Of a stretch of 64,000 nucleotides of DNA, positions 1-64,000 are shown one piece after another. The notes beneath the pieces are model-generated. The model was not told the origin of the DNA and made no database searches. It saw nothing but the letters and a program-made list of their open reading frames with translations. The stretch spans positions 1 to 64,000 of the forward strand of contig NZ_BSEN01000006.1 of NCBI RefSeq assembly GCF_027921845.1, read 5' to 3'. The first letter of the stretch is position 1. Each line of letters begins with the position of its first letter. A program made the position numbers and the translations under genes. The stretch comes from Leifsonia poae (GTDB taxonomy: Bacteria > Actinomycetota > Actinomycetes > Actinomycetales > Microbacteriaceae).

Positions 1-2
1 AC

Positions 3-131
3 AACACGACCGACCTGCTGCTCACCATCCGCGTCGACGACACCAGCCCGGACGCGGCATCAGCGTTGGGAGGGCTCGAGATCGGATGGGGACAGTTGCT
101 CGAAAACCTGGCCGCGCTGCTCGGAGATTGA
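3..131 (+). CDS. C-terminal end of an SRPBCC/AHSA1-like protein (partial)
   Basis: The first 131 bases hold an open frame with no start in the window, ending in TGA at 129-131. The 42 visible residues end in a Gly-Trp-x-x-Leu-Leu-x-x-Leu stretch (GWGQLLENLAALLGD), the usual last helix of SRPBCC / activator-of-Hsp90-ATPase-like (AHSA1) domains. The family call is an inference from this helix only. It converges on dnaB, whose stop lies 87 bases further on, and no terminator hairpin is obvious between them. Confidence 0.5.
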   Translation, partial: NTTDLLLTIRVDDTSPDAASALGGLEIGWGQLLENLAALLGD

Positions 132-218
132 CTCTACGCTCGCGTCATAGACCGAAATCCACACCTGCATCCATCCCCCAACGCGGCTCTGCCAGTTTCC
201 GCGTTCGACAGTCGCGGC

Positions 219-1592
219 CTAGATCGGCGCCATGTCGGTGAACCGCGAGAAGTGGCCCTGGAAGGCCACGGTGACTGTTCGCGTGGGGCCGTTACGGTGC
301 TTGGCCACGATCAGGTCGGCCTCGCCTGCGCGGGGGTTGTCTTTCTCGTAGGCGGACTCGCGGTGGAGCAGGATCACCATGTCGGCGTCCTGCTCGATCG
401 ATCCGGATTCACGGAGGTCGCTCAGCGCCGGCAGCTTGTCGGCGCGCTGCTCGGGTCCACGGTTCAGCTGCGAGAGGGCGATCACGGGCACCTGGAGCTC
501 CTTGGCGAGCAGCTTGAGCGCTCGGGAGAACTCGCTGACCTCTTGCTGGCGGCTCTCGACGCGCTTGCCGCTCGTCATCAGCTGGAGGTAGTCGATGACG
601 ACCATCTTGAGGCCGACGCGCTGCTTGAGGCGACGGCACTTGGCCCGGATCTCGACGAGCGTCATGTTCGGGCTGTCATCGATGTAGAGCGGGGCGTCAT
701 TGATGCGACCGCGGGTGGCGGCGATCGTGGTCCAGTCGCGGCTCTCCACCTTGCCTTTACGCATGCTCTGGAGGGGCACCGATGCCTCGGCCGAGAGCAG
801 ACGCATCGCGATCTCGCTGCGCCCCATCTCGAGGGAGAAGAAGATCGTGGGCATCTCGTGGTGGATGGACGCGGCCCGAGCGAAGTCGAGCGCGAGCGTC
901 GACTTTCCGAGCGCCGGACGCGCGGCGACGATGATCATCTGGCCCGGGTGCAGGCCGTTCGTGAGCTCGTCGAGTTCGGCGAAGCCGGTCGGCACGCCGG
1001 TCATGGAACCGTCTTTGTGACTCGCGGCCTCGATCTCGTCGATCGCGACGGTCACCGCGTCGGTGAGGGGCACGTAGTCCTCGGTCTCCTGCGAACCGGT
1101 GACCGAGTAGATCTCGGCCTGCGCGTTGTTCACCAGGTCGAGCACCTCACCCTCGGCCTTGTAGCCCATCTGGGTGATGCGGGTGCCCGCCTCCACGAGA
1201 CGTCGCAGAAGCGCCTTCTCGGCGACGATGTTCGCGTAGTAGCCGGCGTTGGCCGCGGTGGGCACGAGGCTGGTGAGCGTGTGCAGGTACTCCGCACCGC
1301 CGGCGCGCGAGAGCTCGCCGACCTTGGTCAGCTCGTCGGTGACCGTGATCACATCGGTCGGCTCGCCGTGCGAGTACAGCGACAGGATGGCGTCGTAGAT
1401 GATCTCGTGCTTGGGGATGTAGAAGTCGCCACCGCGCACGACTTCGACGACGTCCGCGACCGCGTCCTTGCTGAGCAGCATTCCGCCGAGCGCGCTCTGT
1501 TCGGCCAGGAGGTCGTGCGGCGGCGTTCGCTCGTGAGTCCTGCCTTCGCCCGGTTCGCGTTGGTCAGCGAGACCCAGATGGGCGATCGACAC
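219..1592 (-). CDS. dnaB: replicative DNA helicase DnaB
   Basis: This 457-residue hexameric helicase unwinds DNA ahead of the replisome. The N-terminal helical domain (about residues 25-130) is followed by a linker and the RecA-like helicase domain, with Walker A ARPALGKST at 224-232 and a Walker B-type VVIDYLQL near 330. Length is normal, so there is no intein. The start is GTG at 1590-1592 with an AGGAG Shine-Dalgarno 5-9 bases upstream. It lies downstream of the rpsF operon on the same strand, but a terminator hairpin and a 0.5 kb gap with DnaA-box-like sites separate them, so it is probably its own transcription unit. dciA, the likely helicase-loading partner, lies at 26.8 kb. Confidence 0.97.
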   Translation of the reverse strand: MSIAHLGLADQREPGEGRTHERTPPHDLLAEQSALGGMLLSKDAVADVVEVVRGGDFYIPKHEIIYDAILSLYSHGEPTDVITVTDELTKVGELSRAGGAEYLHTLTSLVPTAANAGYYANIVAEKALLRRLVEAGTRITQMGYKAEGEVLDLVNNAQAEIYSVTGSQETEDYVPLTDAVTVAIDEIEAASHKDGSMTGVPTGFAELDELTNGLHPGQMIIVAARPALGKSTLALDFARAASIHHEMPTIFFSLEMGRSEIAMRLLSAEASVPLQSMRKGKVESRDWTTIAATRGRINDAPLYIDDSPNMTLVEIRAKCRRLKQRVGLKMVVIDYLQLMTSGKRVESRQQEVSEFSRALKLLAKELQVPVIALSQLNRGPEQRADKLPALSDLRESGSIEQDADMVILLHRESAYEKDNPRAGEADLIVAKHRNGPTRTVTVAFQGHFSRFTDMAPI

Positions 1593-1821
1593 GATGTCTC
1601 CTCTGTTGTTCGTTGCGTTGCGCGGGCGTGCGTATTCGGCGCTCGTTTCCAGTGAACGCCTGCACGCGACCCTGCGCGCGACGGCTCGCTGGCGAGACCG
1701 ATACTCACTCCTGGATACTGCGACCCACCGACACGATGAGTGCGAAGCCGGGTTGCGCCGACCCCCGTGTGTCGACGTCGCTCCACCCTAGGGAGCGCGT
1801 GACGATCCTCACAACTCGGCC

Positions 1822-1897
1822 TGTGGATAACGCTGGGGACAAACTGCGCGAAACGCCGTAGCGCTTGTGCACAACCTGTGGGGAGAACTGTGGAAAG
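1822..1897. promoter_or_regulatory. cluster of DnaA-box-like 9-mers upstream of dnaB
   Basis: A perfect DnaA box in reverse orientation (TGTGGATAA) lies at 1822-1830. Near matches follow: TGGGGACAA at 1834-1842, the palindrome TTGTGCACAA at 1865-1874, and weaker TGTGGGGAG at 1877-1885 and TGTGGAAAG at 1889-1897. Five sites in 76 bases at an intergenic position suggest DnaA binding, possibly controlling dnaB or titrating DnaA. Binding is inferred from motif matches only. Confidence 0.5.
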
Positions 1898-2059
1898 TCA
1901 AAGAATTTCGGCGGTTATAGATCCCCTGACCAGGGATTTATCCTTCCCCACCCTGTGTGTAGAAACTTGTTTAAAGGTTGTGTCGAACCTTGTCCCCCGT
2001 GAGGGTGTCCCTGTGTACAAACATGAGGATGAAGCTTGCGTCCGCGCGTTAAAAGGGTG

Positions 2060-2085
2060 TAGCGGCGGGCCGGAGCCCGCCGCTA
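2060..2085 (-). terminator. terminator hairpin after rplI
   Basis: A perfect 11-bp inverted repeat (arms TAGCGGCGGGC / GCCCGCCGCTA, loop CGGA) lies 20 bases beyond the rplI stop. On the minus strand it is followed by CACCCTTTT, a short T-tract. It probably ends the rpsF-ssb-rpsR-rplI transcript. Confidence 0.75.
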
Positions 2086-2105
2086 CGAATACTGCTCGAG
2101 TGCGC

Positions 2106-2558
2106 CTACTTGGCAGCGACCACCTGAAGGGTGATCGTCGCCGACAGGTCGTCGCGGAGACGAACGGTCGCCTCGTGGTCGCCCACGACCTTGATCGCGT
2201 TGGGCAGCTCGATCTTGCGCTTGTCCAGCTCGCCGATACCGGCCGCCTTGACGGCGTCGGCAACGTCGGAGGTCTTCACCGAACCGAAGAGGCGGCCTTC
2301 GCGACCGGCCTTGACGGTGAGCTTGACCTTGGTGGCCTCGAGCTTCGCCTTGAGGTCCTGGGCCTGCTCGATGGTGGCGAGCTCACGGGCGGTGCGAGCC
2401 GCCTTGATCTGCTCGACCTGCTTCTCGCCGCCACGGCTCCACGCGATGGCGAAGCCCTGGGGGATGAGGAAGTTGCGTGCGTAGCCGTTCTTGACGTCGA
2501 CGACGTCACCGGCCGAGCCGAGGCCGGAGACCTCGTGCGTCAGAATCAGTTTCGACAT
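2106..2558 (-). CDS. rplI: 50S ribosomal protein L9 (bL9)
   Basis: A 150-residue large-subunit protein with the normal bL9 length and layout: a conserved N-terminal RNA-binding domain ([20 protein letters not shown], then [14 protein letters not shown]), a long charged central helix (about residues 45-75) and a C-terminal domain. The ATG start at 2556-2558 has AGGAG upstream. It is the last gene of the operon, 11 bases after rpsR, and is followed by a terminator hairpin. Confidence 0.98.
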
Positions 2559-2569
2559 ATCCGTGGCTC

Positions 2570-2833
2570 CTAACGGCCCGAGCCGGCGTAGGGCAGAAGC
2601 GCCATCTCGCGCGCGTTCTTGACGGCGCGGGCGATGAGGCGCTGCTCCTGCACGGAGACACCGGTGATGCGACGGGCGCGGATCTTGCCACGCTCCGAGA
2701 TGAACTTACGCAGGGTAGCGACGTCTTTGTAGTCAATGACGCCGACGCGAATCGACTTCGCGGGTGCGGCGTTCTTGCCGTCCTTGCCCTTGCGGATCGG
2801 CTTGCGGCGGTCGCCGCTCGACTTTCCAGCCAT
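2570..2833 (-). CDS. rpsR: 30S ribosomal protein S18 (bS18), cysteine-free form
   Basis: An 87-residue small-subunit protein that pairs with S6. The core [18 protein letters not shown] and [22 protein letters not shown] is typical of bS18. The N-terminal Cys motif of zinc-binding S18 is absent: there is no cysteine in the protein, as in known zinc-independent (C-minus) paralogues. No second S18 gene is visible here. It sits between ssb and rplI in the usual operon. Confidence 0.97.
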
Positions 2834-2895
2834 GATTTCCTTTGCTTTCGTTGAAGTGTGTATCGCCGCAGGGAGTCACTCCCCGGGTGCGCCCT

Positions 2896-3396
2896 TTAGA
2901 AGGGAGTCTCGTCGTTGTAGTTGCCCGGCGTGTTCCAGACGTCCGACCCGGAGGACGAAGCGTCGGACGGCGCTGAGGCAGCCCACGGCTCTTCGACGGC
3001 GCCGCCGGGTGCTCCACCCGGGCCGCGCGACGACTGTGCGCGAGTGATCGAAGCAGTGGCGTAGCGAAGCGACGGACCGATCTCGTCGATCTCGAGCTCG
3101 ATGCTCGTGCGCTTCTCGCCTTCCTTCGTCTCGTAGGAACGCTGCTTGAGGCGACCCTGGGCGATGACCCGGGAGCCCTTCGTCAGCGATCCGGCGACGT
3201 GCTCGGCGAATTCACGCCAGACGCTCGCACGCAGGAAGAGAGCCTCACCGTCCTTCCACTCGTTCGCCTGACGGTCGAACGTGCGGGGAGTGGACGCGAT
3301 GGTGAAGTTGGCAACCGCGAGTCCGTTCTGCGTGTAACGCAGCTCCGGGTCGCTCGTGAGGTTGCCCACCACGGTGATGACGGTCTCGCCGGCCAT
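2896..3396 (-). CDS. ssb: single-stranded DNA-binding protein
   Basis: A 166-residue SSB that coats single-stranded DNA at the fork. Residues 1-110 form the OB fold ([45 protein letters not shown]). A Gly/Ser/Pro-rich linker follows, and the tail YNDETPF is the acidic partner-binding tip. The ATG at 3394-3396 is preferred over upstream in-frame starts because the conserved fold begins directly after it and only 4 bases separate it from the rpsF stop, implying translational coupling. Confidence 0.97.
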
Positions 3397-3400
3397 CGGA

Positions 3401-3790
3401 CTAGGCGCCGGCCTTTTCGGCGGCAGCAGCCTTGGCGGGAGCGGCAGCCTTGCGGGCGGCCTTCTCGTCGGCGAGCTTCGCGGCGGCGGCGACCTGAGCG
3501 ATCGCCTCTTCTGCACGGAGGACCTTGGTGCGCATGACGGCCTCGCTGAGCTTCAGCTGGCGGTCGAGCTCCTTGGTGGCGTCGCCGTCCGAGGTCAGCT
3601 GAACGACGGCGTAGATGCCCTCGGTCTTCTTGTTGATCTCGTAGGCGAGGCGGCGGCGGCCCCAGATGTCCACATTGTCGACGGTTCCACCGGCGTCGCG
3701 AACGACGTTGAGGAACTTGTCAAGGCTGGGAGCTACGGTGCGCTCGTCGATCTCGGGATCGAGGATGACCATCAACTCGTACTGATGCAT
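3401..3790 (-). CDS. rpsF: 30S ribosomal protein S6 (bS6)
   Basis: A 129-residue small-subunit protein, first gene of rpsF-ssb-rpsR-rplI. It opens [19 protein letters not shown] and shows the [19 protein letters not shown] strand region of S6. The C-terminal 35 residues are an Ala/Lys-rich tail, common in actinobacteria. The start is ATG 3788-3790 with an excellent Shine-Dalgarno (AAAGGAGGTG). Longer in-frame starts would run through the leader hairpins and are rejected. Confidence 0.97.
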
Positions 3791-3818
3791 GACTAACCCA
3801 CCTCCTTTGGACTTAGCG

Positions 3819-3837
3819 GCTACAGACGGTCTGTAGC
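3819..3837 (-). promoter_or_regulatory. rpsF leader hairpin with CCG loop (candidate S6:S18 autoregulatory element)
   Basis: Read on the minus strand, a perfect 8-bp stem GCTACAGA / TCTGTAGC closes a three-base CCG loop. It ends 9 bases upstream of the rpsF Shine-Dalgarno. The rpsF leaders of other bacteria carry a structured element bound by the S6:S18 pair with a conserved CCG. A second small hairpin (arms CGGGCA / TGCCCG) lies further upstream at 3861-3878. The regulatory role is inferred. Confidence 0.5.
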
Positions 3838-3937
3838 AGGAGGGTTCTACATCTGCTGCGCGGGCATAGATCTGCCCGGACAACCTACCTAGAGTAGCGG
3901 ACCGCGGGCATCCGGCGCCAATCGGAGCGGGACGGGC

Positions 3938-5371
3938 TCAGGATGCCGAGCGCTCCGACCACCATGCGAGCAGCCGGCGGGTGGCCTCCTCCTCGCCGAG
4001 CGGCCCGTGGTCGAGGCGCAGCTCGAGCAGGTACCGCATTGCGTCACCCACCTCCCGGCTCGGCCGCAGCCCCAGGATGCGCATGACCTGCTCGCCGTCG
4101 AGGTCGGGGCGCACGGCGTCCAGTTCCTCTTTCTCCTGCAGCTCCCGGATGCGCGCCTCGAGGTCGTCGTAGGCGAATCCCAGCCGGTCGGCCTTACGGC
4201 GGTTGCGGGTCGTCACATCGGCGCGGGTGAGCATGTGCAGACGTTCGAGCTGCGGCCCGGCATCCCGTACATAGCGGCGTACGGCGGAGTCGGTCCAGTG
4301 CCCCTCGGTGTACCCGAAGAACCGAAGGTGCAGCTCGATCAGGCGCGCGACCGCGTCGATGGTCGCCTTATCGAAGCGCAGAGCGGTGAGCCGTCGCTTG
4401 GCGAGCTTCGCCCCGACCACGTCGTGGTGGTAGAAGCTGACCACTCCCCCCGGCTCGAGGCGGCGCGTGGCCGGCTTGCCGATGTCGTGCAGGATGGCCG
4501 CGAGCCGCAGCACGAGATCGGGCTCCGAGCCCGGATGGCGTTCCTTCTCGTAGCCGATGGCCTGATCGAGCACGGTGAGGCTGTGCTGGTAGACGTCCTT
4601 GTGGTGGTGGTGCTCGTCCATCTCGAGGCGGAGCGCAGGGATCTCGGGGATGACCCGATCGGCGAGACCGGTCTCGACCAGCAGTTCGATGCCGTCGCGC
4701 GGGCGGTCGGTGACGAGGAGCTTGCTGATCTCGTCACGCACCCGCTCGGCGCTCACGATCTCGATGCGGTCGGCCATCTCCGTCATCGCACGCCGGGTGT
4801 CCTCGTCGACCGTGAATCCGAGCTGCGAGGTGAAGCGGGCGGCGCGCATCATCCGCAGCGGGTCGTCGCCGAACGAGATCTCCGGGCTGCTCGGGGTGGT
4901 GATCGTGCGGCTCAGCAGGTGCTCGACGCCCCCGGACGGGTCGACCAGCTTCACCTCCGGCACCCGCAGCGCGAGCGCGTTCACGGTGAAGTCGCGGCGC
5001 AGGAGGTCGTCTTCGAGTCTGTTGCCGAACTCCACGTCCGGTTTGCGTGTCTCGCCGTCGTAGCTGTCGGTGCGGTAGGTCGTGATCTCGACCGTGTCGT
5101 CGCCGAAGCGGGCGCCGATCGTGCCGAAGTCACGGCCGATGTCCCAGACCGCGTCGGCGATGGGCCCGACGATCGACAGGATGCGGTCGGGGCGCGCATC
5201 CGTCGTGAAGTCGAGGTCGTGCACGTCGCGGCCGAGCAGGGCGTCTCTGACAGGGCCGCCGACGAGCGCCAGCTCGTGTCCTGCGTCGGCGAAAGCCGTG
5301 GAGACCTGGGTGACCGTCGCGGAGCGCGCGAGGTCGCCGAGGCGTTCGAGGGATTCGGCGACGCTCTGCAT
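3938..5371 (-). CDS. pcnA: CCA tRNA nucleotidyltransferase / poly(A) polymerase family
   Basis: A 477-residue class II nucleotidyltransferase, most likely adding or repairing the 3' CCA of tRNAs. The catalytic head (residues about 35-60) reads LVGGPVRDALLGRDVHDLDF, with the G-G and D-x-D residues. RRDFTVNALAL and GDDPLRMMRAARF are further family motifs. A C-terminal HD domain (ILHDIGKPATRR, near residue 290) is typical of the actinobacterial form. The ATG at 5369-5371 has only a weak upstream GGGGCA, so the start is moderately certain. It is divergent from the DUF6049-type gene. Confidence 0.93.
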   Translation of the reverse strand: MQSVAESLERLGDLARSATVTQVSTAFADAGHELALVGGPVRDALLGRDVHDLDFTTDARPDRILSIVGPIADAVWDIGRDFGTIGARFGDDTVEITTYRTDSYDGETRKPDVEFGNRLEDDLLRRDFTVNALALRVPEVKLVDPSGGVEHLLSRTITTPSSPEISFGDDPLRMMRAARFTSQLGFTVDEDTRRAMTEMADRIEIVSAERVRDEISKLLVTDRPRDGIELLVETGLADRVIPEIPALRLEMDEHHHHKDVYQHSLTVLDQAIGYEKERHPGSEPDLVLRLAAILHDIGKPATRRLEPGGVVSFYHHDVVGAKLAKRRLTALRFDKATIDAVARLIELHLRFFGYTEGHWTDSAVRRYVRDAGPQLERLHMLTRADVTTRNRRKADRLGFAYDDLEARIRELQEKEELDAVRPDLDGEQVMRILGLRPSREVGDAMRYLLELRLDHGPLGEEEATRRLLAWWSERSAS

Positions 5372-5455
5372 GGTGCCCCAGTTTACGGGCGTGCTCGCCG
5401 CGGTCTCTCAGGGCCCGCACTCTAGAATCGTCGACATGGAGGCCGAAACGGGATC

Positions 5456-7771
5456 GTGCGTCGACGCATGAGCGTACCCGGCCTCACCCGACTGCGGGGT
5501 GTGCGGGGCCTCGCTGCGCTCATCGGCGCCACCGTCGCCCTCGCCCTCGCTCCCGCTGCTGTCGCCGGCGCAGCCGCGCCGCCTGCCGCTCACGCCGCTG
5601 CGGCGTCATCCGCCCGCGCCGCCGCTGCCGCCGCATCCTCGCCGATCACCGCGTCGGTGACGACCATCGACGGGGGAGTGCTCGGCAAGGGCAAGAACCT
5701 CGTCGCCTCCGTCAGCGTCAGCAACACCTCGGAGACCGCGTACCCGGCGGGCACGGTCGATCTCTGGGTCGACCCGGACCCGCTCGCCACCCGCTCGAGC
5801 CTCTCGTCCTGGCTCGCCGCCACGGACGCGCCCGACGGGACGAGCACGATCGGCCACGCCGCCGTCGGCGCTCTGGAGCCGGGGACGAGCACGGTCGTCA
5901 CCGTGACGGTCCCCGCGGCGAACGTGCCGTTCGCGGCGAGCGCGACACAGGCCGTGTACGGGATCGGTACGACCGTCACTCTCCCGTCGGCCACCACCGC
6001 GATCGCCCGCGGCAGCGTCGCGTGGAACCCGGGAGGCGCAGCGACCAAGTCGTCGATCGGCGTCGTGCTCCCCATCATCAGCCCCTCGACCGGCGGGGGA
6101 CTCATCTCCGCCGACGACCTCACGACCTACACGGCCGCCAACGGCGTGCTCACACGCGATCTCGACGGCGTGGCCAAGCACTCGACGGTCGCGATCGGCA
6201 TCGACCCGATGATCATCGCGTCCATCCGGGTGCTCGGCAACGCGGCGCCGGCGACCGCGAGCGACTGGCTCGCACGGCTCGCCGCCTTGCCGAACGACGT
6301 GTTCTCGCTCGGCTTCGGCGACGCCGACCTCGTCGGGCAGATCCAGAGCGGCATCCGCACCCCACTGACACCGACCTCGCTGTCCTACGCGCTGGATCCG
6401 AAGAACTTCACGCCGTCGCCGACACCGGTGGGCGAGGCGCCGGTCACGGAGACCCCGGCGCCGACCGGCGGCACCACGGAGACGCCGACCCCGACGCCCA
6501 CCCCCACCGCGGGAGCCGGGCCGGTCCTTCCGACGCTGGATGAGCTGCTTTCGTGGACATACACGATGCAGGGCATCGCGTGGCCGGGGGATGCGACCGT
6601 GGTCAGGTCCGATCTGCCCGCGTTGGTCACGGCAGGGCTCACCACCACCATCGTCTCCGGATCGAACACGAACGCACCGGGGATGCAGAGCACCCCGAAC
6701 GCCGTGCTCCCCTTCACCGGCGGCAAACTGGCGGTCTCCGACTCCGGACTCTCCGATGCCATCCGCGATGCCGCGTCGGCACCGAGCGACGTGGCCTGGA
6801 ACAGTGCGATGTCGAAGGTCAACGCCCAGCTCCTGCTGACGAGTCAGGAGAGTGCGGACTCCAAGAACCTGCTGGTGGCGTTCGACCGTGCGTGGCCGTC
6901 GAGCGGCACGCAGCTCGACCGCACGCTCGACGCGCTGCTCGGGTCCGCCTGGTCAGCCCCCGCGACGCTTCCGTCGACGCTCGCTGCGCCCTCGACCAGC
7001 GGCCTGAGCCTCTCCGACAAGCCGGAGGGCCCCGCACGGATCGCCTCGATCAAGAACCTGGCTGAAGACGAGAAGGCGATCAGCGGCTTCTCCACGGTGC
7101 TCGACGACCCGACGACCATGACCGGCCGCACCCGGGCCGAGCTGCTCACTCTGCTCGCCGTCTCCTGGCAGGATCCGCGCAACGATTGGGCTGCAGCGGT
7201 CGTCGCAAGCCGGAAGGCGACCTCGGCGACTCTCGATTCGATCACGATCCTGCCGACCGAGAACGTCAATCTCGTGAGCGCTCAGGGCTCGATCCCGTTC
7301 ACGGTGAGCAATGAACTCAAGGGCGAGGCCGTCAACATCGTGCTGAGCGCCTCGCCGTCGAACAGCCGGCTCGAGATCGACGAGGACGCGACCAAGCACA
7401 TCCTGCCCGAGTCCCGCGCCACGGTACTGGTTCCGGTCAAGGCCAAGCTCGGCAACGGTCAGGTGGTGCTCTCGCTGCGGCTGTTCAGCCCGACCGGTGT
7501 GGAGATCGGCTCGCCGAGCTTCGTGACGGTGGACGTGCACGCCGACTGGGAGGGCATCGGAGCGCTGATCTTCGGAATCCTCCTGGTGCTGCTCTTCGGC
7601 TTCGGCATCGTGCGCAACATCCTGCGACGCCGCAAGCGCGGCAGCGACGACGTCGAGGCGACGGACGCGGAGGCGGGGGCCGATCCGGATAGCGCACCGG
7701 ATGCCGGACTACCCGCCGCGCCGGATGCCTCACCGCACTCCTCGGCGGAGAAGGACTCCGAGCGTGGCTAG
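5456..7771 (+). CDS. large secreted, C-terminally anchored protein of the DUF6049 type
   Basis: A 771-residue protein with a signal peptide (Arg-rich start, then LAALIGATVALALAPAAVAG), a long extracellular part with a Pro/Thr-rich linker near residues 320-350, and one C-terminal membrane helix (about 700-722, GALIFGILLVLLFGFGIV) before a basic cytoplasmic tail. The position between pcnA and murJ matches the DUF6049 family of actinobacteria, whose role is unknown; a cell-wall role is suggested only by the murJ neighbour. The start is GTG 5456 (or ATG 5468). A TAGAAT -10-like hexamer lies at 5423-5428. Its last 8 bases overlap murJ. Confidence 0.75.
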   Translation: MRRRMSVPGLTRLRGVRGLAALIGATVALALAPAAVAGAAAPPAAHAAAASSARAAAAAASSPITASVTTIDGGVLGKGKNLVASVSVSNTSETAYPAGTVDLWVDPDPLATRSSLSSWLAATDAPDGTSTIGHAAVGALEPGTSTVVTVTVPAANVPFAASATQAVYGIGTTVTLPSATTAIARGSVAWNPGGAATKSSIGVVLPIISPSTGGGLISADDLTTYTAANGVLTRDLDGVAKHSTVAIGIDPMIIASIRVLGNAAPATASDWLARLAALPNDVFSLGFGDADLVGQIQSGIRTPLTPTSLSYALDPKNFTPSPTPVGEAPVTETPAPTGGTTETPTPTPTPTAGAGPVLPTLDELLSWTYTMQGIAWPGDATVVRSDLPALVTAGLTTTIVSGSNTNAPGMQSTPNAVLPFTGGKLAVSDSGLSDAIRDAASAPSDVAWNSAMSKVNAQLLLTSQESADSKNLLVAFDRAWPSSGTQLDRTLDALLGSAWSAPATLPSTLAAPSTSGLSLSDKPEGPARIASIKNLAEDEKAISGFSTVLDDPTTMTGRTRAELLTLLAVSWQDPRNDWAAAVVASRKATSATLDSITILPTENVNLVSAQGSIPFTVSNELKGEAVNIVLSASPSNSRLEIDEDATKHILPESRATVLVPVKAKLGNGQVVLSLRLFSPTGVEIGSPSFVTVDVHADWEGIGALIFGILLVLLFGFGIVRNILRRRKRGSDDVEATDAEAGADPDSAPDAGLPAAPDASPHSSAEKDSERG

Positions 7772-9362
7772 CGTCGGTCGCGCGAGCGCGATGCTCGCGT
7801 CGGGCACGTTCGTCTCGCGCATCCTCGGTTTCGTCAAGGCCTGGCTGCTGCTGCAGGCCATCGGCGCCGTCGCGTTCGCCTCCAACCCGTACGCGACGTC
7901 GACCATCGTCCCGAACAGCATCTACGCGCTCATCGCACAGGGCATCCTCAATGCCGTCCTGGTGCCGCAGATCGTGCGGGCGTCATCGAACTCCGACGGC
8001 GGCAAGGCCTACATCAACAAGCTCGTCACCGTCGGCATCGTCGTGTTCGCCGGCGTCGCCCTGATCGCCACGCTGCTCTCGCCGGTGCTGATGCAGCTCT
8101 TCGGTCTCCGTGGCGATGCCGCCGCGATCGCCACGGCGTTCGCCTACTGGTCGCTGCCGCAGATCTTCTTCCTCGGCCTCTACACGCTGCTCGGGGAGGT
8201 GCTCAACGCCCGCAAGTCGTTCGGGCCTTTCACTTGGGCGCCGGTGGTCAACAACGTCATCGGCATCACGATGCTGGTCATCTTCATCGCCGTCTTCGGG
8301 TCGGACCCCGACAGCCTGCGCGGCGCGCACGCGTGGAACCCCGCGATGGTGGCGCTGCTGGCCGGCGGCGCGACGCTCGGCGTCGCCGTGCAGGCGTTCA
8401 TCCTGTTCTTCTTCTGGAAGCGGATCGGACTCCGCTTCCGGTTCGACTTCGGCTGGCGCGGCGTGAACCTCGGTCACGCCGGACGCGCGGCCGCCTGGAC
8501 CTTCGGCATGCTCATCGCGACCCAGATCGCCGGCCTCGTCGAGACGAACGTGGCGAACTCGGTCGGCAAGGGATTCGCCGGTCCGGCGATCATGAACAGC
8601 GCCTGGCTGATCTTCATGCTCCCGCACGGCATCATCGCCGTCTCGATCGTCACCGCCTACTACACCCGGATGGCGGAGCATGCGCATCGCGGAGACACGG
8701 TGTCGTTCCGCTCGGACTTCTCGAACGGCGCCCGCTCCATCCTGCTGCTCATCGTGTTCTCGGCCGCCGCCCTCATCGTGGTCGCGTTCCCGCTGGCGAG
8801 CGTCTTCACTCCGACCTACCAGGACTACGGGTTCGTGCTCATCGCCTACTTGGTGGGCCTCGTGCCGTTCTCGATCGTGTTCATGGCGCAACGCGCCTTC
8901 TACTCGCTGGGCGACACCCGCACACCCTTCTACTTCACCGTCGCGCAAGTGGTCCTGATCATCGCCGGTGTGCTTCTCTGCCTCACCGTCGACCGGTCGT
9001 TCCGCGCCGCTGCCATCGCGCTCGTCGTGTCGATCGCCGGCACCGTGCAGGCGATCATCGCGATCTGGCTGCTCCGCCGGCGCATCGGGGGAGTGGACGG
9101 CAGGCGCATCCTGCGCGGCCTGTGGCGGTTCGTCGTCGCGGCCGTCGCGGCGATGATCGCCGGAGCCGGCTTCCTCGTGCTGCTCGGCGGGGTGCGGGAG
9201 GGGTCCTTCTCGGTGTCGTCGTTCTTCGGCGCGCTGGTGTCGATCGCGGTCGTGGGCGTCGTGATGCTCATCGTGTACGTGGGCTTCCTCGCCCTGCTGC
9301 GCTCGCGCGACCTGGAGGCCGGGCTGGTGCCGCTTGTGAACCGGCTCAGCCGCCGATCCTGA
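7764..9362 (+). CDS. murJ: lipid II flippase MurJ
   Basis: An integral membrane protein of the MVF/MurJ family (532 residues from this start) that flips lipid II for peptidoglycan synthesis. The N terminus VASVGRASAMLASGTFVSRILGFVK and the many hydrophobic segments (about 13-14) match the family. The GTG at 7764-7766 is chosen because it follows a GGAGAAGGA Shine-Dalgarno and overlaps the previous stop by 8 bases. In-frame starts back to 7701 would add an Arg-rich stretch lying within the preceding gene. It lacks the long pseudokinase extension of mycobacterial MviN. Confidence 0.93.
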   Translation: MASVGRASAMLASGTFVSRILGFVKAWLLLQAIGAVAFASNPYATSTIVPNSIYALIAQGILNAVLVPQIVRASSNSDGGKAYINKLVTVGIVVFAGVALIATLLSPVLMQLFGLRGDAAAIATAFAYWSLPQIFFLGLYTLLGEVLNARKSFGPFTWAPVVNNVIGITMLVIFIAVFGSDPDSLRGAHAWNPAMVALLAGGATLGVAVQAFILFFFWKRIGLRFRFDFGWRGVNLGHAGRAAAWTFGMLIATQIAGLVETNVANSVGKGFAGPAIMNSAWLIFMLPHGIIAVSIVTAYYTRMAEHAHRGDTVSFRSDFSNGARSILLLIVFSAAALIVVAFPLASVFTPTYQDYGFVLIAYLVGLVPFSIVFMAQRAFYSLGDTRTPFYFTVAQVVLIIAGVLLCLTVDRSFRAAAIALVVSIAGTVQAIIAIWLLRRRIGGVDGRRILRGLWRFVVAAVAAMIAGAGFLVLLGGVREGSFSVSSFFGALVSIAVVGVVMLIVYVGFLALLRSRDLEAGLVPLVNRLSRRS

Positions 9363-9444
9363 ACCCGCTTCTCGCGGGGCTGTGACTCGGATCGGTGCGG
9401 ATTCTGAACCGTTCGGCCGCCCGCTCCGAACACACAGGTGACAC

Positions 9445-9470
9445 GGAATAGCATCCGCCTAGGATGTGTT
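9445..9470 (+). promoter_or_regulatory. SigR-type (thiol-stress sigma factor) promoter of trxB
   Basis: GGAAT at 9445-9449 is followed by exactly 18 bases and GTT at 9468-9470, the consensus GGAAT-N18-GTT of SigR in Streptomyces, whose classic target is trxBA. Transcription would start near 9477, about 50 bases before the trxB start. Direct motif match; regulation is inferred from the regulon. Confidence 0.75.
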
Positions 9471-9525
9471 CTACACGTCAGCGATTCCAATCGGGACCGC
9501 TACAGATAGTGCAAGGAGCTCCGCT

Positions 9526-10512
9526 GTGCGGCAGATCATCATCATCGGTTCCGGCCCCGCTGGGTACACGGCTGCGGTCTACGCTGCCCGTGCCAATCTG
9601 AATCCGCTGCTGATCGCCTCGTCGGTCGAGGCGGGCGGCGAGCTGATGAACACCACCGAGGTCGAGAACTTCCCCGGCTTCCCGGATGGCATCCTCGGCC
9701 CCGACCTGATGTTCAAGATGCAGGCGCAGGCCGAGAAGTTCGGCACGGAGGTCGTGCTCGACGACGTCGTGTCCGTCGACCTGTCGGGCGACGTGAAGAC
9801 CGTCACGCTCGGATCCGGTGCCGTGCACCAGGCCCTCGCGGTCATCTTTGCCACCGGCTCGGCCTATCGCAAGCTGGGACTCGACGACGAAGAGCGCCTG
9901 TCGGGCCACGGCGTCTCCTGGTGCGCCACCTGCGACGGCTTCTTCTTCCGCGAGCGCACGATCGCCGTCGTCGGCGGCGGTGACTCGGCGATGGAGGAGG
10001 CCAACTTCCTCACCCGCTTCGCCGACAAGGTGTACGTCATCCACCGCAAGGACAGCCTCCGCGCCTCCAAGATCATGCAGGACCGCGCGTTCGCCAACGA
10101 GAAGATCGAGTTCGTCTGGAACTCCGAGGTCGTGGCGATCAACGGCGACCAGACCGTGAAGAGCGTCACCCTGCGCGACACCGTGAACGGTGAGAAGAGC
10201 GACCTGGAACTCCAGGGCCTGTTCATCGCGATCGGCAACGACCCGCGCGTGCACCTCGTGCACGGTCAGCTCGACCTCACTCCGGAGGGCACCATCGCGG
10301 TCGCCGGCCGGAGCTCGAAGACGAAGGTCGCCGGTGTGTTCGCAGCCGGTGACGTGATCGACCCGACCTATCGTCAGGCGGTCACTGCGGCAGCATCCGG
10401 AACCGTTGCGGCTCTGGATGCCGAGCACTACCTCGCGACCCTCCCAAAAGACCTGCTGGCCCTAGCCGTTCCGGCTGAGGCGAGCGATCTCGAACTCACA
10501 ACAACCGCATAA
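9526..10512 (+). CDS. trxB: thioredoxin-disulfide reductase
   Basis: A 328-residue FAD enzyme that uses NADPH to reduce thioredoxin. It shows the FAD motif GSGPAGYTAA near the N terminus, the redox pair in WCATCDGFF (near residue 135), the NADPH motif GGGDSAMEEA and the second FAD motif GVFAAGDV. The start is GTG 9526-9528, preceded by AAGGAG, with the family N terminus RQIIIIGSGPAG directly after it. An upstream ATG lies in the promoter and is rejected. It forms an operon with trxA 13 bases downstream. Confidence 0.97.
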   Translation: MRQIIIIGSGPAGYTAAVYAARANLNPLLIASSVEAGGELMNTTEVENFPGFPDGILGPDLMFKMQAQAEKFGTEVVLDDVVSVDLSGDVKTVTLGSGAVHQALAVIFATGSAYRKLGLDDEERLSGHGVSWCATCDGFFFRERTIAVVGGGDSAMEEANFLTRFADKVYVIHRKDSLRASKIMQDRAFANEKIEFVWNSEVVAINGDQTVKSVTLRDTVNGEKSDLELQGLFIAIGNDPRVHLVHGQLDLTPEGTIAVAGRSSKTKVAGVFAAGDVIDPTYRQAVTAAASGTVAALDAEHYLATLPKDLLALAVPAEASDLELTTTA

Positions 10513-10525
10513 GGAGAACTACACA

Positions 10526-10852
10526 ATGTCTGCAGCACGTTCGGTCACGGACGCTTCTTTCGAGAGCGACGTCCTCAACAGCGAGAAGACCATCCTGGTC
10601 GACTTCTGGGCAGAGTGGTGCGGCCCGTGTCGCGCCGTCGGACCCATCCTCGACCAGATCGCGTCCGAGCACTCCGACAAGATCGAGATCGTCAAGCTGA
10701 ACGTCGACGAGAACCCGCAGACCGCTGCGAAGTACCAGATCACCTCCATCCCCGCGATGAAGGTGTACCAGGGTGGCGAGGTCGTCAAGACCGTCATCGG
10801 CGCCAAGCCGAAGCCCGCCCTCGAAGCCGACCTGGCCGCCTACCTCGCGTAG
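10526..10852 (+). CDS. trxA: thioredoxin
   Basis: A 108-residue thioredoxin, the cytoplasmic disulfide reductant recycled by TrxB. The active site WCGPC is at residues 31-35 (VDFWAEWCGPC) and the conserved cis-Pro loop is in TSIPAMKVYQGGE. ATG 10526 follows AAGGAG. It is the second gene of the trxBA operon under the SigR-like promoter and is followed at once by a strong terminator. Confidence 0.98.
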   Translation: MSAARSVTDASFESDVLNSEKTILVDFWAEWCGPCRAVGPILDQIASEHSDKIEIVKLNVDENPQTAAKYQITSIPAMKVYQGGEVVKTVIGAKPKPALEADLAAYLA

Positions 10853-10868
10853 CCGACCAGTCCTTCAC

Positions 10869-10904
10869 AGACCCGTCCGGCACACGCCGGGCGGGTCTTT
10901 TTTT
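10869..10904 (+). terminator. rho-independent terminator of trxBA
   Basis: A GC-rich hairpin (AGACCCG-x-CCGGC, loop ACAC, GCCGG-x-CGGGTCT) runs directly into an eight-base T-run at 10897-10904, 17 bases after the trxA stop. Confidence 0.92.
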
Positions 10905-10981
10905 GTACCTCCCGCTGTACCCCGCACCATCCGCACTGCGTTATCTCGCACCACCCGCACCAAAAGTGACACCTGCACCAC

Positions 10982-11007
10982 GTCCCGACCCGATTTCGGG
11001 TCGGGAC
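10982..11007. repeat. perfect 12-bp inverted repeat upstream of the aminotransferase gene
   Basis: The arms GTCCCGACCCGA and TCGGGTCGGGAC are perfectly complementary around a TT centre. There is no T-run, so it is not a standard terminator. It lies 45-70 bases upstream of the aminotransferase start; a -10-like TAGCAT lies just downstream at about 11019-11024. An operator or leader structure is possible. Confidence 0.6.
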
Positions 11008-11052
11008 TCCACCCAAATAGCATTGGCAAACGGCGTTAGAAACGGAAGAGAC

Positions 11053-12375
11053 GTGACTGATCAGGGCAGCCCGCGTTCACGCGGCAACAATCTGGACCCG
11101 TGGTACAACCACTACGCGCAGCGTACGAGCGGCCTGGCCGCCAGTGAGGTCCGAGCCCTGTTCGCCGTCGCCAGCCGCCCTGAGGTGGTCTCTCTGGCCG
11201 GCGGCATGCCGTTCGTCTCCGCCCTCCCCGAAGATCTGGTGGTCGGGGCGATGGATCGCGTGATGCGCGAGCAGGGTCCGGTCGCGCTCCAGTACGGCTC
11301 GGGGCAGGGCGTTCCTGCGCTTCGCGAGCAGATCCTCGACGTGATGGCTCTCGAGGGCATCAGCGGGAGCGCCGACGACGTCGTCGTGACCACGGGCTCG
11401 CAGCACGCTCTCGAGCTGTTCAGCAAGCTCTTCCTCGACCCGGGCGACGTGGTGCTGGCCGAGGGACCGAGCTACGTGACCGCCATGGTGATCTTCAAGT
11501 CGTACCAGGCCGAGGTCGACCACGTTCCGATGGACGAGAACGGGATGATCCCCGAAGCGTTGCGCGAGCACATCGCCCGCCTCAAGGCCGATGGCCGGCG
11601 AGTGAAGTTCTTGTACACCGTGCCGACGTTCCACAACCCCGCCGGAGTGACGCTGTCGTGGGAGCGCCGCCTCGAGATCCTCGAGATCGCGCGGCAGAAC
11701 GACATCCTGGTACTCGAGGACAACCCGTACGGGCTGCTGTATTTCGGTGAGAAGCCCCCAGCCGCGATGCGCTCCGTCGAGCGCGAGGGTGTGGTCTATC
11801 TGGGCACCTTCTCGAAGACGCTCGCCCCGGGCTTCCGCGTCGGCTGGGCGCTGGCTCCGCACGCCATCCGCGAGAAGCTCATCCTCGCGAACGAGGCCGC
11901 GGTGCTCAGCCCCAGCTCGTTCAGCCAGCTCGTCGTCTCGCAGTACCTGAGCGACGCCGACTGGAAGGCGCAGATCGACACCTTCCGCGGGGTATACCGG
12001 GAGCGCAAGGAGACGATGATCTCCGCGCTGCAGGAGCACCTCCCGGATCTGAGCTGGACGGATCCGAACGGCGGGTTCTACGTCTGGCTCACGCTGCCGC
12101 CACATCTGGACTCCAAGGCAATGCTCCCGCGCGCGGTCACGGAGCTCGTGGCATACACGCCCGGCACCGCCTTCTACGCCGACGGCTCCGGCCGCCACAA
12201 CATGCGACTCTCGTTCTGCTACCCGACACCGGAGAGCATCCGGGTGGGCATCCGCCGGCTCGCCACCGTCATCAACGGCGAGACCGACCTGCTCGAGACA
12301 TTCGCCGGCACGGGACTGCTCTCGTCCGTGCGAGCGGACCGCACGAGCAACAACCTCCCGACCGACCTCCGCTAG
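11053..12375 (+). CDS. PLP-dependent class I/II aminotransferase
   Basis: A 440-residue fold-type I aminotransferase. It shows ASRPEVVSLAGGMPF near the N terminus, the substrate/PLP loop PTFHNPAGVTLS, the PLP aspartate region LVLEDNPYGLLYF, and the PLP lysine in GTFSKTLAPGFRVGW. This pattern is closest to the 2-aminoadipate/LysN-like and MocR-type aminotransferase group, but no MocR DNA-binding domain is present. The substrate is not determined. GTG 11053 is the chosen start (GGAAGAG upstream). A D-Ala-D-Ala ligase-like gene follows after 28 bases and is probably co-transcribed. Confidence 0.88.
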   Translation: MTDQGSPRSRGNNLDPWYNHYAQRTSGLAASEVRALFAVASRPEVVSLAGGMPFVSALPEDLVVGAMDRVMREQGPVALQYGSGQGVPALREQILDVMALEGISGSADDVVVTTGSQHALELFSKLFLDPGDVVLAEGPSYVTAMVIFKSYQAEVDHVPMDENGMIPEALREHIARLKADGRRVKFLYTVPTFHNPAGVTLSWERRLEILEIARQNDILVLEDNPYGLLYFGEKPPAAMRSVEREGVVYLGTFSKTLAPGFRVGWALAPHAIREKLILANEAAVLSPSSFSQLVVSQYLSDADWKAQIDTFRGVYRERKETMISALQEHLPDLSWTDPNGGFYVWLTLPPHLDSKAMLPRAVTELVAYTPGTAFYADGSGRHNMRLSFCYPTPESIRVGIRRLATVINGETDLLETFAGTGLLSSVRADRTSNNLPTDLR

Positions 12376-12403
12376 TCGCAACGAGTTAGGAAAATACCTG
12401 ATC

Positions 12404-13372
12404 ATGGCCGATATTTCCGCTCTCGATATCGTGGTGCTCGCCGGCGGGATCTCGCACGAGCGCGACATCTCACTGCGTTCCGGCCGTCGCGTGGCCGACG
12501 GTCTCAACTCCCTCGGCCACACGGTGTCGTTCCGGGATCCGGATGCGTCGTTGCTGGGTTATCTGGCCGAGAACCGACCCGACGTGATCTGGCCGGCCCT
12601 CCACGGTGCGAGCGGCGAGGACGGCGCGCTGCGGGCGCTGCTCGAGCAGACCGGCATCCCGTTCGTCGGCTCGCGCACCGACGCCGCTCGCCTGGCCTGG
12701 TCCAAGCCGACCGCGAAGACACTCGTTGCCCGGGCCGGGGGCGCGACACCTGCGTCGGTGACCCTGCCGAAGGAGACGTTCCGCGAGCTCGGCGCCAACA
12801 GCGTTCTGGCGACGGTTCTCGCCGGGCTCGGTCTTCCCCTCGTCGTGAAGCCGGCCCAGGGTGGTTCGGCGCAGGGCGTGACGATCGTGACGACAGAGGA
12901 CGAGTTGCCGCGAGCGATGGTGGACGCGTACACGTATGCAGACGTCGCGCTCATCGAGCGCAAGGTCGAGGGCGTCGAGGTCTCGGTCGCCGTGATCGAC
13001 ACGGGCGATGGTCCGGACGCGCTGCCGGCCGTCGAGATCGAGCCTGTGGAAGGGGCTTACACCTTCAACGCCCGGTACAACGCGGGGGAGACCCGGTTCT
13101 ACGTGCCGGCGCGGCTGGACGACTCCGTGGCTGCGGCCGTGGCCGAGGCAGCGACGACCGCTCACACTGCCCTCGGGCTGCGGCACCTGTCGCGCATCGA
13201 CCTGATCGTCGACGCGGATGGCGTGCCGTGGTTCCTGGAGGCGAACGTGCTTCCCGGCCTGACCGAGACCTCGATCATGCCGCAGGCGATCGCCGCCTCT
13301 GGGCGGGACCTCGGTGACGTGTACGCGGCGCTCGCACGCGCAGCGATCGAGGACTCCGCAACGGGGCTGTAG
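12404..13372 (+). CDS. D-alanine--D-alanine ligase-like ATP-grasp protein
   Basis: A 322-residue ATP-grasp enzyme. Visible motifs are LAGGISHERDISLRSGR (N-terminal substrate domain), VVKPAQGGSAQGVTIV (ATP loop), FNARYNAGETRFYVPA and LEANVLPGLTETSIMPQA (metal and substrate residues). It is shorter than the typical actinobacterial Ddl (about 360-370), so it may be a second ligase with another substrate. It lies between the aminotransferase and parB, with the first two parS sites just after its stop. Confidence 0.85.
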   Translation: MADISALDIVVLAGGISHERDISLRSGRRVADGLNSLGHTVSFRDPDASLLGYLAENRPDVIWPALHGASGEDGALRALLEQTGIPFVGSRTDAARLAWSKPTAKTLVARAGGATPASVTLPKETFRELGANSVLATVLAGLGLPLVVKPAQGGSAQGVTIVTTEDELPRAMVDAYTYADVALIERKVEGVEVSVAVIDTGDGPDALPAVEIEPVEGAYTFNARYNAGETRFYVPARLDDSVAAAVAEAATTAHTALGLRHLSRIDLIVDADGVPWFLEANVLPGLTETSIMPQAIAASGRDLGDVYAALARAAIEDSATGL

Positions 13373-13417
13373 GGACGACTGCCGCGGCCGCCGGCCTGGA
13401 GCGGCGCTCTGCATCGT

Positions 13418-13431
13418 GTTTCACGTGAAAC
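13418..13431. other. parS site 1
   Basis: Perfect 14-bp palindrome GTTTCACGTGAAAC, the parS core bound by ParB, in the gap between the ligase-like gene and parB. Confidence 0.97.
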
Positions 13432-13474
13432 GTGATGGTGTGCGGGAGCCGCACTCGTATCGCGACAGGTCAGC

Positions 13475-13488
13475 GTTTCACGTGAAAC
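13475..13488. other. parS site 2
   Basis: Perfect GTTTCACGTGAAAC palindrome, 57 bases from site 1 and 8 bases from the parB stop codon. Confidence 0.97.
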
Positions 13489-13496
13489 CGGGAGAC

Positions 13497-14429
13497 TCAG
13501 CTGTAGCTCGGCTGGCCGATCTCATCGAGGATGCGGTTGAGGTCCTGAATGGTGGCGAAATCGACCACGATCTGGCCTTTTCGTGCACCGAGCGAAATCT
13601 TGACGCGCGTATTGAGCCGATCACCGAGCTTATCGGCGATTTCGTCGAGGTGCCCACGATGCTTGCCAGCCGTGACCTTCGTGCGTGCGGGCTTGGGCTC
13701 TTTGCTCGCGACCGCCTCAGCAGCGCGTACCGAGAGATCCTCGTTGACGATCTTGTCGGCAAGCCGCGTCATCGCAGCATCATCGTCACCGACCGAGAGG
13801 ATGGCACGGGCGTGCCCGGCGCTCAACACACCCGCCGCGACGCGGGACTGAACGCCCGAAGGCAGTTTCAGCAGACGCAGGGTGTTGGTGATCTGCGGGC
13901 GTGACCGACCGATGCGGTTTCCGAGCTCTTCCTGTGTGATCCCGAAGTCGGCGAGCAGCTGCTGGTACGCGGACGCCTCTTCGAGCGGGTTCAGCTGCGA
14001 GCGGTGCAGGTTCTCGAGGAGAGCATCACGCAGCATGTCCTCATCGGCCGTGTCCTTGATGACGGCCGGGATCGTCGGGAGCCCGAGCTGCTTGGTCGCG
14101 CGCAGCCGGCGCTCGCCCATGATCAGCTCGTACTTGTCCTTCTGCCCGGCGATCGGGCGCACGACCACCGGCTGCAGAACACCGACTTCGCGGATGCTGA
14201 CGACAAGCTCGTCGAGCGCTTCGCGGTCGAACTCGGTGCGCGGCTGTACAGCGTTGGGAACGATGTCATCGGGGGAGAGGTTCGCGAGGCGGGCCCCCGG
14301 CACAGCGACGAGCTCCTCGGCCTGCGCCGAGGAGTCGGGGAAGAAGACATCGACGGGTCGTGCCGACGAATCGGTGGTGGGGATGAGTGCGCCGATCCCG
14401 CGGCCCAGTCCTGTGCGCTTCGCTGCCAT
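13497..14429 (-). CDS. parB: chromosome-partitioning protein ParB
   Basis: A 310-residue CTPase and DNA-binding protein that loads at parS and spreads to build the partition complex. It opens with the actinobacterial MAAKRTGLGRGIGALIP. The N-terminal CTP-binding domain shows GERRLRATKQLGL and NLHRSQLNPLEEASAYQQL. The central helix-turn-helix lies around FGITQEELGNRIGRSRPQITNTLRLLKLP, and a C-terminal dimerisation segment ends the protein. Its ATG (14427-14429) shares one base with the parA stop (TAATG), so the two are translationally coupled. Confidence 0.97.
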   Translation of the reverse strand: MAAKRTGLGRGIGALIPTTDSSARPVDVFFPDSSAQAEELVAVPGARLANLSPDDIVPNAVQPRTEFDREALDELVVSIREVGVLQPVVVRPIAGQKDKYELIMGERRLRATKQLGLPTIPAVIKDTADEDMLRDALLENLHRSQLNPLEEASAYQQLLADFGITQEELGNRIGRSRPQITNTLRLLKLPSGVQSRVAAGVLSAGHARAILSVGDDDAAMTRLADKIVNEDLSVRAAEAVASKEPKPARTKVTAGKHRGHLDEIADKLGDRLNTRVKISLGARKGQIVVDFATIQDLNRILDEIGQPSYS

Positions 14430-15346
14430 TAGCGGGGTACTCCTCTTCGTGCGATCTCCGCGGCCGCCTCCAGGTAGGAGAGGGACCCGGACGAGTTCGT
14501 GTCGTAGCTGATGACGCTCTGCCCATAGCTCGGCGCTTCTGAGATACGCACCGAGCGCGGGATGATCGTGTTGAGCACTTCCTTGGGGAAGTGGGCTCGT
14601 ACGTCCTCTGCCACCTGGTGGGCGAGGTTGGTGCGCGAGTCGTACATCGTGAGCAGGATGGTCGAAACCCGGAGCTTCGGGTTCAGGTGCTTTTCGATGA
14701 GCTGAATGTTCTTGAGCAGCTGACTCAGCCCCTCTAGCGCGTAATACTCGCATTGGATCGGGATCAAGACTTCGGTCGCCGCCACGAAAGCATTGATCGT
14801 CAGAAGTCCGAGGGACGGGGGGCAGTCGATGAGCACGTAGTCGAAGTCGTATTCATCGAGGAACGTCGCGAGCGATCTGGAGAGTCGCTGCTCACGGGCG
14901 ACCATGGAGACGAGCTCGATCTCGGCGCCGGCGAGGTCGATGGTCGCGGGGATCACGAACAGTCCGTCGAACTCGGGGCTCTTCTGAATGACCTCTTCGA
15001 GTTCCTTGTCGTTGACGATGACGTCGTAGACGCTGGGCGTGCCTTCCCGGTGCTCCACGCTGAGCGCGGTCGACGCGTTGCCCTGTGGATCCAGGTCGAT
15101 TACGAGCACTCGGGCGCCCGATTTCGCCAGCGCGGCGGACAGGTTGACGACAGTCGTCGTCTTGCCGACCCCACCCTTCTGGTTCGAAATCGTGAAGATC
15201 CGAGTCCGCGAGGGGAGGGGGAGTGTTTCCGCAGCGATTGCCTGTCGGCGACGTGTCAGATCCTGAATTTCGCGCGCGAGCGGCGTCGATCCATCGAACT
15301 CCTTTGAGGTCACATCGACCTGGGCGTCCTGATCAGGATGTTTCAC
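14429..15346 (-). CDS. parA: chromosome-partitioning ATPase ParA
   Basis: A 305-residue Walker-type ATPase that moves ParB-parS complexes over the nucleoid. The deviant Walker A is KGGVGKTTT after ISNQ; the second motif is YVLIDCPPSLGLLT. The first 40 residues precede the ATPase core. The start taken is GTG 15344-15346, which lies inside parS site 3, so ParB bound there would cover the translation start region and probably the promoter. A later start cannot be excluded, since the N terminus is poorly conserved. It overlaps parB by one base. Confidence 0.95.
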   Translation of the reverse strand: MKHPDQDAQVDVTSKEFDGSTPLAREIQDLTRRRQAIAAETLPLPSRTRIFTISNQKGGVGKTTTVVNLSAALAKSGARVLVIDLDPQGNASTALSVEHREGTPSVYDVIVNDKELEEVIQKSPEFDGLFVIPATIDLAGAEIELVSMVAREQRLSRSLATFLDEYDFDYVLIDCPPSLGLLTINAFVAATEVLIPIQCEYYALEGLSQLLKNIQLIEKHLNPKLRVSTILLTMYDSRTNLAHQVAEDVRAHFPKEVLNTIIPRSVRISEAPSYGQSVISYDTNSSGSLSYLEAAAEIARRGVPR

Positions 15347-15353
15347 GTGAAAC
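15340..15353. other. parS site 3, overlapping the parA start codon
   Basis: Perfect GTTTCACGTGAAAC palindrome. The predicted parA GTG start (minus strand, 15344-15346) is part of the palindrome. Confidence 0.97.
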
Positions 15354-15554
15354 CTTGTCGCTCGATATGGTGTCCAACACCGCGTTCAGCAGTTGGGGCA
15401 GTCGTCGGGGAACAGTCGCGCCAGGGCAGCGGACCACCCGATCAACTCTAGCTTGAATGAAAGTCTGACTCGTCCGGTCCTCCTGACTGTGGATGAAACT
15501 CCGTGTTCCGCACCTGTGGAGGAAACTTCGTCCTAAATCCGCCCAGGGGCCCGC

Positions 15555-15568
15555 GTTTCACGTGAAAC
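15555..15568. other. parS site 4
   Basis: Perfect GTTTCACGTGAAAC palindrome in the parA-rsmG gap. Confidence 0.97.
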
Positions 15569-15821
15569 ATTGCCGGCACGGCCACACCCGAACAGTCAGA
15601 ACGCGGTTGGACCAACGCCCGCGAATCGGGGCCGCGACGTGATTACAGGGAAGGTCCCACCAGCCGCGCGCGATGCGGTGTTCACGGCCAGAGCACTGCT
15701 GGGGTGAGTGAGCTCTCTATAGCCGACGGGGCCGACAGTGCATCTGTGCGTGCGCAGCATCGCATCGCACCACAGAATGGACGCAGAATCCAAAGCAGCC
15801 GCAGTCGCACAGCGGTAGCAA

Positions 15822-16115
15822 TGGACGGCCCGAAGGCGCTCCTGACCCTTCGCGGGCGGGGGCCGACGGGGGCGGTAGCAACTGCTCAAAGGCACTGCTG
15901 ACGCTCCACAGCCGGACGCCGACCGGGCAGCAGTAGCAACTACCCAGAGGCACTGCTGACGCTCCACAGCCGGACGCCGACCCGGGCAGCGGCAACAACC
16001 ACCCAAAGACACTACTGACGCTCCACAGCCGTACGCCGACCGGGCAGCGGTAACAACTGCCCAAAGACACTCCAAACGCTTCGCAGTCGGACGCCGACCC
16101 CGGGGGGCGCGACAA
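15822..16115. repeat. tandem repeat, five units of 58-60 bp
   Basis: Head-to-tail units at 15822-15881 (degenerate), 15882-15939, 15940-15998, 15999-16056 and 16057-16115. Units 2-4 are closest to each other and share blocks such as CTGACGCTCCACAGCCG and ACGCCGACC; each unit ends in a CAA-type trinucleotide. A partial older copy may precede it. Lengths of 58, 59 and 60 are not multiples of three throughout, arguing against a coding repeat. Confidence 0.9.
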
Positions 16116-16735
16116 CTCCTGCCGACGTCCGCCCGCGCAGCATCGCTGATGCCAGCACGCGAGAACCGTGCGGTCATGGCCGCTCGCCGGACAATCTCTG
16201 ACTCGACACACCTGGGTACGGCGAGGCTCAGCGTCCTACAGCCGGCCTTCGCGCGCCGGAAACGGCGGACTCGTGTGAGGAGCGTCACCCTCCTGCTGGC
16301 GGCGGCGGCGATGACCTTCGGGAGAGCCCGCCGCGCGCGCGTGGAGCTGCGAACTTCTGTGGGGGAGAGCGCACACCTGGGCCGAGCACGGAGCTAGAAC
16401 CCGCGAGTCGCCTGAATCGCGAGTCGCGTCCTCCCCACGTCCGCCGCGGCCGCGACTCGCATGAGGAGGGGTGCCGCGCGCCATCCGTGAAGCCACGCCA
16501 AGTCGAGTAGTGGTGTCGAGGATTGGCCTGGTGTCAGGGCGGTCCGATCTTGACCAGCTGCAACGCTCACGCCATGCGCCGGCCGACGCCCAGTCCGTGT
16601 CGCCGAACTCGGTCTGGCGATCGGCAACCCCGTGTTGTGGCGCGAGCCTGCCGCGCCCGCCCCACGCGCTTGTACGACCGCGCTCGCCCTGTCGGGTAGA
16701 GGACCCTACGTCCAACACCGGTCGGTCGACGAAGT

Positions 16736-16749
16736 GTTTCACGTGAAAC
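16736..16749. other. parS site 5
   Basis: Perfect GTTTCACGTGAAAC palindrome in the gene-poor segment. Confidence 0.97.
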
Positions 16750-17449
16750 ATGCCGCCTAAGATCTAGCGACGGACCCCGTGCGAGGCGCATTCAATCTCG
16801 TCCGCGACCGACAAGCACGAACACGCCTCCAGGCTGCGCAACGACGATCTGCGCCGTCCCGCGCACAGGCCCACCGGTGCCGGGGGAGGGGTGATGCCTC
16901 TTGGTTGCGCTCCGGCAGATCACGCTTGAACCCAAACCAAACCAGTACCGCTAGGTGGCAGGCATAGGCAGCCGTTGCCAGCCATGTCCATTAATGGCCG
17001 AACGCGAGGAAAGAAATCGAGACTGGGTCACCAGACCCAACCTCACCGTGAAGGACTCGGGCGGTCAGAAGGCACGCGCCTGCCCGTCAGTCGTCATCTT
17101 CCCGCTGCCTGCGAGTACCAACCGACCACAACACTGGGCCGACGAGGAACGGGGCCGGCGAGCGAATGGCGAAACCGTCGAACACATCCGTCGAGAACGG
17201 ATCACCGGGCACCCGCGCCACCCACCGAACAACTGCCAGGAACGAGTGGCGGCCAGCTACCTCGCTCAGCGAGCCCCGCTGGCAGATGATTGGACCCCAG
17301 ACGCCGCGTACCCAGCCTCCGTCACGTCGGCATCAGTCTCGCCTCCGCGTCCCATGAGGGCGGATAGTCCGCGTCTCCTGCTATGGCCATCAAGCAACGA
17401 CTCACCAGGCTGATTGAGATGTGAGCTCAACGCCCCCCTGGCGTCGAAT

Positions 17450-17463
17450 GTTTCACGTGAAAC
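17450..17463. other. parS site 6
   Basis: Perfect GTTTCACGTGAAAC palindrome in the gene-poor segment. Confidence 0.97.
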
Positions 17464-18175
17464 GTCGGCTGGAATGATCGGCGGGAGCCGCGTGACTTAC
17501 AGGGAGCGAGTGGCCGAGGAGCCAGTCAGACGCGCAACGCTCCGCTTGTCCGCGGCAGAAGCCGATCGCAAAACACGGGTGCCTTCCCGACGCTATAGCG
17601 GCTCCAGTCTGGAAGGCGCACGCTTGACCAGCTCTCCGTGCAAAGCCCTGTGCCTGGTCGTCCGCGAGTGCAGATTCTCTCGAACCAGACAGCGGCGGGA
17701 CTCAGTGAGCGTCTCGCGATCGAGTGAACGGGAGCACGTCCGCTGAAGTGAGCTCGGGCCAGGCGAGTGGGGGAGTGCATCCGAACGGCGACAGCTCGAC
17801 GACGGATTGACCCAGGCCACCTAGCGTCCGATCGGAACACGTTCGATCGACCACGCGACTCTCTCGCTCGAGGGTGCCGAATCCTTATCCTTGAGGCGAA
17901 TGGATCGACCACCCCGATGCAGACCTGGTTCATGAGCGATCGCGTCCGATCGCCGATCAGCCAAGAAACGGACAGCAGACTCGACCCGGTTAGGACCGCT
18001 GGCCCATCGCCGAATAGTGGCGATCGCAAAAAAAACGCCACAAATCGCCGCGAAAACGGCCACCGAGCCATTGCCCAAACGGCCGGAGAATGGCTCTGAC
18101 AGCAGCGAAGAGGGGTGCTTCCGCGCGCTCAGAGCGATTCTGCGGGTCCCATCGACCCTCCGCGCCGACCGAAAA

Positions 18176-18808
18176 CTAGCGGACGCCGGCCCGAATCACG
18201 CGGGTGACGTCGTCGAGAACACCCTCGCCGAGGGTGAGAACCTCGACGTCGTGCAGTCTGAACTTGCGGATCTCCTTCGCGGCGGCATCCACCTCGGCAG
18301 GAGCGCCGGCACCCTTCATGAGGATCAGCTCGCCGCCATCCCGAACCAGGGGAGCGGTCAACGGGATCAGCTTGCGGAACGCACTCACTGCGCGCGCCGT
18401 CACCTGATCGAGAGGGGCATCAAGTCGGGCCTCCTCCGCCCGGGCGCGAACGACCTCGACGTTGTCGAGTCCAAGCTCCTCGACCTGCTCGGACAGCCAG
18501 GCAACACGTCGCTCCATCGGCTCGATCAACACGAGTGTCACATCCGGGCGGGCGATGGCAAGCACCAAGCCGGGAAGGCCGGCGCCACTACCGACATCCC
18601 CGGTTCTGCCGGGGCGCAGCAATGGCGCGACGATCGCACAGTTCAGGACGTGGCGTGACCAGAGACGGGGGAGCTCGAGGGGTCCGATGAGACCACGCTC
18701 CTCACCCTGCTCAGCAAGGTTTCTCGTGAAGCGTCGCGCGAGATCGATTCGCTCGCCGAAAAGTTCGGTCGCCGTCGAGGGCTCGGTCTCGAGGAGTTCC
18801 GTCGTCAC
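18176..18808 (-). CDS. rsmG: 16S rRNA (guanine-527-N7)-methyltransferase RsmG
   Basis: A 210-residue SAM-dependent methyltransferase acting on G527 of 16S rRNA. The SAM-binding motif is GDVGSGAGLPGLVLAI, followed by LIEPMERRVAWL; ELPRLWSRHVLNC is a family signature. The GTG start at 18806-18808 has only a distant AAAGG. A parS site lies between it and jag, so the usual jag-rsmG coupling is loosened here by 33 bases. Confidence 0.96.
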   Translation of the reverse strand: MTTELLETEPSTATELFGERIDLARRFTRNLAEQGEERGLIGPLELPRLWSRHVLNCAIVAPLLRPGRTGDVGSGAGLPGLVLAIARPDVTLVLIEPMERRVAWLSEQVEELGLDNVEVVRARAEEARLDAPLDQVTARAVSAFRKLIPLTAPLVRDGGELILMKGAGAPAEVDAAAKEIRKFRLHDVEVLTLGEGVLDDVTRVIRAGVR

Positions 18809-18828
18809 GTTGTGTGCCGGCCTTTAGC

Positions 18829-18842
18829 GTTTCACGTGAAAC
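18829..18842. other. parS site 7, overlapping the jag stop codon
   Basis: Perfect GTTTCACGTGAAAC palindrome in the rsmG-jag gap; its last base is the first base, on the plus strand, of the jag stop codon (18842-18844). Confidence 0.97.
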
Positions 18843-19456
18843 TAGGCTGCGGTGATGACCGTGTGGCGGTCGCGACCCTCGCCCTGCGAGTTCGACACAT
18901 AGCCGCGCTCGGACACGATGTCGTGGACCAGCTTGCGCTCGTACGACGACATCGGGGGAAGGGCAGCCTGCTCCGCGCCCTCTTCGATGCGCGTGATCGC
19001 GCGGGCGACGAGTTCCGCGAGCTCGGCCTGTCGAGCGTCACGGGATCCACCGATGTCGAGGATCAGCCGCGAGAACGAGCCGGTCTTGCTCTGCACCGCG
19101 AGGCGCGTGAGTTCCTGAAGAGCGGTCACGGTGTCCGGCTTGGAGAGCAGACGAAGGTTCGTCTCCTCGCCCGCGTTCACCGAGATGTACGACCGGCCGT
19201 TACGAGTGTCAATGTCGATGTCGCCGTCGATGTCGGCGATGTCGAGCAGCTCCTCGATGTAGTCGGCGGCGATGTCGCCTTCCTGGTCGAGCTGCGCTGC
19301 GGTCGGCTCCGCGTAAGCACTCTCACCGGCGACCTCGCCGGCGGTCTCAACGTCGTTCGACGCCGCAGCGGCGGAGTCGGTCGACTCGGCGGCGTCGGCG
19401 GTTGCGGCATCCTGGTCGACGATGGACTCGGATTCGGTCTGCTGTACGTCGGTCAT
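18842..19456 (-). CDS. jag: Jag/KhpB-type KH-R3H RNA-binding protein
   Basis: A 204-residue protein with an acidic, low-complexity N-terminal segment (about residues 1-60, many Ala/Asp/Glu), a degenerate KH region (around DIADIDGDIDIDTRNGRSYISV to LQELTRLAVQSK) and a C-terminal R3H domain with ERKLVHDIVSERGYVSNS. KhpB homologues bind RNA and influence cell elongation. ATG 19454-19456 with an upstream GAGGA is preferred to a GTG at 19469-19471. It lies directly downstream of yidC in the conserved rnpA-yidD-yidC-jag-rsmG order. Confidence 0.92.
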   Translation of the reverse strand: MTDVQQTESESIVDQDAATADAAESTDSAAAASNDVETAGEVAGESAYAEPTAAQLDQEGDIAADYIEELLDIADIDGDIDIDTRNGRSYISVNAGEETNLRLLSKPDTVTALQELTRLAVQSKTGSFSRLILDIGGSRDARQAELAELVARAITRIEEGAEQAALPPMSSYERKLVHDIVSERGYVSNSQGEGRDRHTVITAA

Positions 19457-19470
19457 CTGTCGGGTCCTCA

Positions 19471-20430
19471 CTACTTTCCGGCTTGCTTCTTCGCGCGGTT
19501 CTTACCCACCGGCTGAACACGCTGCGTCGGCTTCTTGACTTCTTCGACCGTCAGAACGGTCGCGCCGTCGGCCTCGACGAGCTTGCCCTTGCGGGCCAGG
19601 CGCGCCTCACGGGCCTTCGCGGCGTCCGAACCGGGCGTCGGCATGTTGCGGATGACGAGGAACTGCTGGCCCATCGTCCAGATGTTCGAGGTCAGCCAGT
19701 AGAACATGACTCCGAGCGGGAAGGCGAAGCCCGAGAAGAGGAAGACGAACGGGAGCAGATACAACAGGATGCGCTGCTGCTTGAACTGGGGGCTCGCCTT
19801 GGTCTCCGGCGACATGTTCTTCGAGACGATCTGCAGCTGCGTCAGGAACTGCGAGCCGGTCATCAGCACCACCATCGTGGCGGCGATCACCATGACGGCG
19901 ACCTGCTGCGGGTGGGCGTTCAGCGCACCCTGGAAGCTCTGGTGGAGCGGTGCGATACCGAACAGCGAGGCGTTCCCGAACTGCTGGGCGAGCGTCTCGT
20001 TCAGCGGGCCGACGCCGGCCTTGCCGCTCTGCGCCCCGTTGAGAACCTGGAAGAGGCTGAAGAAGATCGGCATCTGCAGCAGCAGAGGCAGACACGAACT
20101 GAGCGGGTTCGTGCCCGTCTTCTTGTACAGCTCCATGGTCTCGCGCGACATGGCCTCGCGAGAGAACTGGTCCTTCTTGCCCTTGTACTTGTCCTGGATC
20201 TTCTTGAGCTGCGGCGCCACCTCGAGCATCCGGCGCTGGTTCTTGATCTGGCGAACGAAGATCGGGATGAGCGCGGCACGGACGACGACGGTGAGTCCGA
20301 CGATGGACAGCACCCACGTCAGGCCCGCTGCCGGGTCGAGGCCCATGTTCGTGAGCAGCCAGTGGAAGGCCACGAGGATCAGTTCTACGACCCATTTGAT
20401 GGGCCACAGAATCGTTCCGATGATGTCCAT
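19471..20430 (-). CDS. yidC: membrane protein insertase YidC
   Basis: A 319-residue insertase of the YidC/Oxa1 family that places proteins in the membrane with or without Sec. The hydrophobic core starts MDIIGTILWPIKWVVELIL, with the conserved Arg in VVVRAALIPIFVRQIKNQRRM, then several helices (LSSCLPLLLQMPIFFSLFQVL; LLYLLPFVFLFSGFAFPLGVMFYW). The Lys/Arg-rich tail may contact the ribosome. No long periplasmic P1 domain is present, as expected outside Gram-negatives. Confidence 0.97.
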   Translation of the reverse strand: MDIIGTILWPIKWVVELILVAFHWLLTNMGLDPAAGLTWVLSIVGLTVVVRAALIPIFVRQIKNQRRMLEVAPQLKKIQDKYKGKKDQFSREAMSRETMELYKKTGTNPLSSCLPLLLQMPIFFSLFQVLNGAQSGKAGVGPLNETLAQQFGNASLFGIAPLHQSFQGALNAHPQQVAVMVIAATMVVLMTGSQFLTQLQIVSKNMSPETKASPQFKQQRILLYLLPFVFLFSGFAFPLGVMFYWLTSNIWTMGQQFLVIRNMPTPGSDAAKAREARLARKGKLVEADGATVLTVEEVKKPTQRVQPVGKNRAKKQAGK

Positions 20431-20437
20431 GTGGTTG

Positions 20438-20749
20438 CTAGGCCTTTCCCTGGCTTGCTGCGACGACGAAACCGAACGACGTCACCCGATAGCGACGGTT
20501 CTTCTTGAGAGGGACGTCATCGACCCCTCCGGCTGCCCACGGGTGGCAGCGAGCGATACGGCGGACGGCGAGCGCCGACCCCACTACGAGCCCGTACTCC
20601 TGGATGGCCTGCAAGGCATACGAGGAACAGGACGGGTAGTAGCGGCACACGTCGCCGTACAGCGGCGAGATGACAGCGCGATAGCCGCGCAACAGCAGAA
20701 CCGCGACATTCCGAGGCATGAGCAGCACTGCTGTGAGCGCGGTGTTCAT
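20438..20749 (-). CDS. yidD: membrane protein insertion efficiency factor YidD
   Basis: A 103-residue small membrane-associated protein with the diagnostic stretch YRAVISPLYGDVCRYYPSCSSYALQAIQEYG and a C-terminal RCHPWAAGGVDDVP. It overlaps the rnpA end (ATGA, 20746-20749) and precedes yidC by 7 bases, so it belongs to the rnpA-yidD-yidC unit. Confidence 0.96.
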   Translation of the reverse strand: MNTALTAVLLMPRNVAVLLLRGYRAVISPLYGDVCRYYPSCSSYALQAIQEYGLVVGSALAVRRIARCHPWAAGGVDDVPLKKNRRYRVTSFGFVVAASQGKA

Positions 20750-21099
20750 GAACGGAGGTTGCCTCTACTGGTGATGCGGCTGATCGAGCGTGACATCTCT
20801 TCGTGCAGGGTAGCCCACTCCGCATGAGCGGACGCTGGCAATGCCCTGATCACGACATCCATGCCAGGCGGGAGCTGGGGGAGCAACTCGTAGGCCGCCG
20901 CTTTGAGCCGGCGGCGAACGAGGTTGCGCCGGTTGGCGATTCCCACCGTCTTGCCGACGATGAAGCCGAATCGCACCACGTCCGGGTCGCTACCAGGGCG
21001 CACGTACGTGACGGTGTTCGCTCCAGTGAAGCGAGCACCGCGCCGCACGGTCGCCTTGTAATCGGCCCCCCGCGTAATGCGATTGGCGTGAGAGAGCAC
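20746..21099 (-). CDS. rnpA: ribonuclease P protein component
   Basis: A 117-residue basic protein that assists the RNase P RNA in maturing tRNA 5' ends. It shows the N terminus MLSHANRITRGADYKATVRRGARF and the RNR motif FIVGKTVGIANRRNLVRRRLKAAAYEL. The start is GTG 21097-21099. It lies 26 bases after rpmH on the same strand. Confidence 0.96.
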   Translation of the reverse strand: MLSHANRITRGADYKATVRRGARFTGANTVTYVRPGSDPDVVRFGFIVGKTVGIANRRNLVRRRLKAAAYELLPQLPPGMDVVIRALPASAHAEWATLHEEMSRSISRITSRGNLRS

Positions 21100-21125
21100 C
21101 CGGCCGGCCAGCTAACCGGGCTGGG

Positions 21126-21263
21126 CTAAGCCGAGAGCTTCGTGCGGCCCTTGCCGCGACGAGCGGCGAGGATGGCGCGCCCGGCACGGGTGCGCATCCG
21201 CAGACGGAAACCGTGGGTCTTCGCGCGCTTGCGGTTGTTCGGCTGGAACGTTCTCTTGCTCAT
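21126..21263 (-). CDS. rpmH: 50S ribosomal protein L34 (bL34)
   Basis: A 45-residue very basic protein. It begins [19 protein letters not shown], continues [17 protein letters not shown] and ends [12 protein letters not shown] 21261-21263 has GGAG upstream. It is divergent from dnaA across the first half of oriC, the classic arrangement, and starts the rpmH-rnpA-yidD-yidC-jag-rsmG gene train. Confidence 0.98.
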
Positions 21264-21705
21264 ATCAATCTCCGTGTGGTCTCTTAACAGGCCGGTGCTG
21301 AAGGAAAAGCCAGCACGGGGAGGCCATGAAAAGTTTTTGGGCAGCCTGAACGGCTGAAGTCAACTGATTAAAGCTACGACCTGAGGCCGACGAGGTCAAA
21401 CCAATCGAGCCAAATCCATTGATTATGCACAGCATTAGCAGGAAAGCCGAGAACGACGCGCCGCTGTATTCCGAAGAACGAATTTGATCCCGTGCCTGTG
21501 GATTAGTTACCGTGGGGGACGAAAGTTATCCCCAGCCGTACCGAAAAAGGGCCGGAGATCGCTACGGTATTGGACACACAGCGGTGGATAACCCTGTGAA
21601 TACCATTCCGGCGGCGACCACGCTTCCGGCTCGACGCTACGAGTCACGACGTTGTGACCTCGTCGTCGGATGACGGCATCAACACGACGACGAATACGGG
21701 GAACG
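21264..21705. promoter_or_regulatory. rpmH-dnaA intergenic region with DnaA boxes (oriC-proximal part)
   Basis: These 442 bases hold divergent promoters and DnaA-box-like 9-mers: TGTGGATTA at 21497-21505, TTATCCCCA at 21526-21534 and GGTGGATAA at 21583-21591, each one mismatch from TTATCCACA or its complement. The rpmH side (about 21360-21490) is conspicuously AT-richer than the neighbouring genes. DnaA autoregulation of dnaA is likely by analogy. No gene seen. Confidence 0.75.
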
Positions 21706-23124
21706 ATGGCAGGCGGCGAAGCGTCCATTTCTGCGGCATGGCAGAACGTGCTCGACACACTCGAGACGGATGACCGCATCACACCGCAGCTCCACGGCTT
21801 CCTGAGCCTGGTCGAGCCCAAGGGGATCATGGCCGGCACCTTCTACCTCGAGGTGCCCAACGAGTTCACCCGCGGCATGATCGAGCAGCGCAGCAGGGTC
21901 CCCCTTCTCAACGCCATCGGCACCCTCGACGAGGGACTCGAGGTCAGCACCTTCGCGATCGTGGTGAATCCGGAGATCCAGCAGGAGACGATGGCGGGCC
22001 CGACGGAACCGTCGGAAGCCGCGTACATCGAGACTCCGCTCGTGGCACCCCCGGCCGAGATCACGGCGCCGCCCCGCAACAACGACACCCGCCTCAATCC
22101 CAAGTACAGCTTCGACAACTTCGTCATCGGCCAGTCCAACCGTTTCGCCCACGCGGCCGCCGTCGCCGTCGCCGAAGCGCCGGCCAAGGCGTACAACCCG
22201 CTCTTCATCTATGGGGACTCCGGGCTGGGCAAGACGCACCTCCTGCACGCCATCGGCCACTACGCGATGAGCCTGTACCCGGGCATCCGGGTCCGCTACG
22301 TCAGTAGTGAGGAGTTCACCAACGACTTCATCAACTCGATCGCGAACAACCGCGGCTCGTCGTTCCAGGCCCGCTATCGCAACATCGACATCCTGCTGAT
22401 CGACGACATCCAGTTCCTGCAGCGAGCGGTCGAGACCCAGGAAGCCTTCTTCCACACGTTCAACACCCTCCACGACCACAACAAGCAGGTGGTCATCACG
22501 AGCGACCTCCCGCCGAAGCACCTCACCGGCTTCGAAGACCGGATGCGCTCCCGCTTCGAGTGGGGTCTGATCACCGACGTGCAGGTCCCCGACCTCGAGA
22601 CCCGCATCGCGATCCTCCGCAAGAAGGCGCAGAGCGAGAAGATCCAGGTCCCCGACGACATCCTCGAATTCATGGCGACGAAGGTGTCGAGCAACATCCG
22701 CGAGCTCGAGGGCACGCTCATCCGGGTGACCGCCTTCGCGAGCCTCAACAGGACCCCTGTCGACATGCCGCTCGTGCAGACCGTGCTCAAGGACCTCATC
22801 ACGCTCGACGACGACAACGTCATCGCGCCGACCGACATCATCACGAACACCGCCGACTACTTCAAACTCACCGTCGACGACCTCTACGGCTCGAGCCGAT
22901 CGCAGGCCGTCGCGACTGCCCGTCAGATCGCGATGTACCTCTGCCGAGAGCTCACCAATCTGTCGCTGCCCAAGATCGGGCAGCTGTTCGGCAACCGCGA
23001 CCACACGACCGTGATGTACGCGAATAAGAAGATCAGCGAGCTCATGAAGGAGCGTCGCTCGATCTACAACCAGGTGACCGAGCTCACCAGCCGCATCAAG
23101 CAGAACCACCGCTACAGCAAGTAG
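21706..23124 (+). CDS. dnaA: chromosomal replication initiator DnaA
   Basis: A 472-residue initiator with the usual four domains: an N-terminal interaction domain (ISAAWQNVLDTLE; to about 90), a linker, the AAA+ ATPase (NPLFIYGDSGLGKTHLLHAIGHY Walker A; ILLIDDIQFL Walker B) and the C-terminal box-binding domain (SRSQAVATARQIAMYLCRELTNLSLPKIG and GNRDHTTVMYA). ATG 21706 with GGGGA upstream is preferred; an in-frame ATG at 21670 would add 12 residues. It is first in the dnaA-dnaN-gnd-recF-dciA-gyrBA order. Confidence 0.98.
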   Translation: MAGGEASISAAWQNVLDTLETDDRITPQLHGFLSLVEPKGIMAGTFYLEVPNEFTRGMIEQRSRVPLLNAIGTLDEGLEVSTFAIVVNPEIQQETMAGPTEPSEAAYIETPLVAPPAEITAPPRNNDTRLNPKYSFDNFVIGQSNRFAHAAAVAVAEAPAKAYNPLFIYGDSGLGKTHLLHAIGHYAMSLYPGIRVRYVSSEEFTNDFINSIANNRGSSFQARYRNIDILLIDDIQFLQRAVETQEAFFHTFNTLHDHNKQVVITSDLPPKHLTGFEDRMRSRFEWGLITDVQVPDLETRIAILRKKAQSEKIQVPDDILEFMATKVSSNIRELEGTLIRVTAFASLNRTPVDMPLVQTVLKDLITLDDDNVIAPTDIITNTADYFKLTVDDLYGSSRSQAVATARQIAMYLCRELTNLSLPKIGQLFGNRDHTTVMYANKKISELMKERRSIYNQVTELTSRIKQNHRYSK

Positions 23125-23529
23125 CCGCCGGCGCCTCGAGAGTTATCCACAGCCTCTCCCCAACGTGGGGACAATGCGGTTTCCGCACATGTGGATAACT
23201 TGTGGACAACATCCGGAAACTCGGGGCGTTAATGGGGACGAATCATGAGTGCTTGTGAGTTACACGATTTTCGCGGCCCCGGCGATCGGCCTGATTACAC
23301 CGGGTCTCCCCAGGCCATCAACAAGTGACATGGCTGTGCTTCCCTGTCATTCCGCGGTCTCCACCGAGTTATCCACAGTTTCCACAGCGGTTAACACCAT
23401 TAATCGTTAACTCTTCTTAGTGGGGATGCCGACAACCTTCGCCCGGCGCTCGAATCACAACTTTCCCCGACGGGGGCAGGCGCTAGGATTTGTCACGATC
23501 CATTTCCCGCCGACGACAGAGGTGACTTC
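23125..23529. other. replication origin oriC (dnaA-dnaN intergenic part)
   Basis: This 405-bp region carries perfect DnaA boxes at 23143-23151 (TTATCCACA), 23190-23198 (TGTGGATAA), 23201-23209 (TGTGGACAA) and 23369-23377 (TTATCCACA), plus weaker ones. An AT-rich stretch with two GTTAAC hexamers (about 23388-23421) is the likely unwinding element. Boxes in both orientations, the dnaA/dnaN context and the nearby parS cluster make the call strong. No gene seen. Confidence 0.93.
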
Positions 23530-24675
23530 GTGAAGTTCCAAGCCAATCGGGATGTGTTCAGTGAAGCCGTCTCGTTCGCTGTCAAGCTCCTTCCGCAGCG
23601 CACGACCCTTCCCATCCTGAGCGGCGTCCTGATCGAAACAACCGATACCGGGCTGCAGCTGTCGTCGTTCGACTACGAGGTCTCGGCGCAGACCGAGATC
23701 GCAGCCGAGATCGAAGAGGCCGGTCGCGTCCTGGTCTCCGGCCGCCTTCTGGCCGAGATCGCGTCGAAGCTCCCGAACGCACCCGTCCAGCTCTCGACGG
23801 AAGACTCCAAGATCGTCGTGCGCGCCGGATCTGCGAACTTCACGCTTCTCTCCATGCCGGTCGAGGAATACCCGAGCATCCCGCAGGTGAGTGGGCAGTC
23901 CGGTCTGGTTCCGGCCGACGAATTCGCCGAGGCCGTCGCCCAGGTCGGCGTCGCCGCCTCCCGCGACGATGTGACCCCGGTGATCACGGGCGTTCAGCTC
24001 GAGGTCGGCGACAACACGCTCGGACTCGTGGCCACCGACCGCTATCGCGTGGCCGTCCGCGAGATCGACTGGGACAACGGCACCACGTCGGGTGAGCCCG
24101 TCACCGCGCTCGTGCCCGCGCGCACCCTCACCGAGATCGGAAAGACACTCGGTCACAGCGGCACCATCGCGGTCTCGATCACCAATCGCGACGATCGCGA
24201 GCTGATCGCCTTCACGGCCGACAAGAAGACCGTGACCTCCCTGCTCATCAAGGGCAACTTCCCGCCTGTGCGCCGGCTCTTCCCCGAGACGGTCGACAAC
24301 TACGCGGTCATCAACACGGCTGAGCTCATCGAGGCGACGCGACGCGTGTCGCTCGTCCTCGAGCGCGAAGCCGCCCTTCGGTACACCTTCTCCGCCGACG
24401 GACTCACCCTCGAGGCCATCGGTTCGGAGCAGGCGCAAGCATCCGAGAGCATCGACGCTCTCCTCACTGGCCAGGAGACGGTGGTTTCGTTGAAGCCGCA
24501 GTTCCTGCTCGATGGTCTCGGTGCAGTGCACTCGGAATTCGTGCGCATTTCCTTCACCAAGACCGACAACCCCAACAAGCCGGGTCCGGTGCTCATCACG
24601 AGTCAGACATCGAAGGACCAGGCCGGCGCGGACAACTACAAGTACCTGCTGCAGCCGAACCTGCTGCTGCGCTAG
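23530..24675 (+). CDS. dnaN: DNA polymerase III sliding clamp (beta subunit)
   Basis: A 381-residue clamp protein that tethers polymerase to DNA. Three tandem clamp domains are apparent (about 1-125, 126-250, 251-381), with family stretches MKFQANRDVFSEAVSFAVKLLPQRTTLPILSGV and GNFPPVRRLFPE. The C terminus NYKYLLQPNLLLR differs mildly from the usual YLLMPMRL-type end. The GTG start at 23530 follows an AGAGGTGA Shine-Dalgarno. The promoter must lie within oriC. Confidence 0.97.
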   Translation: MKFQANRDVFSEAVSFAVKLLPQRTTLPILSGVLIETTDTGLQLSSFDYEVSAQTEIAAEIEEAGRVLVSGRLLAEIASKLPNAPVQLSTEDSKIVVRAGSANFTLLSMPVEEYPSIPQVSGQSGLVPADEFAEAVAQVGVAASRDDVTPVITGVQLEVGDNTLGLVATDRYRVAVREIDWDNGTTSGEPVTALVPARTLTEIGKTLGHSGTIAVSITNRDDRELIAFTADKKTVTSLLIKGNFPPVRRLFPETVDNYAVINTAELIEATRRVSLVLEREAALRYTFSADGLTLEAIGSEQAQASESIDALLTGQETVVSLKPQFLLDGLGAVHSEFVRISFTKTDNPNKPGPVLITSQTSKDQAGADNYKYLLQPNLLLR

Positions 24676-24711
24676 TCGTCTCGCGTCCGAGAGAACAGAA
24701 GAAGGACAATC

Positions 24712-25599
24712 ATGCACATCGGCCTCATCGGTCTCGGAAAAATGGGCAACAACATGCGTGCCCGCCTCGAGAAGAACGGCATCGAGGTGACCGGATACGA
24801 CACCAATCCCGATGTGTCGGATGTCGCAACACTCGCCGACCTCGTGGCAGCACTGCCCGCCCCGCGCACGGTCTGGATCATGGTCCCGGCCGGAGCGATC
24901 ACCGACGCCGTGGTCACCGACCTCGAGCCGCTGCTCGAGAAGGGCGACCTCGTCATCGACGGCGGCAACTCGCGCTTCACCGAGGACTTCAAGCACGCAG
25001 AGCAGCTCGCGCCCAAGGGCATCGACTTCATGGACGCCGGTGTCTCCGGTGGTGTGTGGGGTCTCGAGAACGGCTACGGCCTCATGGTCGGCGGCAGCGC
25101 CGAGCAGGTCGAGCGCGTGATGCCCGTCTTCGACGCGCTCCGCCCCGAGGGCCCGCGCGACGAGGGCTTCGTGCACGTCGGCATGGTCGGCGCCGGTCAC
25201 TACGCCAAGATGGTGCACAACGGCATCGAGTACGCGTTGATGCAGGCCTACGCCGAGGGCTACGAGCTCCTCGACACCCGCAAGGACATCGTCAAGGACG
25301 TCACCGGAACCTTCAAGGCGTGGCAGCGCGGAACCGTTGTGCGGTCCTGGCTGCTCGACCTCCTGGTGCGCGCTCTCGAGCAGGACCCGGAGTTCGAGCA
25401 CATCGAAGGCTACGTGCAGGACTCGGGCGAAGGACGCTGGACCGTCGAAGAGGCACTCGCCAACGCGGTTCCCGTCCCCACGATCAGCGCGTCCATCTTC
25501 GCGCGGTTCGTCTCCCGCCAGGAGGACTCGCCCGCCATGAAGGCCGTGGCTGCGCTGCGCAACCAGTTCGGCGGCCACGCCGTGAAGGCCGTGGACTAA
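24712..25599 (+). CDS. gnd: 6-phosphogluconate dehydrogenase, short (NAD-type) form
   Basis: A 295-residue decarboxylating dehydrogenase, normally converting 6-phosphogluconate to ribulose 5-phosphate. It has the dinucleotide motif GLIGLGKMGNNM at the N terminus, VIDGGNSRFTED, and the catalytic lysine region GHYAKMVHNGIEYALMQ. Its length matches the GntZ/YqeC-like short form rather than the 470-residue NADP form. Its place between dnaN and recF is shared with other actinobacteria such as Streptomyces. SD AAGGAC upstream. Confidence 0.94.
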   Translation: MHIGLIGLGKMGNNMRARLEKNGIEVTGYDTNPDVSDVATLADLVAALPAPRTVWIMVPAGAITDAVVTDLEPLLEKGDLVIDGGNSRFTEDFKHAEQLAPKGIDFMDAGVSGGVWGLENGYGLMVGGSAEQVERVMPVFDALRPEGPRDEGFVHVGMVGAGHYAKMVHNGIEYALMQAYAEGYELLDTRKDIVKDVTGTFKAWQRGTVVRSWLLDLLVRALEQDPEFEHIEGYVQDSGEGRWTVEEALANAVPVPTISASIFARFVSRQEDSPAMKAVAALRNQFGGHAVKAVD

Positions 25600-25605
25600 C
25601 CCTCT

Positions 25606-26829
25606 TTGAGAGTTACACATCTTTCCCTGACCGACTTCCGTAATTATCGACACGCGGAAGTCCCGCTTGCGGCCGGCGCGAACCTCTTCGTCGGCCGCAA
25701 CGGTCAGGGCAAGACCAACCTGGTCGAGTCACTGGGCTACCTCAGCACCCTCGGCTCCCATCGGGTCTCGAGCGACCAGGCGATGATCCGGCAGGGTGCG
25801 GAGTCCGCGATCGTGCGGGCCCGCATCCAGCACGAAGGCCGGGAGCTGCTCGTCGAGGTGCAGCTGAACCGCGGCACCGCGAACCGTGCCCAGGTCAATC
25901 GGTCGGCCGTGAAGACCCGGGAGCTTCCTCGCTACTTCTCGAGCGTGCTCTTCGCTCCTGAAGATCTCGCGCTCGTGCGCGGGGAGCCGAGCATCCGGCG
26001 CCGGTTCTTCGATCAGCTGCTGGTGCAGCGGAACCCCCGCTTCTCCGGAGTGCTCGCCGACTACGAGCGGGTGCTGAAACAACGCAACACCCTGCTCAAG
26101 TCGGCACGCTCATCCGGTCTGCGTGAGAGCCAACTCGGCACCCTCGACATCTGGGACGAGCGCCTGGTCGCCCTCGGCTCCGAGCTGGTGGATGCGCGGG
26201 TCGACCTGGTGCAGCGGCTGACGGATCCCCTCATCTCTGCCTACCGGTCCGTCGCCGGCGACGACCACCATCCGAAGCTCATCCCCCTTCTCACGGTGCG
26301 CGGCGCGGATGTCGACGACATCGACGCTGATGGATCAACGGATGCCGGGGCTGTAACCGACTCGACCGGTTTCTCGACCGCGGACGCGTTCCGTCAGGCT
26401 CTGGCGACGGTGCGTCGCAAGGAGCTCGACCGCGGTCTCACGCTCATCGGGCCGCACCGCGACGACATCCTGTTCGAACTGAACGGCCTGCCGGCCAAGG
26501 GCTACGCGAGCCATGGCGAGTCCTGGTCGTTCGCGCTCGCCCTCAAGCTCGCCTCGGCCGAGCTCCTGCGCCGCGAGTCGGTGACGGGGGATCCGGTGCT
26601 GATCCTCGACGACGTGTTCGCCGAACTCGACCAGGCGCGGCGCCGGATGCTTGCAACCGCCGTAGCAGGTTACGAGCAGGTGCTCATCACGGCGGCGGTC
26701 TTCGACGATGTCCCGGCCGACCTGACGGCACACACGGTGCGCATCGAGGCCGGGGCAGTGGTAGAGCCCGGACCAGTGGTCGATCCCGCCGCAGATCCCG
26801 AGGCGGGTTCCGAGGCCGACCGTGCCTGA
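25606..26829 (+). CDS. recF: DNA replication and repair protein RecF
   Basis: A 407-residue SMC-like ATPase that loads RecA at gaps. It begins MRVTHLSLTDFRNYRHAEVPL, with Walker A FVGRNGQGKTNLVE (near residue 35), the signature around ASHGESWSFALALKLA and the Walker B PVLILDDVFAELD. The start is TTG 25606, six bases after the gnd stop, indicating coupling. The C-terminal 30 residues after the conserved domain are variable and Pro/Ala/Glu-rich. Confidence 0.95.
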   Translation: MRVTHLSLTDFRNYRHAEVPLAAGANLFVGRNGQGKTNLVESLGYLSTLGSHRVSSDQAMIRQGAESAIVRARIQHEGRELLVEVQLNRGTANRAQVNRSAVKTRELPRYFSSVLFAPEDLALVRGEPSIRRRFFDQLLVQRNPRFSGVLADYERVLKQRNTLLKSARSSGLRESQLGTLDIWDERLVALGSELVDARVDLVQRLTDPLISAYRSVAGDDHHPKLIPLLTVRGADVDDIDADGSTDAGAVTDSTGFSTADAFRQALATVRRKELDRGLTLIGPHRDDILFELNGLPAKGYASHGESWSFALALKLASAELLRRESVTGDPVLILDDVFAELDQARRRMLATAVAGYEQVLITAAVFDDVPADLTAHTVRIEAGAVVEPGPVVDPAADPEAGSEADRA

Positions 26830-27322
26830 CGAGCGCCCCGAACTGAGCGAGGCATCGGCGGTCTACCTGCGGTTCCGCGAGCTGTTCGGGGGAGTGCCGA
26901 GCCGAACCCGGCGAGCGAAGAAGCGCGACGAACGGGATCCTTCCGCCAGCCAGCCGTTCGGTAAAGGCCGGGATCCGCACGGCGTCGGCGATGTGGTCGA
27001 CGCGCTCGCGACGCAGCTCGGCTGGAGCTCGTCGCTCGCTCAGTCGGACCTGCTCGCAGGGTGGCTCGAACTGGCCGGCGAGGAGACCGCGAAGCACGCG
27101 GTCCCGGAAGGCATCACCGAGGGTGTCCTCACCGTCAGATGCGAGTCGACGGCATGGGCGACCCAGCTGCGGATCATGCGCTCCGACCTCCTCGCGCGCA
27201 TCGCCGACAGGTTCCCCCAGGCGGAGATCCAGTCCATCCGTTTTCAAGGGCCGGACGCCCCCTCCTGGAAAAGAGGCCCCAGGTCGATTCCAGGGCGCGG
27301 TCCGCGCGATACTTACGGCTGA
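26822..27322 (+). CDS. dciA: DUF721/DciA-type protein, probable DnaB helicase loader
   Basis: A 166-residue protein with a charged, low-complexity N-terminal half and a C-terminal DUF721 domain (about 58-145), with GWSSSLAQSDLLAGWLELAGEETAKHA and GVLTVRCESTAWATQLRIM. DciA proteins serve as helicase operators in bacteria that lack DnaC/DnaI. No DnaC-like gene is visible in the window, and dnaB lies 25 kb away. GTG 26822 overlaps the recF stop by 8 bases. Confidence 0.88.
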   Translation: MPDERPELSEASAVYLRFRELFGGVPSRTRRAKKRDERDPSASQPFGKGRDPHGVGDVVDALATQLGWSSSLAQSDLLAGWLELAGEETAKHAVPEGITEGVLTVRCESTAWATQLRIMRSDLLARIADRFPQAEIQSIRFQGPDAPSWKRGPRSIPGRGPRDTYG

Positions 27323-27399
27323 GTGCACAAAAGAGGTCAGGCGCGTAAAAATAACGCGTCAGACGGGCGATTTCGGGCAATCCGGCACCCATCGCTTGG

Positions 27400-27405
27400 T
27401 AGAAT
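27400..27405 (+). promoter_or_regulatory. possible -10 hexamer of gyrB
   Basis: TAGAAT in the 123-base dciA-gyrB gap, 40 bases before the gyrB start. No clear -35 hexamer stands at 16-18 bases upstream, so this is tentative. Confidence 0.35.
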
Positions 27406-27439
27406 GTATAGGTCACACCCAGTGCGGTCAGGAGCCTAA

Positions 27440-31995
<4,556 letters not shown>

Positions 31996-32006
<11 letters not shown>

Positions 32007-32409
32007 TGTCGCCGAGAAACTCGCGAAGAAGTCGTCGCGTCGACCGACGTCGGCCAAGCAGGTCCGGCTCAAGCTGGTCTACATCGACTTCTGGTCGACT
32101 GTGAAGCTGTCGTTCCTCGCTGGGATCTGCCTTGCGATCATCGCCATCGTCGGCACGTTCCTGGTGTGGACCGTGCTGGACCGCACCGGCATCTTCGACC
32201 AGGTGAACAGCCTGTTCAAGGACATCTCCGGGGCGGGCGGCACCGACCTGAAGGCCATCCTGGGCCTCGGGCAGGTGATGGGCTTCTCGCTCGTCGTCGG
32301 TGTGCTCGACATCATCGTGATCACCGCGCTCGGCGCCGTGTTCGCACTGCTGTACAACCTGTCGGTGAAGATCACCGGTGGGCTGCTGGTCGGATTCACG
32401 AACAGCTAG
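31996..32409 (+). CDS. DUF3566 transmembrane protein
   Basis: A 137-residue membrane protein with two long hydrophobic segments (about 36-62 and 93-122) and a basic N terminus rich in Lys/Arg/Ser. The family DUF3566 regularly follows gyrA in actinobacteria; its function is not established, though location suggests a link to growth or division. ATG 31996 overlaps the gyrA stop by 11 bases, and a GGAAGGAAG Shine-Dalgarno lies inside gyrA. Confidence 0.85.
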
Positions 32410-32488
32410 AACGGCGGTTCGGCGCGATTCGAGCCCGCTCGATTTCGTAATGCCGGGGCAGATCAGGTAGTCTCTAATCTGCCCAATC

Positions 32489-32562
32489 GGGGATATAGCT
32501 CAGGCGGTTAGAGCGCTTCGCTGATAACGAAGAGGTCCGAGGTTCAAGTCCTCGTATCCCCA
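32489..32562 (+). tRNA. tRNA-Ile (GAT anticodon)
   Basis: A 74-base cloverleaf with acceptor stem GGGGATA/TATCCCC, anticodon loop CTGATAA (anticodon GAT) and T loop GGTTCAAGTCC. The 3' CCA is not fully encoded. It lies just after DUF3566, the standard actinobacterial position. Confidence 0.97.
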
Positions 32563-32597
32563 CGCAGAGTGTCATATGAACGACACGCTCCCGATTC

Positions 32598-32670
32598 GGG
32601 GCCTTAGCTCAGTTGGTAGAGCGCCTGCTTTGCAAGCAGGATGTCAGGAGTTCGAATCTCCTAGGCTCCA
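32598..32670 (+). tRNA. tRNA-Ala (TGC anticodon)
   Basis: A 73-base cloverleaf with acceptor GGGGCCT/AGGCTCC (one G-T pair), D loop TCAGTTGGTAGA and anticodon loop TTTGCAA (anticodon TGC). It is 35 bases after tRNA-Ile. No rRNA genes accompany the pair. Confidence 0.97.
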
Positions 32671-32688
32671 CAAGAAAGTGTCTGAGCG

Positions 32689-33156
32689 TCAGCTCGCGGC
32701 CGGTGGCACGATCGGCCTCGTCGGGAACGGGCTCGAGTACGACACGCTCGTGGTCACGCTCCCGAGTGTTCCGATCTTGCCGGTCACCTGCTCGAGGTGC
32801 CGCATCGATGTCGCCACCACCTTCAGGATGAAGCAGTCGTCGCCCGTGACATGGTGCGCTTCGATCACTTCGGGAGTCTGCCCCAGCAGATCGTGCAGCG
32901 GCGTGTAGACGCTGCTCGGGTATCTCAGCCGCAGGAACGCGAGCACGGAGTACCCCAGCCGCTCCGGGTCGACGACCGCCCGGTAGCCGCCGATCACACC
33001 GGCTTCCTCCAGCCGGCGGACGCGCTCGGCAACCGCGCTGTTCGACATGTGCACCGACCGGGCGAGCTCGGCGATCGACTGACGGCCGTCGCGTTGGAGC
33101 TCGGCGAGGAGGGCATCATCGACGGAATCCGTGCTGATCGTGAAATTCGCGGCCAT
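32689..33156 (-). CDS. Lrp/AsnC family transcriptional regulator
   Basis: A 155-residue regulator with an N-terminal winged helix (SIAELARSVHMSNSAVAERVRRLEEAGVIGGYRAVVDPERLGY, about residues 27-70) and a C-terminal RAM ligand-binding domain (PEVIEAHHVTGDDCFILKVVATSMRHLEQV). It is divergent from the rhodanese gene, 93 bases apart. Lrp members commonly regulate their divergent neighbour, so the rhodanese gene is the first candidate target. The effector is unknown. Confidence 0.9.
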   Translation of the reverse strand: MAANFTISTDSVDDALLAELQRDGRQSIAELARSVHMSNSAVAERVRRLEEAGVIGGYRAVVDPERLGYSVLAFLRLRYPSSVYTPLHDLLGQTPEVIEAHHVTGDDCFILKVVATSMRHLEQVTGKIGTLGSVTTSVSYSSPFPTRPIVPPAAS

Positions 33157-33249
33157 GCCCGGATTCTTCCACGAAAACGACGGCGCACGAGGCCGAACGC
33201 CGTGAGAAGTCTCTTCAATCCGGGCATCCGGCTGCCTAATCTCGTAGTC

Positions 33250-33759
33250 ATGTCAACCATCGAAGCGCCCGTCGCCACCGCCCCCGCCACTTCCGACACC
33301 GTCGCCGCCGTCGCCGCCACCGCCATCTCGCCGTCGGAGGCCGCCCGACATTTCGCGGCGAAGCTCCGGTTCGAGACCGACCCCTCCGATGTGAAAGCAG
33401 CGCTGGATGCCGGGGAGCGGTTCGCCCTGGTGGACAGCAGGGGCGAGACGTCGTGGCGTCAGGGCCGCATCCCCGGCGCCATCCACCTGCCGACGGCCCA
33501 GATCGCGGAGAGGGCCGCCGAGCTGATCGACCCGTCGACCCCGGTCGTGGTCTACTGCTGGGGGCCGGGATGCAACGGCTCGACACGGGCAGCGCTCCAG
33601 TTCAGTCTGCTCGGGTACGACGTCACGGAGATGATCGGCGGCTTCGAGTACTGGGCACGCGAGGGACTCGGCATCGTCGACGACCACGGACGGATCGAAC
33701 GCCCGACCGATGAACTGACGGCGCCCGTCTCCGTCGCGGCGATCGACTGCGACTGCTGA
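33250..33759 (+). CDS. rhodanese-like sulfurtransferase domain protein
   Basis: A 169-residue single-domain rhodanese with an Ala/Thr-rich N-terminal 30 residues. Motifs are ALVDSRGETSWRQGRIPGAIHLP and the active-site loop YCWGPGCNGSTRAAL, in which the second Cys is the expected catalytic residue. VTEMIGGFEYWAREG closes the domain. The C terminus ends in CDC, which could bind metal or form a disulfide. ATG 33250 is chosen; a longer frame would run back through lrp. Substrate unknown. Confidence 0.85.
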   Translation: MSTIEAPVATAPATSDTVAAVAATAISPSEAARHFAAKLRFETDPSDVKAALDAGERFALVDSRGETSWRQGRIPGAIHLPTAQIAERAAELIDPSTPVVVYCWGPGCNGSTRAALQFSLLGYDVTEMIGGFEYWAREGLGIVDDHGRIERPTDELTAPVSVAAIDCDC

Positions 33760-33816
33760 CCGCGCGGGGCGTGCGCGTCCGGGTGCGACGCGGGCCGGGT
33801 GCGACGCGGTCCGGTG

Positions 33817-34695
33817 TTACTTGAGCAGCCGCGACAGCACGCGGTCGGCGAGCGGCTTGCCGCCGGTCTGGCAGGTGGGGCAGTACTGCAGCGTCGAGTC
33901 GTGGAAGATTACCTGCCTCACGGTGTCGCCGCACACCGGACACGGCTGACCCGTGCGGCCGTGCACCTGCATCCCGCTCTTCTTCTCGCTCTTCAGCTCG
34001 GAGGCCGCGAGGCCGTCTGCGCGCGCCAGTGCCGCGCGCAGGGTGGATTGCAGCGCCTCGTAGAGACGTGCGGCGTCGTCGGCCGACATCGCCGCCGGCT
34101 TGAACGGCGACATGCGCGCGGTGTGCAGGATCTCGTCGGAGTAGGCGTTGCCGATTCCCGCGATGATCGACTGGCTGCGCAGTACGCCCTTGATCTGAGC
34201 GCGACCGGCGTCGTGCAGGATGCCCTCGAAGACCTCGAGCGTGAACGACGGATCGAGCGGCTCCGGGCCCAGACGCGCGATGCCTGGCACGTCGCTCGGG
34301 TCGCGCACCACCGAGATCGCGAGACTCTTCTTGGTGCCGGCCTCGGTCACATCGAAGCCAGACCCGTCGTCGAGCACGAGTCGAGCGGCCAGCGGGCCGT
34401 GGCCAGGACGACCGGACGGTGGGGGCGGAGCGCCGTCGCGCCAGCGGATCCACCCCGCCCGCGCGAGATGGATCGTCACGTGCAGAGCCTCGCCCGACGC
34501 TGCGTCCACGGCGATGTCGAGGAACTTCCCGTGGCGGCTCACGCCACTGATCGTCGATCCGGACAGCTCGGACACGGGCGGGTCGAAGGTCTTGAGCGCA
34601 GCGAACGCCACGATGCTCAGCCGATCGATGACGCGGCCTCGCAGGCGCGCATCCAGGTCGGCCGCCAGTGCGGTGACTTCGGGCAACTCGGGCAC
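33817..34695 (-). CDS. Fpg/Nei family DNA glycosylase
   Basis: A base-excision repair glycosylase/AP lyase of 292 residues. These enzymes need Pro as the residue after the initiator Met. Here the sequence reads ATG-GTG-CCC, so GTG at 34693-34695 gives Met-Pro-Glu-Leu-Pro-Glu-Val, while ATG 34696-34698 would bury the catalytic Pro at position 3. Other motifs are SRHGKFLDI (Fpg-like Lys), the helix-two-turn-helix IIAGIGNAYSDEILH and the C-terminal zinc finger (PCPVCGD and YCPTCQ). It is divergent from a Nudix gene, a common oxidative-damage pairing. Confidence 0.9.
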   Translation of the reverse strand: MPELPEVTALAADLDARLRGRVIDRLSIVAFAALKTFDPPVSELSGSTISGVSRHGKFLDIAVDAASGEALHVTIHLARAGWIRWRDGAPPPPSGRPGHGPLAARLVLDDGSGFDVTEAGTKKSLAISVVRDPSDVPGIARLGPEPLDPSFTLEVFEGILHDAGRAQIKGVLRSQSIIAGIGNAYSDEILHTARMSPFKPAAMSADDAARLYEALQSTLRAALARADGLAASELKSEKKSGMQVHGRTGQPCPVCGDTVRQVIFHDSTLQYCPTCQTGGKPLADRVLSRLLK

Positions 34696-34743
34696 CATCC
34701 CAGTCTGCATCCCGCCACCGACATCCGCGAGTAGTCTGTCGGG

Positions 34744-35163
34744 ATGGATATCCGGGTGGCCGCGTACGGCGTGATCGTCGATGAGGGCCGCATCCTTCTC
34801 GCGCACTGGAACGAGGGAGGGCGCTCCGGCTGGACCCTGCCGGGTGGCGGCATCGATCCTGGGGAGGACCCGGTCGACGCTGTGGTCCGCGAGATCGCGG
34901 AGGAGACCGGCTACGTGGCCGAGGCAGGAGAGCTGCTCGGGATCGACTCGCACATCGTGCCGGCCGAGCATCGCTTCGATCCGGATGCCGGCCCACTGCA
35001 CGCGCTGCGCATCGTCTACCGCGCTCGGGTGGTCTCCGGATCGCTCACGAACGAGCTGGACGGCAGCACCGACGAGGCGGCGTGGTTCTCGCTGACGGCC
35101 ATTCCGTCACGACGGGTCGAACTGGTCAACGTCGCGCTCCGGATGGCCGGTCTCGCCGACTAA
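34744..35163 (+). CDS. Nudix hydrolase
   Basis: A 139-residue Nudix domain protein with a complete Nudix box, [23 protein letters not shown] (positions about 37-59), matching G-x5-E-x7-REUxEExGU. It probably hydrolyses a nucleoside diphosphate-linked compound; with the divergent Fpg/Nei gene a role in cleaning oxidised nucleotides (MutT-like) is plausible but not proven. Its stop overlaps the pspC stop on the other strand. Confidence 0.9.
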
Positions 35164-35360
35164 GCGGTCGCGCGGGCCGAACCTTCGCTCGGCATGATGA
35201 TCCACAGTGCGAGGTACGCGAGGAACTGCGGGCCGGGAAGCAGGCACGACAGCACGAACAGGATGCGCACCGTGCTGGGTCGCCACCCGAAGCGTTGCGC
35301 GAGGCCGGCACAGACCCCGCCGAAGATCCGGCCGTTGAGGGGACGCTGAAGAGTGTTCAT
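35160..35360 (-). CDS. PspC domain membrane protein
   Basis: A 66-residue protein with the PspC core [34 protein letters not shown] and a second hydrophobic half ending LALWIIMP. PspC proteins sense or respond to envelope stress. ATG 35358-35360 is preferred because the PspC core starts six residues later; upstream in-frame starts add unrelated sequence. No other psp gene is visible nearby. Confidence 0.85.
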
Positions 35361-35429
35361 GCTTCTACGGTGCCAGCCGAGCCGGGCGCTGACCATCGGG
35401 GTAACCCCCGAATGATCCCCGACACGAGA

Positions 35430-35460
35430 AGAGGGCGGCACCTCTGCGGTGCCGCCCTCT
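35430..35460 (-). terminator. terminator hairpin between the 35.5 kb gene and pspC
   Basis: A perfect 13-bp stem (AGAGGGCGGCACC / GGTGCCGCCCTCT) with a five-base loop lies 31 bases beyond the stop of the minus-strand gene at 35491-36054. On the minus strand TTCTCG follows, so the T-tract is poor. Confidence 0.75.
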
Positions 35461-35490
35461 CGTGAAGCTGTCGCCTCTTCGCTCGTTCGC

Positions 35491-36054
35491 CTACTCGGCG
35501 GCGGGCGCCGTCGGCTCCTCGTCTGCGACCCAGAGCTCGTCGTCAGCGCGGAACGTCTGCCAGACCGCGTAGAGCAGTCCGACCGCGGCGATGATGCCGA
35601 GCCCGACGGCGATCACGGTGCCGGCGCCGGGGCCGGACTTCTCCGTCACTGCCTGGGCCCGCTTCGACACGTCCTGTGCACGCTTCGAGACCTCGCTGCC
35701 CGCCTTCTTGACGTCGCCGATGAAGGCGCGGGCGCGGGCGTCGCGTGCATGGTCGACCACCGACATCGCGGTGCCGATCGTCGCTCCGACGGCCGGGATC
35801 ACATCGGTGACCAGCCGGTCGCGGGCGACGCCGGCGACGCGACTCGCGGTCTGCGTCGCGGGGCGCACGTACTGGTCGTATCCGTCGCGGACGCGGGGAG
35901 CGAGCTCTTCGCGTGTGTAGTAGTTCGCCTGGCGTCGGGCCTCGCTCGCAAGAGCATTGGCGTTCGCCAGAACCTCCTGCTGCGCACCCCACAGCTCCTC
36001 GGCGCTACTGCGCAGGCGTTTGAGTTCCTTCTTACGCTTCCGTGTCAGGCTCAT
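35491..36054 (-). CDS. conserved membrane-anchored protein of unknown function
   Basis: A 187-residue protein: basic N terminus (MSLTRKRKKELKRLR), long helical region likely to form coiled coil or amphipathic helices (about 15-140, with RAQDVSKRAQAVTEK), one membrane helix (about 145-165, VIAVGLGIIAAVGLLYAVW) and an acidic tail. I do not recognise a named family. ATG 36052-36054 with GGAGG seven bases upstream is clear. It is divergent from the cyclophilin gene. Confidence 0.75.
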   Translation of the reverse strand: MSLTRKRKKELKRLRSSAEELWGAQQEVLANANALASEARRQANYYTREELAPRVRDGYDQYVRPATQTASRVAGVARDRLVTDVIPAVGATIGTAMSVVDHARDARARAFIGDVKKAGSEVSKRAQDVSKRAQAVTEKSGPGAGTVIAVGLGIIAAVGLLYAVWQTFRADDELWVADEEPTAPAAE

Positions 36055-36155
36055 CTGGACCTCCATTGCGTCGTGTAGCGATCAGACTCCATCTTGCCAC
36101 CGAATGGGCTGTGGATGACCCGAGAGGTGAGAACCCCTGTGCAAGAATTGATGCC

Positions 36156-36695
36156 ATGTCAAAGCACACCGCCGTCGCCACACTCCACACTAACTACGGG
36201 GACATCAAGGTCAACCTCTTCGGCAACCACGCCCCGAAGACGGTCAAGAACTTCGTGGGCCTGGCGACCGGTGAGATCGAGTGGACCAACCCGCGCACGG
36301 GTGCCAAGACGACCGACAACCTGTACGACGGCGTTGTGTTCCACCGCATCATCCCGGGCTTCATGATTCAGGGCGGCGACCCGCTGGGCAACGGAACCGG
36401 CGGCCCCGGCTTCCAGTTCGACGACGAGATCAACCCTGAGCTCGACTTCACGGAGCCCTACATCCTCGCGATGGCCAACGCCGGCATCCAGATGGGGCGC
36501 GGCACCAACGGTTCGCAGTTCTTCATCACCGTCGGCCCGACGACCTGGCTGCAGGGCAAGCACACCATCTTCGGCGCGGTTGAAGACGAGGCATCGCGCA
36601 AGGTCGTCGACAAGCTCGCCGAGCTCCCCACCGACGCCCGCGACCGTCCCCTCGACGACGTGGTCATCGAGTCGGTCGACGTCGAGCAGGTCTGA
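36156..36695 (+). CDS. ppiA: cyclophilin-type peptidyl-prolyl cis-trans isomerase
   Basis: A 179-residue cytoplasmic cyclophilin that speeds proline isomerisation during folding. Motifs are APKTVKNFVGLATG, the active-site FHRIIPGFMIQGGDPLGNGTGGPG and NGSQFFITVGPTTWLQGKHTIFG. No signal peptide is present. ATG 36156 begins the conserved domain; longer frames overlap the divergent gene. This ppiA-rhomboid-crgA order is conserved near oriC in actinobacteria. Confidence 0.95.
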   Translation: MSKHTAVATLHTNYGDIKVNLFGNHAPKTVKNFVGLATGEIEWTNPRTGAKTTDNLYDGVVFHRIIPGFMIQGGDPLGNGTGGPGFQFDDEINPELDFTEPYILAMANAGIQMGRGTNGSQFFITVGPTTWLQGKHTIFGAVEDEASRKVVDKLAELPTDARDRPLDDVVIESVDVEQV

Positions 36696-36718
36696 AACAG
36701 TAAGGCCTGAGTAGCGCC

Positions 36719-37576
36719 ATGTCCCAGCCCGCTGATGTTCGGGCGAGCACCTGTTACCGGCATCCGGATCGCGTCAGCTACGTTCTCTGCCAGCGGTGTG
36801 GGCGAACGATCTGCCCCGAGTGCCAGACGCCGGCGGCCGTCGGTGTCATCTGCCCGGAGTGCATGGCGCAACAGCGTGCGACGGCGCCGAAGACAAAGCC
36901 CGCCATCCTGACCAGGATGACCGGGCGCGGCGCCCCGGTCATCACGTATACCCTGATCGGCATCTGCGTGCTGGTCTACATCCTGCAGTCGCTGCCGGGC
37001 ATCGGCGGCACGATCACGCAGGCGATCCAGTACGCGGGCGCCTACTCGTACCCGACGGGCACCTTCGGCGGCGTCGCCTTCGAGCCGTGGCGCCTGCTCA
37101 CGACGGTGTTCGCGCACGCGAGCATCCTGCACATCGCGCTCAACATGTACACGCTATGGGTGTTCGGGATGCTCCTCGAACCGCTGCTGGGTCGCGCGCG
37201 GTTCCTCGCGCTCTTCCTGATCAGCGGGTTCGCCGGGTCGGTGGCCGTGCTGCTGATCGCGTCGCCCGTGCAGCCGGTGGTCGGCGCATCCGGCGCGATC
37301 TTCGGGATGCTCGGGGCTTTCCTCGTCATCCAGCGCCGGTTGGGCGGCAACGCGACCCAGCTGTTCATCCTCGTGGGTATCAACCTCGTCATCGGGTTCA
37401 TCCCGTCGTTCGGGATCGCATGGCAGGCGCACGTCGGCGGTCTGATCGCCGGAGTGCTCGTGGGACTGATCTATGTCGAGACCCGCACGCCCGCACGGCG
37501 TCGCCTGCAGATCCCCCTCCTCGTGGTGCTCTGCCTGATCCTCGTGGCGCTCAGCCTCATCCACCTGTTCGCCTGA
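36719..37576 (+). CDS. rhomboid family intramembrane serine protease with N-terminal zinc ribbon
   Basis: A 285-residue protein. Residues 10-50 hold a Cys/His-rich B-box-like ribbon (CYRHPDRVSYVLCQRCGR, CPECQ, CPEC). A rhomboid core of six or seven helices follows: the loop TTVFAHASILHIALNMYTLW, the catalytic Ser in GASGAIFGMLGAF and the catalytic His in AWQAHVGGLIAG. The Ser-His dyad is intact, so an active protease is expected; the substrate is unknown. It lies 23 bases after ppiA. Confidence 0.92.
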   Translation: MSQPADVRASTCYRHPDRVSYVLCQRCGRTICPECQTPAAVGVICPECMAQQRATAPKTKPAILTRMTGRGAPVITYTLIGICVLVYILQSLPGIGGTITQAIQYAGAYSYPTGTFGGVAFEPWRLLTTVFAHASILHIALNMYTLWVFGMLLEPLLGRARFLALFLISGFAGSVAVLLIASPVQPVVGASGAIFGMLGAFLVIQRRLGGNATQLFILVGINLVIGFIPSFGIAWQAHVGGLIAGVLVGLIYVETRTPARRRLQIPLLVVLCLILVALSLIHLFA

Positions 37577-37620
37577 GCCCGCAGCCCCTCTCTCCCGGCC
37601 ATCCCCAGCTCTCCCCAATG

Positions 37621-37761
37621 CGTGGATAAGTTATCCACAGCCTTATTAACAATGGGGATAATTACACGCGTGTAACTCTCCACAGGCTTATTAACACTGG
37701 GGAGAACCGTGTGAGGCGAGTCCACGGAGTTCTCCTCACTGTGGATGAATGGTGTGGATAA
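37621..37761. promoter_or_regulatory. DnaA-box cluster with direct repeat and palindrome outside oriC
   Basis: In the 253-base rhomboid-crgA gap there are perfect DnaA boxes at 37631-37639 (TTATCCACA) and 37753-37761 (TGTGGATAA), and one-mismatch boxes at 37621-37629, 37653-37661 and 37740-37748. The first two boxes face each other as GTGGATAA-G-TTATCCAC. A 25-bp block at 37634-37658 is repeated at 37679-37703 (23 of 25 identical), with the perfect palindrome TTACACGCGTGTAA (37662-37675) between the copies. Function is inferred only. Confidence 0.65.
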
Positions 37762-37776
37762 CCGCCTCGAGGCCGC

Positions 37777-37809
37777 AAAAAACCGGGACCGGCCGAAGCC
37801 GATCCCGGT
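37777..37809 (-). terminator. rho-independent terminator of crgA
   Basis: A 12-bp stem with one mismatch (ACCGGGACCGGC / GCCGATCCCGGT, loop CGAA) starts 21 bases after the crgA stop and, read on the minus strand, runs into a six-base T-run (37777-37782). Confidence 0.88.
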
Positions 37810-37829
37810 GGAGTCGAAGAGTGGCGGGT

Positions 37830-38072
37830 TCAGCGCCAGCGGGTGGTCATAAGGAAGCCGATGAAGGCGATGCCGAAGCCGACGAGGATGTTCCAGGCGC
37901 CGAGGGCCGGAATGGGGTACTGGTTCTGGCTGACGTAGAAGACGATGATCCACACCAGCCCCAGCAGCATGAAGCCGAACATCACGGGCTTGAACCACAC
38001 GGGGTTCGGGGCGTCCTCGCCGGACTGCGCGTCGATGCGCTCGGGCTTGGTCTTCGACTTGGTGCGTGCCAT
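37830..38072 (-). CDS. crgA: cell division protein CrgA
   Basis: An 80-residue protein with a charged cytoplasmic N terminus and two membrane helices (PVMFGFMLLGLVWIIVFYVS and WNILVGFGIAFIGFLM), ending TTRWR as in other CrgA proteins. CrgA is an actinobacterial divisome component that contacts FtsZ and penicillin-binding proteins. It is monocistronic: its own terminator follows, and the divergent sortase gene lies upstream. Confidence 0.93.
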   Translation of the reverse strand: MARTKSKTKPERIDAQSGEDAPNPVWFKPVMFGFMLLGLVWIIVFYVSQNQYPIPALGAWNILVGFGIAFIGFLMTTRWR

Positions 38073-38193
38073 AGCACCATAGTGTAGCGGTCGAGGCTGG
38101 GCGGTCAGGCCGCGTCATCCCCCGCGTTCTCGGGGTAGACGAGCCTGTGGAGAACTCTGCGGTCGCCCAGCAGTGGCAGCTAGCATGATCGAC

Positions 38194-39033
38194 ATGAGCG
38201 ACCCGAACACCAGCGACCCGCCTGCGGCGCGTGGCCGGCGTTCGAGCCGCGCGACGGGTCGAACTCCTCGGCCCCCTCGACGGCCGACGTTCCTCGGTGT
38301 TCTGGGCGAGCTGCTGATCACCGCCGGTGTGCTCGTGCTCCTCTTCCTGGGCTGGCAGGTCTGGTGGAACAGCCTCGTGCTCGCCGGTCAGCAGACCAAC
38401 GCCGCGAGTGAGCAGAGCCAGCGGTGGCTCGAGGAGGCGACGAAGAGCCCGTCGCCCAGTGCCACGACCACCCCGGCGCCGAATCCCACGGGGACGCCGA
38501 CCCCGGCCGCTCCGCCGACCCTCGGCGCCCAGCCGGCCGACTACCAGCCGTTCGCCGTCATCTACATCCCCCGCCTCGGCGCCGACTGGAAGCGAACGAT
38601 CCGCCAGACGGTGGACACGGAGAAGGTCCTCAACAGCTACGACGCGGGTGTCGGGCACTACGAGAACACCCAGCTGCCCGGCGAGGTGGGCAACTTCGCC
38701 GTGGCGGGCCACGACAGCGGTTGGGGAAATACGTTCATCGACCTGTCGAAGTTGCGGATCGGCGACCGCATCTACGTGCAGACGAAGAACGGCTGGTACA
38801 CCTACACCTTCCGCAACTTCGAGTACGTGCAGCCCACCGCGGTCGCCGTCATCGCGCCGGTTCCACGGCAGCCGACCACGAAGCCGGTGGATCGGCTCAT
38901 GACCATCACCACGTGCAATCCGCCGTTCCACGCCGGGGAGCGGCTGATCGCCTACAACGTGTTCGCCGGGTTCCAGCCGACGGCGAAGGTTCCGAACGAG
39001 ATCGCGGCCGCCGTTGCGGCGAACGGAGGTTGA
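38194..39033 (+). CDS. class E sortase
   Basis: A 279-residue membrane-anchored transpeptidase. A basic N terminus precedes one membrane helix (about 38-58), then a Pro/Thr/Ser-rich spacer (about 80-115) and the sortase fold. Catalytic His is in FAVAGHDSGWGN, Cys in MTITTCNPPFHAGERLIAYN (TxTTC motif), Arg in the same segment. Class E sortases attach proteins with LAxTG-like signals to the wall. ATG 38194 is chosen; GTG 38173 and ATG 38185 are alternatives. The 52-residue gene follows after 2 bases. Confidence 0.88.
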   Translation: MSDPNTSDPPAARGRRSSRATGRTPRPPRRPTFLGVLGELLITAGVLVLLFLGWQVWWNSLVLAGQQTNAASEQSQRWLEEATKSPSPSATTTPAPNPTGTPTPAAPPTLGAQPADYQPFAVIYIPRLGADWKRTIRQTVDTEKVLNSYDAGVGHYENTQLPGEVGNFAVAGHDSGWGNTFIDLSKLRIGDRIYVQTKNGWYTYTFRNFEYVQPTAVAVIAPVPRQPTTKPVDRLMTITTCNPPFHAGERLIAYNVFAGFQPTAKVPNEIAAAVAANGG

Positions 39034-39035
39034 GC

Positions 39036-39194
39036 ATGTACGCAGCGCTGTGGCGCGTCCTGCCCGGGCCGGTGTGGGTGCGCATCCTGATTCTCGTCGT
39101 GCTGGCGGCGGTCGTGCTCTTCGCGCTCGTCACCTGGGTGTTCCCCTGGGTGGATTCGCTCTTGGGTCCGCAGGAAGGTACCGTGGGGCCGTGA
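39036..39194 (+). CDS. 52-residue single-span membrane protein between sortase and pabA
   Basis: A short gene with an excellent Shine-Dalgarno (GGAGG seven bases before ATG 39036). The protein starts MYAALWRVLPGPVWVR, continues with one strongly hydrophobic helix (ILILVVLAAVVLFALVTWVF) and ends with a short polar tail. Its stop overlaps the pabA GTG start (GTGA). Tight coupling on both sides and the clean membrane helix support a real gene. Function unknown. Confidence 0.75.
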   Translation: MYAALWRVLPGPVWVRILILVVLAAVVLFALVTWVFPWVDSLLGPQEGTVGP

Positions 39195-39829
39195 CCCGCG
39201 TACTCGTCATCGACAACTACGACAGCTTCGTCTACACGCTCAACGGCTACCTCCGTGAGCTCGGGGCGAGCACCGACGTGGTGCGCAACGACGACATCCC
39301 GGAGCAGGAGCTCGCGGAGCGTCTGGCGGAGTACGACGCGGTGTTGGTGTCTCCCGGCCCCGGAAAGCCCGCCGATGCGGGCGTTTCGATCCCGGTCGTG
39401 AAGATCGCCCTGCGCACCGGTCAGCCGCTGCTCGGGGTCTGCTTGGGTCATCAGGCGATCGCCGAAGCGTTCGGAGGCGTCGTGACGAACGCCGAAGAGC
39501 TGATGCACGGCAAGACGTCGCAGGTCACCCACGACGACAGCGCCTTCTACGACGGTGTGGGCCAGCCCTTCACGGCCACGCGGTACCACTCTCTCGCGGT
39601 GGTCGACGGAACGGTCCCCGACGAGCTGGTGATCACCGCACGCACCGCCGGGGGCGTCATCATGGGCCTGCAGCACCGCACCGCGCCGATCTACGGCGTG
39701 CAGTTCCACCCCGAGTCGGTGCTCACCGAGGGCGGTTACCGGATGCTCGGCAACTGGCTCGAGGTCGCCGGGCTCGCCGGTGCCGCCGAGCGCTCGCGCG
39801 CGCTGAACCCGCTGGTCAAGCTGGCCTGA
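39191..39829 (+). CDS. pabA: aminodeoxychorismate/anthranilate synthase glutamine amidotransferase subunit
   Basis: A 212-residue class I glutamine amidotransferase that supplies ammonia for p-aminobenzoate and/or anthranilate synthesis (PabA/TrpG). It starts with TRVLVIDNYDSFVYTLNGYL. The nucleophile Cys is in GVCLGHQAIAEAFGG (about residue 79) and the His-Glu pair in VQFHPESVLTEGG. GTG 39191 overlaps the preceding small gene. The partner synthase subunit is not in the window. The gene sits beside pknB as in mycobacteria. Confidence 0.93.
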   Translation: MTRVLVIDNYDSFVYTLNGYLRELGASTDVVRNDDIPEQELAERLAEYDAVLVSPGPGKPADAGVSIPVVKIALRTGQPLLGVCLGHQAIAEAFGGVVTNAEELMHGKTSQVTHDDSAFYDGVGQPFTATRYHSLAVVDGTVPDELVITARTAGGVIMGLQHRTAPIYGVQFHPESVLTEGGYRMLGNWLEVAGLAGAAERSRALNPLVKLA

Positions 39830-39845
39830 TCCCGCTCAGCGCTGC

Positions 39846-39917
39846 GCATGCCTGCGTTCAGCCGCATGCCTGCGCTCAGCCGCATGCCTGCGCTCAGCCG
39901 CATGCCTGCGCTCAGCC
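39846..39917. repeat. 18-bp tandem repeat, four copies, at the pabA-pknB junction
   Basis: Four consecutive 18-base units (GCATGCCTGCGCTCAGCC) at 39846-39863 (one C-to-T change), 39864-39881, 39882-39899 and 39900-39917. The last unit contains the end of pknB (stop at 39912-39914). Eighteen bases is six codons, but the array lies outside the conserved proteins. Confidence 0.93.
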
Positions 39918-41606
39918 GGTGCAGTAGGTGAGACCGACGGTCGAACCCTGAGGCACATCGCCCGGCGCCACCGACTGCGTGTGCACCATCGGGGTCCCCG
40001 AATCGGACGGGCAGGTGTTGTCGGGCTTCGGATCCGCGGTCAATCCGAGCTGCGACAGGATGCCGGTGGCGGCTTGGATGGACTGCCCGACCAGGTCGGT
40101 CAGGGTCACCTTGCCGCTGGACACGGTGAGGTTGATCGTGTCGCCCTCGTGCGCGGTGGCGGACGCGGCCGGATCGGTCTTGATGACCACATTGGCCGCA
40201 ACGGTCGCCGAATTCTCGGTCGTGAGCGTGCCCACGGTCAGCCCGGCCGCCGTGATCGCCTGCTTGGCGGCATCCGCGGTCATGTTGTGCACATCGGGCA
40301 CCGTCACCGACTTCTTGCCGGTGGAGACGTAGACCGTGATCGTGTCGCCCGTGGCCACGACGATGCCGGCACCGGGATCGGTGCGCACCACCTGGCCCTC
40401 CGGATAGGTCGCGCTCGCCTCCGTCGCCTGGGTCCACTTGAGCTTCATGCCGTCGAGTTCCTGCGTGGCCTTGTCGACCGTCTGACCCGAGAGGTTGGGG
40501 ACCTCGCGCGAGGTCTCCGGCAGCGACGTGCTCGGCGCGAGCCGGAGAACCCAGGCGAGAACCGCGACGACGACGACCGCCATGACAGCGATACCCGCCC
40601 AGACCCAGATGACGGGTGGGCGACGCTGGGTGCGCGTCATCGTCTGGTCCTCCGCCAGCTGACGGAAGGCCGCCTCCGGACCGGAGACCACGCTCGGCGG
40701 CGCGCCGAAGAGGGACTCCGAGAGGGGGTCGGGCTGCTTGTGGATCGGGACCTTGCCCGATGCGGCCGTCTCCAGGTCGGTGCGGAACTCGGCCACCGAC
40801 TGGTAACGCTCGAAGCGATCCTTGGTCATCGCGCGCGAGACGACGACGTCGAGCGCAGGCGAGACCTTGGGGTTGATCGTGCTGGGTGCGACCGCCGTCT
40901 CGCTGACGTGCTGGTACGCGACCGCCACCGGGGTGTCGCCGCGGAACGGCGGCCGCCCGGTGAGCATCTCGAAGAGCACGACGCCTGTCGAATACAGGTC
41001 GGTACGCGCATCCACGGACTCGCCCTTGGCCTGCTCGGGCGAGAAGTAGCTGGCGGTTCCGAGGATGGCGGTCGTCTGCGCCACCGTGGCCGACGAGTCG
41101 CTGATCGCGCGAGCGATGCCGAAGTCCATCACCTTGACCTGGCCGGCCTTGGTGATCATGATGTTGCCCGGCTTGATGTCGCGGTGCACGACGCCGGCGC
41201 GGTGCGAGTACTCGAGGGCCGTCAAGATGCCCTCGGTGATGCGCACGGCCTCGGTGATCTCGAGCGGCCCACGCTTGATGAGGTCCTTGAGAAGCACGCC
41301 GTCGACGTACTCCATCACGATGAAGGGCAGCTGCGCCTCGTGCCCATTGGGCTCGCGCACGGTCTCTTCTCCGGCGTCGAAGACGCGGACGATCGTGGGG
41401 TGCGCCATGCGCGCGGCCGCCTGGGCCTCCTGCCGGAACCGGGTGCGGAACGCCGGGTCGGTGGCGAGCGACGGCTTGAGGAGTTTGATCGCGACCGTTC
41501 GCCCCAGCCGGGTGTCGGTACCGCGATGGACATCGGACATGCCGCCGCGACCGATGAGTTCGCCCACCTGATATCTGCCTGCGAGCAGGCGGCTATCTGG
41601 GCTCAA
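39912..41606 (-). CDS. pknB: PASTA-domain serine/threonine protein kinase PknB
   Basis: A 564-residue receptor kinase that senses peptidoglycan fragments or lipid II and controls growth. Kinase domain (about 10-275) with AIKLLK, HRDIKPGN, DFGIA and SPEQA motifs intact; one membrane helix near 330-360 (VWAGIAVMAVVVVAVLAWVL); three extracellular PASTA units (EVPNLSGQTVDKA..., SVTVPDVHNMTADAA..., KVTLTDLVGQSIQAA...) running to the C terminus. Start TTG 41604-41606 with AAAGGAG. It is last in the fhaA-fhaB-pstP-rodA-pbpA-pknA-pknB operon. Confidence 0.95.
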   Translation of the reverse strand: MSPDSRLLAGRYQVGELIGRGGMSDVHRGTDTRLGRTVAIKLLKPSLATDPAFRTRFRQEAQAAARMAHPTIVRVFDAGEETVREPNGHEAQLPFIVMEYVDGVLLKDLIKRGPLEITEAVRITEGILTALEYSHRAGVVHRDIKPGNIMITKAGQVKVMDFGIARAISDSSATVAQTTAILGTASYFSPEQAKGESVDARTDLYSTGVVLFEMLTGRPPFRGDTPVAVAYQHVSETAVAPSTINPKVSPALDVVVSRAMTKDRFERYQSVAEFRTDLETAASGKVPIHKQPDPLSESLFGAPPSVVSGPEAAFRQLAEDQTMTRTQRRPPVIWVWAGIAVMAVVVVAVLAWVLRLAPSTSLPETSREVPNLSGQTVDKATQELDGMKLKWTQATEASATYPEGQVVRTDPGAGIVVATGDTITVYVSTGKKSVTVPDVHNMTADAAKQAITAAGLTVGTLTTENSATVAANVVIKTDPAASATAHEGDTINLTVSSGKVTLTDLVGQSIQAATGILSQLGLTADPKPDNTCPSDSGTPMVHTQSVAPGDVPQGSTVGLTYCTG

Positions 41607-41693
41607 TGCGAACTCCTTTCCGGGTGAGGACTCCGGATAGTGTAGCGGGGGCTGTCTGGATATCTCCTAGGGGCGCGGCCGTGGCGACGACGG

Positions 41694-43427
41694 TCACTGA
41701 CCGGCGCTGGGGTCGGTCGTCCCCTCGCCGCCGGGGACGGGCGCCGCCGGGTTCACCGTGTAGGTGATCGTCGGCGACGGATCCGATTCGACGGACTCGC
41801 CGCAGAAGATCGTGTAGGCCATCTGGTGATCGCCTTCGGTGGCGGTCCAGGTCGTGGAGTTCGCGTTGACGGGCGGCTGCGCCTGGCCGTCGATGATCAG
41901 GCGACGGCCCGCGAGCTTCTGACCCGCCGGGCAGGTCGCAGAGCCGAACGTGATCGTGACGACGTTCTTCGCCGGGTCGGCATCGAGCGTGAACGGGGAG
42001 GGCGGCGAGGCGCTGACCGTGTCGGTCGGCGTGGGTACGGGGGTGACCGGCCCCCAGACCTTCACCGTGACCTCGGACCCCTTGGGCACGGGGCCGGTCG
42101 GGTTCACCGAGTAGACCTTGTTGACGTCGGCCGCCTTGGTGGCCGCGTTCCCCTGCTGCACGTTGGCGATCATCCCGAGGTCCTGCAGCTTGGCGCGGGC
42201 CTGGTCGGCGGTGAGCCCGTCGAAGTCCGCCTCGTTGATCGGCACGGTGTTGCTGGTCGGCGTCGGCGTGCTGCTCGGCGTCTGCGACGGCGTCTGCGAG
42301 GCGGTCTTGCTCGGGCTCGTCGACGGCGTCACGGGGTTCTTCGGCTGGGCGACCAGGGCGATGATCGTGCCGATCAGCACGAGTGCGAGCAGCGCGATGA
42401 GAGCGATGAGCGGCCAGGTCCACGGAGACCGCTTCTTGGTGGTGGTCGAGGTCTGTGTCTCGGTCTCCTCCGTCAGCGGCGCACCTGCCGCGGGGAGGAC
42501 GGTGGTCGCCTCTGTGGCGGCGCCGGCCGACGGCATGAGCACGGTCGACGCGCTCGTCAGCCCGGCCACGCCGAGAACGGCCGGCACGGAAGCGGCAGCG
42601 GCCTGCACGTCGCCGCGGCGCAGCGCCTGGGCGGCACGCGCGAGGTGGGCAGCGGACGCCGGACGATCGGCCGGGTTCTTGGCGATGCAGGCGAACACGA
42701 GGTTGCGCACCGGCTCGGCGACGGTCGCCGGCAGCTCGGGCGGGGCTTCGTTGATCTGCGCCATCGCGATGGCGACCTGCGACTCGCCCGTGAACGGGCG
42801 GCGGCCCGCGAGGCACTCGTACGCGACGATGCCCAGCGAGTAGATGTCTGTGGTCGGCGACGCTGGGTGCCCGGATGCCTGCTCGGGCGAGAGGTACTGC
42901 ACGGTGCCCATGACCTGACCGGTCGCCGTGAGCGGCACCTGGTCGGCGATGCGGGCGATACCGAAGTCGGTGATCTTGACGCGGCCGTCGGGCGTGATCA
43001 GCAGGTTGCCCGGCTTGATGTCGCGGTGCACGAGACCGGCGGCGTGGGCGGCGTGCAGTGCGGCGGCGGTCTGCGCGACGATGTCGAGGGTCTTGTCGGT
43101 GCTGAGTACATGCTCGCGCTCGAGGATGGTGGAGAGCGCCTCACCGGGCACGAGCTCCATCACGAGGAAGGCGCTGCCCTCTTCTTCGCCGTAGTCGAAG
43201 ACGTTGGCGATGCCCTCGTGGTTGACGAGGGCCGCGTGCCTGGCCTCCGCACGGAAGCGCTCGAGGAAGCCCGGGTCACCCAGGTACTCGTCCTTCAGGA
43301 TCTTGATCGCGACGGTACGACCGATCACGAGGTCGGTGGCCTGCCAGACCTCGCCCATGCCGCCGATCGCAATGCGCGACTGCAGCTCGTATCGTCCCCC
43401 GAAGGTGAGCCCTGCTGTGGGTCTCAT
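41694..43427 (-). CDS. pknA: serine/threonine protein kinase in the pknA position, with PASTA-like ectodomain
   Basis: A 577-residue membrane kinase. The kinase domain (about 11-270) has AIKILK, HRDIKPGN, DFGIA and LSPEQA. A Thr/Ala-rich juxtamembrane segment leads to one helix (about 340-362, WPLIALIALLALVLIGTIIALV), a Ser/Thr/Pro linker, one PASTA-like unit (FDGLTADQARAKLQDLGMIA to KGSEVTVKVWGP) and a further domain of about 110 residues with two cysteines that I do not recognise. Mycobacterial PknA lacks PASTA units. It overlaps pbpA by 4 bases (ATGA). Confidence 0.9.
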   Translation of the reverse strand: MRPTAGLTFGGRYELQSRIAIGGMGEVWQATDLVIGRTVAIKILKDEYLGDPGFLERFRAEARHAALVNHEGIANVFDYGEEEGSAFLVMELVPGEALSTILEREHVLSTDKTLDIVAQTAAALHAAHAAGLVHRDIKPGNLLITPDGRVKITDFGIARIADQVPLTATGQVMGTVQYLSPEQASGHPASPTTDIYSLGIVAYECLAGRRPFTGESQVAIAMAQINEAPPELPATVAEPVRNLVFACIAKNPADRPASAAHLARAAQALRRGDVQAAAASVPAVLGVAGLTSASTVLMPSAGAATEATTVLPAAGAPLTEETETQTSTTTKKRSPWTWPLIALIALLALVLIGTIIALVAQPKNPVTPSTSPSKTASQTPSQTPSSTPTPTSNTVPINEADFDGLTADQARAKLQDLGMIANVQQGNAATKAADVNKVYSVNPTGPVPKGSEVTVKVWGPVTPVPTPTDTVSASPPSPFTLDADPAKNVVTITFGSATCPAGQKLAGRRLIIDGQAQPPVNANSTTWTATEGDHQMAYTIFCGESVESDPSPTITYTVNPAAPVPGGEGTTDPSAGQ

Positions 43428-44878
43428 TTATTCAGCACCGCCTCTAGTACTTTCTTCGCGATCGGAGCGGCGATGGAGTTACCCGTGCCGTTCTGACCTT
43501 GGCCACCGCCATTTTCAACAACTACCGCCACTGCGAACTGGGGGTTCTCAGCCGGGGCGAAACCCGTGAACCACAACGTGTACGGATCGTTCTCGCCGTT
43601 CTGCGCCGTCCCGGTCTTTCCGCCCACCGTGACCCCGTCTATTCTTGCATTGCTCGCCACGCCGTGATCGACCCCGTCGACCATCATCTGCTTGATCGTG
43701 TCGGCGTTCTCCTGGGTCGCCGCCTGGTCGAGCTGCTTGGGTGTGAAGCTCTCGATCGTCTGCAGATTCGCGGACCGGATCGAGTCGACGAGGTTCGGAT
43801 ACATGACCTTTCCGCCGTTCGCGATCCCGGCCGACACCATCGCCATCTGGAGCGGCGTCGCCCGGTCGTCGAGCTGTCCGAACGAACCCTGCGCGCGCTG
43901 GGCGTCGTCGGTGTAGAGCGGGTACACGCTCTTCTCCACCGGGATCGGGATCGACAGGTCCTGGTTGAAGCCGAACTTGCCGGCCTGCGAGTGGATGGTC
44001 TCCGCATCCAGCTGCATGCCCAGCTCAGCGAACGGGATGTTGCAGGAGAGGATCTGCGCCGTGGCGATCGACACCGTGTTGCCCGGACCACAGGTGCTGA
44101 AGTTGTCGTTCTTCACGACGGTGCTCGTGCCCGGCAGCTGCAACGACGACAGGTTCGGCAGCTGGCTGTCTTTGTTGTACTTGCCGGTGCCGAAGGCGGC
44201 TGCGCTCATCACGGGCTTGAACGTCGATCCGGGCGGGTTCAGGTTTCCGCCGATCGCACGGTCGATCAGCGGCTGTGAAGGCGTGTCGACCAGCTGCTTG
44301 TACGCCGCGTTCACGGCCTCGGTGTCGTGGGAAGCGAGCACGTTGGGGTCGAACGTGGGCTTGGATACCATCGCCAGGATGCGACCGGTCTTCGGCTCGA
44401 GCAGCACGACGGCGCCCTGGTAGTCGCCGAGCGCGTCGTATGCGGCCTTCTGCGCCACGGGATCGATGGTCGTCTCGACGGATGCCCCCTGCGGGTTCTT
44501 GCCGGTGAGGATGGCGTTCACCCGGTCGAAGAACTGGGAGTTCGACGCGCCGCTGAGCGTGTCGTTCAGCGCGCCCTCGAGGCCGGTCGCCTGTCCGTCG
44601 ATCGGATAGAAGCCCGTCACGGCCGAGTACAACGGCCCGTTGCTGTAGACGCGCTGGAACTTGTAGACGTCCTTCGACGGCACGGACTGCGCGACGGGCT
44701 GGCCGGCGACCAGGATGGCGCCGCGCTGCTGGGAGTAGCTGTCGTTGCGGGCCCGGCTGTTGCGGGCATCCGCCGACAGGGTGTCGGCCTGGAAGACCTG
44801 CAGGATCGACGTGGCCACGAGCAGCGCGAGGAACATCGCCAGAACGATGGAGCTGACGCGCTTGATCTCACGATTCAC
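43424..44878 (-). CDS. pbpA: class B penicillin-binding protein PbpA
   Basis: A 484-residue membrane-anchored transpeptidase cross-linking peptidoglycan. One N-terminal membrane helix (about 9-28), a dimerisation domain, and the transpeptidase domain with SxxK at STFK (Ser218-Lys221), SCN near 283 (ILSCNIPF) and KTG in VGGKTGTAQNG. This matches mycobacterial PbpA in the same operon. GTG 44876-44878 begins immediately after the rodA stop (TGA then GTG), so translation is coupled. Confidence 0.95.
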   Translation of the reverse strand: MNREIKRVSSIVLAMFLALLVATSILQVFQADTLSADARNSRARNDSYSQQRGAILVAGQPVAQSVPSKDVYKFQRVYSNGPLYSAVTGFYPIDGQATGLEGALNDTLSGASNSQFFDRVNAILTGKNPQGASVETTIDPVAQKAAYDALGDYQGAVVLLEPKTGRILAMVSKPTFDPNVLASHDTEAVNAAYKQLVDTPSQPLIDRAIGGNLNPPGSTFKPVMSAAAFGTGKYNKDSQLPNLSSLQLPGTSTVVKNDNFSTCGPGNTVSIATAQILSCNIPFAELGMQLDAETIHSQAGKFGFNQDLSIPIPVEKSVYPLYTDDAQRAQGSFGQLDDRATPLQMAMVSAGIANGGKVMYPNLVDSIRSANLQTIESFTPKQLDQAATQENADTIKQMMVDGVDHGVASNARIDGVTVGGKTGTAQNGENDPYTLWFTGFAPAENPQFAVAVVVENGGGQGQNGTGNSIAAPIAKKVLEAVLNK

Positions 44879-46276
44879 TCAGCTCACCACCAATCGTGGT
44901 TGATTGCGGACGGTGTCGGACAGGCGCAGCAGCAGTGCCACGATGATCCAGTTGGCCACCAGGGACGATCCTCCGGCCGCCAGGAACGGCGTGGTCAGTC
45001 CGGTCAGCGGGATGACGCGCGTCACGCCGCCGATCACGATGAAGCACTGCAGAGCCACAGTGAACGACAGCCCGACGGCGAGCAGCTTGCCGAAGTCGTC
45101 CTGCCCGGCGAAGCCGATCCGGAGCCCGCGTGCCACGAACAGCAGGTAGAGCGCGAAGATCGCGAACAGGCCGGCGAGGCCGAGCTCTTCGCCGAGGCTG
45201 GCGATGATGTAGTCGCTGTTCGCCACCGGGGTGACCCAGGGCTGGCCTTGGCCGAGTCCGGTGCCGATCAGGCCGCCGTGCGCGAGCCCGAACAGGCCCT
45301 GCACGAGCTGGAAGCTGCCGCCCTGCGCGTCGTAGACCTGCTGAGAGAACGGGTTGAGCCAGTTCTGGAAGCGGTCGTTGACGTACGGGAGGACCTGGCT
45401 GGCGACCACGGCGCCGCCGACGATCAGCAGCACACCCAGGATGACCCAGCTGATGCGCGCCGTCGCGGTGTAGATCATCACCAGGAACAGGCCGAAGATC
45501 AGGAGGCCGGTGCCGAGGTCGCGCTGGAAGACGATCACGGCCATCGACATCAGCCAGACGACCAGGATCGGGCCGAGGTCGCGCGCGCGGGGGAACCGCA
45601 TGCCCAGGAACTTCTTGCCGACCATCGAGAGGGAGTCGCGCCGCTGCACCAGGTAGCCGGCGAAGAACACCGCGAGGCACAGCTTGGCGATCTCGCCGGG
45701 CTGGAAGCTGAACGGGCCGATGTGGATCCACACGCGGGCGCCGAAGATCTCCTGGCCGATGCCCGGGAGCATGGGCAGGAGAAGGAGCAACAGGGCCGCG
45801 AACCCGAAGATGTAGGTGTAGCGCTGCAGCACCCGGTGGTTGCGGATGACCATGATCACTACGAGCGCGCAGATGATCGCGATCGCGCTCCAGACGATCT
45901 GACGCACCCCGGCGCTGTTCCAGCCGACGTCGGCGTAGTGGATGTCGATGCGGTAGATCTCCGCGATACCGATGCCGTTGAGCACTGTCGCGATGGGGAG
46001 CAGGAACGGGTCGGCCTGCGGCGCCACGTAACGCAGTGCGATGTGCATCCCGAACACCAGCACCGAGAGGCCGACGCCGAGGTAGACGAGGGTGAGGTCG
46101 ACGTGCCCGAGGGCACCGAGCTGCACGAGCACGATGGCGGCGGCGTTGATGCCGCAGGCGATGAGGAGCAGCAGCAGCTCGAGGTTGCGGAGGCGGGCGG
46201 GGAGGCGCAGCCGTCGCACCCGACCCGTGTCGGGCCTGGGCGCGTCGGTCACTGCCGCTCTACTTGCCTGAGACAT
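44879..46276 (-). CDS. rodA: FtsW/RodA/SpoVE family peptidoglycan glycosyltransferase
   Basis: A 465-residue SEDS-family polymerase with about ten to twelve membrane helices. It contains the conserved stretches LQRYTYIFGFAALLLLLLP, FSFQPGEIAKLCLAVFFAGYL and VIPLTGLTTPFLAAGGSSLVANW. SEDS proteins polymerise lipid II and work with the adjacent class B PBP (PbpA). Its start overlaps the pstP end by 17 bases. Confidence 0.95.
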   Translation of the reverse strand: MSQASRAAVTDAPRPDTGRVRRLRLPARLRNLELLLLLIACGINAAAIVLVQLGALGHVDLTLVYLGVGLSVLVFGMHIALRYVAPQADPFLLPIATVLNGIGIAEIYRIDIHYADVGWNSAGVRQIVWSAIAIICALVVIMVIRNHRVLQRYTYIFGFAALLLLLLPMLPGIGQEIFGARVWIHIGPFSFQPGEIAKLCLAVFFAGYLVQRRDSLSMVGKKFLGMRFPRARDLGPILVVWLMSMAVIVFQRDLGTGLLIFGLFLVMIYTATARISWVILGVLLIVGGAVVASQVLPYVNDRFQNWLNPFSQQVYDAQGGSFQLVQGLFGLAHGGLIGTGLGQGQPWVTPVANSDYIIASLGEELGLAGLFAIFALYLLFVARGLRIGFAGQDDFGKLLAVGLSFTVALQCFIVIGGVTRVIPLTGLTTPFLAAGGSSLVANWIIVALLLRLSDTVRNQPRLVVS

Positions 46277-47513
46277 CGCTCAACTGTTCTACGATCGATC
46301 GCGCCGCGCTCAGCGAGTCGGCGTTGATGGTCTGCTCGACGAGCTGTTTGTCGTACGAGGGCAGGGTGTCCACGGGCGTCGACGACTCCTCGTAGACGTG
46401 GGACAGGGTGATCGGCCCGAGGTTCTGCTGCACCCCTTGGTAGACGGCGACGTTGCCGGCCGGGGAAGCGCCCACGAAGTAGCGGGACTGCGTCCACTGG
46501 TAGCCGAGCAGGGCAGCCAGAGCGATGGCCACCACGAGAACGATGACCCCGACGAGCCAGGTGATCTTGCGGCGGCGGACGCGCCGCTGGTCCTCTTCGA
46601 TCAGCTCATCGAGGTAGTCCTCGGATTGCGGCTCGAAGTGGGTCGGGCCCGTCGCCGGCCGTATCGGGTGCAGCCGCAGCGTGGGGAGGCGCGTGGTGCG
46701 CGAGGTCGGCTTCTGGTCGCCTCCGAACGACAGCGGCGCGGATGCCGACCCGACGGTCACCGGGTCTTTCATGACATCGCCGGGCCCCACATCCGCGATG
46801 TCGAGGAGCACGACCGTCACGTTGTCGGGAGCGCCCGCGTCGAGGCTCTGGCGGACGAGCTTCTCCGCGACCTGGCGGGGAGCGTCGCGGGAGGCGAGCG
46901 CGGCCTTGAGGTCGTCGTTCTTGACCACGCCGCTCAGGCCGTCGGAGCAGATGAGCCAGCGGTCGCCGGGCTGGGTGTCGAGGATCCAGGTGTCGATCTC
47001 GGGGGAGGCGTCGACGTCGCCGAGCACGCGCATCAGCACCGAACGGCGCGGATGCACCATCGCCTCTTCTTCGGTGATGCGGCCGCTGTCGACGAGCCGC
47101 TGCACGAAGGTGTGGTCGATGGAGACCTGCTTCAGCTCGCCGTCGCGGAACAGGTAGATGCGCGAGTCGCCGATGTGCGCGAGTGCGATCTGGTCGCCGA
47201 CCCGGATGAGGGCGCTGACCGTCGTGCCCATGCCCGTGAGCTCTGGATGCTCGAACACGGTCTCGGCCAGCAGCGAGTTGGCGGCGATCAGTGCGGACTG
47301 GAGGGCGAACTCGGCTTCCGACGCGGTCTGGTACTCGCGGTCGGCCTCGCGGATGCGGTTGACGGCGATGGCGGACGCGACGTCGCCTCCGGCGTGGCCG
47401 CCCATCCCGTCGGCGACGACGAACAGGTCGTGCCCGGCGTAGCCGGAGTCCTGGTTGTTGGAGCGGATCTTGCCGACGTGCGAGACGGCCGCTGCCCTGT
47501 TCGGAGCTGCCAC
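46260..47513 (-). CDS. pstP: PP2C-family serine/threonine phosphatase PstP
   Basis: A 417-residue phosphatase that reverses PknA/PknB phosphorylation. The PP2C core (about 10-240) contains VGKIRSNNQDSGYAGHDLFVVADGMGGHAGGDVAS, ALAHIGDSRIYLFR, LICSDGLSGVV and GAPDNVTVVLLD, with all metal Asp residues visible. A linker, one membrane helix (ITWLVGVIVLVVAIALAALLG) and a short extracellular domain follow. GTG 47511-47513 is chosen because it starts just before the PP2C core and two bases after the fhaB stop. Confidence 0.93.
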   Translation of the reverse strand: MAAPNRAAAVSHVGKIRSNNQDSGYAGHDLFVVADGMGGHAGGDVASAIAVNRIREADREYQTASEAEFALQSALIAANSLLAETVFEHPELTGMGTTVSALIRVGDQIALAHIGDSRIYLFRDGELKQVSIDHTFVQRLVDSGRITEEEAMVHPRRSVLMRVLGDVDASPEIDTWILDTQPGDRWLICSDGLSGVVKNDDLKAALASRDAPRQVAEKLVRQSLDAGAPDNVTVVLLDIADVGPGDVMKDPVTVGSASAPLSFGGDQKPTSRTTRLPTLRLHPIRPATGPTHFEPQSEDYLDELIEEDQRRVRRRKITWLVGVIVLVVAIALAALLGYQWTQSRYFVGASPAGNVAVYQGVQQNLGPITLSHVYEESSTPVDTLPSYDKQLVEQTINADSLSAARSIVEQLSDVSGK

Positions 47514-47515
47514 GG

Positions 47516-48079
47516 CTACCGTCGCAGCTCGAAGGTGGTCGTTCCGATCTTGATCGGGGTGTCGAGCGGGATCTGGGTCGGTACACTGACGCGCTTGCCG
47601 TCGAGGAAGGTGCCGTTGGTGGAGTCGAGGTCTTGGATCATCCACTCGTCGTTCCAGAGCAGGAGACGCGCGTGGTGGGTGGAGGTGTAGTCGTCGCGGA
47701 TCACGAGGCCGGACTCGCTCGAGCGCCCGATCGTGATCGGCTCACGGCCGAGTGCGAGCTCGGTTCCCTGACGGGGACCCGAGGTGATGACCAGCCGCGT
47801 CGCGGAGACGAGAGTCGCCTTCGGCCGGCCGCTCGCAGTGTTCGCGCCGGACGGCAGGGTGGACACGGGCGGCGGCTGCATCGTGGGGGCTGTCGCACCG
47901 GAGGTGGGGGCGGCGGGGAACGGCGACGGGGCCGCGGCGGCCTGGGGCTCGGGCAACTTGCGCACCCGCTGTCCGAACAGGTCGGTGCGCAGGGCGTAGA
48001 CGATGCCGAAGACGAACGCCCAGAGCAGGAGGAGGAACCCGAATCGCAGAACGAGCAGCGTGAGCTCGCTCGGGTTCAC
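47516..48079 (-). CDS. fhaB: FHA-domain membrane protein FhaB (FipA)
   Basis: A 187-residue protein with an N-terminal membrane helix (ELTLLVLRFGFLLLLWAFVFGIVYALR), a Pro/Ala-rich linker and a C-terminal FHA domain (about 108-187: GREPITIGRSSESGLVIRDDYTSTHHARLL, DLDSTNGTFLDGKRV) that binds phosphothreonine. It starts with GTG overlapping the fhaA stop (GTGA). Confidence 0.94.
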   Translation of the reverse strand: MNPSELTLLVLRFGFLLLLWAFVFGIVYALRTDLFGQRVRKLPEPQAAAAPSPFPAAPTSGATAPTMQPPPVSTLPSGANTASGRPKATLVSATRLVITSGPRQGTELALGREPITIGRSSESGLVIRDDYTSTHHARLLLWNDEWMIQDLDSTNGTFLDGKRVSVPTQIPLDTPIKIGTTTFELRR

Positions 48080-48819
48080 GACTCGCTCCAGAAGCCGCCG
48101 ACGTCGTGGCGACGCGTGGCGTCGTCGACGAAGTTGCGCGGCGGCGACGGCGGTGCGGCCTCGGGCAGCACGCGGAACACAATGCGCGTGCGGCCGATGC
48201 TGATCACCGACTCGGGCTCGAGGATGGCTTTGCGCACGGGCTGGCCGTTGAGCTGCGAGCCGTTCGTCGAGCCGAGGTCTTGCACCTGCGCCCGCTGGCC
48301 GTCCCAGATGATCTGCACGTGCTTGCGGCTGATGCCCGTGTCGTCGACGGTGATATCTGCGTCGCTGCCGCGGCCGATCACGGTGGTGGAACGGCTCAGC
48401 GGGTAGCGCTTGCCGTTGATCTCGAGCACCGGGGTCCAGGCGACGGCGCCCTTCACGTTCTCGGAATCGACCTGCAGCATCCCCTCGGACACGGAGGCGT
48501 CTTCGACGAGGTCGATGGAGATGCCACCCGCGAACTGGTAGTGCTGGCTGGTGGCGTGCTGCTGCACGAACGAGACGAGCTCATCGGTGAGCGCGGCGCC
48601 CATGCCGCGCATCCGCTTGTAGTCGCTCGGCGACATGGTCAGCACGAAACGATTGGGCGCCAGGATGCGGTCGCGCGTGACAACGGCGGCCTTCGTGTCG
48701 AGTTCGCGCCGGAGCGCACTCGTCAGCTCGACCGGTTGCAGCCCCGATCGAAAGGTCTTGGCGAACGCACCATTGACAGCACGTTCGAGACCTCTCTCGA
48801 AGTTGTCCAGAATGCCCAC
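48076..48819 (-). CDS. fhaA: FHA-domain protein FhaA with N-terminal DUF3662 domain
   Basis: A 247-residue cytoplasmic adaptor. The N-terminal DUF3662 domain (about 1-120) reads MGILDNFERGLERAVNGAFAKTFRSGLQPVELTSALRRELD; a C-terminal FHA domain (about 160-225) has LSRSTTVIGRGSDADITVDDTGISRKHVQI and DLGSTNGSQLNG. The interdomain region is shorter than in mycobacteria. It is first gene of the seven-gene operon; the promoter must lie in 48820-49025. Confidence 0.94.
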   Translation of the reverse strand: MGILDNFERGLERAVNGAFAKTFRSGLQPVELTSALRRELDTKAAVVTRDRILAPNRFVLTMSPSDYKRMRGMGAALTDELVSFVQQHATSQHYQFAGGISIDLVEDASVSEGMLQVDSENVKGAVAWTPVLEINGKRYPLSRSTTVIGRGSDADITVDDTGISRKHVQIIWDGQRAQVQDLGSTNGSQLNGQPVRKAILEPESVISIGRTRIVFRVLPEAAPPSPPRNFVDDATRRHDVGGFWSES

Positions 48820-49025
48820 AGGTCTCCCGCTCCGGCTCGTCGACTATGAGCATGTTAGTCGGCCCCGGTGAGAAGCCGCCCAAGCGCTCCCCTCTATTGT
48901 GCGAAGATCCATCCCGGGAATGACCTGTGCAGTACCCCGGTGCTGCGCGTGCCGGCATGCCCTGAGCGGGCGGCAGCGGCCCGAATTCAGAATGCGCGCG
49001 CTGTCGTGATAATCTCTCCTAGTTC

Positions 49026-49109
49026 GCGCGAGTGGCGGAATTGGCAGACGCGCTGGCTTCAGGTGCCAGTGCTCGAAAGGGCGTGGGGGTTCAAGTCCCC
49101 CCTCGCGCA
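49026..49109 (+). tRNA. tRNA-Leu (CAG anticodon)
   Basis: An 84-base class II tRNA with acceptor GCGCGAG/CTCGCGC, anticodon loop TTCAGGT (anticodon CAG), a long variable arm, and T arm GGGGG-TTCAAGT-CCCCC. A terminator follows within ten bases. Confidence 0.97.
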
Positions 49110-49117
49110 CGAACGTG

Positions 49118-49150
49118 AAAGGCCCCCGGTGATCCGGGGGCCTTTCCCTG
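49118..49150 (+). terminator. terminator after tRNA-Leu
   Basis: A perfect 12-bp stem AAAGGCCCCCGG / CCGGGGGCCTTT with a TGAT loop, ending in CCTTTCCCTG; works as a rho-independent terminator for the tRNA. Confidence 0.9.
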
Positions 49151-49204
49151 TTTCCGGCCGCGATTGCAGACCGGACGCAACCTCGCGACTGGGAGGATGG
49201 CCGC

Positions 49205-49507
49205 ATGGCATCGTTCATCTTCATCTACCGGGCCGGGCCCGACCCCGTGCCGGCCGATCGGGTCGCGGAGAACAGGGAAGCATGGCGCGCGTGGAACATC
49301 GCGCTGCAGGAGGACTACGGGATCCGCGTCGCGGGTGGAAAGCTCGTGACATCGAGCGGCGTCAGCGAGTACAGCGGTGACGTGCGGGGTGCGTCGATGG
49401 TGGAGTTCGAATCGATGGATGCCGCCGTCGAGGTCGCCACGAGGAGTCCGAACCTCGCGTTCGGCGGAAGCGTGGAAGTGCTGGAGGAGTTCGGGACCAG
49501 CCGCTGA
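49205..49507 (+). CDS. YciI-like small protein
   Basis: A 100-residue single-domain protein opening MASFIFIYRAGPD and containing VSEYSGDVRGASMVEFESMDAAVEVATRSPNLAFGGSVEVLEEF. This strand-helix pattern with a product-like hydrophobic start fits the YCII/dimeric alpha-beta barrel group often found near ECF sigma factors; none is seen here. Family assignment is tentative and function unknown. It is monocistronic. Confidence 0.7.
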   Translation: MASFIFIYRAGPDPVPADRVAENREAWRAWNIALQEDYGIRVAGGKLVTSSGVSEYSGDVRGASMVEFESMDAAVEVATRSPNLAFGGSVEVLEEFGTSR

Positions 49508-49558
49508 GCACTCTCCCGGGTCGACGACGCCGACCCGAAACTGTGTGAGGAATGCTCA

Positions 49559-49575
49559 GTTCACCTTTCCTGAAC
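49559..49575 (+). promoter_or_regulatory. possible phosphate-box-like operator upstream of the phosphatase gene
   Basis: GTTCACC at 49559-49565 matches the most conserved part of Streptomyces PHO boxes; the same bases form a 5-bp inverted repeat GTTCA-N7-TGAAC (49559-49575). It lies 115-131 bases before the secreted phosphatase start. A second direct GTTCACC unit is missing, so the match is partial. Confidence 0.35.
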
Positions 49576-49689
49576 GGTTTTCGAGGGCTAGCCTGAGGCC
49601 AGGGCCCGCACGCCGGGCTACTGCCTCTGACAGGACATCGAAGCCCTGTGACAGTAGAACGTGATCGCGAGCCGTGAAGGAGCGATCGG

Positions 49690-51612
49690 ATGCGCGCCCT
49701 CCGAATCCCCGTGGCACTCGCCGCCTCTGCCGCCCTCGTCGTGGCCGCCATGGCCGTACCGGGAGCAGCCGGGATAGCGCCCAATGCGTCGACCGTGCGC
49801 TTCATGGCGGCCGGCGACTTCGGCACGGCCGCCTCGGCGCAGGCCGTCTTCGCGGGCATCGGCTCCGCGCATCCCGACCTCGCCCTCGCACTCGGCGATC
49901 TGTCGTACACGCCGACCGGTCAGGAGCAGTCGTGGTGCGACCTGGTCACGCAGAACGTCGGGGCCGGCTTCCCCTTCGAGCTCGTCTCCGGCAACCATGA
50001 GAGCAACGGTCAGAACGGCAACATCAACGACTTCTCGGCCTGCCTTCCGAACCAGTTGCCCGGCGCGGTCGGGACCTACGGGAGGCAGTATTACGTCGAC
50101 GTGCCCCAGGGCGCTCCGCTCGTGCGGTTCGTGATGATCTCCCCGGCACTCCCATTCGCCGACGGCACCTGGAGTTACGCCGCGGGCACGCCCCGCTACA
50201 ACTGGACGGCGGCGGCGATCGACGGGGCACGCAGCGCGAGCATCCCGTGGGTCGTCGTCGGTATGCACAAGCCGTGCCTGTCGATGGGCCAATACACCTG
50301 CGACCCCGGCGCCGACCTGCTCAACCTCCTCGTCAGTAAGAAGGTCGACCTCGTTCTCAGCGGTCACGAGCACCTGTACCAGCGCACGAAGCAACTGGCG
50401 ACGGGTGCCGGATGCCCGGCGATCGTCCCCGGGACCTTCACCGCAGCCTGCGTGGCCGACTCCGACACCCTCATGACGAAGGGCGCCGGCACGGTCTTCG
50501 CAACGGTCGGAACGGGAGGCAACGGCAACTACGACATCAACCCGGCCGACTCCGAGGCGGGCTACTTCGGCGCAACGCGAGGCGTGAGCACCGCTCCGGT
50601 CTACGGCTCTCTCGACGTGACGGCGTCCGCGACGGAGCTCACCGCATCCTTCGCACGGGTCGCGGGCGCGGCCTTCACGGACTCCTTCACCCTCGGCGCA
50701 GGGGGTGGCAACGTGCCGCCGACCGCGAGCTTCACGTCGAACTGCACCGATCTGAGCTGCTCGTTCGACGGCATGGCGTCGGCCGACCCCGACGGCACCG
50801 TGGCCTCGTACGCCTGGGACTTCGGTGACGGCTCGACCGGCAGCGGCATCACCGCTTCACACGTATATTCCGCTGCGGGCACATACACGGCGCGGCTGAC
50901 CGTGACCGACAACGGGGGAGCATCCGGCACGACGACCAGGACGGTGACGGTCACTGCCCCGCAGCAACCCGGCGCACTCGCGAGCGACCCCTTCGAGCGC
51001 GTCGTGAGCAACGGCTGGGGTACGGCTCCGACGGGCGGCGCCTGGACCTTCACGGGGAGCGCGACCAGATACGCCGTCGCCGGCGGCGTCGGCACCATGC
51101 AGTTGCCGACGGCGTCGGGTGGAACGACCTATCTCGCCTCGGTCGCGTCTGCGGCGACGGATCTGCGGTTCACTGTCGCACTCGACAAGCTGCCGTCGTC
51201 CGGAAGCGTCTACCTGTCGATCTCGGGTCGGCGCATCGCCACGGCGGGCGCGTACCAGTCGAAGGTCGTCATCTCGTCGGCGGGCAAGCTCTCGATGTAC
51301 ATCGTGCGCGTGAACTCGACGGGAGGCGCAGAGGTGATCGTGCAGAACGGGGTCGCCATCCCGGGAACCTACGCGGCGGGCGCGAAGCTCTCCATCAGGC
51401 TGAAGATCACCGGCACGAACCCCACGCTGATCGAATCGCGCGCCTGGCTGACCGGCACAGCGGAGCCGACGACGTGGCAGCGTTCCATCTCGGATGCGAC
51501 ACCCGAATTGCAGGGGCCCGGGGGACTGGGGATCACGGGCTACCTGTCGGGCGGAGTCGCCAACGCGCCGCTCTCGCTGAGTGTCGACGACCTGACGGCC
51601 GTCACGCCGTAG
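49690..51612 (+). CDS. secreted calcineurin-like metallophosphatase with PKD domain
   Basis: A 640-residue exported protein. Signal peptide (residues 1-28, VALAASAALVVAAMAVPGAAG). Metallophosphatase domain (about 35-335) with the dinuclear-metal motifs GDFG, GDLSY, GNHES, GMHKP and GHEHLYQR in the right order, as in purple-acid-phosphatase-like enzymes. A PKD domain follows (about 340-425, YAWDFGDGST...AGTYTARLTV), then a C-terminal beta-rich domain of about 200 residues. No LPxTG-type anchor or C-terminal membrane helix is visible, so it is probably released. ATG 49690 has GAAGGAG upstream. Confidence 0.88.
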   Translation: MRALRIPVALAASAALVVAAMAVPGAAGIAPNASTVRFMAAGDFGTAASAQAVFAGIGSAHPDLALALGDLSYTPTGQEQSWCDLVTQNVGAGFPFELVSGNHESNGQNGNINDFSACLPNQLPGAVGTYGRQYYVDVPQGAPLVRFVMISPALPFADGTWSYAAGTPRYNWTAAAIDGARSASIPWVVVGMHKPCLSMGQYTCDPGADLLNLLVSKKVDLVLSGHEHLYQRTKQLATGAGCPAIVPGTFTAACVADSDTLMTKGAGTVFATVGTGGNGNYDINPADSEAGYFGATRGVSTAPVYGSLDVTASATELTASFARVAGAAFTDSFTLGAGGGNVPPTASFTSNCTDLSCSFDGMASADPDGTVASYAWDFGDGSTGSGITASHVYSAAGTYTARLTVTDNGGASGTTTRTVTVTAPQQPGALASDPFERVVSNGWGTAPTGGAWTFTGSATRYAVAGGVGTMQLPTASGGTTYLASVASAATDLRFTVALDKLPSSGSVYLSISGRRIATAGAYQSKVVISSAGKLSMYIVRVNSTGGAEVIVQNGVAIPGTYAAGAKLSIRLKITGTNPTLIESRAWLTGTAEPTTWQRSISDATPELQGPGGLGITGYLSGGVANAPLSLSVDDLTAVTP

Positions 51613-51665
51613 GAGCTGCCGGCGGCACGGCGGCACGGCGGCACCGCGGCACGGCATCTCTTTAA

Positions 51666-51681
51666 TACAGCGTCCGCTGTA
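51666..51681. promoter_or_regulatory. palindromic operator of the CmtR-like gene
   Basis: Perfect inverted repeat TACAGCG-TC-CGCTGTA. It overlaps a -10-like TACTAT at 51680-51685, which would place the transcript start at or next to the ATG at 51692. An ArsR/SmtB repressor binding here would block its own promoter. Confidence 0.75.
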
Positions 51682-51691
51682 CTATCGCGGA

Positions 51692-52036
51692 ATGGAGACC
51701 GCCTCACCCACGGCCACCGTGACGCACACGGCGGCCCTCGCCCGGCTCGGGCACGCGCTGTCCGACCCGACGAGGGCGGGCATCCTGCTCGTCCTGCGGG
51801 AGGCGCCGGCCTACCCCTCCGACCTTGCCGACGCTCTGGGGGTGTCGCGTCAGGTGATGAGCAACCAGCTCGCCTGCCTCCGCGGGTGCGGGCTCGTCGA
51901 CGCGATTCCGGATGGGCGGCGCACGTGGTACCGCCTCGCCGACGGCCACCTCGCTCCCGCGCTCGACGAGCTGTTGCGCCTCGTGCTCTACGTCGAGCCC
52001 GGCTGCTGCGCGGGCGACGAGTGCGGCTGCGCATGA
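51692..52036 (+). CDS. cmtR: CmtR-type ArsR/SmtB metal-sensing repressor
   Basis: A 114-residue winged-helix repressor. The ArsR fold shows LGHALSDPTRAGILLVL and the recognition helix VSRQVMSNQLACLRGCGLVD, with Cys62 and Cys66 at the positions of the Cys57/Cys61 metal ligands of M. tuberculosis CmtR, and a Cys-rich tail (GCCAGDECGCA; Cys105, 106, 111, 113) replacing its Cys102. Cd(II)/Pb(II) sensing is therefore likely. A perfect palindrome overlaps the promoter. No metal transporter gene follows in the window. Confidence 0.85.
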   Translation: METASPTATVTHTAALARLGHALSDPTRAGILLVLREAPAYPSDLADALGVSRQVMSNQLACLRGCGLVDAIPDGRRTWYRLADGHLAPALDELLRLVLYVEPGCCAGDECGCA

Positions 52037-52140
52037 CGGCGCGCACGAGCGTCCCCGCGGCCTGGCGGGGCGACGCGTGCGCGACGTCGGTCGGAATGCT
52101 GCTCGACGACGACGACATCGAGGTCGAATCGCGCAGCTGA
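52033..52140 (+). CDS. small open frame coupled to cmtR (hypothetical or gene remnant)
   Basis: A 35-codon frame whose ATG overlaps the cmtR stop (ATGA). It reads MTARTSVPAAWRGDA and ends DDDDIEVESRS. CmtR-like genes are often followed by a cation transporter coupled this way; this frame may be its truncated start or just chance. No Shine-Dalgarno stronger than GAGTG is seen. Confidence 0.3.
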   Translation: MTARTSVPAAWRGDACATSVGMLLDDDDIEVESRS

Positions 52141-52161
52141 CGTCGAACGGGTGCGTCCCGG

Positions 52162-52866
52162 TCAGCCCGCCGCTGCCGCCCGCTCCGCCGAGGCGATGAT
52201 CGCGTCGACGCCGAAGCGGAAGATGTCGTGATCCTGCAGCGCACCCAGTTCGCCGGCCACCGAGGCGAGGTGCGGCTGCTTCGTCGGGTCGACCAGCAGC
52301 GGGCCCTCGAACCACGGGCTCGAATTGCTCGACGATGAGGCACCGGCTGAGGTTTCCGCGTCCGGATCGGCGTGATCGCCCCGGCCTCGCGCGATGCCTG
52401 CCGCTTCGGACAACACGTACGAGGCGTAGAACGCGTAGTGCTGCACGAGTGACTCGCCCGCGAGTCCGGCCTCGGCGAACGCGCCGAGAATGCATTCGAT
52501 CGTGTCGGTCTCACCCGGACCGTTGGTCGTGAGCACCGTCGCCTCGAGGGCGATCGATGGCACGGCGACGAACGCCTCGAGGGTGCCGACCGCGAGGGAG
52601 GTGAGGCGCTGTCGCCAGTCCGCGCTCAGATCGATGCGCTCGATGACCCGCACCAGCACGTCGTCGAGCAGCGCCTCCATGAGTGCCTGCTTGCTCGGGA
52701 AGTACCGGTAGATCGCAGTCGGGTCGACGCCGAGCGCTGCGCCGATGTTGCGCACCGAGACGGCAGCCGTGTCGTGCCGGGAGCCGAGCTCCAGCCCAGC
52801 ACGGATGATGACCTCCCGGCTCAGCCGGGGCCGCTCCGCTCCATCGAGGCCTCGTGCTTCGGCCAT
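52162..52866 (-). CDS. TetR/AcrR family transcriptional regulator
   Basis: A 234-residue regulator. The N-terminal helix-turn-helix is SVRNIGAALGVDPTAIYRYFPSKQALMEALLDDVL (about 40-75); the C-terminal ligand domain is variable, with a Ser/Ala-rich insert near 175. It is divergent from the amidohydrolase-ABC importer operon, with a palindrome overlapping that operon's promoter, so it probably represses it in the absence of a ligand. Confidence 0.9.
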   Translation of the reverse strand: MAEARGLDGAERPRLSREVIIRAGLELGSRHDTAAVSVRNIGAALGVDPTAIYRYFPSKQALMEALLDDVLVRVIERIDLSADWRQRLTSLAVGTLEAFVAVPSIALEATVLTTNGPGETDTIECILGAFAEAGLAGESLVQHYAFYASYVLSEAAGIARGRGDHADPDAETSAGASSSSNSSPWFEGPLLVDPTKQPHLASVAGELGALQDHDIFRFGVDAIIASAERAAAAG

Positions 52867-52947
52867 GTTCCCCTCGCGTCCCTGCTCGGGCGTCGCCGTC
52901 GGTCGGCCCGCTCGATCTGCGACAACTCTAGGCGATGGACGGATGCA

Positions 52948-52962
52948 GTCAACGGTGTTGAC
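52948..52962. promoter_or_regulatory. operator palindrome between tetR and the amidohydrolase gene
   Basis: Perfect inverted repeat GTCAAC-GGT-GTTGAC. Its right arm overlaps the -35 hexamer of the rightward promoter. Likely binding site of the adjacent TetR protein. Confidence 0.7.
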
Positions 52963-52987
52963 AACAGGTATGACAGGCGATTAGCAT
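52958..52987 (+). promoter_or_regulatory. promoter of the amidohydrolase-ABC operon
   Basis: Consensus -35 TTGACA at 52958-52963, 18 bases spacing, then -10-like TAGCAT at 52982-52987. It would give a leader of about 50 bases before the GTG start at 53047. Confidence 0.6.
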
Positions 52988-53046
52988 CCCATCAATCCGC
53001 CTCGACGACGAGCGGTGGCGCAGCTTCGACGAACCGAGGTCTCCAC

Positions 53047-54699
53047 GTGACAACAGCCGATACGGTCTTCACCGGCGGTGCGATCTTCACCGGCTCCGGC
53101 CATCCGCTCGACGGGTTCGCCGTCGTCGTGCGTGCGGGCAGGATCGACTCCATCGTGCCGAGCGACGAGGCCGCCGCCGTGATCGGGGACGACACGACCG
53201 TCGTCGACCTCGCGGGCGCGCTTGTCGCCCCGGGATTCCAAGACGCGCATATCCATCCGGTGGGCGGCGGCATCGAGCTGCTCCAGTGCAATCTCACCGA
53301 CGCGACGGATGCCGCGGACGCGCTGCGCCGGATCGCGGAGTACGCGGTCGAGCATCCGGATGGCTGGATCCTCGGCGGGGGCTGGTCGATGGATCACTTC
53401 GCGGGCGGGGCGCCGACACGGCAGGCCCTCGACGAGTCCGTTGGCGACCGCGCCGTTCTGCTGAGCAGCCGGGACCACCACAGCGTGTGGGCGAGCTCGG
53501 CCGCCATCCGGATGGCCGGCATCGACGCCTCGACGCCCGACCCGGCAGACGGCCGCATCGAGCGCGAGCCCGACGGCTCACCCGCGGGAACGTTCCACGA
53601 GGGCGCGGCCGACCTGTTCGCGTCCGTGCGCCCCGAGAACGACGACGAGCTGAGCTATGCGGGCCTGCTCCGCGCGCAGAGCGAGCTCCTCCGGCTCGGG
53701 ATCACCGGATGGCAGGACGCCCTCATCGGCACGGCCGCCGGGCTCAGCGAGAATCTGGGCGCGTACCGCAGGGCTGTCGAGGAGCGGACCCTCATCGCGC
53801 ACGTGGTCGGGGCGCAGTGGTGGTCGCGCTCCGAGGGTGATGAGCAGGTGGCCTCGATGATCGAGCGGCGCGATCAGGTCGCCGCCCTCGGATCCGACCG
53901 CTTCCACGTGGGAACCGTGAAGATCATGGTCGACGGCGTGGCCGAGAACGCCACCGCGGCCATGAAGGCCCCGTATCGGGATGCCCACGGGCACGACACC
54001 GCCAACCGGGGCCTCTCGTTCATCGACCCGGTGCTGCTGCGCGACTACGTCACGACGCTCGACCGCGAGGGCTTCCAGGTGCACTTCCATGCGCTCGGCG
54101 ACCGGGCCGTGCAGGAGGCGCTCGACGCGGTCGCGGCGGCCAGGGCGGCGAACGGGGCGACGGACGGGCGCCACCATCTCGCCCATCTGCAGGTCGTGGC
54201 CGAGGAGGACGTGCCGCGCTTCGCGGAGCTGGGGGCGATCGCCAACCTGCAGGCGCTCTGGGCCTGTCACGAGCCGCAGCTCGATCAGCTGACCCTGCCG
54301 TTCCTGCAGGAGAGCGCTGCGAGCCGCCAGTACCCGTTCGGCGATCTCGAGCGTCACGGCACACGACTGGCGGCCGGCAGCGACTGGCCCGTCTCCAGCG
54401 CCGACCCGGTCGAGGCGATCCACATCGCCGTCAACCGTGTCTCTCCCGGCAGCGACGACGAGCCGCTGGGAGGTGCGCACCAGCGCATCCCCCTCGCCAC
54501 GGCGCTCGCCGCCTACACCTCGGGCTCCGCCTATGTGAACCACCGGGATCACGACACCGGCTCGATCGCACCCGGCTACCTGGCCAACCTCGTCGTGCTC
54601 GATCCCGACCCCTTCGCCGGGCCGGTCGAAGACATCCACCTGTCCGAAGTGGTCTCGACGTGGGTGGAGGGCGAGCCCGTCTACACGCGTGAGGGCTGA
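53047..54699 (+). CDS. YtcJ-type amidohydrolase
   Basis: A 550-residue metal-dependent hydrolase of the amidohydrolase superfamily (family 3, YtcJ/AepA-like). The composite beta-sandwich starts ADTVFTGGAIFTGSG, the first metal motif is APGFQDAHIHPVGGG, later His/Asp ligands are in FHALGDRAVQEAL and LAAGSDWPVSSADPVEAIH. No signal peptide, so cytoplasmic. It heads an operon with a peptide-type ABC importer (54 bases to the next gene), suggesting that the imported compound carries an amide bond cleaved by this enzyme. GTG 53047 has GAGGT upstream. Confidence 0.9.
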   Translation: MTTADTVFTGGAIFTGSGHPLDGFAVVVRAGRIDSIVPSDEAAAVIGDDTTVVDLAGALVAPGFQDAHIHPVGGGIELLQCNLTDATDAADALRRIAEYAVEHPDGWILGGGWSMDHFAGGAPTRQALDESVGDRAVLLSSRDHHSVWASSAAIRMAGIDASTPDPADGRIEREPDGSPAGTFHEGAADLFASVRPENDDELSYAGLLRAQSELLRLGITGWQDALIGTAAGLSENLGAYRRAVEERTLIAHVVGAQWWSRSEGDEQVASMIERRDQVAALGSDRFHVGTVKIMVDGVAENATAAMKAPYRDAHGHDTANRGLSFIDPVLLRDYVTTLDREGFQVHFHALGDRAVQEALDAVAAARAANGATDGRHHLAHLQVVAEEDVPRFAELGAIANLQALWACHEPQLDQLTLPFLQESAASRQYPFGDLERHGTRLAAGSDWPVSSADPVEAIHIAVNRVSPGSDDEPLGGAHQRIPLATALAAYTSGSAYVNHRDHDTGSIAPGYLANLVVLDPDPFAGPVEDIHLSEVVSTWVEGEPVYTREG

Positions 54700-54753
54700 C
54701 CAGCCCCGACCATCCGACAGACCCCAGCCCACCCGAACCCCAAGGAGCGCGCC

Positions 54754-56406
54754 ATGACGACATCCCCCTCGAACCGGCGCAGAGCGGCAGTCGTCGCCGG
54801 TGCGCTGACCGCCGCACTGCTGCTCGCCGCCTGCTCGCCCCAGGGGTCCTCGGGCGGCAGCAGCGGCGACCACCCGAGCTTCACGCTCACCTCGAAGACC
54901 GCGGCGCCGTCGGGCGACATCCCGTCGTTCACCTGGGCGATCTACGCGGAGCCGTTCACCCTGGACTACGCGCACGCCTTCGACTACCCGGACAACCAGG
55001 TGCTCGCCAACGTGTGCGAGTCGCTGCTGCGGCTCAATCCGGACTGGACGCTCTCGCCGAGTCTCGCCACGTCGTTCAGCCATCCGACGCCGCTGAAATG
55101 GGTCTACGAGATCCGTGACGGGGTGACGTTCCACGACGGAAGCCCGCTCACGGCGGCCGACGCCGTGGCTTCGATGCGCCGCCACCTCGACCCGGAGGTT
55201 GGCTCCGCGTGGTTCTCGGTGTACCAGAACGTCTCGTCGATCACCCAGACGGGTGCGCGCGAGGTCACCGTCACGACGACGAGGCCGGACTCGCAGTTCA
55301 ACCTGGCGATGGGCGGTTCGGCCGGCGTGGTGGAGTCGGCGGCGACCCTCGCGAAGGCGGGGGCCGACTACGGCAACTCGACCGGCGGGGTCAATTGCAC
55401 CGGTCCCTTCGAGTTCACCTCGTGGAAGTCGGGGGAGAGCATCACCCTCACGCGCTACCCGGGCTACTGGGACTCGACGTTGAAGGCGAAGGCGGGCAAG
55501 GTCACCTTCCTCTTCATGAACGACTCCACATCGCGCACGAACGCGCTCACCTCCGGCGAGGTCGACGGCAGCTGGATGATCCCGATGGACGCCGTGGACA
55601 CGCTCTCCGGCTCCTCGTCGGGCGGCAAGCTGTACTTCGGGCTCAACACCGCGGTGAACAGCCTCGTCGTCAGCAATCTCAAGGGACCGCTCGGTGACGT
55701 CAACGTGCGCAAGGCGCTGATGATGGCGCTCGACCGTCAGGGGATCGTCGACGCCGCCGTCAAGGGTTACGGGACGGTGACCGACGCCCTCACGACGAAG
55801 TCGGTGTGGGAGGGCGCGAGCAAGGATGCCCTCGCCACGGCGTTCACCGGGCTGCACGCCTACCCGTACGACGTGAAGGCGGCCAAAGCCCTCGTCGAGA
55901 AGGCCGGGGCGACCGGCAAGCAGATCGTCATCAGGACGGCGCCGATCGGCACCGACTTCAGTGTCGTGGCACAGGCGACGGCAGCGGCGGCGCAGTCGAT
56001 CGGCCTGAAGGCGAAGATCGAGACCGTCACACCGAACGCGTACACGACCCTCTTCAGCGACCCGGCCGCGCGGGCGGGCGCCGATCTCTTCTACACCTCC
56101 TGGTATCTGTCATCGCCGGATCCGCTGGAGATGTACTCCGTGCTCCGCACCGGGGACTTCAGCAACTACGGCGATTGGTCCGATCCCTCGTTCGACGCCG
56201 TCGTGTCCGATGCTCTGGGAATCGACGACCCCGCTGCGCGCTCGGAGAAGTCGGCCGAGGCCCAGCGCATCGCCAACGATCAGCTCCCGTGGCTGCCGCT
56301 GTTCGAGTCGCCGACCTCCGTCTACCTCGGAAAGCGCATCACGGGCGTGCAGCCGTCGGTCGCGTTCCTCTACTACCCGTGGGCGGCCACCATTGGCGCC
56401 CGTTAG
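54754..56406 (+). CDS. ABC transporter substrate-binding lipoprotein (peptide/nickel family)
   Basis: A 550-residue solute-binding lipoprotein. Lipobox LLLAACS with Cys27 follows a basic N terminus. Family 5 (SBP_bac_5/OppA-like) motifs include ANVCESLLRLNPDWTLSPSLATSF and YEIRDGVTFHDGSPLTAADAVASMRRHLD, and DVNVRKALMMALDRQGIVD. It would deliver peptides or similar compounds to the permeases encoded next. AAGGAG lies 8 bases before ATG 54754. Confidence 0.94.
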   Translation: MTTSPSNRRRAAVVAGALTAALLLAACSPQGSSGGSSGDHPSFTLTSKTAAPSGDIPSFTWAIYAEPFTLDYAHAFDYPDNQVLANVCESLLRLNPDWTLSPSLATSFSHPTPLKWVYEIRDGVTFHDGSPLTAADAVASMRRHLDPEVGSAWFSVYQNVSSITQTGAREVTVTTTRPDSQFNLAMGGSAGVVESAATLAKAGADYGNSTGGVNCTGPFEFTSWKSGESITLTRYPGYWDSTLKAKAGKVTFLFMNDSTSRTNALTSGEVDGSWMIPMDAVDTLSGSSSGGKLYFGLNTAVNSLVVSNLKGPLGDVNVRKALMMALDRQGIVDAAVKGYGTVTDALTTKSVWEGASKDALATAFTGLHAYPYDVKAAKALVEKAGATGKQIVIRTAPIGTDFSVVAQATAAAAQSIGLKAKIETVTPNAYTTLFSDPAARAGADLFYTSWYLSSPDPLEMYSVLRTGDFSNYGDWSDPSFDAVVSDALGIDDPAARSEKSAEAQRIANDQLPWLPLFESPTSVYLGKRITGVQPSVAFLYYPWAATIGAR

Positions 56407-56436
56407 GCCGGCGGGCCGCGACGGCGCGGCGGCGCG

Positions 56437-57393
56437 GTGAGCGTCGCCCGCCGCGTGCTCGGCAAGCTCGGCTCGCTCCTGCTGACCCTGTTCCTCGCCT
56501 CGCTCCTGGTCTTCTTCTCGCGGTTCCTGGTGCCGGGCGACCCGATCAGCTTCCTGCTCCGGGGGCGCAAGCCGAGCCCGCAGGCGGTCGCCGATCTCAC
56601 GGCGCAGTACGGCCTCGACCTGCCGCCCTGGCAGCAGTACGTGAACTGGGTCGGGGGCATCCTGCACGGCGACTTCGGCCGCTCCCTGCAGTACCGGCAG
56701 GACGTCGCGACGGTTGTCGGTGAGCGCCTGCCGGTCACCTTCGGGCTCGTGCTCATCGCCGGGCTGATCATCACGGTGGTCGGGCTCGCGGCGGGCGTCG
56801 TCGCGGCGCTCAACAAGGGCCGGATGCTCGACCGCGCCGTGCTGGTCGGGCTCACCGTGCTCGCTGCGATCCCGTCGTTCGTGGGATCGATCGTGCTCAT
56901 CTCGGTCTTCGCCGTGCAGCTCGGCTGGTTCCCGTCGTTCGGTTCCGGTGACGGGTTCGTCGACACGATCTACCACCTCGTCCTGCCGTCGATCGCGCTC
57001 GCCATCGTGTTCATCGTGCTCGTCGGCAAGGTGACCCGCACGTCGATGGTCGACCAGCTCGCACGCGAGCACGTCGAGGTGGCCACGAGCAGGGGGCTGA
57101 CGCGGGCCACCGTCATCCGCCGCCACGTGCTGCGCAACGCGATCGGGCCGATCGTCACGGTGAGCGGCGTGCTCGTCGCCGGGCTGCTGGTGGCCAGCAC
57201 GATCGTCGAGTCGGCCTTCGGGCTGGCCGGGATCGGCTCGCTGCTCGTGCAGTCGGTCGACCGGCTCGACTTCCCCGTGGTGCAGGCGATCGTGCTGCTC
57301 GTCGTGACCGCCTTCGTCGTGGTCAACGCGATCGTCGACATCCTCGAACCCGTGATCGATCCGCGCTCGGCGGCAGGAGCAGGTGCCCGATGA
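56437..57393 (+). CDS. ABC transporter permease, DppB/OppB type
   Basis: A 318-residue inner-membrane permease with the N-terminal DppB signature (VLGKLGSLLLTLFLASLLVFFSRFLVPGDP) and the cytoplasmic EAA loop ATSRGLTRATVIRRHVLRNAIGP. About six helices. GTG 56437 starts 30 bases after the lipoprotein gene; its end overlaps the next permease by 4 bases. Confidence 0.94.
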   Translation: MSVARRVLGKLGSLLLTLFLASLLVFFSRFLVPGDPISFLLRGRKPSPQAVADLTAQYGLDLPPWQQYVNWVGGILHGDFGRSLQYRQDVATVVGERLPVTFGLVLIAGLIITVVGLAAGVVAALNKGRMLDRAVLVGLTVLAAIPSFVGSIVLISVFAVQLGWFPSFGSGDGFVDTIYHLVLPSIALAIVFIVLVGKVTRTSMVDQLAREHVEVATSRGLTRATVIRRHVLRNAIGPIVTVSGVLVAGLLVASTIVESAFGLAGIGSLLVQSVDRLDFPVVQAIVLLVVTAFVVVNAIVDILEPVIDPRSAAGAGAR

Positions 57394-58250
57394 CTACTCC
57401 CACCATGGCCGTGAAGGTGCTGCGAGCATCCCGAACGCGACGGCCGGCGATCAGCTGGACCATCAGTCTCGTCGTGCTCGCCGTGATCACATTGGCCGCG
57501 GTCTTCGCCCCGCTGATCGCGCCGTACAACCCCGATCACATCGACTTCACGGCGATCTACGCGTCGCCGAGCACCGCGCACTGGCTGGGGGCGGACGCGC
57601 TCGGCCGGGACACGCTGAGCCGGCTGATCTTCGGCGCGCGCACCGCCCTGATCGGCCCGTTCATCGTCGTGATCGCCTCCACCGCGGTCGGCATCCTGCT
57701 CGGCCTCTTCGCGGCGTGGCGCGGAGGGTGGATCGATGCCGTGCTCGGTCGCGTGTTCGACGTGCTCTTCGCGTTCCCGTCGCTGCTCATCGCCATCATG
57801 GCGGTCGCGTTGTTCGGCAAGGGACTGCTCGCGCCCGTCATCGCGATGAGCATCGCGTATGCCCCGTTCGTCGCCCGGCTCACCCGCTCGCTGGTCCTCG
57901 CCGAACGCAGCCGGCCCTATGTGGCGGCATACCGGGTGCAGGGCTTCTCCGGCGGCTGGATCGCGCTGCGCCGGGTGCTGCCGAACGTCGCTCCGATCGT
58001 GGGTGCGCAGTCGACGCTGAACTTCGGCTACGTGCTCGCCGAGCTCGCCGGCCTCTCATTCCTCGGCCTGGGGGTGCAGGCGCCGACCGCCGATTGGGGC
58101 GCGATGATCAACGAGGCGCAGGCCGGAATCGTCGGCGGCCACTTCCTTCCCGCGATCGTTCCCGCGGTGGCCGTGGTGATCGTCGTCGTCGCAGTGAACA
58201 TCGTCGGCGAAGAGCTCTCGGACCGGATCGGAGGCGCATCCGCCGCATGA
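57390..58250 (+). CDS. ABC transporter permease, DppC/OppC type
   Basis: A 286-residue second permease. The pattern LGADALGRDTLSRLIFGARTAL and the EAA loop AAYRVQGFSGGWIALRRVLPNVAP identify the DppC subfamily. It overlaps its neighbours at both ends with ATGA-type junctions. Confidence 0.94.
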   Translation: MTTPTMAVKVLRASRTRRPAISWTISLVVLAVITLAAVFAPLIAPYNPDHIDFTAIYASPSTAHWLGADALGRDTLSRLIFGARTALIGPFIVVIASTAVGILLGLFAAWRGGWIDAVLGRVFDVLFAFPSLLIAIMAVALFGKGLLAPVIAMSIAYAPFVARLTRSLVLAERSRPYVAAYRVQGFSGGWIALRRVLPNVAPIVGAQSTLNFGYVLAELAGLSFLGLGVQAPTADWGAMINEAQAGIVGGHFLPAIVPAVAVVIVVVAVNIVGEELSDRIGGASAA

Positions 58251-59875
58251 CACTCCTCGACATCTCGCAACTCACGCTCGACCTCCCGACCGGTGCGCAA
58301 CTCCTGCGCGACGTCTCGCTCCACGTCGGCGACGGCGAGACCGTCGGCCTCGTGGGCGAGTCCGGCTCGGGCAAGTCGCTGACCGCCCGAGCCGTGCTCG
58401 GTCTGCTGCCCACCGGGGCCATGGTGACCGGTGCCCTCCGGCTGGAGGGCACCGAGGTCATCGGCGCGTCCAGGCGCGAGCTGCTGCGCCTGCGCCGCTC
58501 GCGAGCAGCCATGATCTTCCAGGATCCGCGCGCCGGCATCAACCCCATGCGCACGCTCGGTGACCACCTGACCGAGGCTCTCCGCCTCGGCGAGGGCTGG
58601 TCGGCATCCGCTGCACGCGCCCGGGCGATCGAGCTGCTCCACGCCGTGCGACTGCCGCGGCCCGAGGAGCACCTGAGTCAGTACCCGCACGAGTTCTCGG
58701 GCGGGATGCTGCAGCGGGTCATGATCGCGGGGGCCCTCGCCGGCTCCCCGCAGCTGCTCGTGTGCGACGAGCCCACGACCGCGCTCGACGTGACGACCCA
58801 GGCGGAGATCATCGCGGTCCTCACCGAGCAGCGGGCGCAGCGCGGGATGGGCATGCTCTTCATCACCCACGACCTCACGCTGGCGGCATCCATCTGCGAT
58901 CGCGTCTACGTCATGCGCGAGGGCCGGATCGTGGAGGAGGGGCCGGCGCGCCAGGTGTTCCGGCAGCCGCGCGCGGAGTACACGCGGCTCCTGGTCGCCG
59001 CGACTCCCACCCTCGACCTCACACCACAGGGGCCCGGCGACGAGCGCGCCGCGATCCCGGATGCGGTCCCGGCCCGCCTCGTGTCCTCCGACGCGCCCGC
59101 GCCGATGCTCGAGGCCCGGTCGCTGTCGAAGACCTACCACCCGCGGGGCAAGGCGCCGGTGCCGGCCGTCCAGGACACCTCGATCAGCGTTCCGGCGGGG
59201 GAGGCGCTCGGCGTGGTCGGCGAGTCCGGGTCGGGCAAGTCGACGCTCGCTCGGATGATCGTCGGGCTCGAGCATCCGGATGGCGGGGAGATCCGCATCC
59301 ACGGCATCGAGCGCGCAACACGGCCGCGCGGTCGCGCCGAGCGGATCGCCCATGCCCGCAGCGTGCAGATGGTCTTCCAGGACCCGTACCTGTCGCTCGA
59401 CCCGCGCATCCCGGCGGGACAAGCGATCGAAGACGCCCTGCGGCTGCACGCGCCGCTGACGTCCGGTGAAGCGCGGACACGCGCTCTGGTGCTGCTCGAC
59501 CAGGTGGGACTGGGCGAGGAGCACGCGCAGGCGCATCCGCGCACGCTCTCCGGCGGACAGCGTCAGCGGGTGGCGATCGCTCGCGCGCTCGCCATCGAAC
59601 CGCGCGTGCTGGTGATGGACGAGGCGACGAGCGCGCTCGACGTCTCCGTTCAAGCGCAGGTGCTCGACGTGGTCTCGGAGATCCGGCGTGCCCGCAGCCT
59701 CACGGTGCTGTTCATCAGTCACGACCTGGCTGTGGTGCGCCGCGTCTGCGAACGGGTGGTGGTGATGCGTCAGGGCCGCATCGTCGAGCGCGGGGTGACG
59801 GACGACATCCTGCGGCATCCGGAGCATCCGTACACGCGGCTTCTCATCGACTCGATCCCGGCCATCCTCGCGTAA
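58247..59875 (+). CDS. ABC transporter ATP-binding protein with two fused ATPase domains (DppD-DppF type)
   Basis: A 543-residue fusion of two nucleotide-binding domains. Domain 1 (about 1-265): Walker A GESGSGKS, signature FSGGMLQR, Walker B LLVCDEPTTALD. Domain 2 (about 285-543): GESGSGKS, LSGGQRQRV, VLVMDEATSALD. Both are complete. One protein therefore replaces the usual DppD and DppF pair. ATG 58247 overlaps the dppC-like stop. It ends 9 bases before the convergent methyltransferase. Confidence 0.94.
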   Translation: MTLLDISQLTLDLPTGAQLLRDVSLHVGDGETVGLVGESGSGKSLTARAVLGLLPTGAMVTGALRLEGTEVIGASRRELLRLRRSRAAMIFQDPRAGINPMRTLGDHLTEALRLGEGWSASAARARAIELLHAVRLPRPEEHLSQYPHEFSGGMLQRVMIAGALAGSPQLLVCDEPTTALDVTTQAEIIAVLTEQRAQRGMGMLFITHDLTLAASICDRVYVMREGRIVEEGPARQVFRQPRAEYTRLLVAATPTLDLTPQGPGDERAAIPDAVPARLVSSDAPAPMLEARSLSKTYHPRGKAPVPAVQDTSISVPAGEALGVVGESGSGKSTLARMIVGLEHPDGGEIRIHGIERATRPRGRAERIAHARSVQMVFQDPYLSLDPRIPAGQAIEDALRLHAPLTSGEARTRALVLLDQVGLGEEHAQAHPRTLSGGQRQRVAIARALAIEPRVLVMDEATSALDVSVQAQVLDVVSEIRRARSLTVLFISHDLAVVRRVCERVVVMRQGRIVERGVTDDILRHPEHPYTRLLIDSIPAILA

Positions 59876-59884
59876 CCACGCCGG

Positions 59885-60583
59885 TCAGTGGTCGCCGGAG
59901 CCCGGCTCGGAGCCTGCCCCGGGGTCCGGCTCGGCGTCCGCCTCGGAGTCGATATCCGACACCGCCAGGAGCAGGGTGTCGATCGCGGGCCCGGACGCGT
60001 GCGGCTCGCCCGGATGCGCGAGTTCGGCGGCGTGCCGTTCGACCGTTCGCGACTCCAGCACCGTGAGGCCGGCGGCGCGCGCCGCCCGCTCGAGCTGTTC
60101 TGCGGTGTGCAGCACCGCAGGGTCCCGTGGACCGGGCGCGCCGGTGCCGAGGTTCGAGCGGTCATGGCCGATGACGAGCATCCGGCCGCCGGGCACGAGC
60201 CACCCTGCCACCCGACCGATGACGGCGGCGAGGTCGGGCTCGGGCAACTGGAGGTAGGTGATCGTGACGAGGTCGAACAGCTCGGCCGGAGTCCAGTCGA
60301 GTGCGTCGCCGACGACCCACTCGATCTCGAGCTCCGACGCTGCGGCCCGGTCGGCGGCGATGGCGAGACCAGCAGTCGAGGAGTCCACTCCGGTCACCAC
60401 CCAGCCGCGCTCCGCGAGCCAGAGGGCGTTGCGTCCGTCACCGGTCGCGAGGTCGAGAGCGCGGGCTGGATCCAGCGCCGAGACGATGGCGACGAGGTCG
60501 GGCGACGGCTCGGAATGCCACAGGGCGCCGCCGTGGTTCGCAGCGGCCTCGCGGTAGCGCGCGTCCCATTCGTCCGCTCTCAT
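59885..60583 (-). CDS. class I SAM-dependent methyltransferase
   Basis: A 232-residue protein with a Rossmann methyltransferase fold: DEWDARYREAAANHGGALWHSEPSP at the start, motif I ALDLATGDGRNALWLAERGW, acidic loop VTGVDSSTAGL, and motif IV FDLVTITYLQLPEPDL. It resembles tellurite-resistance TehB-like and thiopurine-type methyltransferases; substrate unknown. The C terminus is an acidic Asp/Glu/Pro/Gly tail. ATG 60581-60583 has AGGA upstream; ATG 60590-60592 is an alternative. Confidence 0.85.
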   Translation of the reverse strand: MRADEWDARYREAAANHGGALWHSEPSPDLVAIVSALDPARALDLATGDGRNALWLAERGWVVTGVDSSTAGLAIAADRAAASELEIEWVVGDALDWTPAELFDLVTITYLQLPEPDLAAVIGRVAGWLVPGGRMLVIGHDRSNLGTGAPGPRDPAVLHTAEQLERAARAAGLTVLESRTVERHAAELAHPGEPHASGPAIDTLLLAVSDIDSEADAEPDPGAGSEPGSGDH

Positions 60584-60640
60584 GACGGCCATCCTGACAG
60601 GCGATCGCACCGAATGACACCCTCTTGCGTGTCGCCCGAT

Positions 60641-60666
60641 TTGGGGGACAGATTCGTGTCCTCCAA
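60641..60666. repeat. 10-bp inverted repeat (operator-like) upstream of the 60.8 kb gene
   Basis: Arms TTGGGGGACA (60641-60650) and TGTCCTCCAA (60657-60666) pair with one mismatch across a six-base spacer. It lies in the 219-base gap between the divergent methyltransferase and the unrecognised gene at 60803, upstream of a -10-like TATGCT (60693-60698). Confidence 0.65.
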
Positions 60667-60802
60667 ACAACCTACAGAACGTTCTTTCTAGGTATGCTCA
60701 GGGACTGTCACACACCCGAGTTACAGCCTTTGCCCCACAGAATCGCGTCGGTGCTCCAACCCGGATCTCCCGGATCGCCGAACCGAAGCGGAAGGACGTA
60801 TC

Positions 60803-61294
60803 GTGAACCACCCGAATGGAATCTCAGTAGACCCCGACATGGCAGCCCAGCGCGCCAACGCCTTGCTCGAGTCCGAAATCAAAGCCAGGATCGGCTCGGT
60901 CCGCGAGCTGGCCCAGCGCCTCAACGCTCTGGACGCCGCCATCCTCGAATACGAGGTCGCCTGGCACTCGGCCACGCAGGCCGGCTGGACCGAGGACAAG
61001 CTGCGCGACATCGGATTGCACTCGCCCGAGTCGTCGCCCGCCGTCGCAGGCCGCCGCTCGACGGGCAGCCCCGCCGAGCCCGTCTCCTCCCTCGCGCCCG
61101 CTCCCGCTCCGGTCGCCGTGGCTCCGGCCGCCGCAGCTCCGGTTGCCGCAGCTCCGGTCGCGCCCGTCCCGGTCGCCGCTGCGCCGTCCGCGCCGTCGCC
61201 GTCGATCGCGCCGGTCGTGCAGCTCTCGTCCGTCTCCGCACTCACGCCGCCCTCGCTCACCCCGGTGAACGACTCGGCGCGCCCCTCTGTGTAA
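60803..61294 (+). CDS. hypothetical protein with helical N-terminal half and Ala/Pro-rich tail
   Basis: A 163-residue soluble protein I do not recognise. Residues 10-60 look helical and charged (DPDMAAQRANALLESEIKARIGSVRELAQRLNALDAAILEYE); residues 85-163 are a low-complexity Ala/Pro/Val tail with repeated AAPVA-like units, probably disordered. GTG 60803 has GGAAGGA upstream. It is followed on the same strand by another unrecognised gene with a very similar start region (GAAGGAC then GTGAAC), hinting at joint expression. Confidence 0.65.
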   Translation: MNHPNGISVDPDMAAQRANALLESEIKARIGSVRELAQRLNALDAAILEYEVAWHSATQAGWTEDKLRDIGLHSPESSPAVAGRRSTGSPAEPVSSLAPAPAPVAVAPAAAAPVAAAPVAPVPVAAAPSAPSPSIAPVVQLSSVSALTPPSLTPVNDSARPSV

Positions 61295-61494
61295 CACCGC
61301 CCTCCCGTCGCCCCCGCTGGGAGCGACCGATCGGAAGCGCCCCGACAGCGCACCCGATCTCCCGGCGCCACCCGACCGGCGTCTCTCACCGCACCCGACC
61401 GCGGCCGACGCGCCCGACTGCGCCCACGCGCGCTCCGGCGCACCCGCATCACTCACCCGAGAACAGTCACACTGTCTACCCGAAGGACACGTCT

Positions 61495-61971
61495 GTGAAC
61501 ACCACATACACCTACAACCGCGCCCACGACGACGCCCACCTGCTCGCCCGCCGCCATGAGCGCGACCTGCAGTGGGCCAAGGAGCGCCGCCGCCAGCACG
61601 AGCGCGAGCTCGGCGAGGCCCGTCTGCTGCTCGCCACGAAGCCCATCGCGCTCGCGGCCAAGACCATCACGGTCTCCGTGCTGATGCTCCTCGCCATCGC
61701 GGGCGCGGACTGGTTCGTGCAGAGCGTTCGCCTCCCCGCCGAGTGGATGCCCACCATCCAGTACGGGGCGCTCGCCCTGGTCGTCGCCGTTCTCGTCGGT
61801 GCGCTCATCTCCCTGCGCCGGGTGCGCGCACGCCGGTCTGCGGCCAGTGCCCTGCTGGCCACGCATTCCGCGCGGCTCGCCCACACGCAGTACCACATCG
61901 GCGAGAGCGTGCACTCGTTCATCGACGCCAAGGTCGATGTGCATAACACGCGCCAGGTCCACCTGGTCTGA
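61495..61971 (+). CDS. hypothetical two-span membrane protein
   Basis: A 158-residue protein with a strongly charged helical N terminus (about 15-45, ARRHERDLQWAKERRRQHERELGEARLLL), two membrane helices (about 55-77 and 90-108) and a C-terminal soluble segment ending DVHNTRQVHLV. No named family recognised. GTG 61495 has AAGGA upstream. It is followed by a long bidirectional terminator hairpin and separated from the previous gene by 200 bases in which I see nothing else. Confidence 0.65.
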   Translation: MNTTYTYNRAHDDAHLLARRHERDLQWAKERRRQHERELGEARLLLATKPIALAAKTITVSVLMLLAIAGADWFVQSVRLPAEWMPTIQYGALALVVAVLVGALISLRRVRARRSAASALLATHSARLAHTQYHIGESVHSFIDAKVDVHNTRQVHLV

Positions 61972-62005
61972 GACGTCGCGACGCCGTCCCTCCGTCGCGC
62001 TCGAA

Positions 62006-62063
62006 CGAGGGGTCCCGACACGCCGCGTCCGATGGACGATGGATGGCGTGTCGGGACCCCTCG
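62006..62063. terminator. long bidirectional terminator hairpin
   Basis: A perfect 19-bp stem (62006-62024 pairs with 62045-62063; arms begin CGAGGGGTCCCGACACGCC) with a 20-base loop that itself holds a 5-bp hairpin (CGTCC-GAT-GGACG, 62026-62038). It lies between convergent genes. There is no T-run; the stem length alone makes it very stable. Confidence 0.7.
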
Positions 62064-62079
62064 CTGCGGGCTCCTCCGG

Positions 62080-63495
62080 TCAGCGGCGGCGCAGGACGAC
62101 CGCGACCCCCGCGCCGATCACGGCCAGTGCCGCAGCACCGATGAACAGCCACGAGAATCCGGACGACAGGGCGACCGCGGTCGACCCTCCTGCCGCGCTG
62201 ACGCCGGCGGCCCGTGCCGCGGCGATGGAACCCAGGATCGCGAGGCCGAGCGCTCCGCCGACCTGCTGACTCGTGTTCACGAGGCCGCTGGCGAGACCGG
62301 AGTCGGCTGCCTCCGTGCCGTCGACCGCGAGCTGGGTCGCCGTCATGAACACCGCGCCCAGCCCGGCGCCGATCAGGATGCTCGGACCGAGCAGGCCGCC
62401 CACGAACGTCGCCGCCGGCCCGGCCGCCGCGAGCCAGAGGATCCCGCCGGCGAAGACGACCAGCGCGCCGGTCACCGTGGAGCGGAGTCCCAGCCGGGAG
62501 ACGACCGTCGGCACGACGCCCGCGACGAGCACGAGCGCGCCGGCGAGGGGCAACTGGCTGACGCCGGCCGTGAGCGCGTCGTAGCCCAGGACCTCCTGCA
62601 GGTACACCGAGAGGGCGAAGAACAACGCGGTGGTCGCGCCGCCGGCGAGGAGCATCACGAGGTTGCCGGTCGCGGCATCGCGGTTGAGGAAGAAGCGGAA
62701 CGGCACCAGGGGATGCTCGGCGCGGCGCTCGACGATGACGAACGCCGCAAGCAGGGCGAGGGCGGCAGCGGCCATCCCGAGGGTGAGAGGGCTGGCCCAG
62801 CCGAGCTGGCCGGCGGAGCTCAGTGCGGCGACGGTCGCCGTCAGGCCGAGGGTGATCGTCACGGCTCCGGCGACGTCCATGCGCTGGGCCTCGGCCCGCG
62901 GGTCGCGGCCGACCAGCGCCGGGATGACGGCCAGCACGACGATGCCGACGGGCACGTTCACGAAGAACACCGCCTGCCAGCCGAGTGCGGCGGTGAGCAC
63001 GCCGCCGAGCAGCACGCCGGCCGCGCTCCCGATCCCGGCGACGGCGCCCCAGACGCCCAGCGCCTTCGCCCGGTCGCCCGCCGAGGTGAAGAGCTGAGTG
63101 AGAAGGGCGAGGGATGCGGGAGCCAGCAACGCGGCCGACGCGCCCTGGACCGCGCGGGCCGCGAGGAGCATTCCGCCTGTCGCGGAGAGGCCGGCGAGGG
63201 CAGAGGCGGCCACGAACCCGGCGACGCCGATGAGGAAGACGCGCCGGTGCCCGACGCGGTCGGCGAGGCGTCCGCCCAGCAGGAGGAGCCCCCCGAATGG
63301 CAGCACGTACGCCGTGATCACCCAGGCGAGCGCTGCGGTGTCGAGGTGGAGCTGCGTGCCGAGCGCGGGCAGGGCGATGTTGACGATCGAGGCGTCGAGC
63401 ACCACGAGGAATTCGGCGAGGGCGAGCACGGTGAGCGCCCACCAGCGGTGGGTGCTCCGAGTGCTCCCGGTGGGGGCGAGGGCGGTGGTGGTCAT
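62080..63495 (-). CDS. MFS drug-efflux transporter, DHA2 (EmrB/QacA) type
   Basis: A 471-residue antiporter with about 14 membrane helices. It shows the family start WWALTVLALAEFLVVLDASIVNIALPALG (motif D1), the cytoplasmic loop GGRLADRVGHRRVFLIG (motif A) and motif C-like glycines in GVWGAVAGIGSAAGVLLGG. Likely exports hydrophobic toxic compounds. ATG 63493-63495 has GAAAGGA upstream. A TetR-type gene lies just upstream on the same strand. Confidence 0.92.
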   Translation of the reverse strand: MTTTALAPTGSTRSTHRWWALTVLALAEFLVVLDASIVNIALPALGTQLHLDTAALAWVITAYVLPFGGLLLLGGRLADRVGHRRVFLIGVAGFVAASALAGLSATGGMLLAARAVQGASAALLAPASLALLTQLFTSAGDRAKALGVWGAVAGIGSAAGVLLGGVLTAALGWQAVFFVNVPVGIVVLAVIPALVGRDPRAEAQRMDVAGAVTITLGLTATVAALSSAGQLGWASPLTLGMAAAALALLAAFVIVERRAEHPLVPFRFFLNRDAATGNLVMLLAGGATTALFFALSVYLQEVLGYDALTAGVSQLPLAGALVLVAGVVPTVVSRLGLRSTVTGALVVFAGGILWLAAAGPAATFVGGLLGPSILIGAGLGAVFMTATQLAVDGTEAADSGLASGLVNTSQQVGGALGLAILGSIAAARAAGVSAAGGSTAVALSSGFSWLFIGAAALAVIGAGVAVVLRRR

Positions 63496-63516
63496 GGTGT
63501 GGTCCTTTCGATGGTG

Positions 63517-63534
63517 AGTGACTGGTCAATCACT
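63517..63534. promoter_or_regulatory. TetR-type operator upstream of the efflux gene
   Basis: An 18-base near-palindrome (AGTGACTG-GT-CAATCACT, one mismatch) 22 bases before the MFS start. Its sequence resembles operators that TetR-family repressors use with efflux genes; the adjacent tetR gene is the likely source of the repressor. Confidence 0.6.
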
Positions 63535-63610
63535 GGTGCAGGTGCGTAGAGGGGGGGGTGCGGACGGGGGTTTCGGAGTGGAGCCGGTGGTGTGCCGGTG
63601 CGGAAGTCGG

Positions 63611-64000
63611 CTATGGGTGGCGGATGCCGGCGGTCAGGAGGCGCGCCCAGTCGGCGGTCTCGCCGTCGATCCCCGTGGTGACGATCAGGTGGCAGAGCTG
63701 CCCGAAGGCGATGAAGCGCTGCACCGCGTCATCGGATGCGCCCGAACGGCTCTTCGCGAAGCGGGTGACGCGTGCCAGGCCGTGCCGCAGCGCCTCGCCG
63801 ATCTCCGGCACGTCGGCCGCGGACTGCGCGTGCACCTGCAGCATCAGGAGGGAGCGGTCGCCGATCAGGTCGGCGTAGGCGTCGCCCATCGCATCGAGGA
63901 TGCCGTCGGGCGTGTGGTCCGTGCCGGCCTCGGCCCCGGTTTCGAGCGCTTGCTCGATGAGATCGAAGCACCGCTCGAGCGCGGCGACGAACAGGCTCTC
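63611..64000 (-). CDS. TetR/AcrR family regulator (C-terminal part, runs off the right edge)
   Basis: The frame stays open from the stop at 63611-63613 to the window edge, giving 129 residues without the start. The visible part begins ESLFVAALERCFDLIEQALETG and continues ILDAMGDAYADLIGDRSLLMLQVHAQSA, typical of the ligand domain just after the DNA-binding helices of TetR proteins. It lies 115 bases upstream of the MFS gene on the same strand, probably in one regulatory unit. Confidence 0.8.
   Translation of the reverse strand, partial: ESLFVAALERCFDLIEQALETGAEAGTDHTPDGILDAMGDAYADLIGDRSLLMLQVHAQSAADVPEIGEALRHGLARVTRFAKSRSGASDDAVQRFIAFGQLCHLIVTTGIDGETADWARLLTAGIRHP

What the first reader, a model, noticed from the sequence alone, without database searches (positions are those of the whole stretch)
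37621..37761. DnaA-box cluster with direct repeat and palindrome 14 kb from oriC
The rhomboid-crgA gap holds two perfect and at least three one-mismatch DnaA boxes in 141 bases, two of them head-to-head (GTGGATAA-G-TTATCCAC). A 25-bp block containing TCCACAG and TTATTAACA is repeated 45 bases later (23/25 identical), and a perfect 14-bp palindrome TTACACGCGTGTAA sits between the copies. The 10-mer GAGTTACACG overlapping the palindrome also occurs in oriC at 23257-23266. This is more structure than a promoter needs and recalls DnaA-titrating or DnaA-reactivating elements (datA, DARS) or a relic origin.
Basis: partly seen in the sequence, partly recalled or inferred. Interest (0 to 1): 0.72.

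Follow-up and report, generated by a model that had tools for sequence, protein, structure and literature searches.

The report
DnaA and ResR joint control site
Beside the cell-division gene crgA, about 14 kb from the replication origin, lies a conserved stretch of DNA that combines binding sites for the replication starter DnaA with a site matching that of the cell-cycle regulator ResR/McdR; it recurs across actinobacteria and may tie DNA replication to cell division.

Summary
The gap is not an ordinary promoter region: rhomboid and crgA converge on it. Its "25-bp repeat" is a duplicated three-box DnaA module. The palindrome region (37660-37677) matches 11 of 12 fixed bases of the published ResR/McdR operator AATnACAnnnnTGTnATT and overlaps a DnaA-like box by 2 bp on each side.

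Operator plus DnaA box lie within 400 bp 3' of crgA in 108 of 131 loci of the window's family, 24 of 48 of other families of its order and 41 of 64 of other orders; a perfect operator is there in 80 of 80 named mycobacterial loci. The 5' side gives 2 of 243.

The mycobacterial counterpart (Rv0010c-Rv0011c) is a published DnaA-binding site whose clinical mutations cluster in a palindrome. I infer that this palindrome is the ResR/McdR operator; M. tuberculosis itself was not among my loci. The window's genome has a perfect operator at a whiB-family promoter and encodes a ResR ortholog. A weaker operator-like site sits in oriC.

Best reading: a datA/DARS-like DnaA control locus gated by ResR/McdR. 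Anatomy and conservation are strong; the gating is inferred. "Relic origin" is not supported.

The parts
37621..37629 (-). DnaA box TTATCCACG (1 mismatch), back to back with the next
37631..37639 (+). DnaA box TTATCCACA, first box of module copy A
37643..37651 (+). degenerate DnaA box TTATTAACA (2 mismatches), second box of copy A; many relatives have CTATCCACA or TTATCCACA there
37653..37661 (-). DnaA box TTATCCCCA, third box of copy A, overlaps the operator by 2 bp
37660..37677 (.). ResR/McdR-type operator AATTACACGCGTGTAACT, 11 of 12 fixed bases of AATnACAnnnnTGTnATT
   Evidence: motif from PMC9040748
37676..37684 (+). degenerate DnaA box CTCTCCACA (2 mismatches), first box of module copy B, overlaps the operator by 2 bp
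37688..37696 (+). degenerate DnaA box TTATTAACA, second box of copy B
37698..37706 (-). degenerate DnaA box TTCTCCCCA (2 mismatches), third box of copy B
37740..37748 (-). DnaA box TCATCCACA (1 mismatch)
37753..37761 (-). DnaA box TTATCCACA (perfect)
37782..37809 (-). terminator-like stem-loop of crgA, border of the element
23324..23341 (.). operator-like site in oriC, AGTGACATGGCTGTGCTT (2 of 12 mismatches), 45 bp before the DnaA box at 23369; possible second site of the same regulator

Best explanation
The gap holds a composite element of chromosome-replication control. A cluster of DnaA boxes, built on a three-box module (two boxes in one direction 12 bp apart and a third facing them 10 bp further on), loads DnaA about 14 kb from oriC. 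An operator for the MerR-type cell-cycle regulator ResR/McdR overlaps the outermost box; in the window the module is duplicated so that the operator has boxes on both sides. I propose a switch: DnaA assembled here is held, or converted between its nucleotide states, as at datA or DARS; ResR/McdR on the overlapping operator blocks or remodels that assembly and so changes (most likely raises) the DnaA available to oriC, while the same regulator represses whiB2 and with it division. Shown here: anatomy, conservation, preferred box-operator spacing, the operator at a whiB-family promoter of the same genome, a ResR ortholog. Shown by others in mycobacteria: DnaA binding to the counterpart site, McdR binding to this motif elsewhere, higher origin copy number on McdR overexpression. 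Inferred: that ResR binds this very site, that it competes or cooperates with DnaA there, and the direction of the effect.
For: Conservation against controls: operator (<=2 mismatches) with a DnaA box (<=1 mismatch) within 40 bp, in the 400 bp 3' of crgA: 108 of 131 (family), 17 of 28 (order), 17 of 24 (other orders); 7 of 20 and 24 of 40. Same test on the 5' side: 1 of 131, 1 of 28, 0 of 24, 0 of 20, 0 of 40. Reversed operator 0 in every set; shuffled flanks gave no composite. Named mycobacterial loci: 80 of 80 with a perfect operator. Spacing: of 111 family loci with an operator, a + box starts 29 bp before it in 57, and a facing box overlaps it by 2 bp on the left in 47 and on the right in 11. 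Regulator: ortholog next to an FtsR-like MerR gene and an FHA gene; strong match (E<=1e-20) in 137 of 146 class genomes. Target: perfect operator at a whiB-family promoter in the own genome and at such promoters in 14 of 20 hand-picked non-crgA copies in relatives. Literature: DnaA bound at the counterpart by IDAP-seq, EMSA and, in M. smegmatis, ChIP-seq; McdR motif, with spacer length essential; McdR overexpression raises ori-proximal copy number. Different 3' neighbours in different orders.
Against: No binding of ResR to this site has been shown; PMC9040748 and PMC10336103 do not mention Rv0010c or DnaA in their main text, and the paper's DIP-seq text names only three of five peaks. The window operator has one mismatch. 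Half of the sampled non-family genomes of the order, and 23 of 64 of other orders, lack the composite by my test; 11 family loci have neither composite nor perfect operator within the fetched locus, though ResR is nearly universal. Streptomyces-like loci have boxes but no good operator. A promoter-like match overlaps the module. Hicks et al. read the palindrome as two DnaA-box-like sequences, and HigA2 also binds there in M. tuberculosis. Gating is not tested by any search.
Confidence: 0.5

Rival explanations
1. A pure DnaA element: the palindrome is read by DnaA itself (as two weak boxes), and the site is a DnaA sink or a datA/DARS-type locus without a second regulator.
For: Hicks et al. describe the palindrome as two sequences resembling DnaA boxes and found DnaA bound there. 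Boxes without a good operator occur in some genomes.
Against: The palindrome fits the McdR motif at the fixed positions, not the DnaA box; it recurs at whiB-family promoters that show no DnaA box next to it in most contexts printed, and its spacer and 'n' positions vary as the McdR motif allows.
Confidence: 0.2
2. The operator is real but is read by another protein of similar specificity (another MerR-type regulator such as FtsR, or HigA2 in M. tuberculosis), with DnaA control as above.
For: HigA2 recognises ATCAC-N-GTGAT and binds at Rv0010c (passages). The oriC variant ACTCACACNNNTGTAGTT differs from the published McdR motif.
Against: The match to the McdR motif, its presence at whiB-family promoters, and a ResR ortholog in 137 of 146 class genomes. 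HigA2's ATCAC half-site differs from the ATTAC of most family loci. The distribution of HigA2 and the FtsR motif were not tested.
Confidence: 0.12
3. A transcription control site: DnaA and ResR regulate a neighbour gene, or an antisense or non-coding transcript starting in the gap.
For: A promoter-like match on the + strand at 37634-37662 (9 of 12; shuffles 0.1 expected) overlaps the module. In mycobacteria the next gene is co-directional, so there the site lies upstream of Rv0010c. HigA2 deletion changes Rv0010c expression.
Against: In the window and in L136 the neighbour is a converging rhomboid gene; in other orders it is a thiolase or a bPH-domain gene, so no constant target gene exists on that side. 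Hicks et al. report no change of Rv0010c or Rv0011c in dnaA mutants. No Rfam family reaches its gathering score.
Confidence: 0.1
4. A relic or secondary replication origin.
For: DnaA boxes, and an operator-like palindrome shared with oriC.
Against: It is conserved over a class beside an intact dnaA-dnaN oriC; box layout differs from that oriC. No replication assay or unwinding-element test was possible here.
Confidence: 0.03

Closest known systems
M. tuberculosis / M. smegmatis DnaA interaction site Rv0010c-Rv0011c (Hicks et al. 2020, PMC7738170; abstract, section 9 and passages seen)
   Same: Same place (3' of crgA, near oriC), DnaA-box cluster with a palindrome; the mycobacterial loci share the module with the window.
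   Different: Known there as a DnaA site only, palindrome read as DnaA-box-like; here the wider conservation, the module and the ResR-type operator are added. In the window the neighbour genes converge and the module is duplicated. M. tuberculosis sequence itself not seen.
ResR/McdR (Rv1830) operator of the whiB2 promoter (PMC9040748, sections 6, 7 and passages; PMC10336103, passages)
   Same: Motif AATnACAnnnnTGTnATT, 11 of 12 in the window and 12 of 12 at the whiB-family promoter of the same genome.
   Different: Here the operator is not at a promoter of a converging neighbour but overlaps DnaA boxes.
E. coli DARS1/DARS2 core (review PMC5742627, passages and section 20; K-12 sequence)
   Same: Three boxes, box I opposite to II and III, II-III spacing 12; intergenic.
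   Different: I-II spacing 10 instead of 14; origin-proximal; ResR-type operator instead of IHF/Fis sites; biochemistry unknown.
E. coli datA (review PMC5742627, passages)
   Same: Non-oriC DnaA-box cluster with a site for a second protein.
   Different: Second site is not IHF; box layout differs; ATP hydrolysis untested.
DnaA-box clusters of Streptomyces coelicolor and Bacillus subtilis that restrain initiation (known to me only as cited in PMC5742627 and PMC4585315; the 2006 paper is not held)
   Same: DnaA-box clusters outside oriC.
   Different: No ResR operator known to me for them. Whether the S. coelicolor cluster is the crgA locus could not be checked; Streptomyces-like loci here do carry DnaA boxes 3' of crgA.

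Membership tests
ResR/McdR operator | motif AATnACAnnnnTGTnATT with fixed spacer length | tested here: met
   11 of 12 fixed bases in the window; perfect at two other places of the genome; five places at <=1 mismatch against one for the reversed control
ResR/McdR operator | regulator encoded in the genome | tested here: met
   MerR-type ortholog beside an FtsR-like gene and an FHA gene; identity with Rv1830 judged by neighbourhood and recall, not by a direct alignment
ResR/McdR operator | known target whiB2 carries the site in the same genome | tested here: met
   perfect site upstream of a whiB-family gene in the own genome (L210); Pfam Whib was run on a relative's protein of the same type
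ResR/McdR operator | bound by the regulator | not testable with these tools
   no binding data for this site in the papers seen
counterpart of Rv0010c-Rv0011c DnaA site | position 3' of crgA, near oriC | tested here: met
   dnaA-crgA median 13.8 kb in 51 family genomes
counterpart of Rv0010c-Rv0011c DnaA site | palindrome about 65 bp upstream of the Rv0010c start | tested here: inconclusive
   in named mycobacterial loci the operator lies 66 bp from an ATG that is the first start codon in at least 12 of 80; in most others an earlier in-frame start is possible; M. tuberculosis itself not seen
counterpart of Rv0010c-Rv0011c DnaA site | DnaA binding | not testable with these tools
   shown by others in M. 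tuberculosis and M. smegmatis
DARS | core of three DnaA boxes, box I opposite to II and III | tested here: met
   window 37653 (-), 37643 (+), 37631 (+) against E. coli DARS1/DARS2; the middle box has 2 mismatches
DARS | box spacing I-II 14, II-III 12 | tested here: not met
   10 and 12 in the window
DARS | promotes ADP release from DnaA | not testable with these tools
   needs biochemistry
datA | IHF site within the DnaA-box cluster and DnaA-ATP hydrolysis | not tested
   no IHF-site scan was made; hydrolysis needs biochemistry
non-oriC DnaA-box cluster restraining initiation | DnaA-box cluster outside oriC | tested here: met
non-oriC DnaA-box cluster restraining initiation | restrains initiation | not testable with these tools
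   needs mutants
replication origin | autonomous replication, unwinding element | not testable with these tools
   no assay; layout differs from oriC

The most novel reading that the evidence does not exclude
A class-wide actinobacterial checkpoint switch: one site of about 50 bp where ResR/McdR and DnaA meet by design, with a second, degenerate ResR-type site at a preferred place in oriC, so that one regulator sets division (whiB2), in some genera nrd promoters, and DnaA availability together. This would explain why dnaA, resR/mcdR and the Rv0010c-Rv0011c palindrome turn up in related tuberculosis phenotypes: the palindrome is the regulator's operator.
Probability: 0.42. Interest if true: 0.9.

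Novelty: new variant of a known kind. Interest (0 to 1): 0.8.

Why it matters
How actinobacteria restrain or license DnaA outside oriC is largely open (recalled). This element gives a conserved locus, names a likely second protein and predicts which bases each contacts. If the link holds, two separately described tuberculosis findings (mutations of a DnaA site; the regulator ResR/McdR) fall into one pathway that can be tested in harmless laboratory species. I found no paper in the held open-licence library that joins them: one search lists 9 papers with at least two of McdR, Rv1830, 'DnaA box', Rv0010c, 'ResR transcription', crgA; in its counts none holds McdR or Rv1830 together with 'DnaA box' or crgA, and one (PMC8613195) holds Rv1830 and Rv0010c as separate rows of a candidate table. 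The main texts of the two McdR papers have no hit for DnaA or Rv0010c. Papers outside that library were not searched.

Tried and rejected
Strict module pattern in the order: 7 of 297 genomes, own included; the sample was mostly other families and the spacing varies by 1-2 bp, so I scanned crgA flanks instead. Palindrome as a hairpin: the variable n-n positions are complementary in 83 of 111 family loci (81 of them T-A, as a fixed site would give) but in only 6 of 18 and 5 of 19 loci outside the family, and no Rfam family reaches its gathering score; not favoured. MtrA direct repeat or the GACAC motif of WhiB2: wrong architecture. HigA2: kept as a rival for M. tuberculosis only. The 2006 S. coelicolor paper is not held, so identity of that cluster with this locus is left open. 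The CrgA search found 300 relatives and kept the best 80, none titled M. tuberculosis.

Sampling: 130 of the 146 family genomes with a crgA match plus one; 48 of 182 other genomes of the order with a match; 64 of 131 other-order genomes with a match. Of the last two sets, 52 loci were those the tool returned for its best CrgA scores and 60 I picked from the lists, spread over families, before seeing their flanks. The 80 mycobacterial loci are mostly close relatives, two of them from one record. The 20 non-crgA palindromes were picked by hand, often as same-genus pairs.

Full report
1. The observation. Five DnaA boxes at <=1 mismatch in 141 bp stand against 157 in 4.07 Mb, about 0.005 expected. 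Of the genome's 24 perfect boxes only oriC and this gap hold two or more within 500 bp. Rhomboid (+) and crgA (-) converge here, with a terminator-like stem of crgA at the border; one promoter-like match (9 of 12) overlaps the module.

2. Anatomy. TTATTAACA is a degenerate DnaA box: many relatives have CTATCCACA or TTATCCACA at that place. The 25-bp repeat is a duplicated box triplet (starts 0 and +12 on +, +22 on -). The two copies flank an 18-bp site, AATTACACGCGTGTAACT (37660-37677), which overlaps the third box of copy A and the first, degenerate box of copy B by 2 bp each.

3. Conservation in the family. In the 400 bp 3' of crgA a 45-nt consensus (box-box-box-palindrome) scores >=30 of 40 in 66 of 130 loci; the best score on the 5' side, and the best of five shuffles per locus, never exceeds 24. 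Scored as operator (<=2 mismatches) with a DnaA box within 40 bp, 108 of 131 have it. Nine more have it abutting the crgA stop codon (5) or displaced by about 0.7-1.0 kb (4), together 117 of 131; three further loci have a perfect operator without boxes at <=1 mismatch, and 11 have neither. In genus g34, two of those 11, the perfect palindrome lies about 2.4 kb 3' of crgA (positions). Genus g2 (3 loci) lacks it, and in the one g2 genome measured crgA is 99 kb from dnaA. In 51 genomes with both genes on one contig the median dnaA-crgA distance is 13.8 kb and 41 are within 20 kb (coordinates).

4. Conservation beyond the family. Other families of the order: 17 of 28 and 7 of 20. Other orders of the class: 17 of 24 and 24 of 40. 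On the 5' side 1 of 131, 1 of 48 and 0 of 64; those two hits (L105, which also has a 3' copy, and L132) look like real elements. The 80 named mycobacterial loci (78 titled Mycobacterium, one Mycolicibacterium, one Mycobacteriaceae) all have a perfect operator, typically TTATCCACA-n4-CTATCAACA-n-TGGGGATAAATCACACGCGTGTGATT. The 3' neighbour is a rhomboid (window, L136), a thiolase (L173) or a bPH-domain gene (L164).

5. The palindrome. McdR/ResR (Rv1830), a MerR-type regulator of mycobacterial division, binds AATnACAnnnnTGTnATT; changing the spacer length abolishes the effect, changing its letters does not (PMC9040748, section 7; PMC10336103, passages). The window site matches 11 of 12. In the own genome the motif occurs at five places with <=1 mismatch, against one for the reversed control. 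One perfect site is the promoter of a whiB-family gene. The perfect 14-bp palindrome occurs in 68 of 150 family genomes against 1 of 150 for the reversed control. Of 20 hand-picked non-crgA copies, 14 lie at whiB-family promoters with TTGAC upstream; four (L192, L193, L201, L202) stand beside NrdR-like boxes (motif recalled) and a DnaA box, the one ORF tested (L201) being NrdH; two (L203, L204) have DnaA boxes beside them. The ResR ortholog sits beside an FtsR-like MerR gene and an FHA gene; 137 of 146 class genomes have a match at E<=1e-20.

6. The mycobacterial counterpart. Hicks et al. found five highly DnaA-enriched regions in M. [quoted passage not shown] homologous regions were bound in M. 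smegmatis. [quoted passage not shown] rebuilt variants had longer cells, like dnaA mutants, and Rv0010c and Rv0011c expression is unaltered in dnaA mutants (passages). The insertion motif GAATC that they give is found at the operator border in 10 of my 80 mycobacterial loci; the others I looked at mostly read AAATC there. The operator is 66 bp from an ATG that is the first start codon in at least 12 of 80; in most others an in-frame start comes earlier, at 42 or 21 bp. I infer that their palindrome is the ResR/McdR operator. This crosses species: M. tuberculosis itself was not returned.

7. oriC. In 30 family oriC gaps the best operator match has 2 mismatches in 15, 3 in 11 and 4 in 4; shuffled gaps give 3 (2), 4 (11) and 5 (17). 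In 22 of 30 that best site lies 45 bp (46 in one) before a DnaA box at <=1 mismatch. Its consensus, ACTCACACNNNTGTAGTT, differs from the operator, so a weaker or different reader is possible.

8. Mechanism. Overlap and preferred phasing of operator and boxes suggest contact or exclusion between the two proteins. McdR overexpression raises ori-proximal copy number in M. smegmatis (PMC9040748 section 6). The simplest model is a DnaA-holding or DnaA-converting site relieved by ResR; direction and biochemistry are not shown. Box directions and one spacing match the DARS core of E. coli, the other spacing differs by 4 bp, so I do not call it a DARS.

9. Verdict. Real, conserved over a class, partly known in mycobacteria as a DnaA site. 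New here, as far as the searched library shows: its spread, its module structure, and the reading of its palindrome as a ResR/McdR operator.

Noticed in passing
window 23324-23341 (oriC); L227-L256: Operator-like palindrome in oriC, 45-46 bp before a DnaA box in 22 of 30 family oriC gaps.
   Followed up: partly
own genome C6:679954-679971 (L211): Perfect ResR/McdR motif directly after an NrdR-like box (motif recalled); the gene downstream was not identified.
   Followed up: partly
own genome C12:154395-154412 (L213): One-mismatch motif with DnaA-like boxes beside it, next to genes with a flagellar rod domain.
   Followed up: partly
L192, L193, L201, L202 near 1201: Motif, NrdR-like boxes and a DnaA box together at promoters, NrdH in L201: dNTP supply may share this control.
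   Followed up: partly
L203 and L204 near 1201 (one genome, 3.5 kb apart): Two near-identical palindrome plus DnaA-box sites in one genome.
   Followed up: no
L025, L036, L039 (genus g2): Element missing in all three loci; in one of these genomes crgA is 99 kb from dnaA.
   Followed up: partly
L386, 3' flank of crgA: Ten DnaA boxes at <=1 mismatch within 400 bp, the densest cluster seen in these scans.
   Followed up: no
own genome C1:254462-254499 and C4:34757-34782: Two other small DnaA-box clusters (three and two one-mismatch boxes).
   Followed up: no
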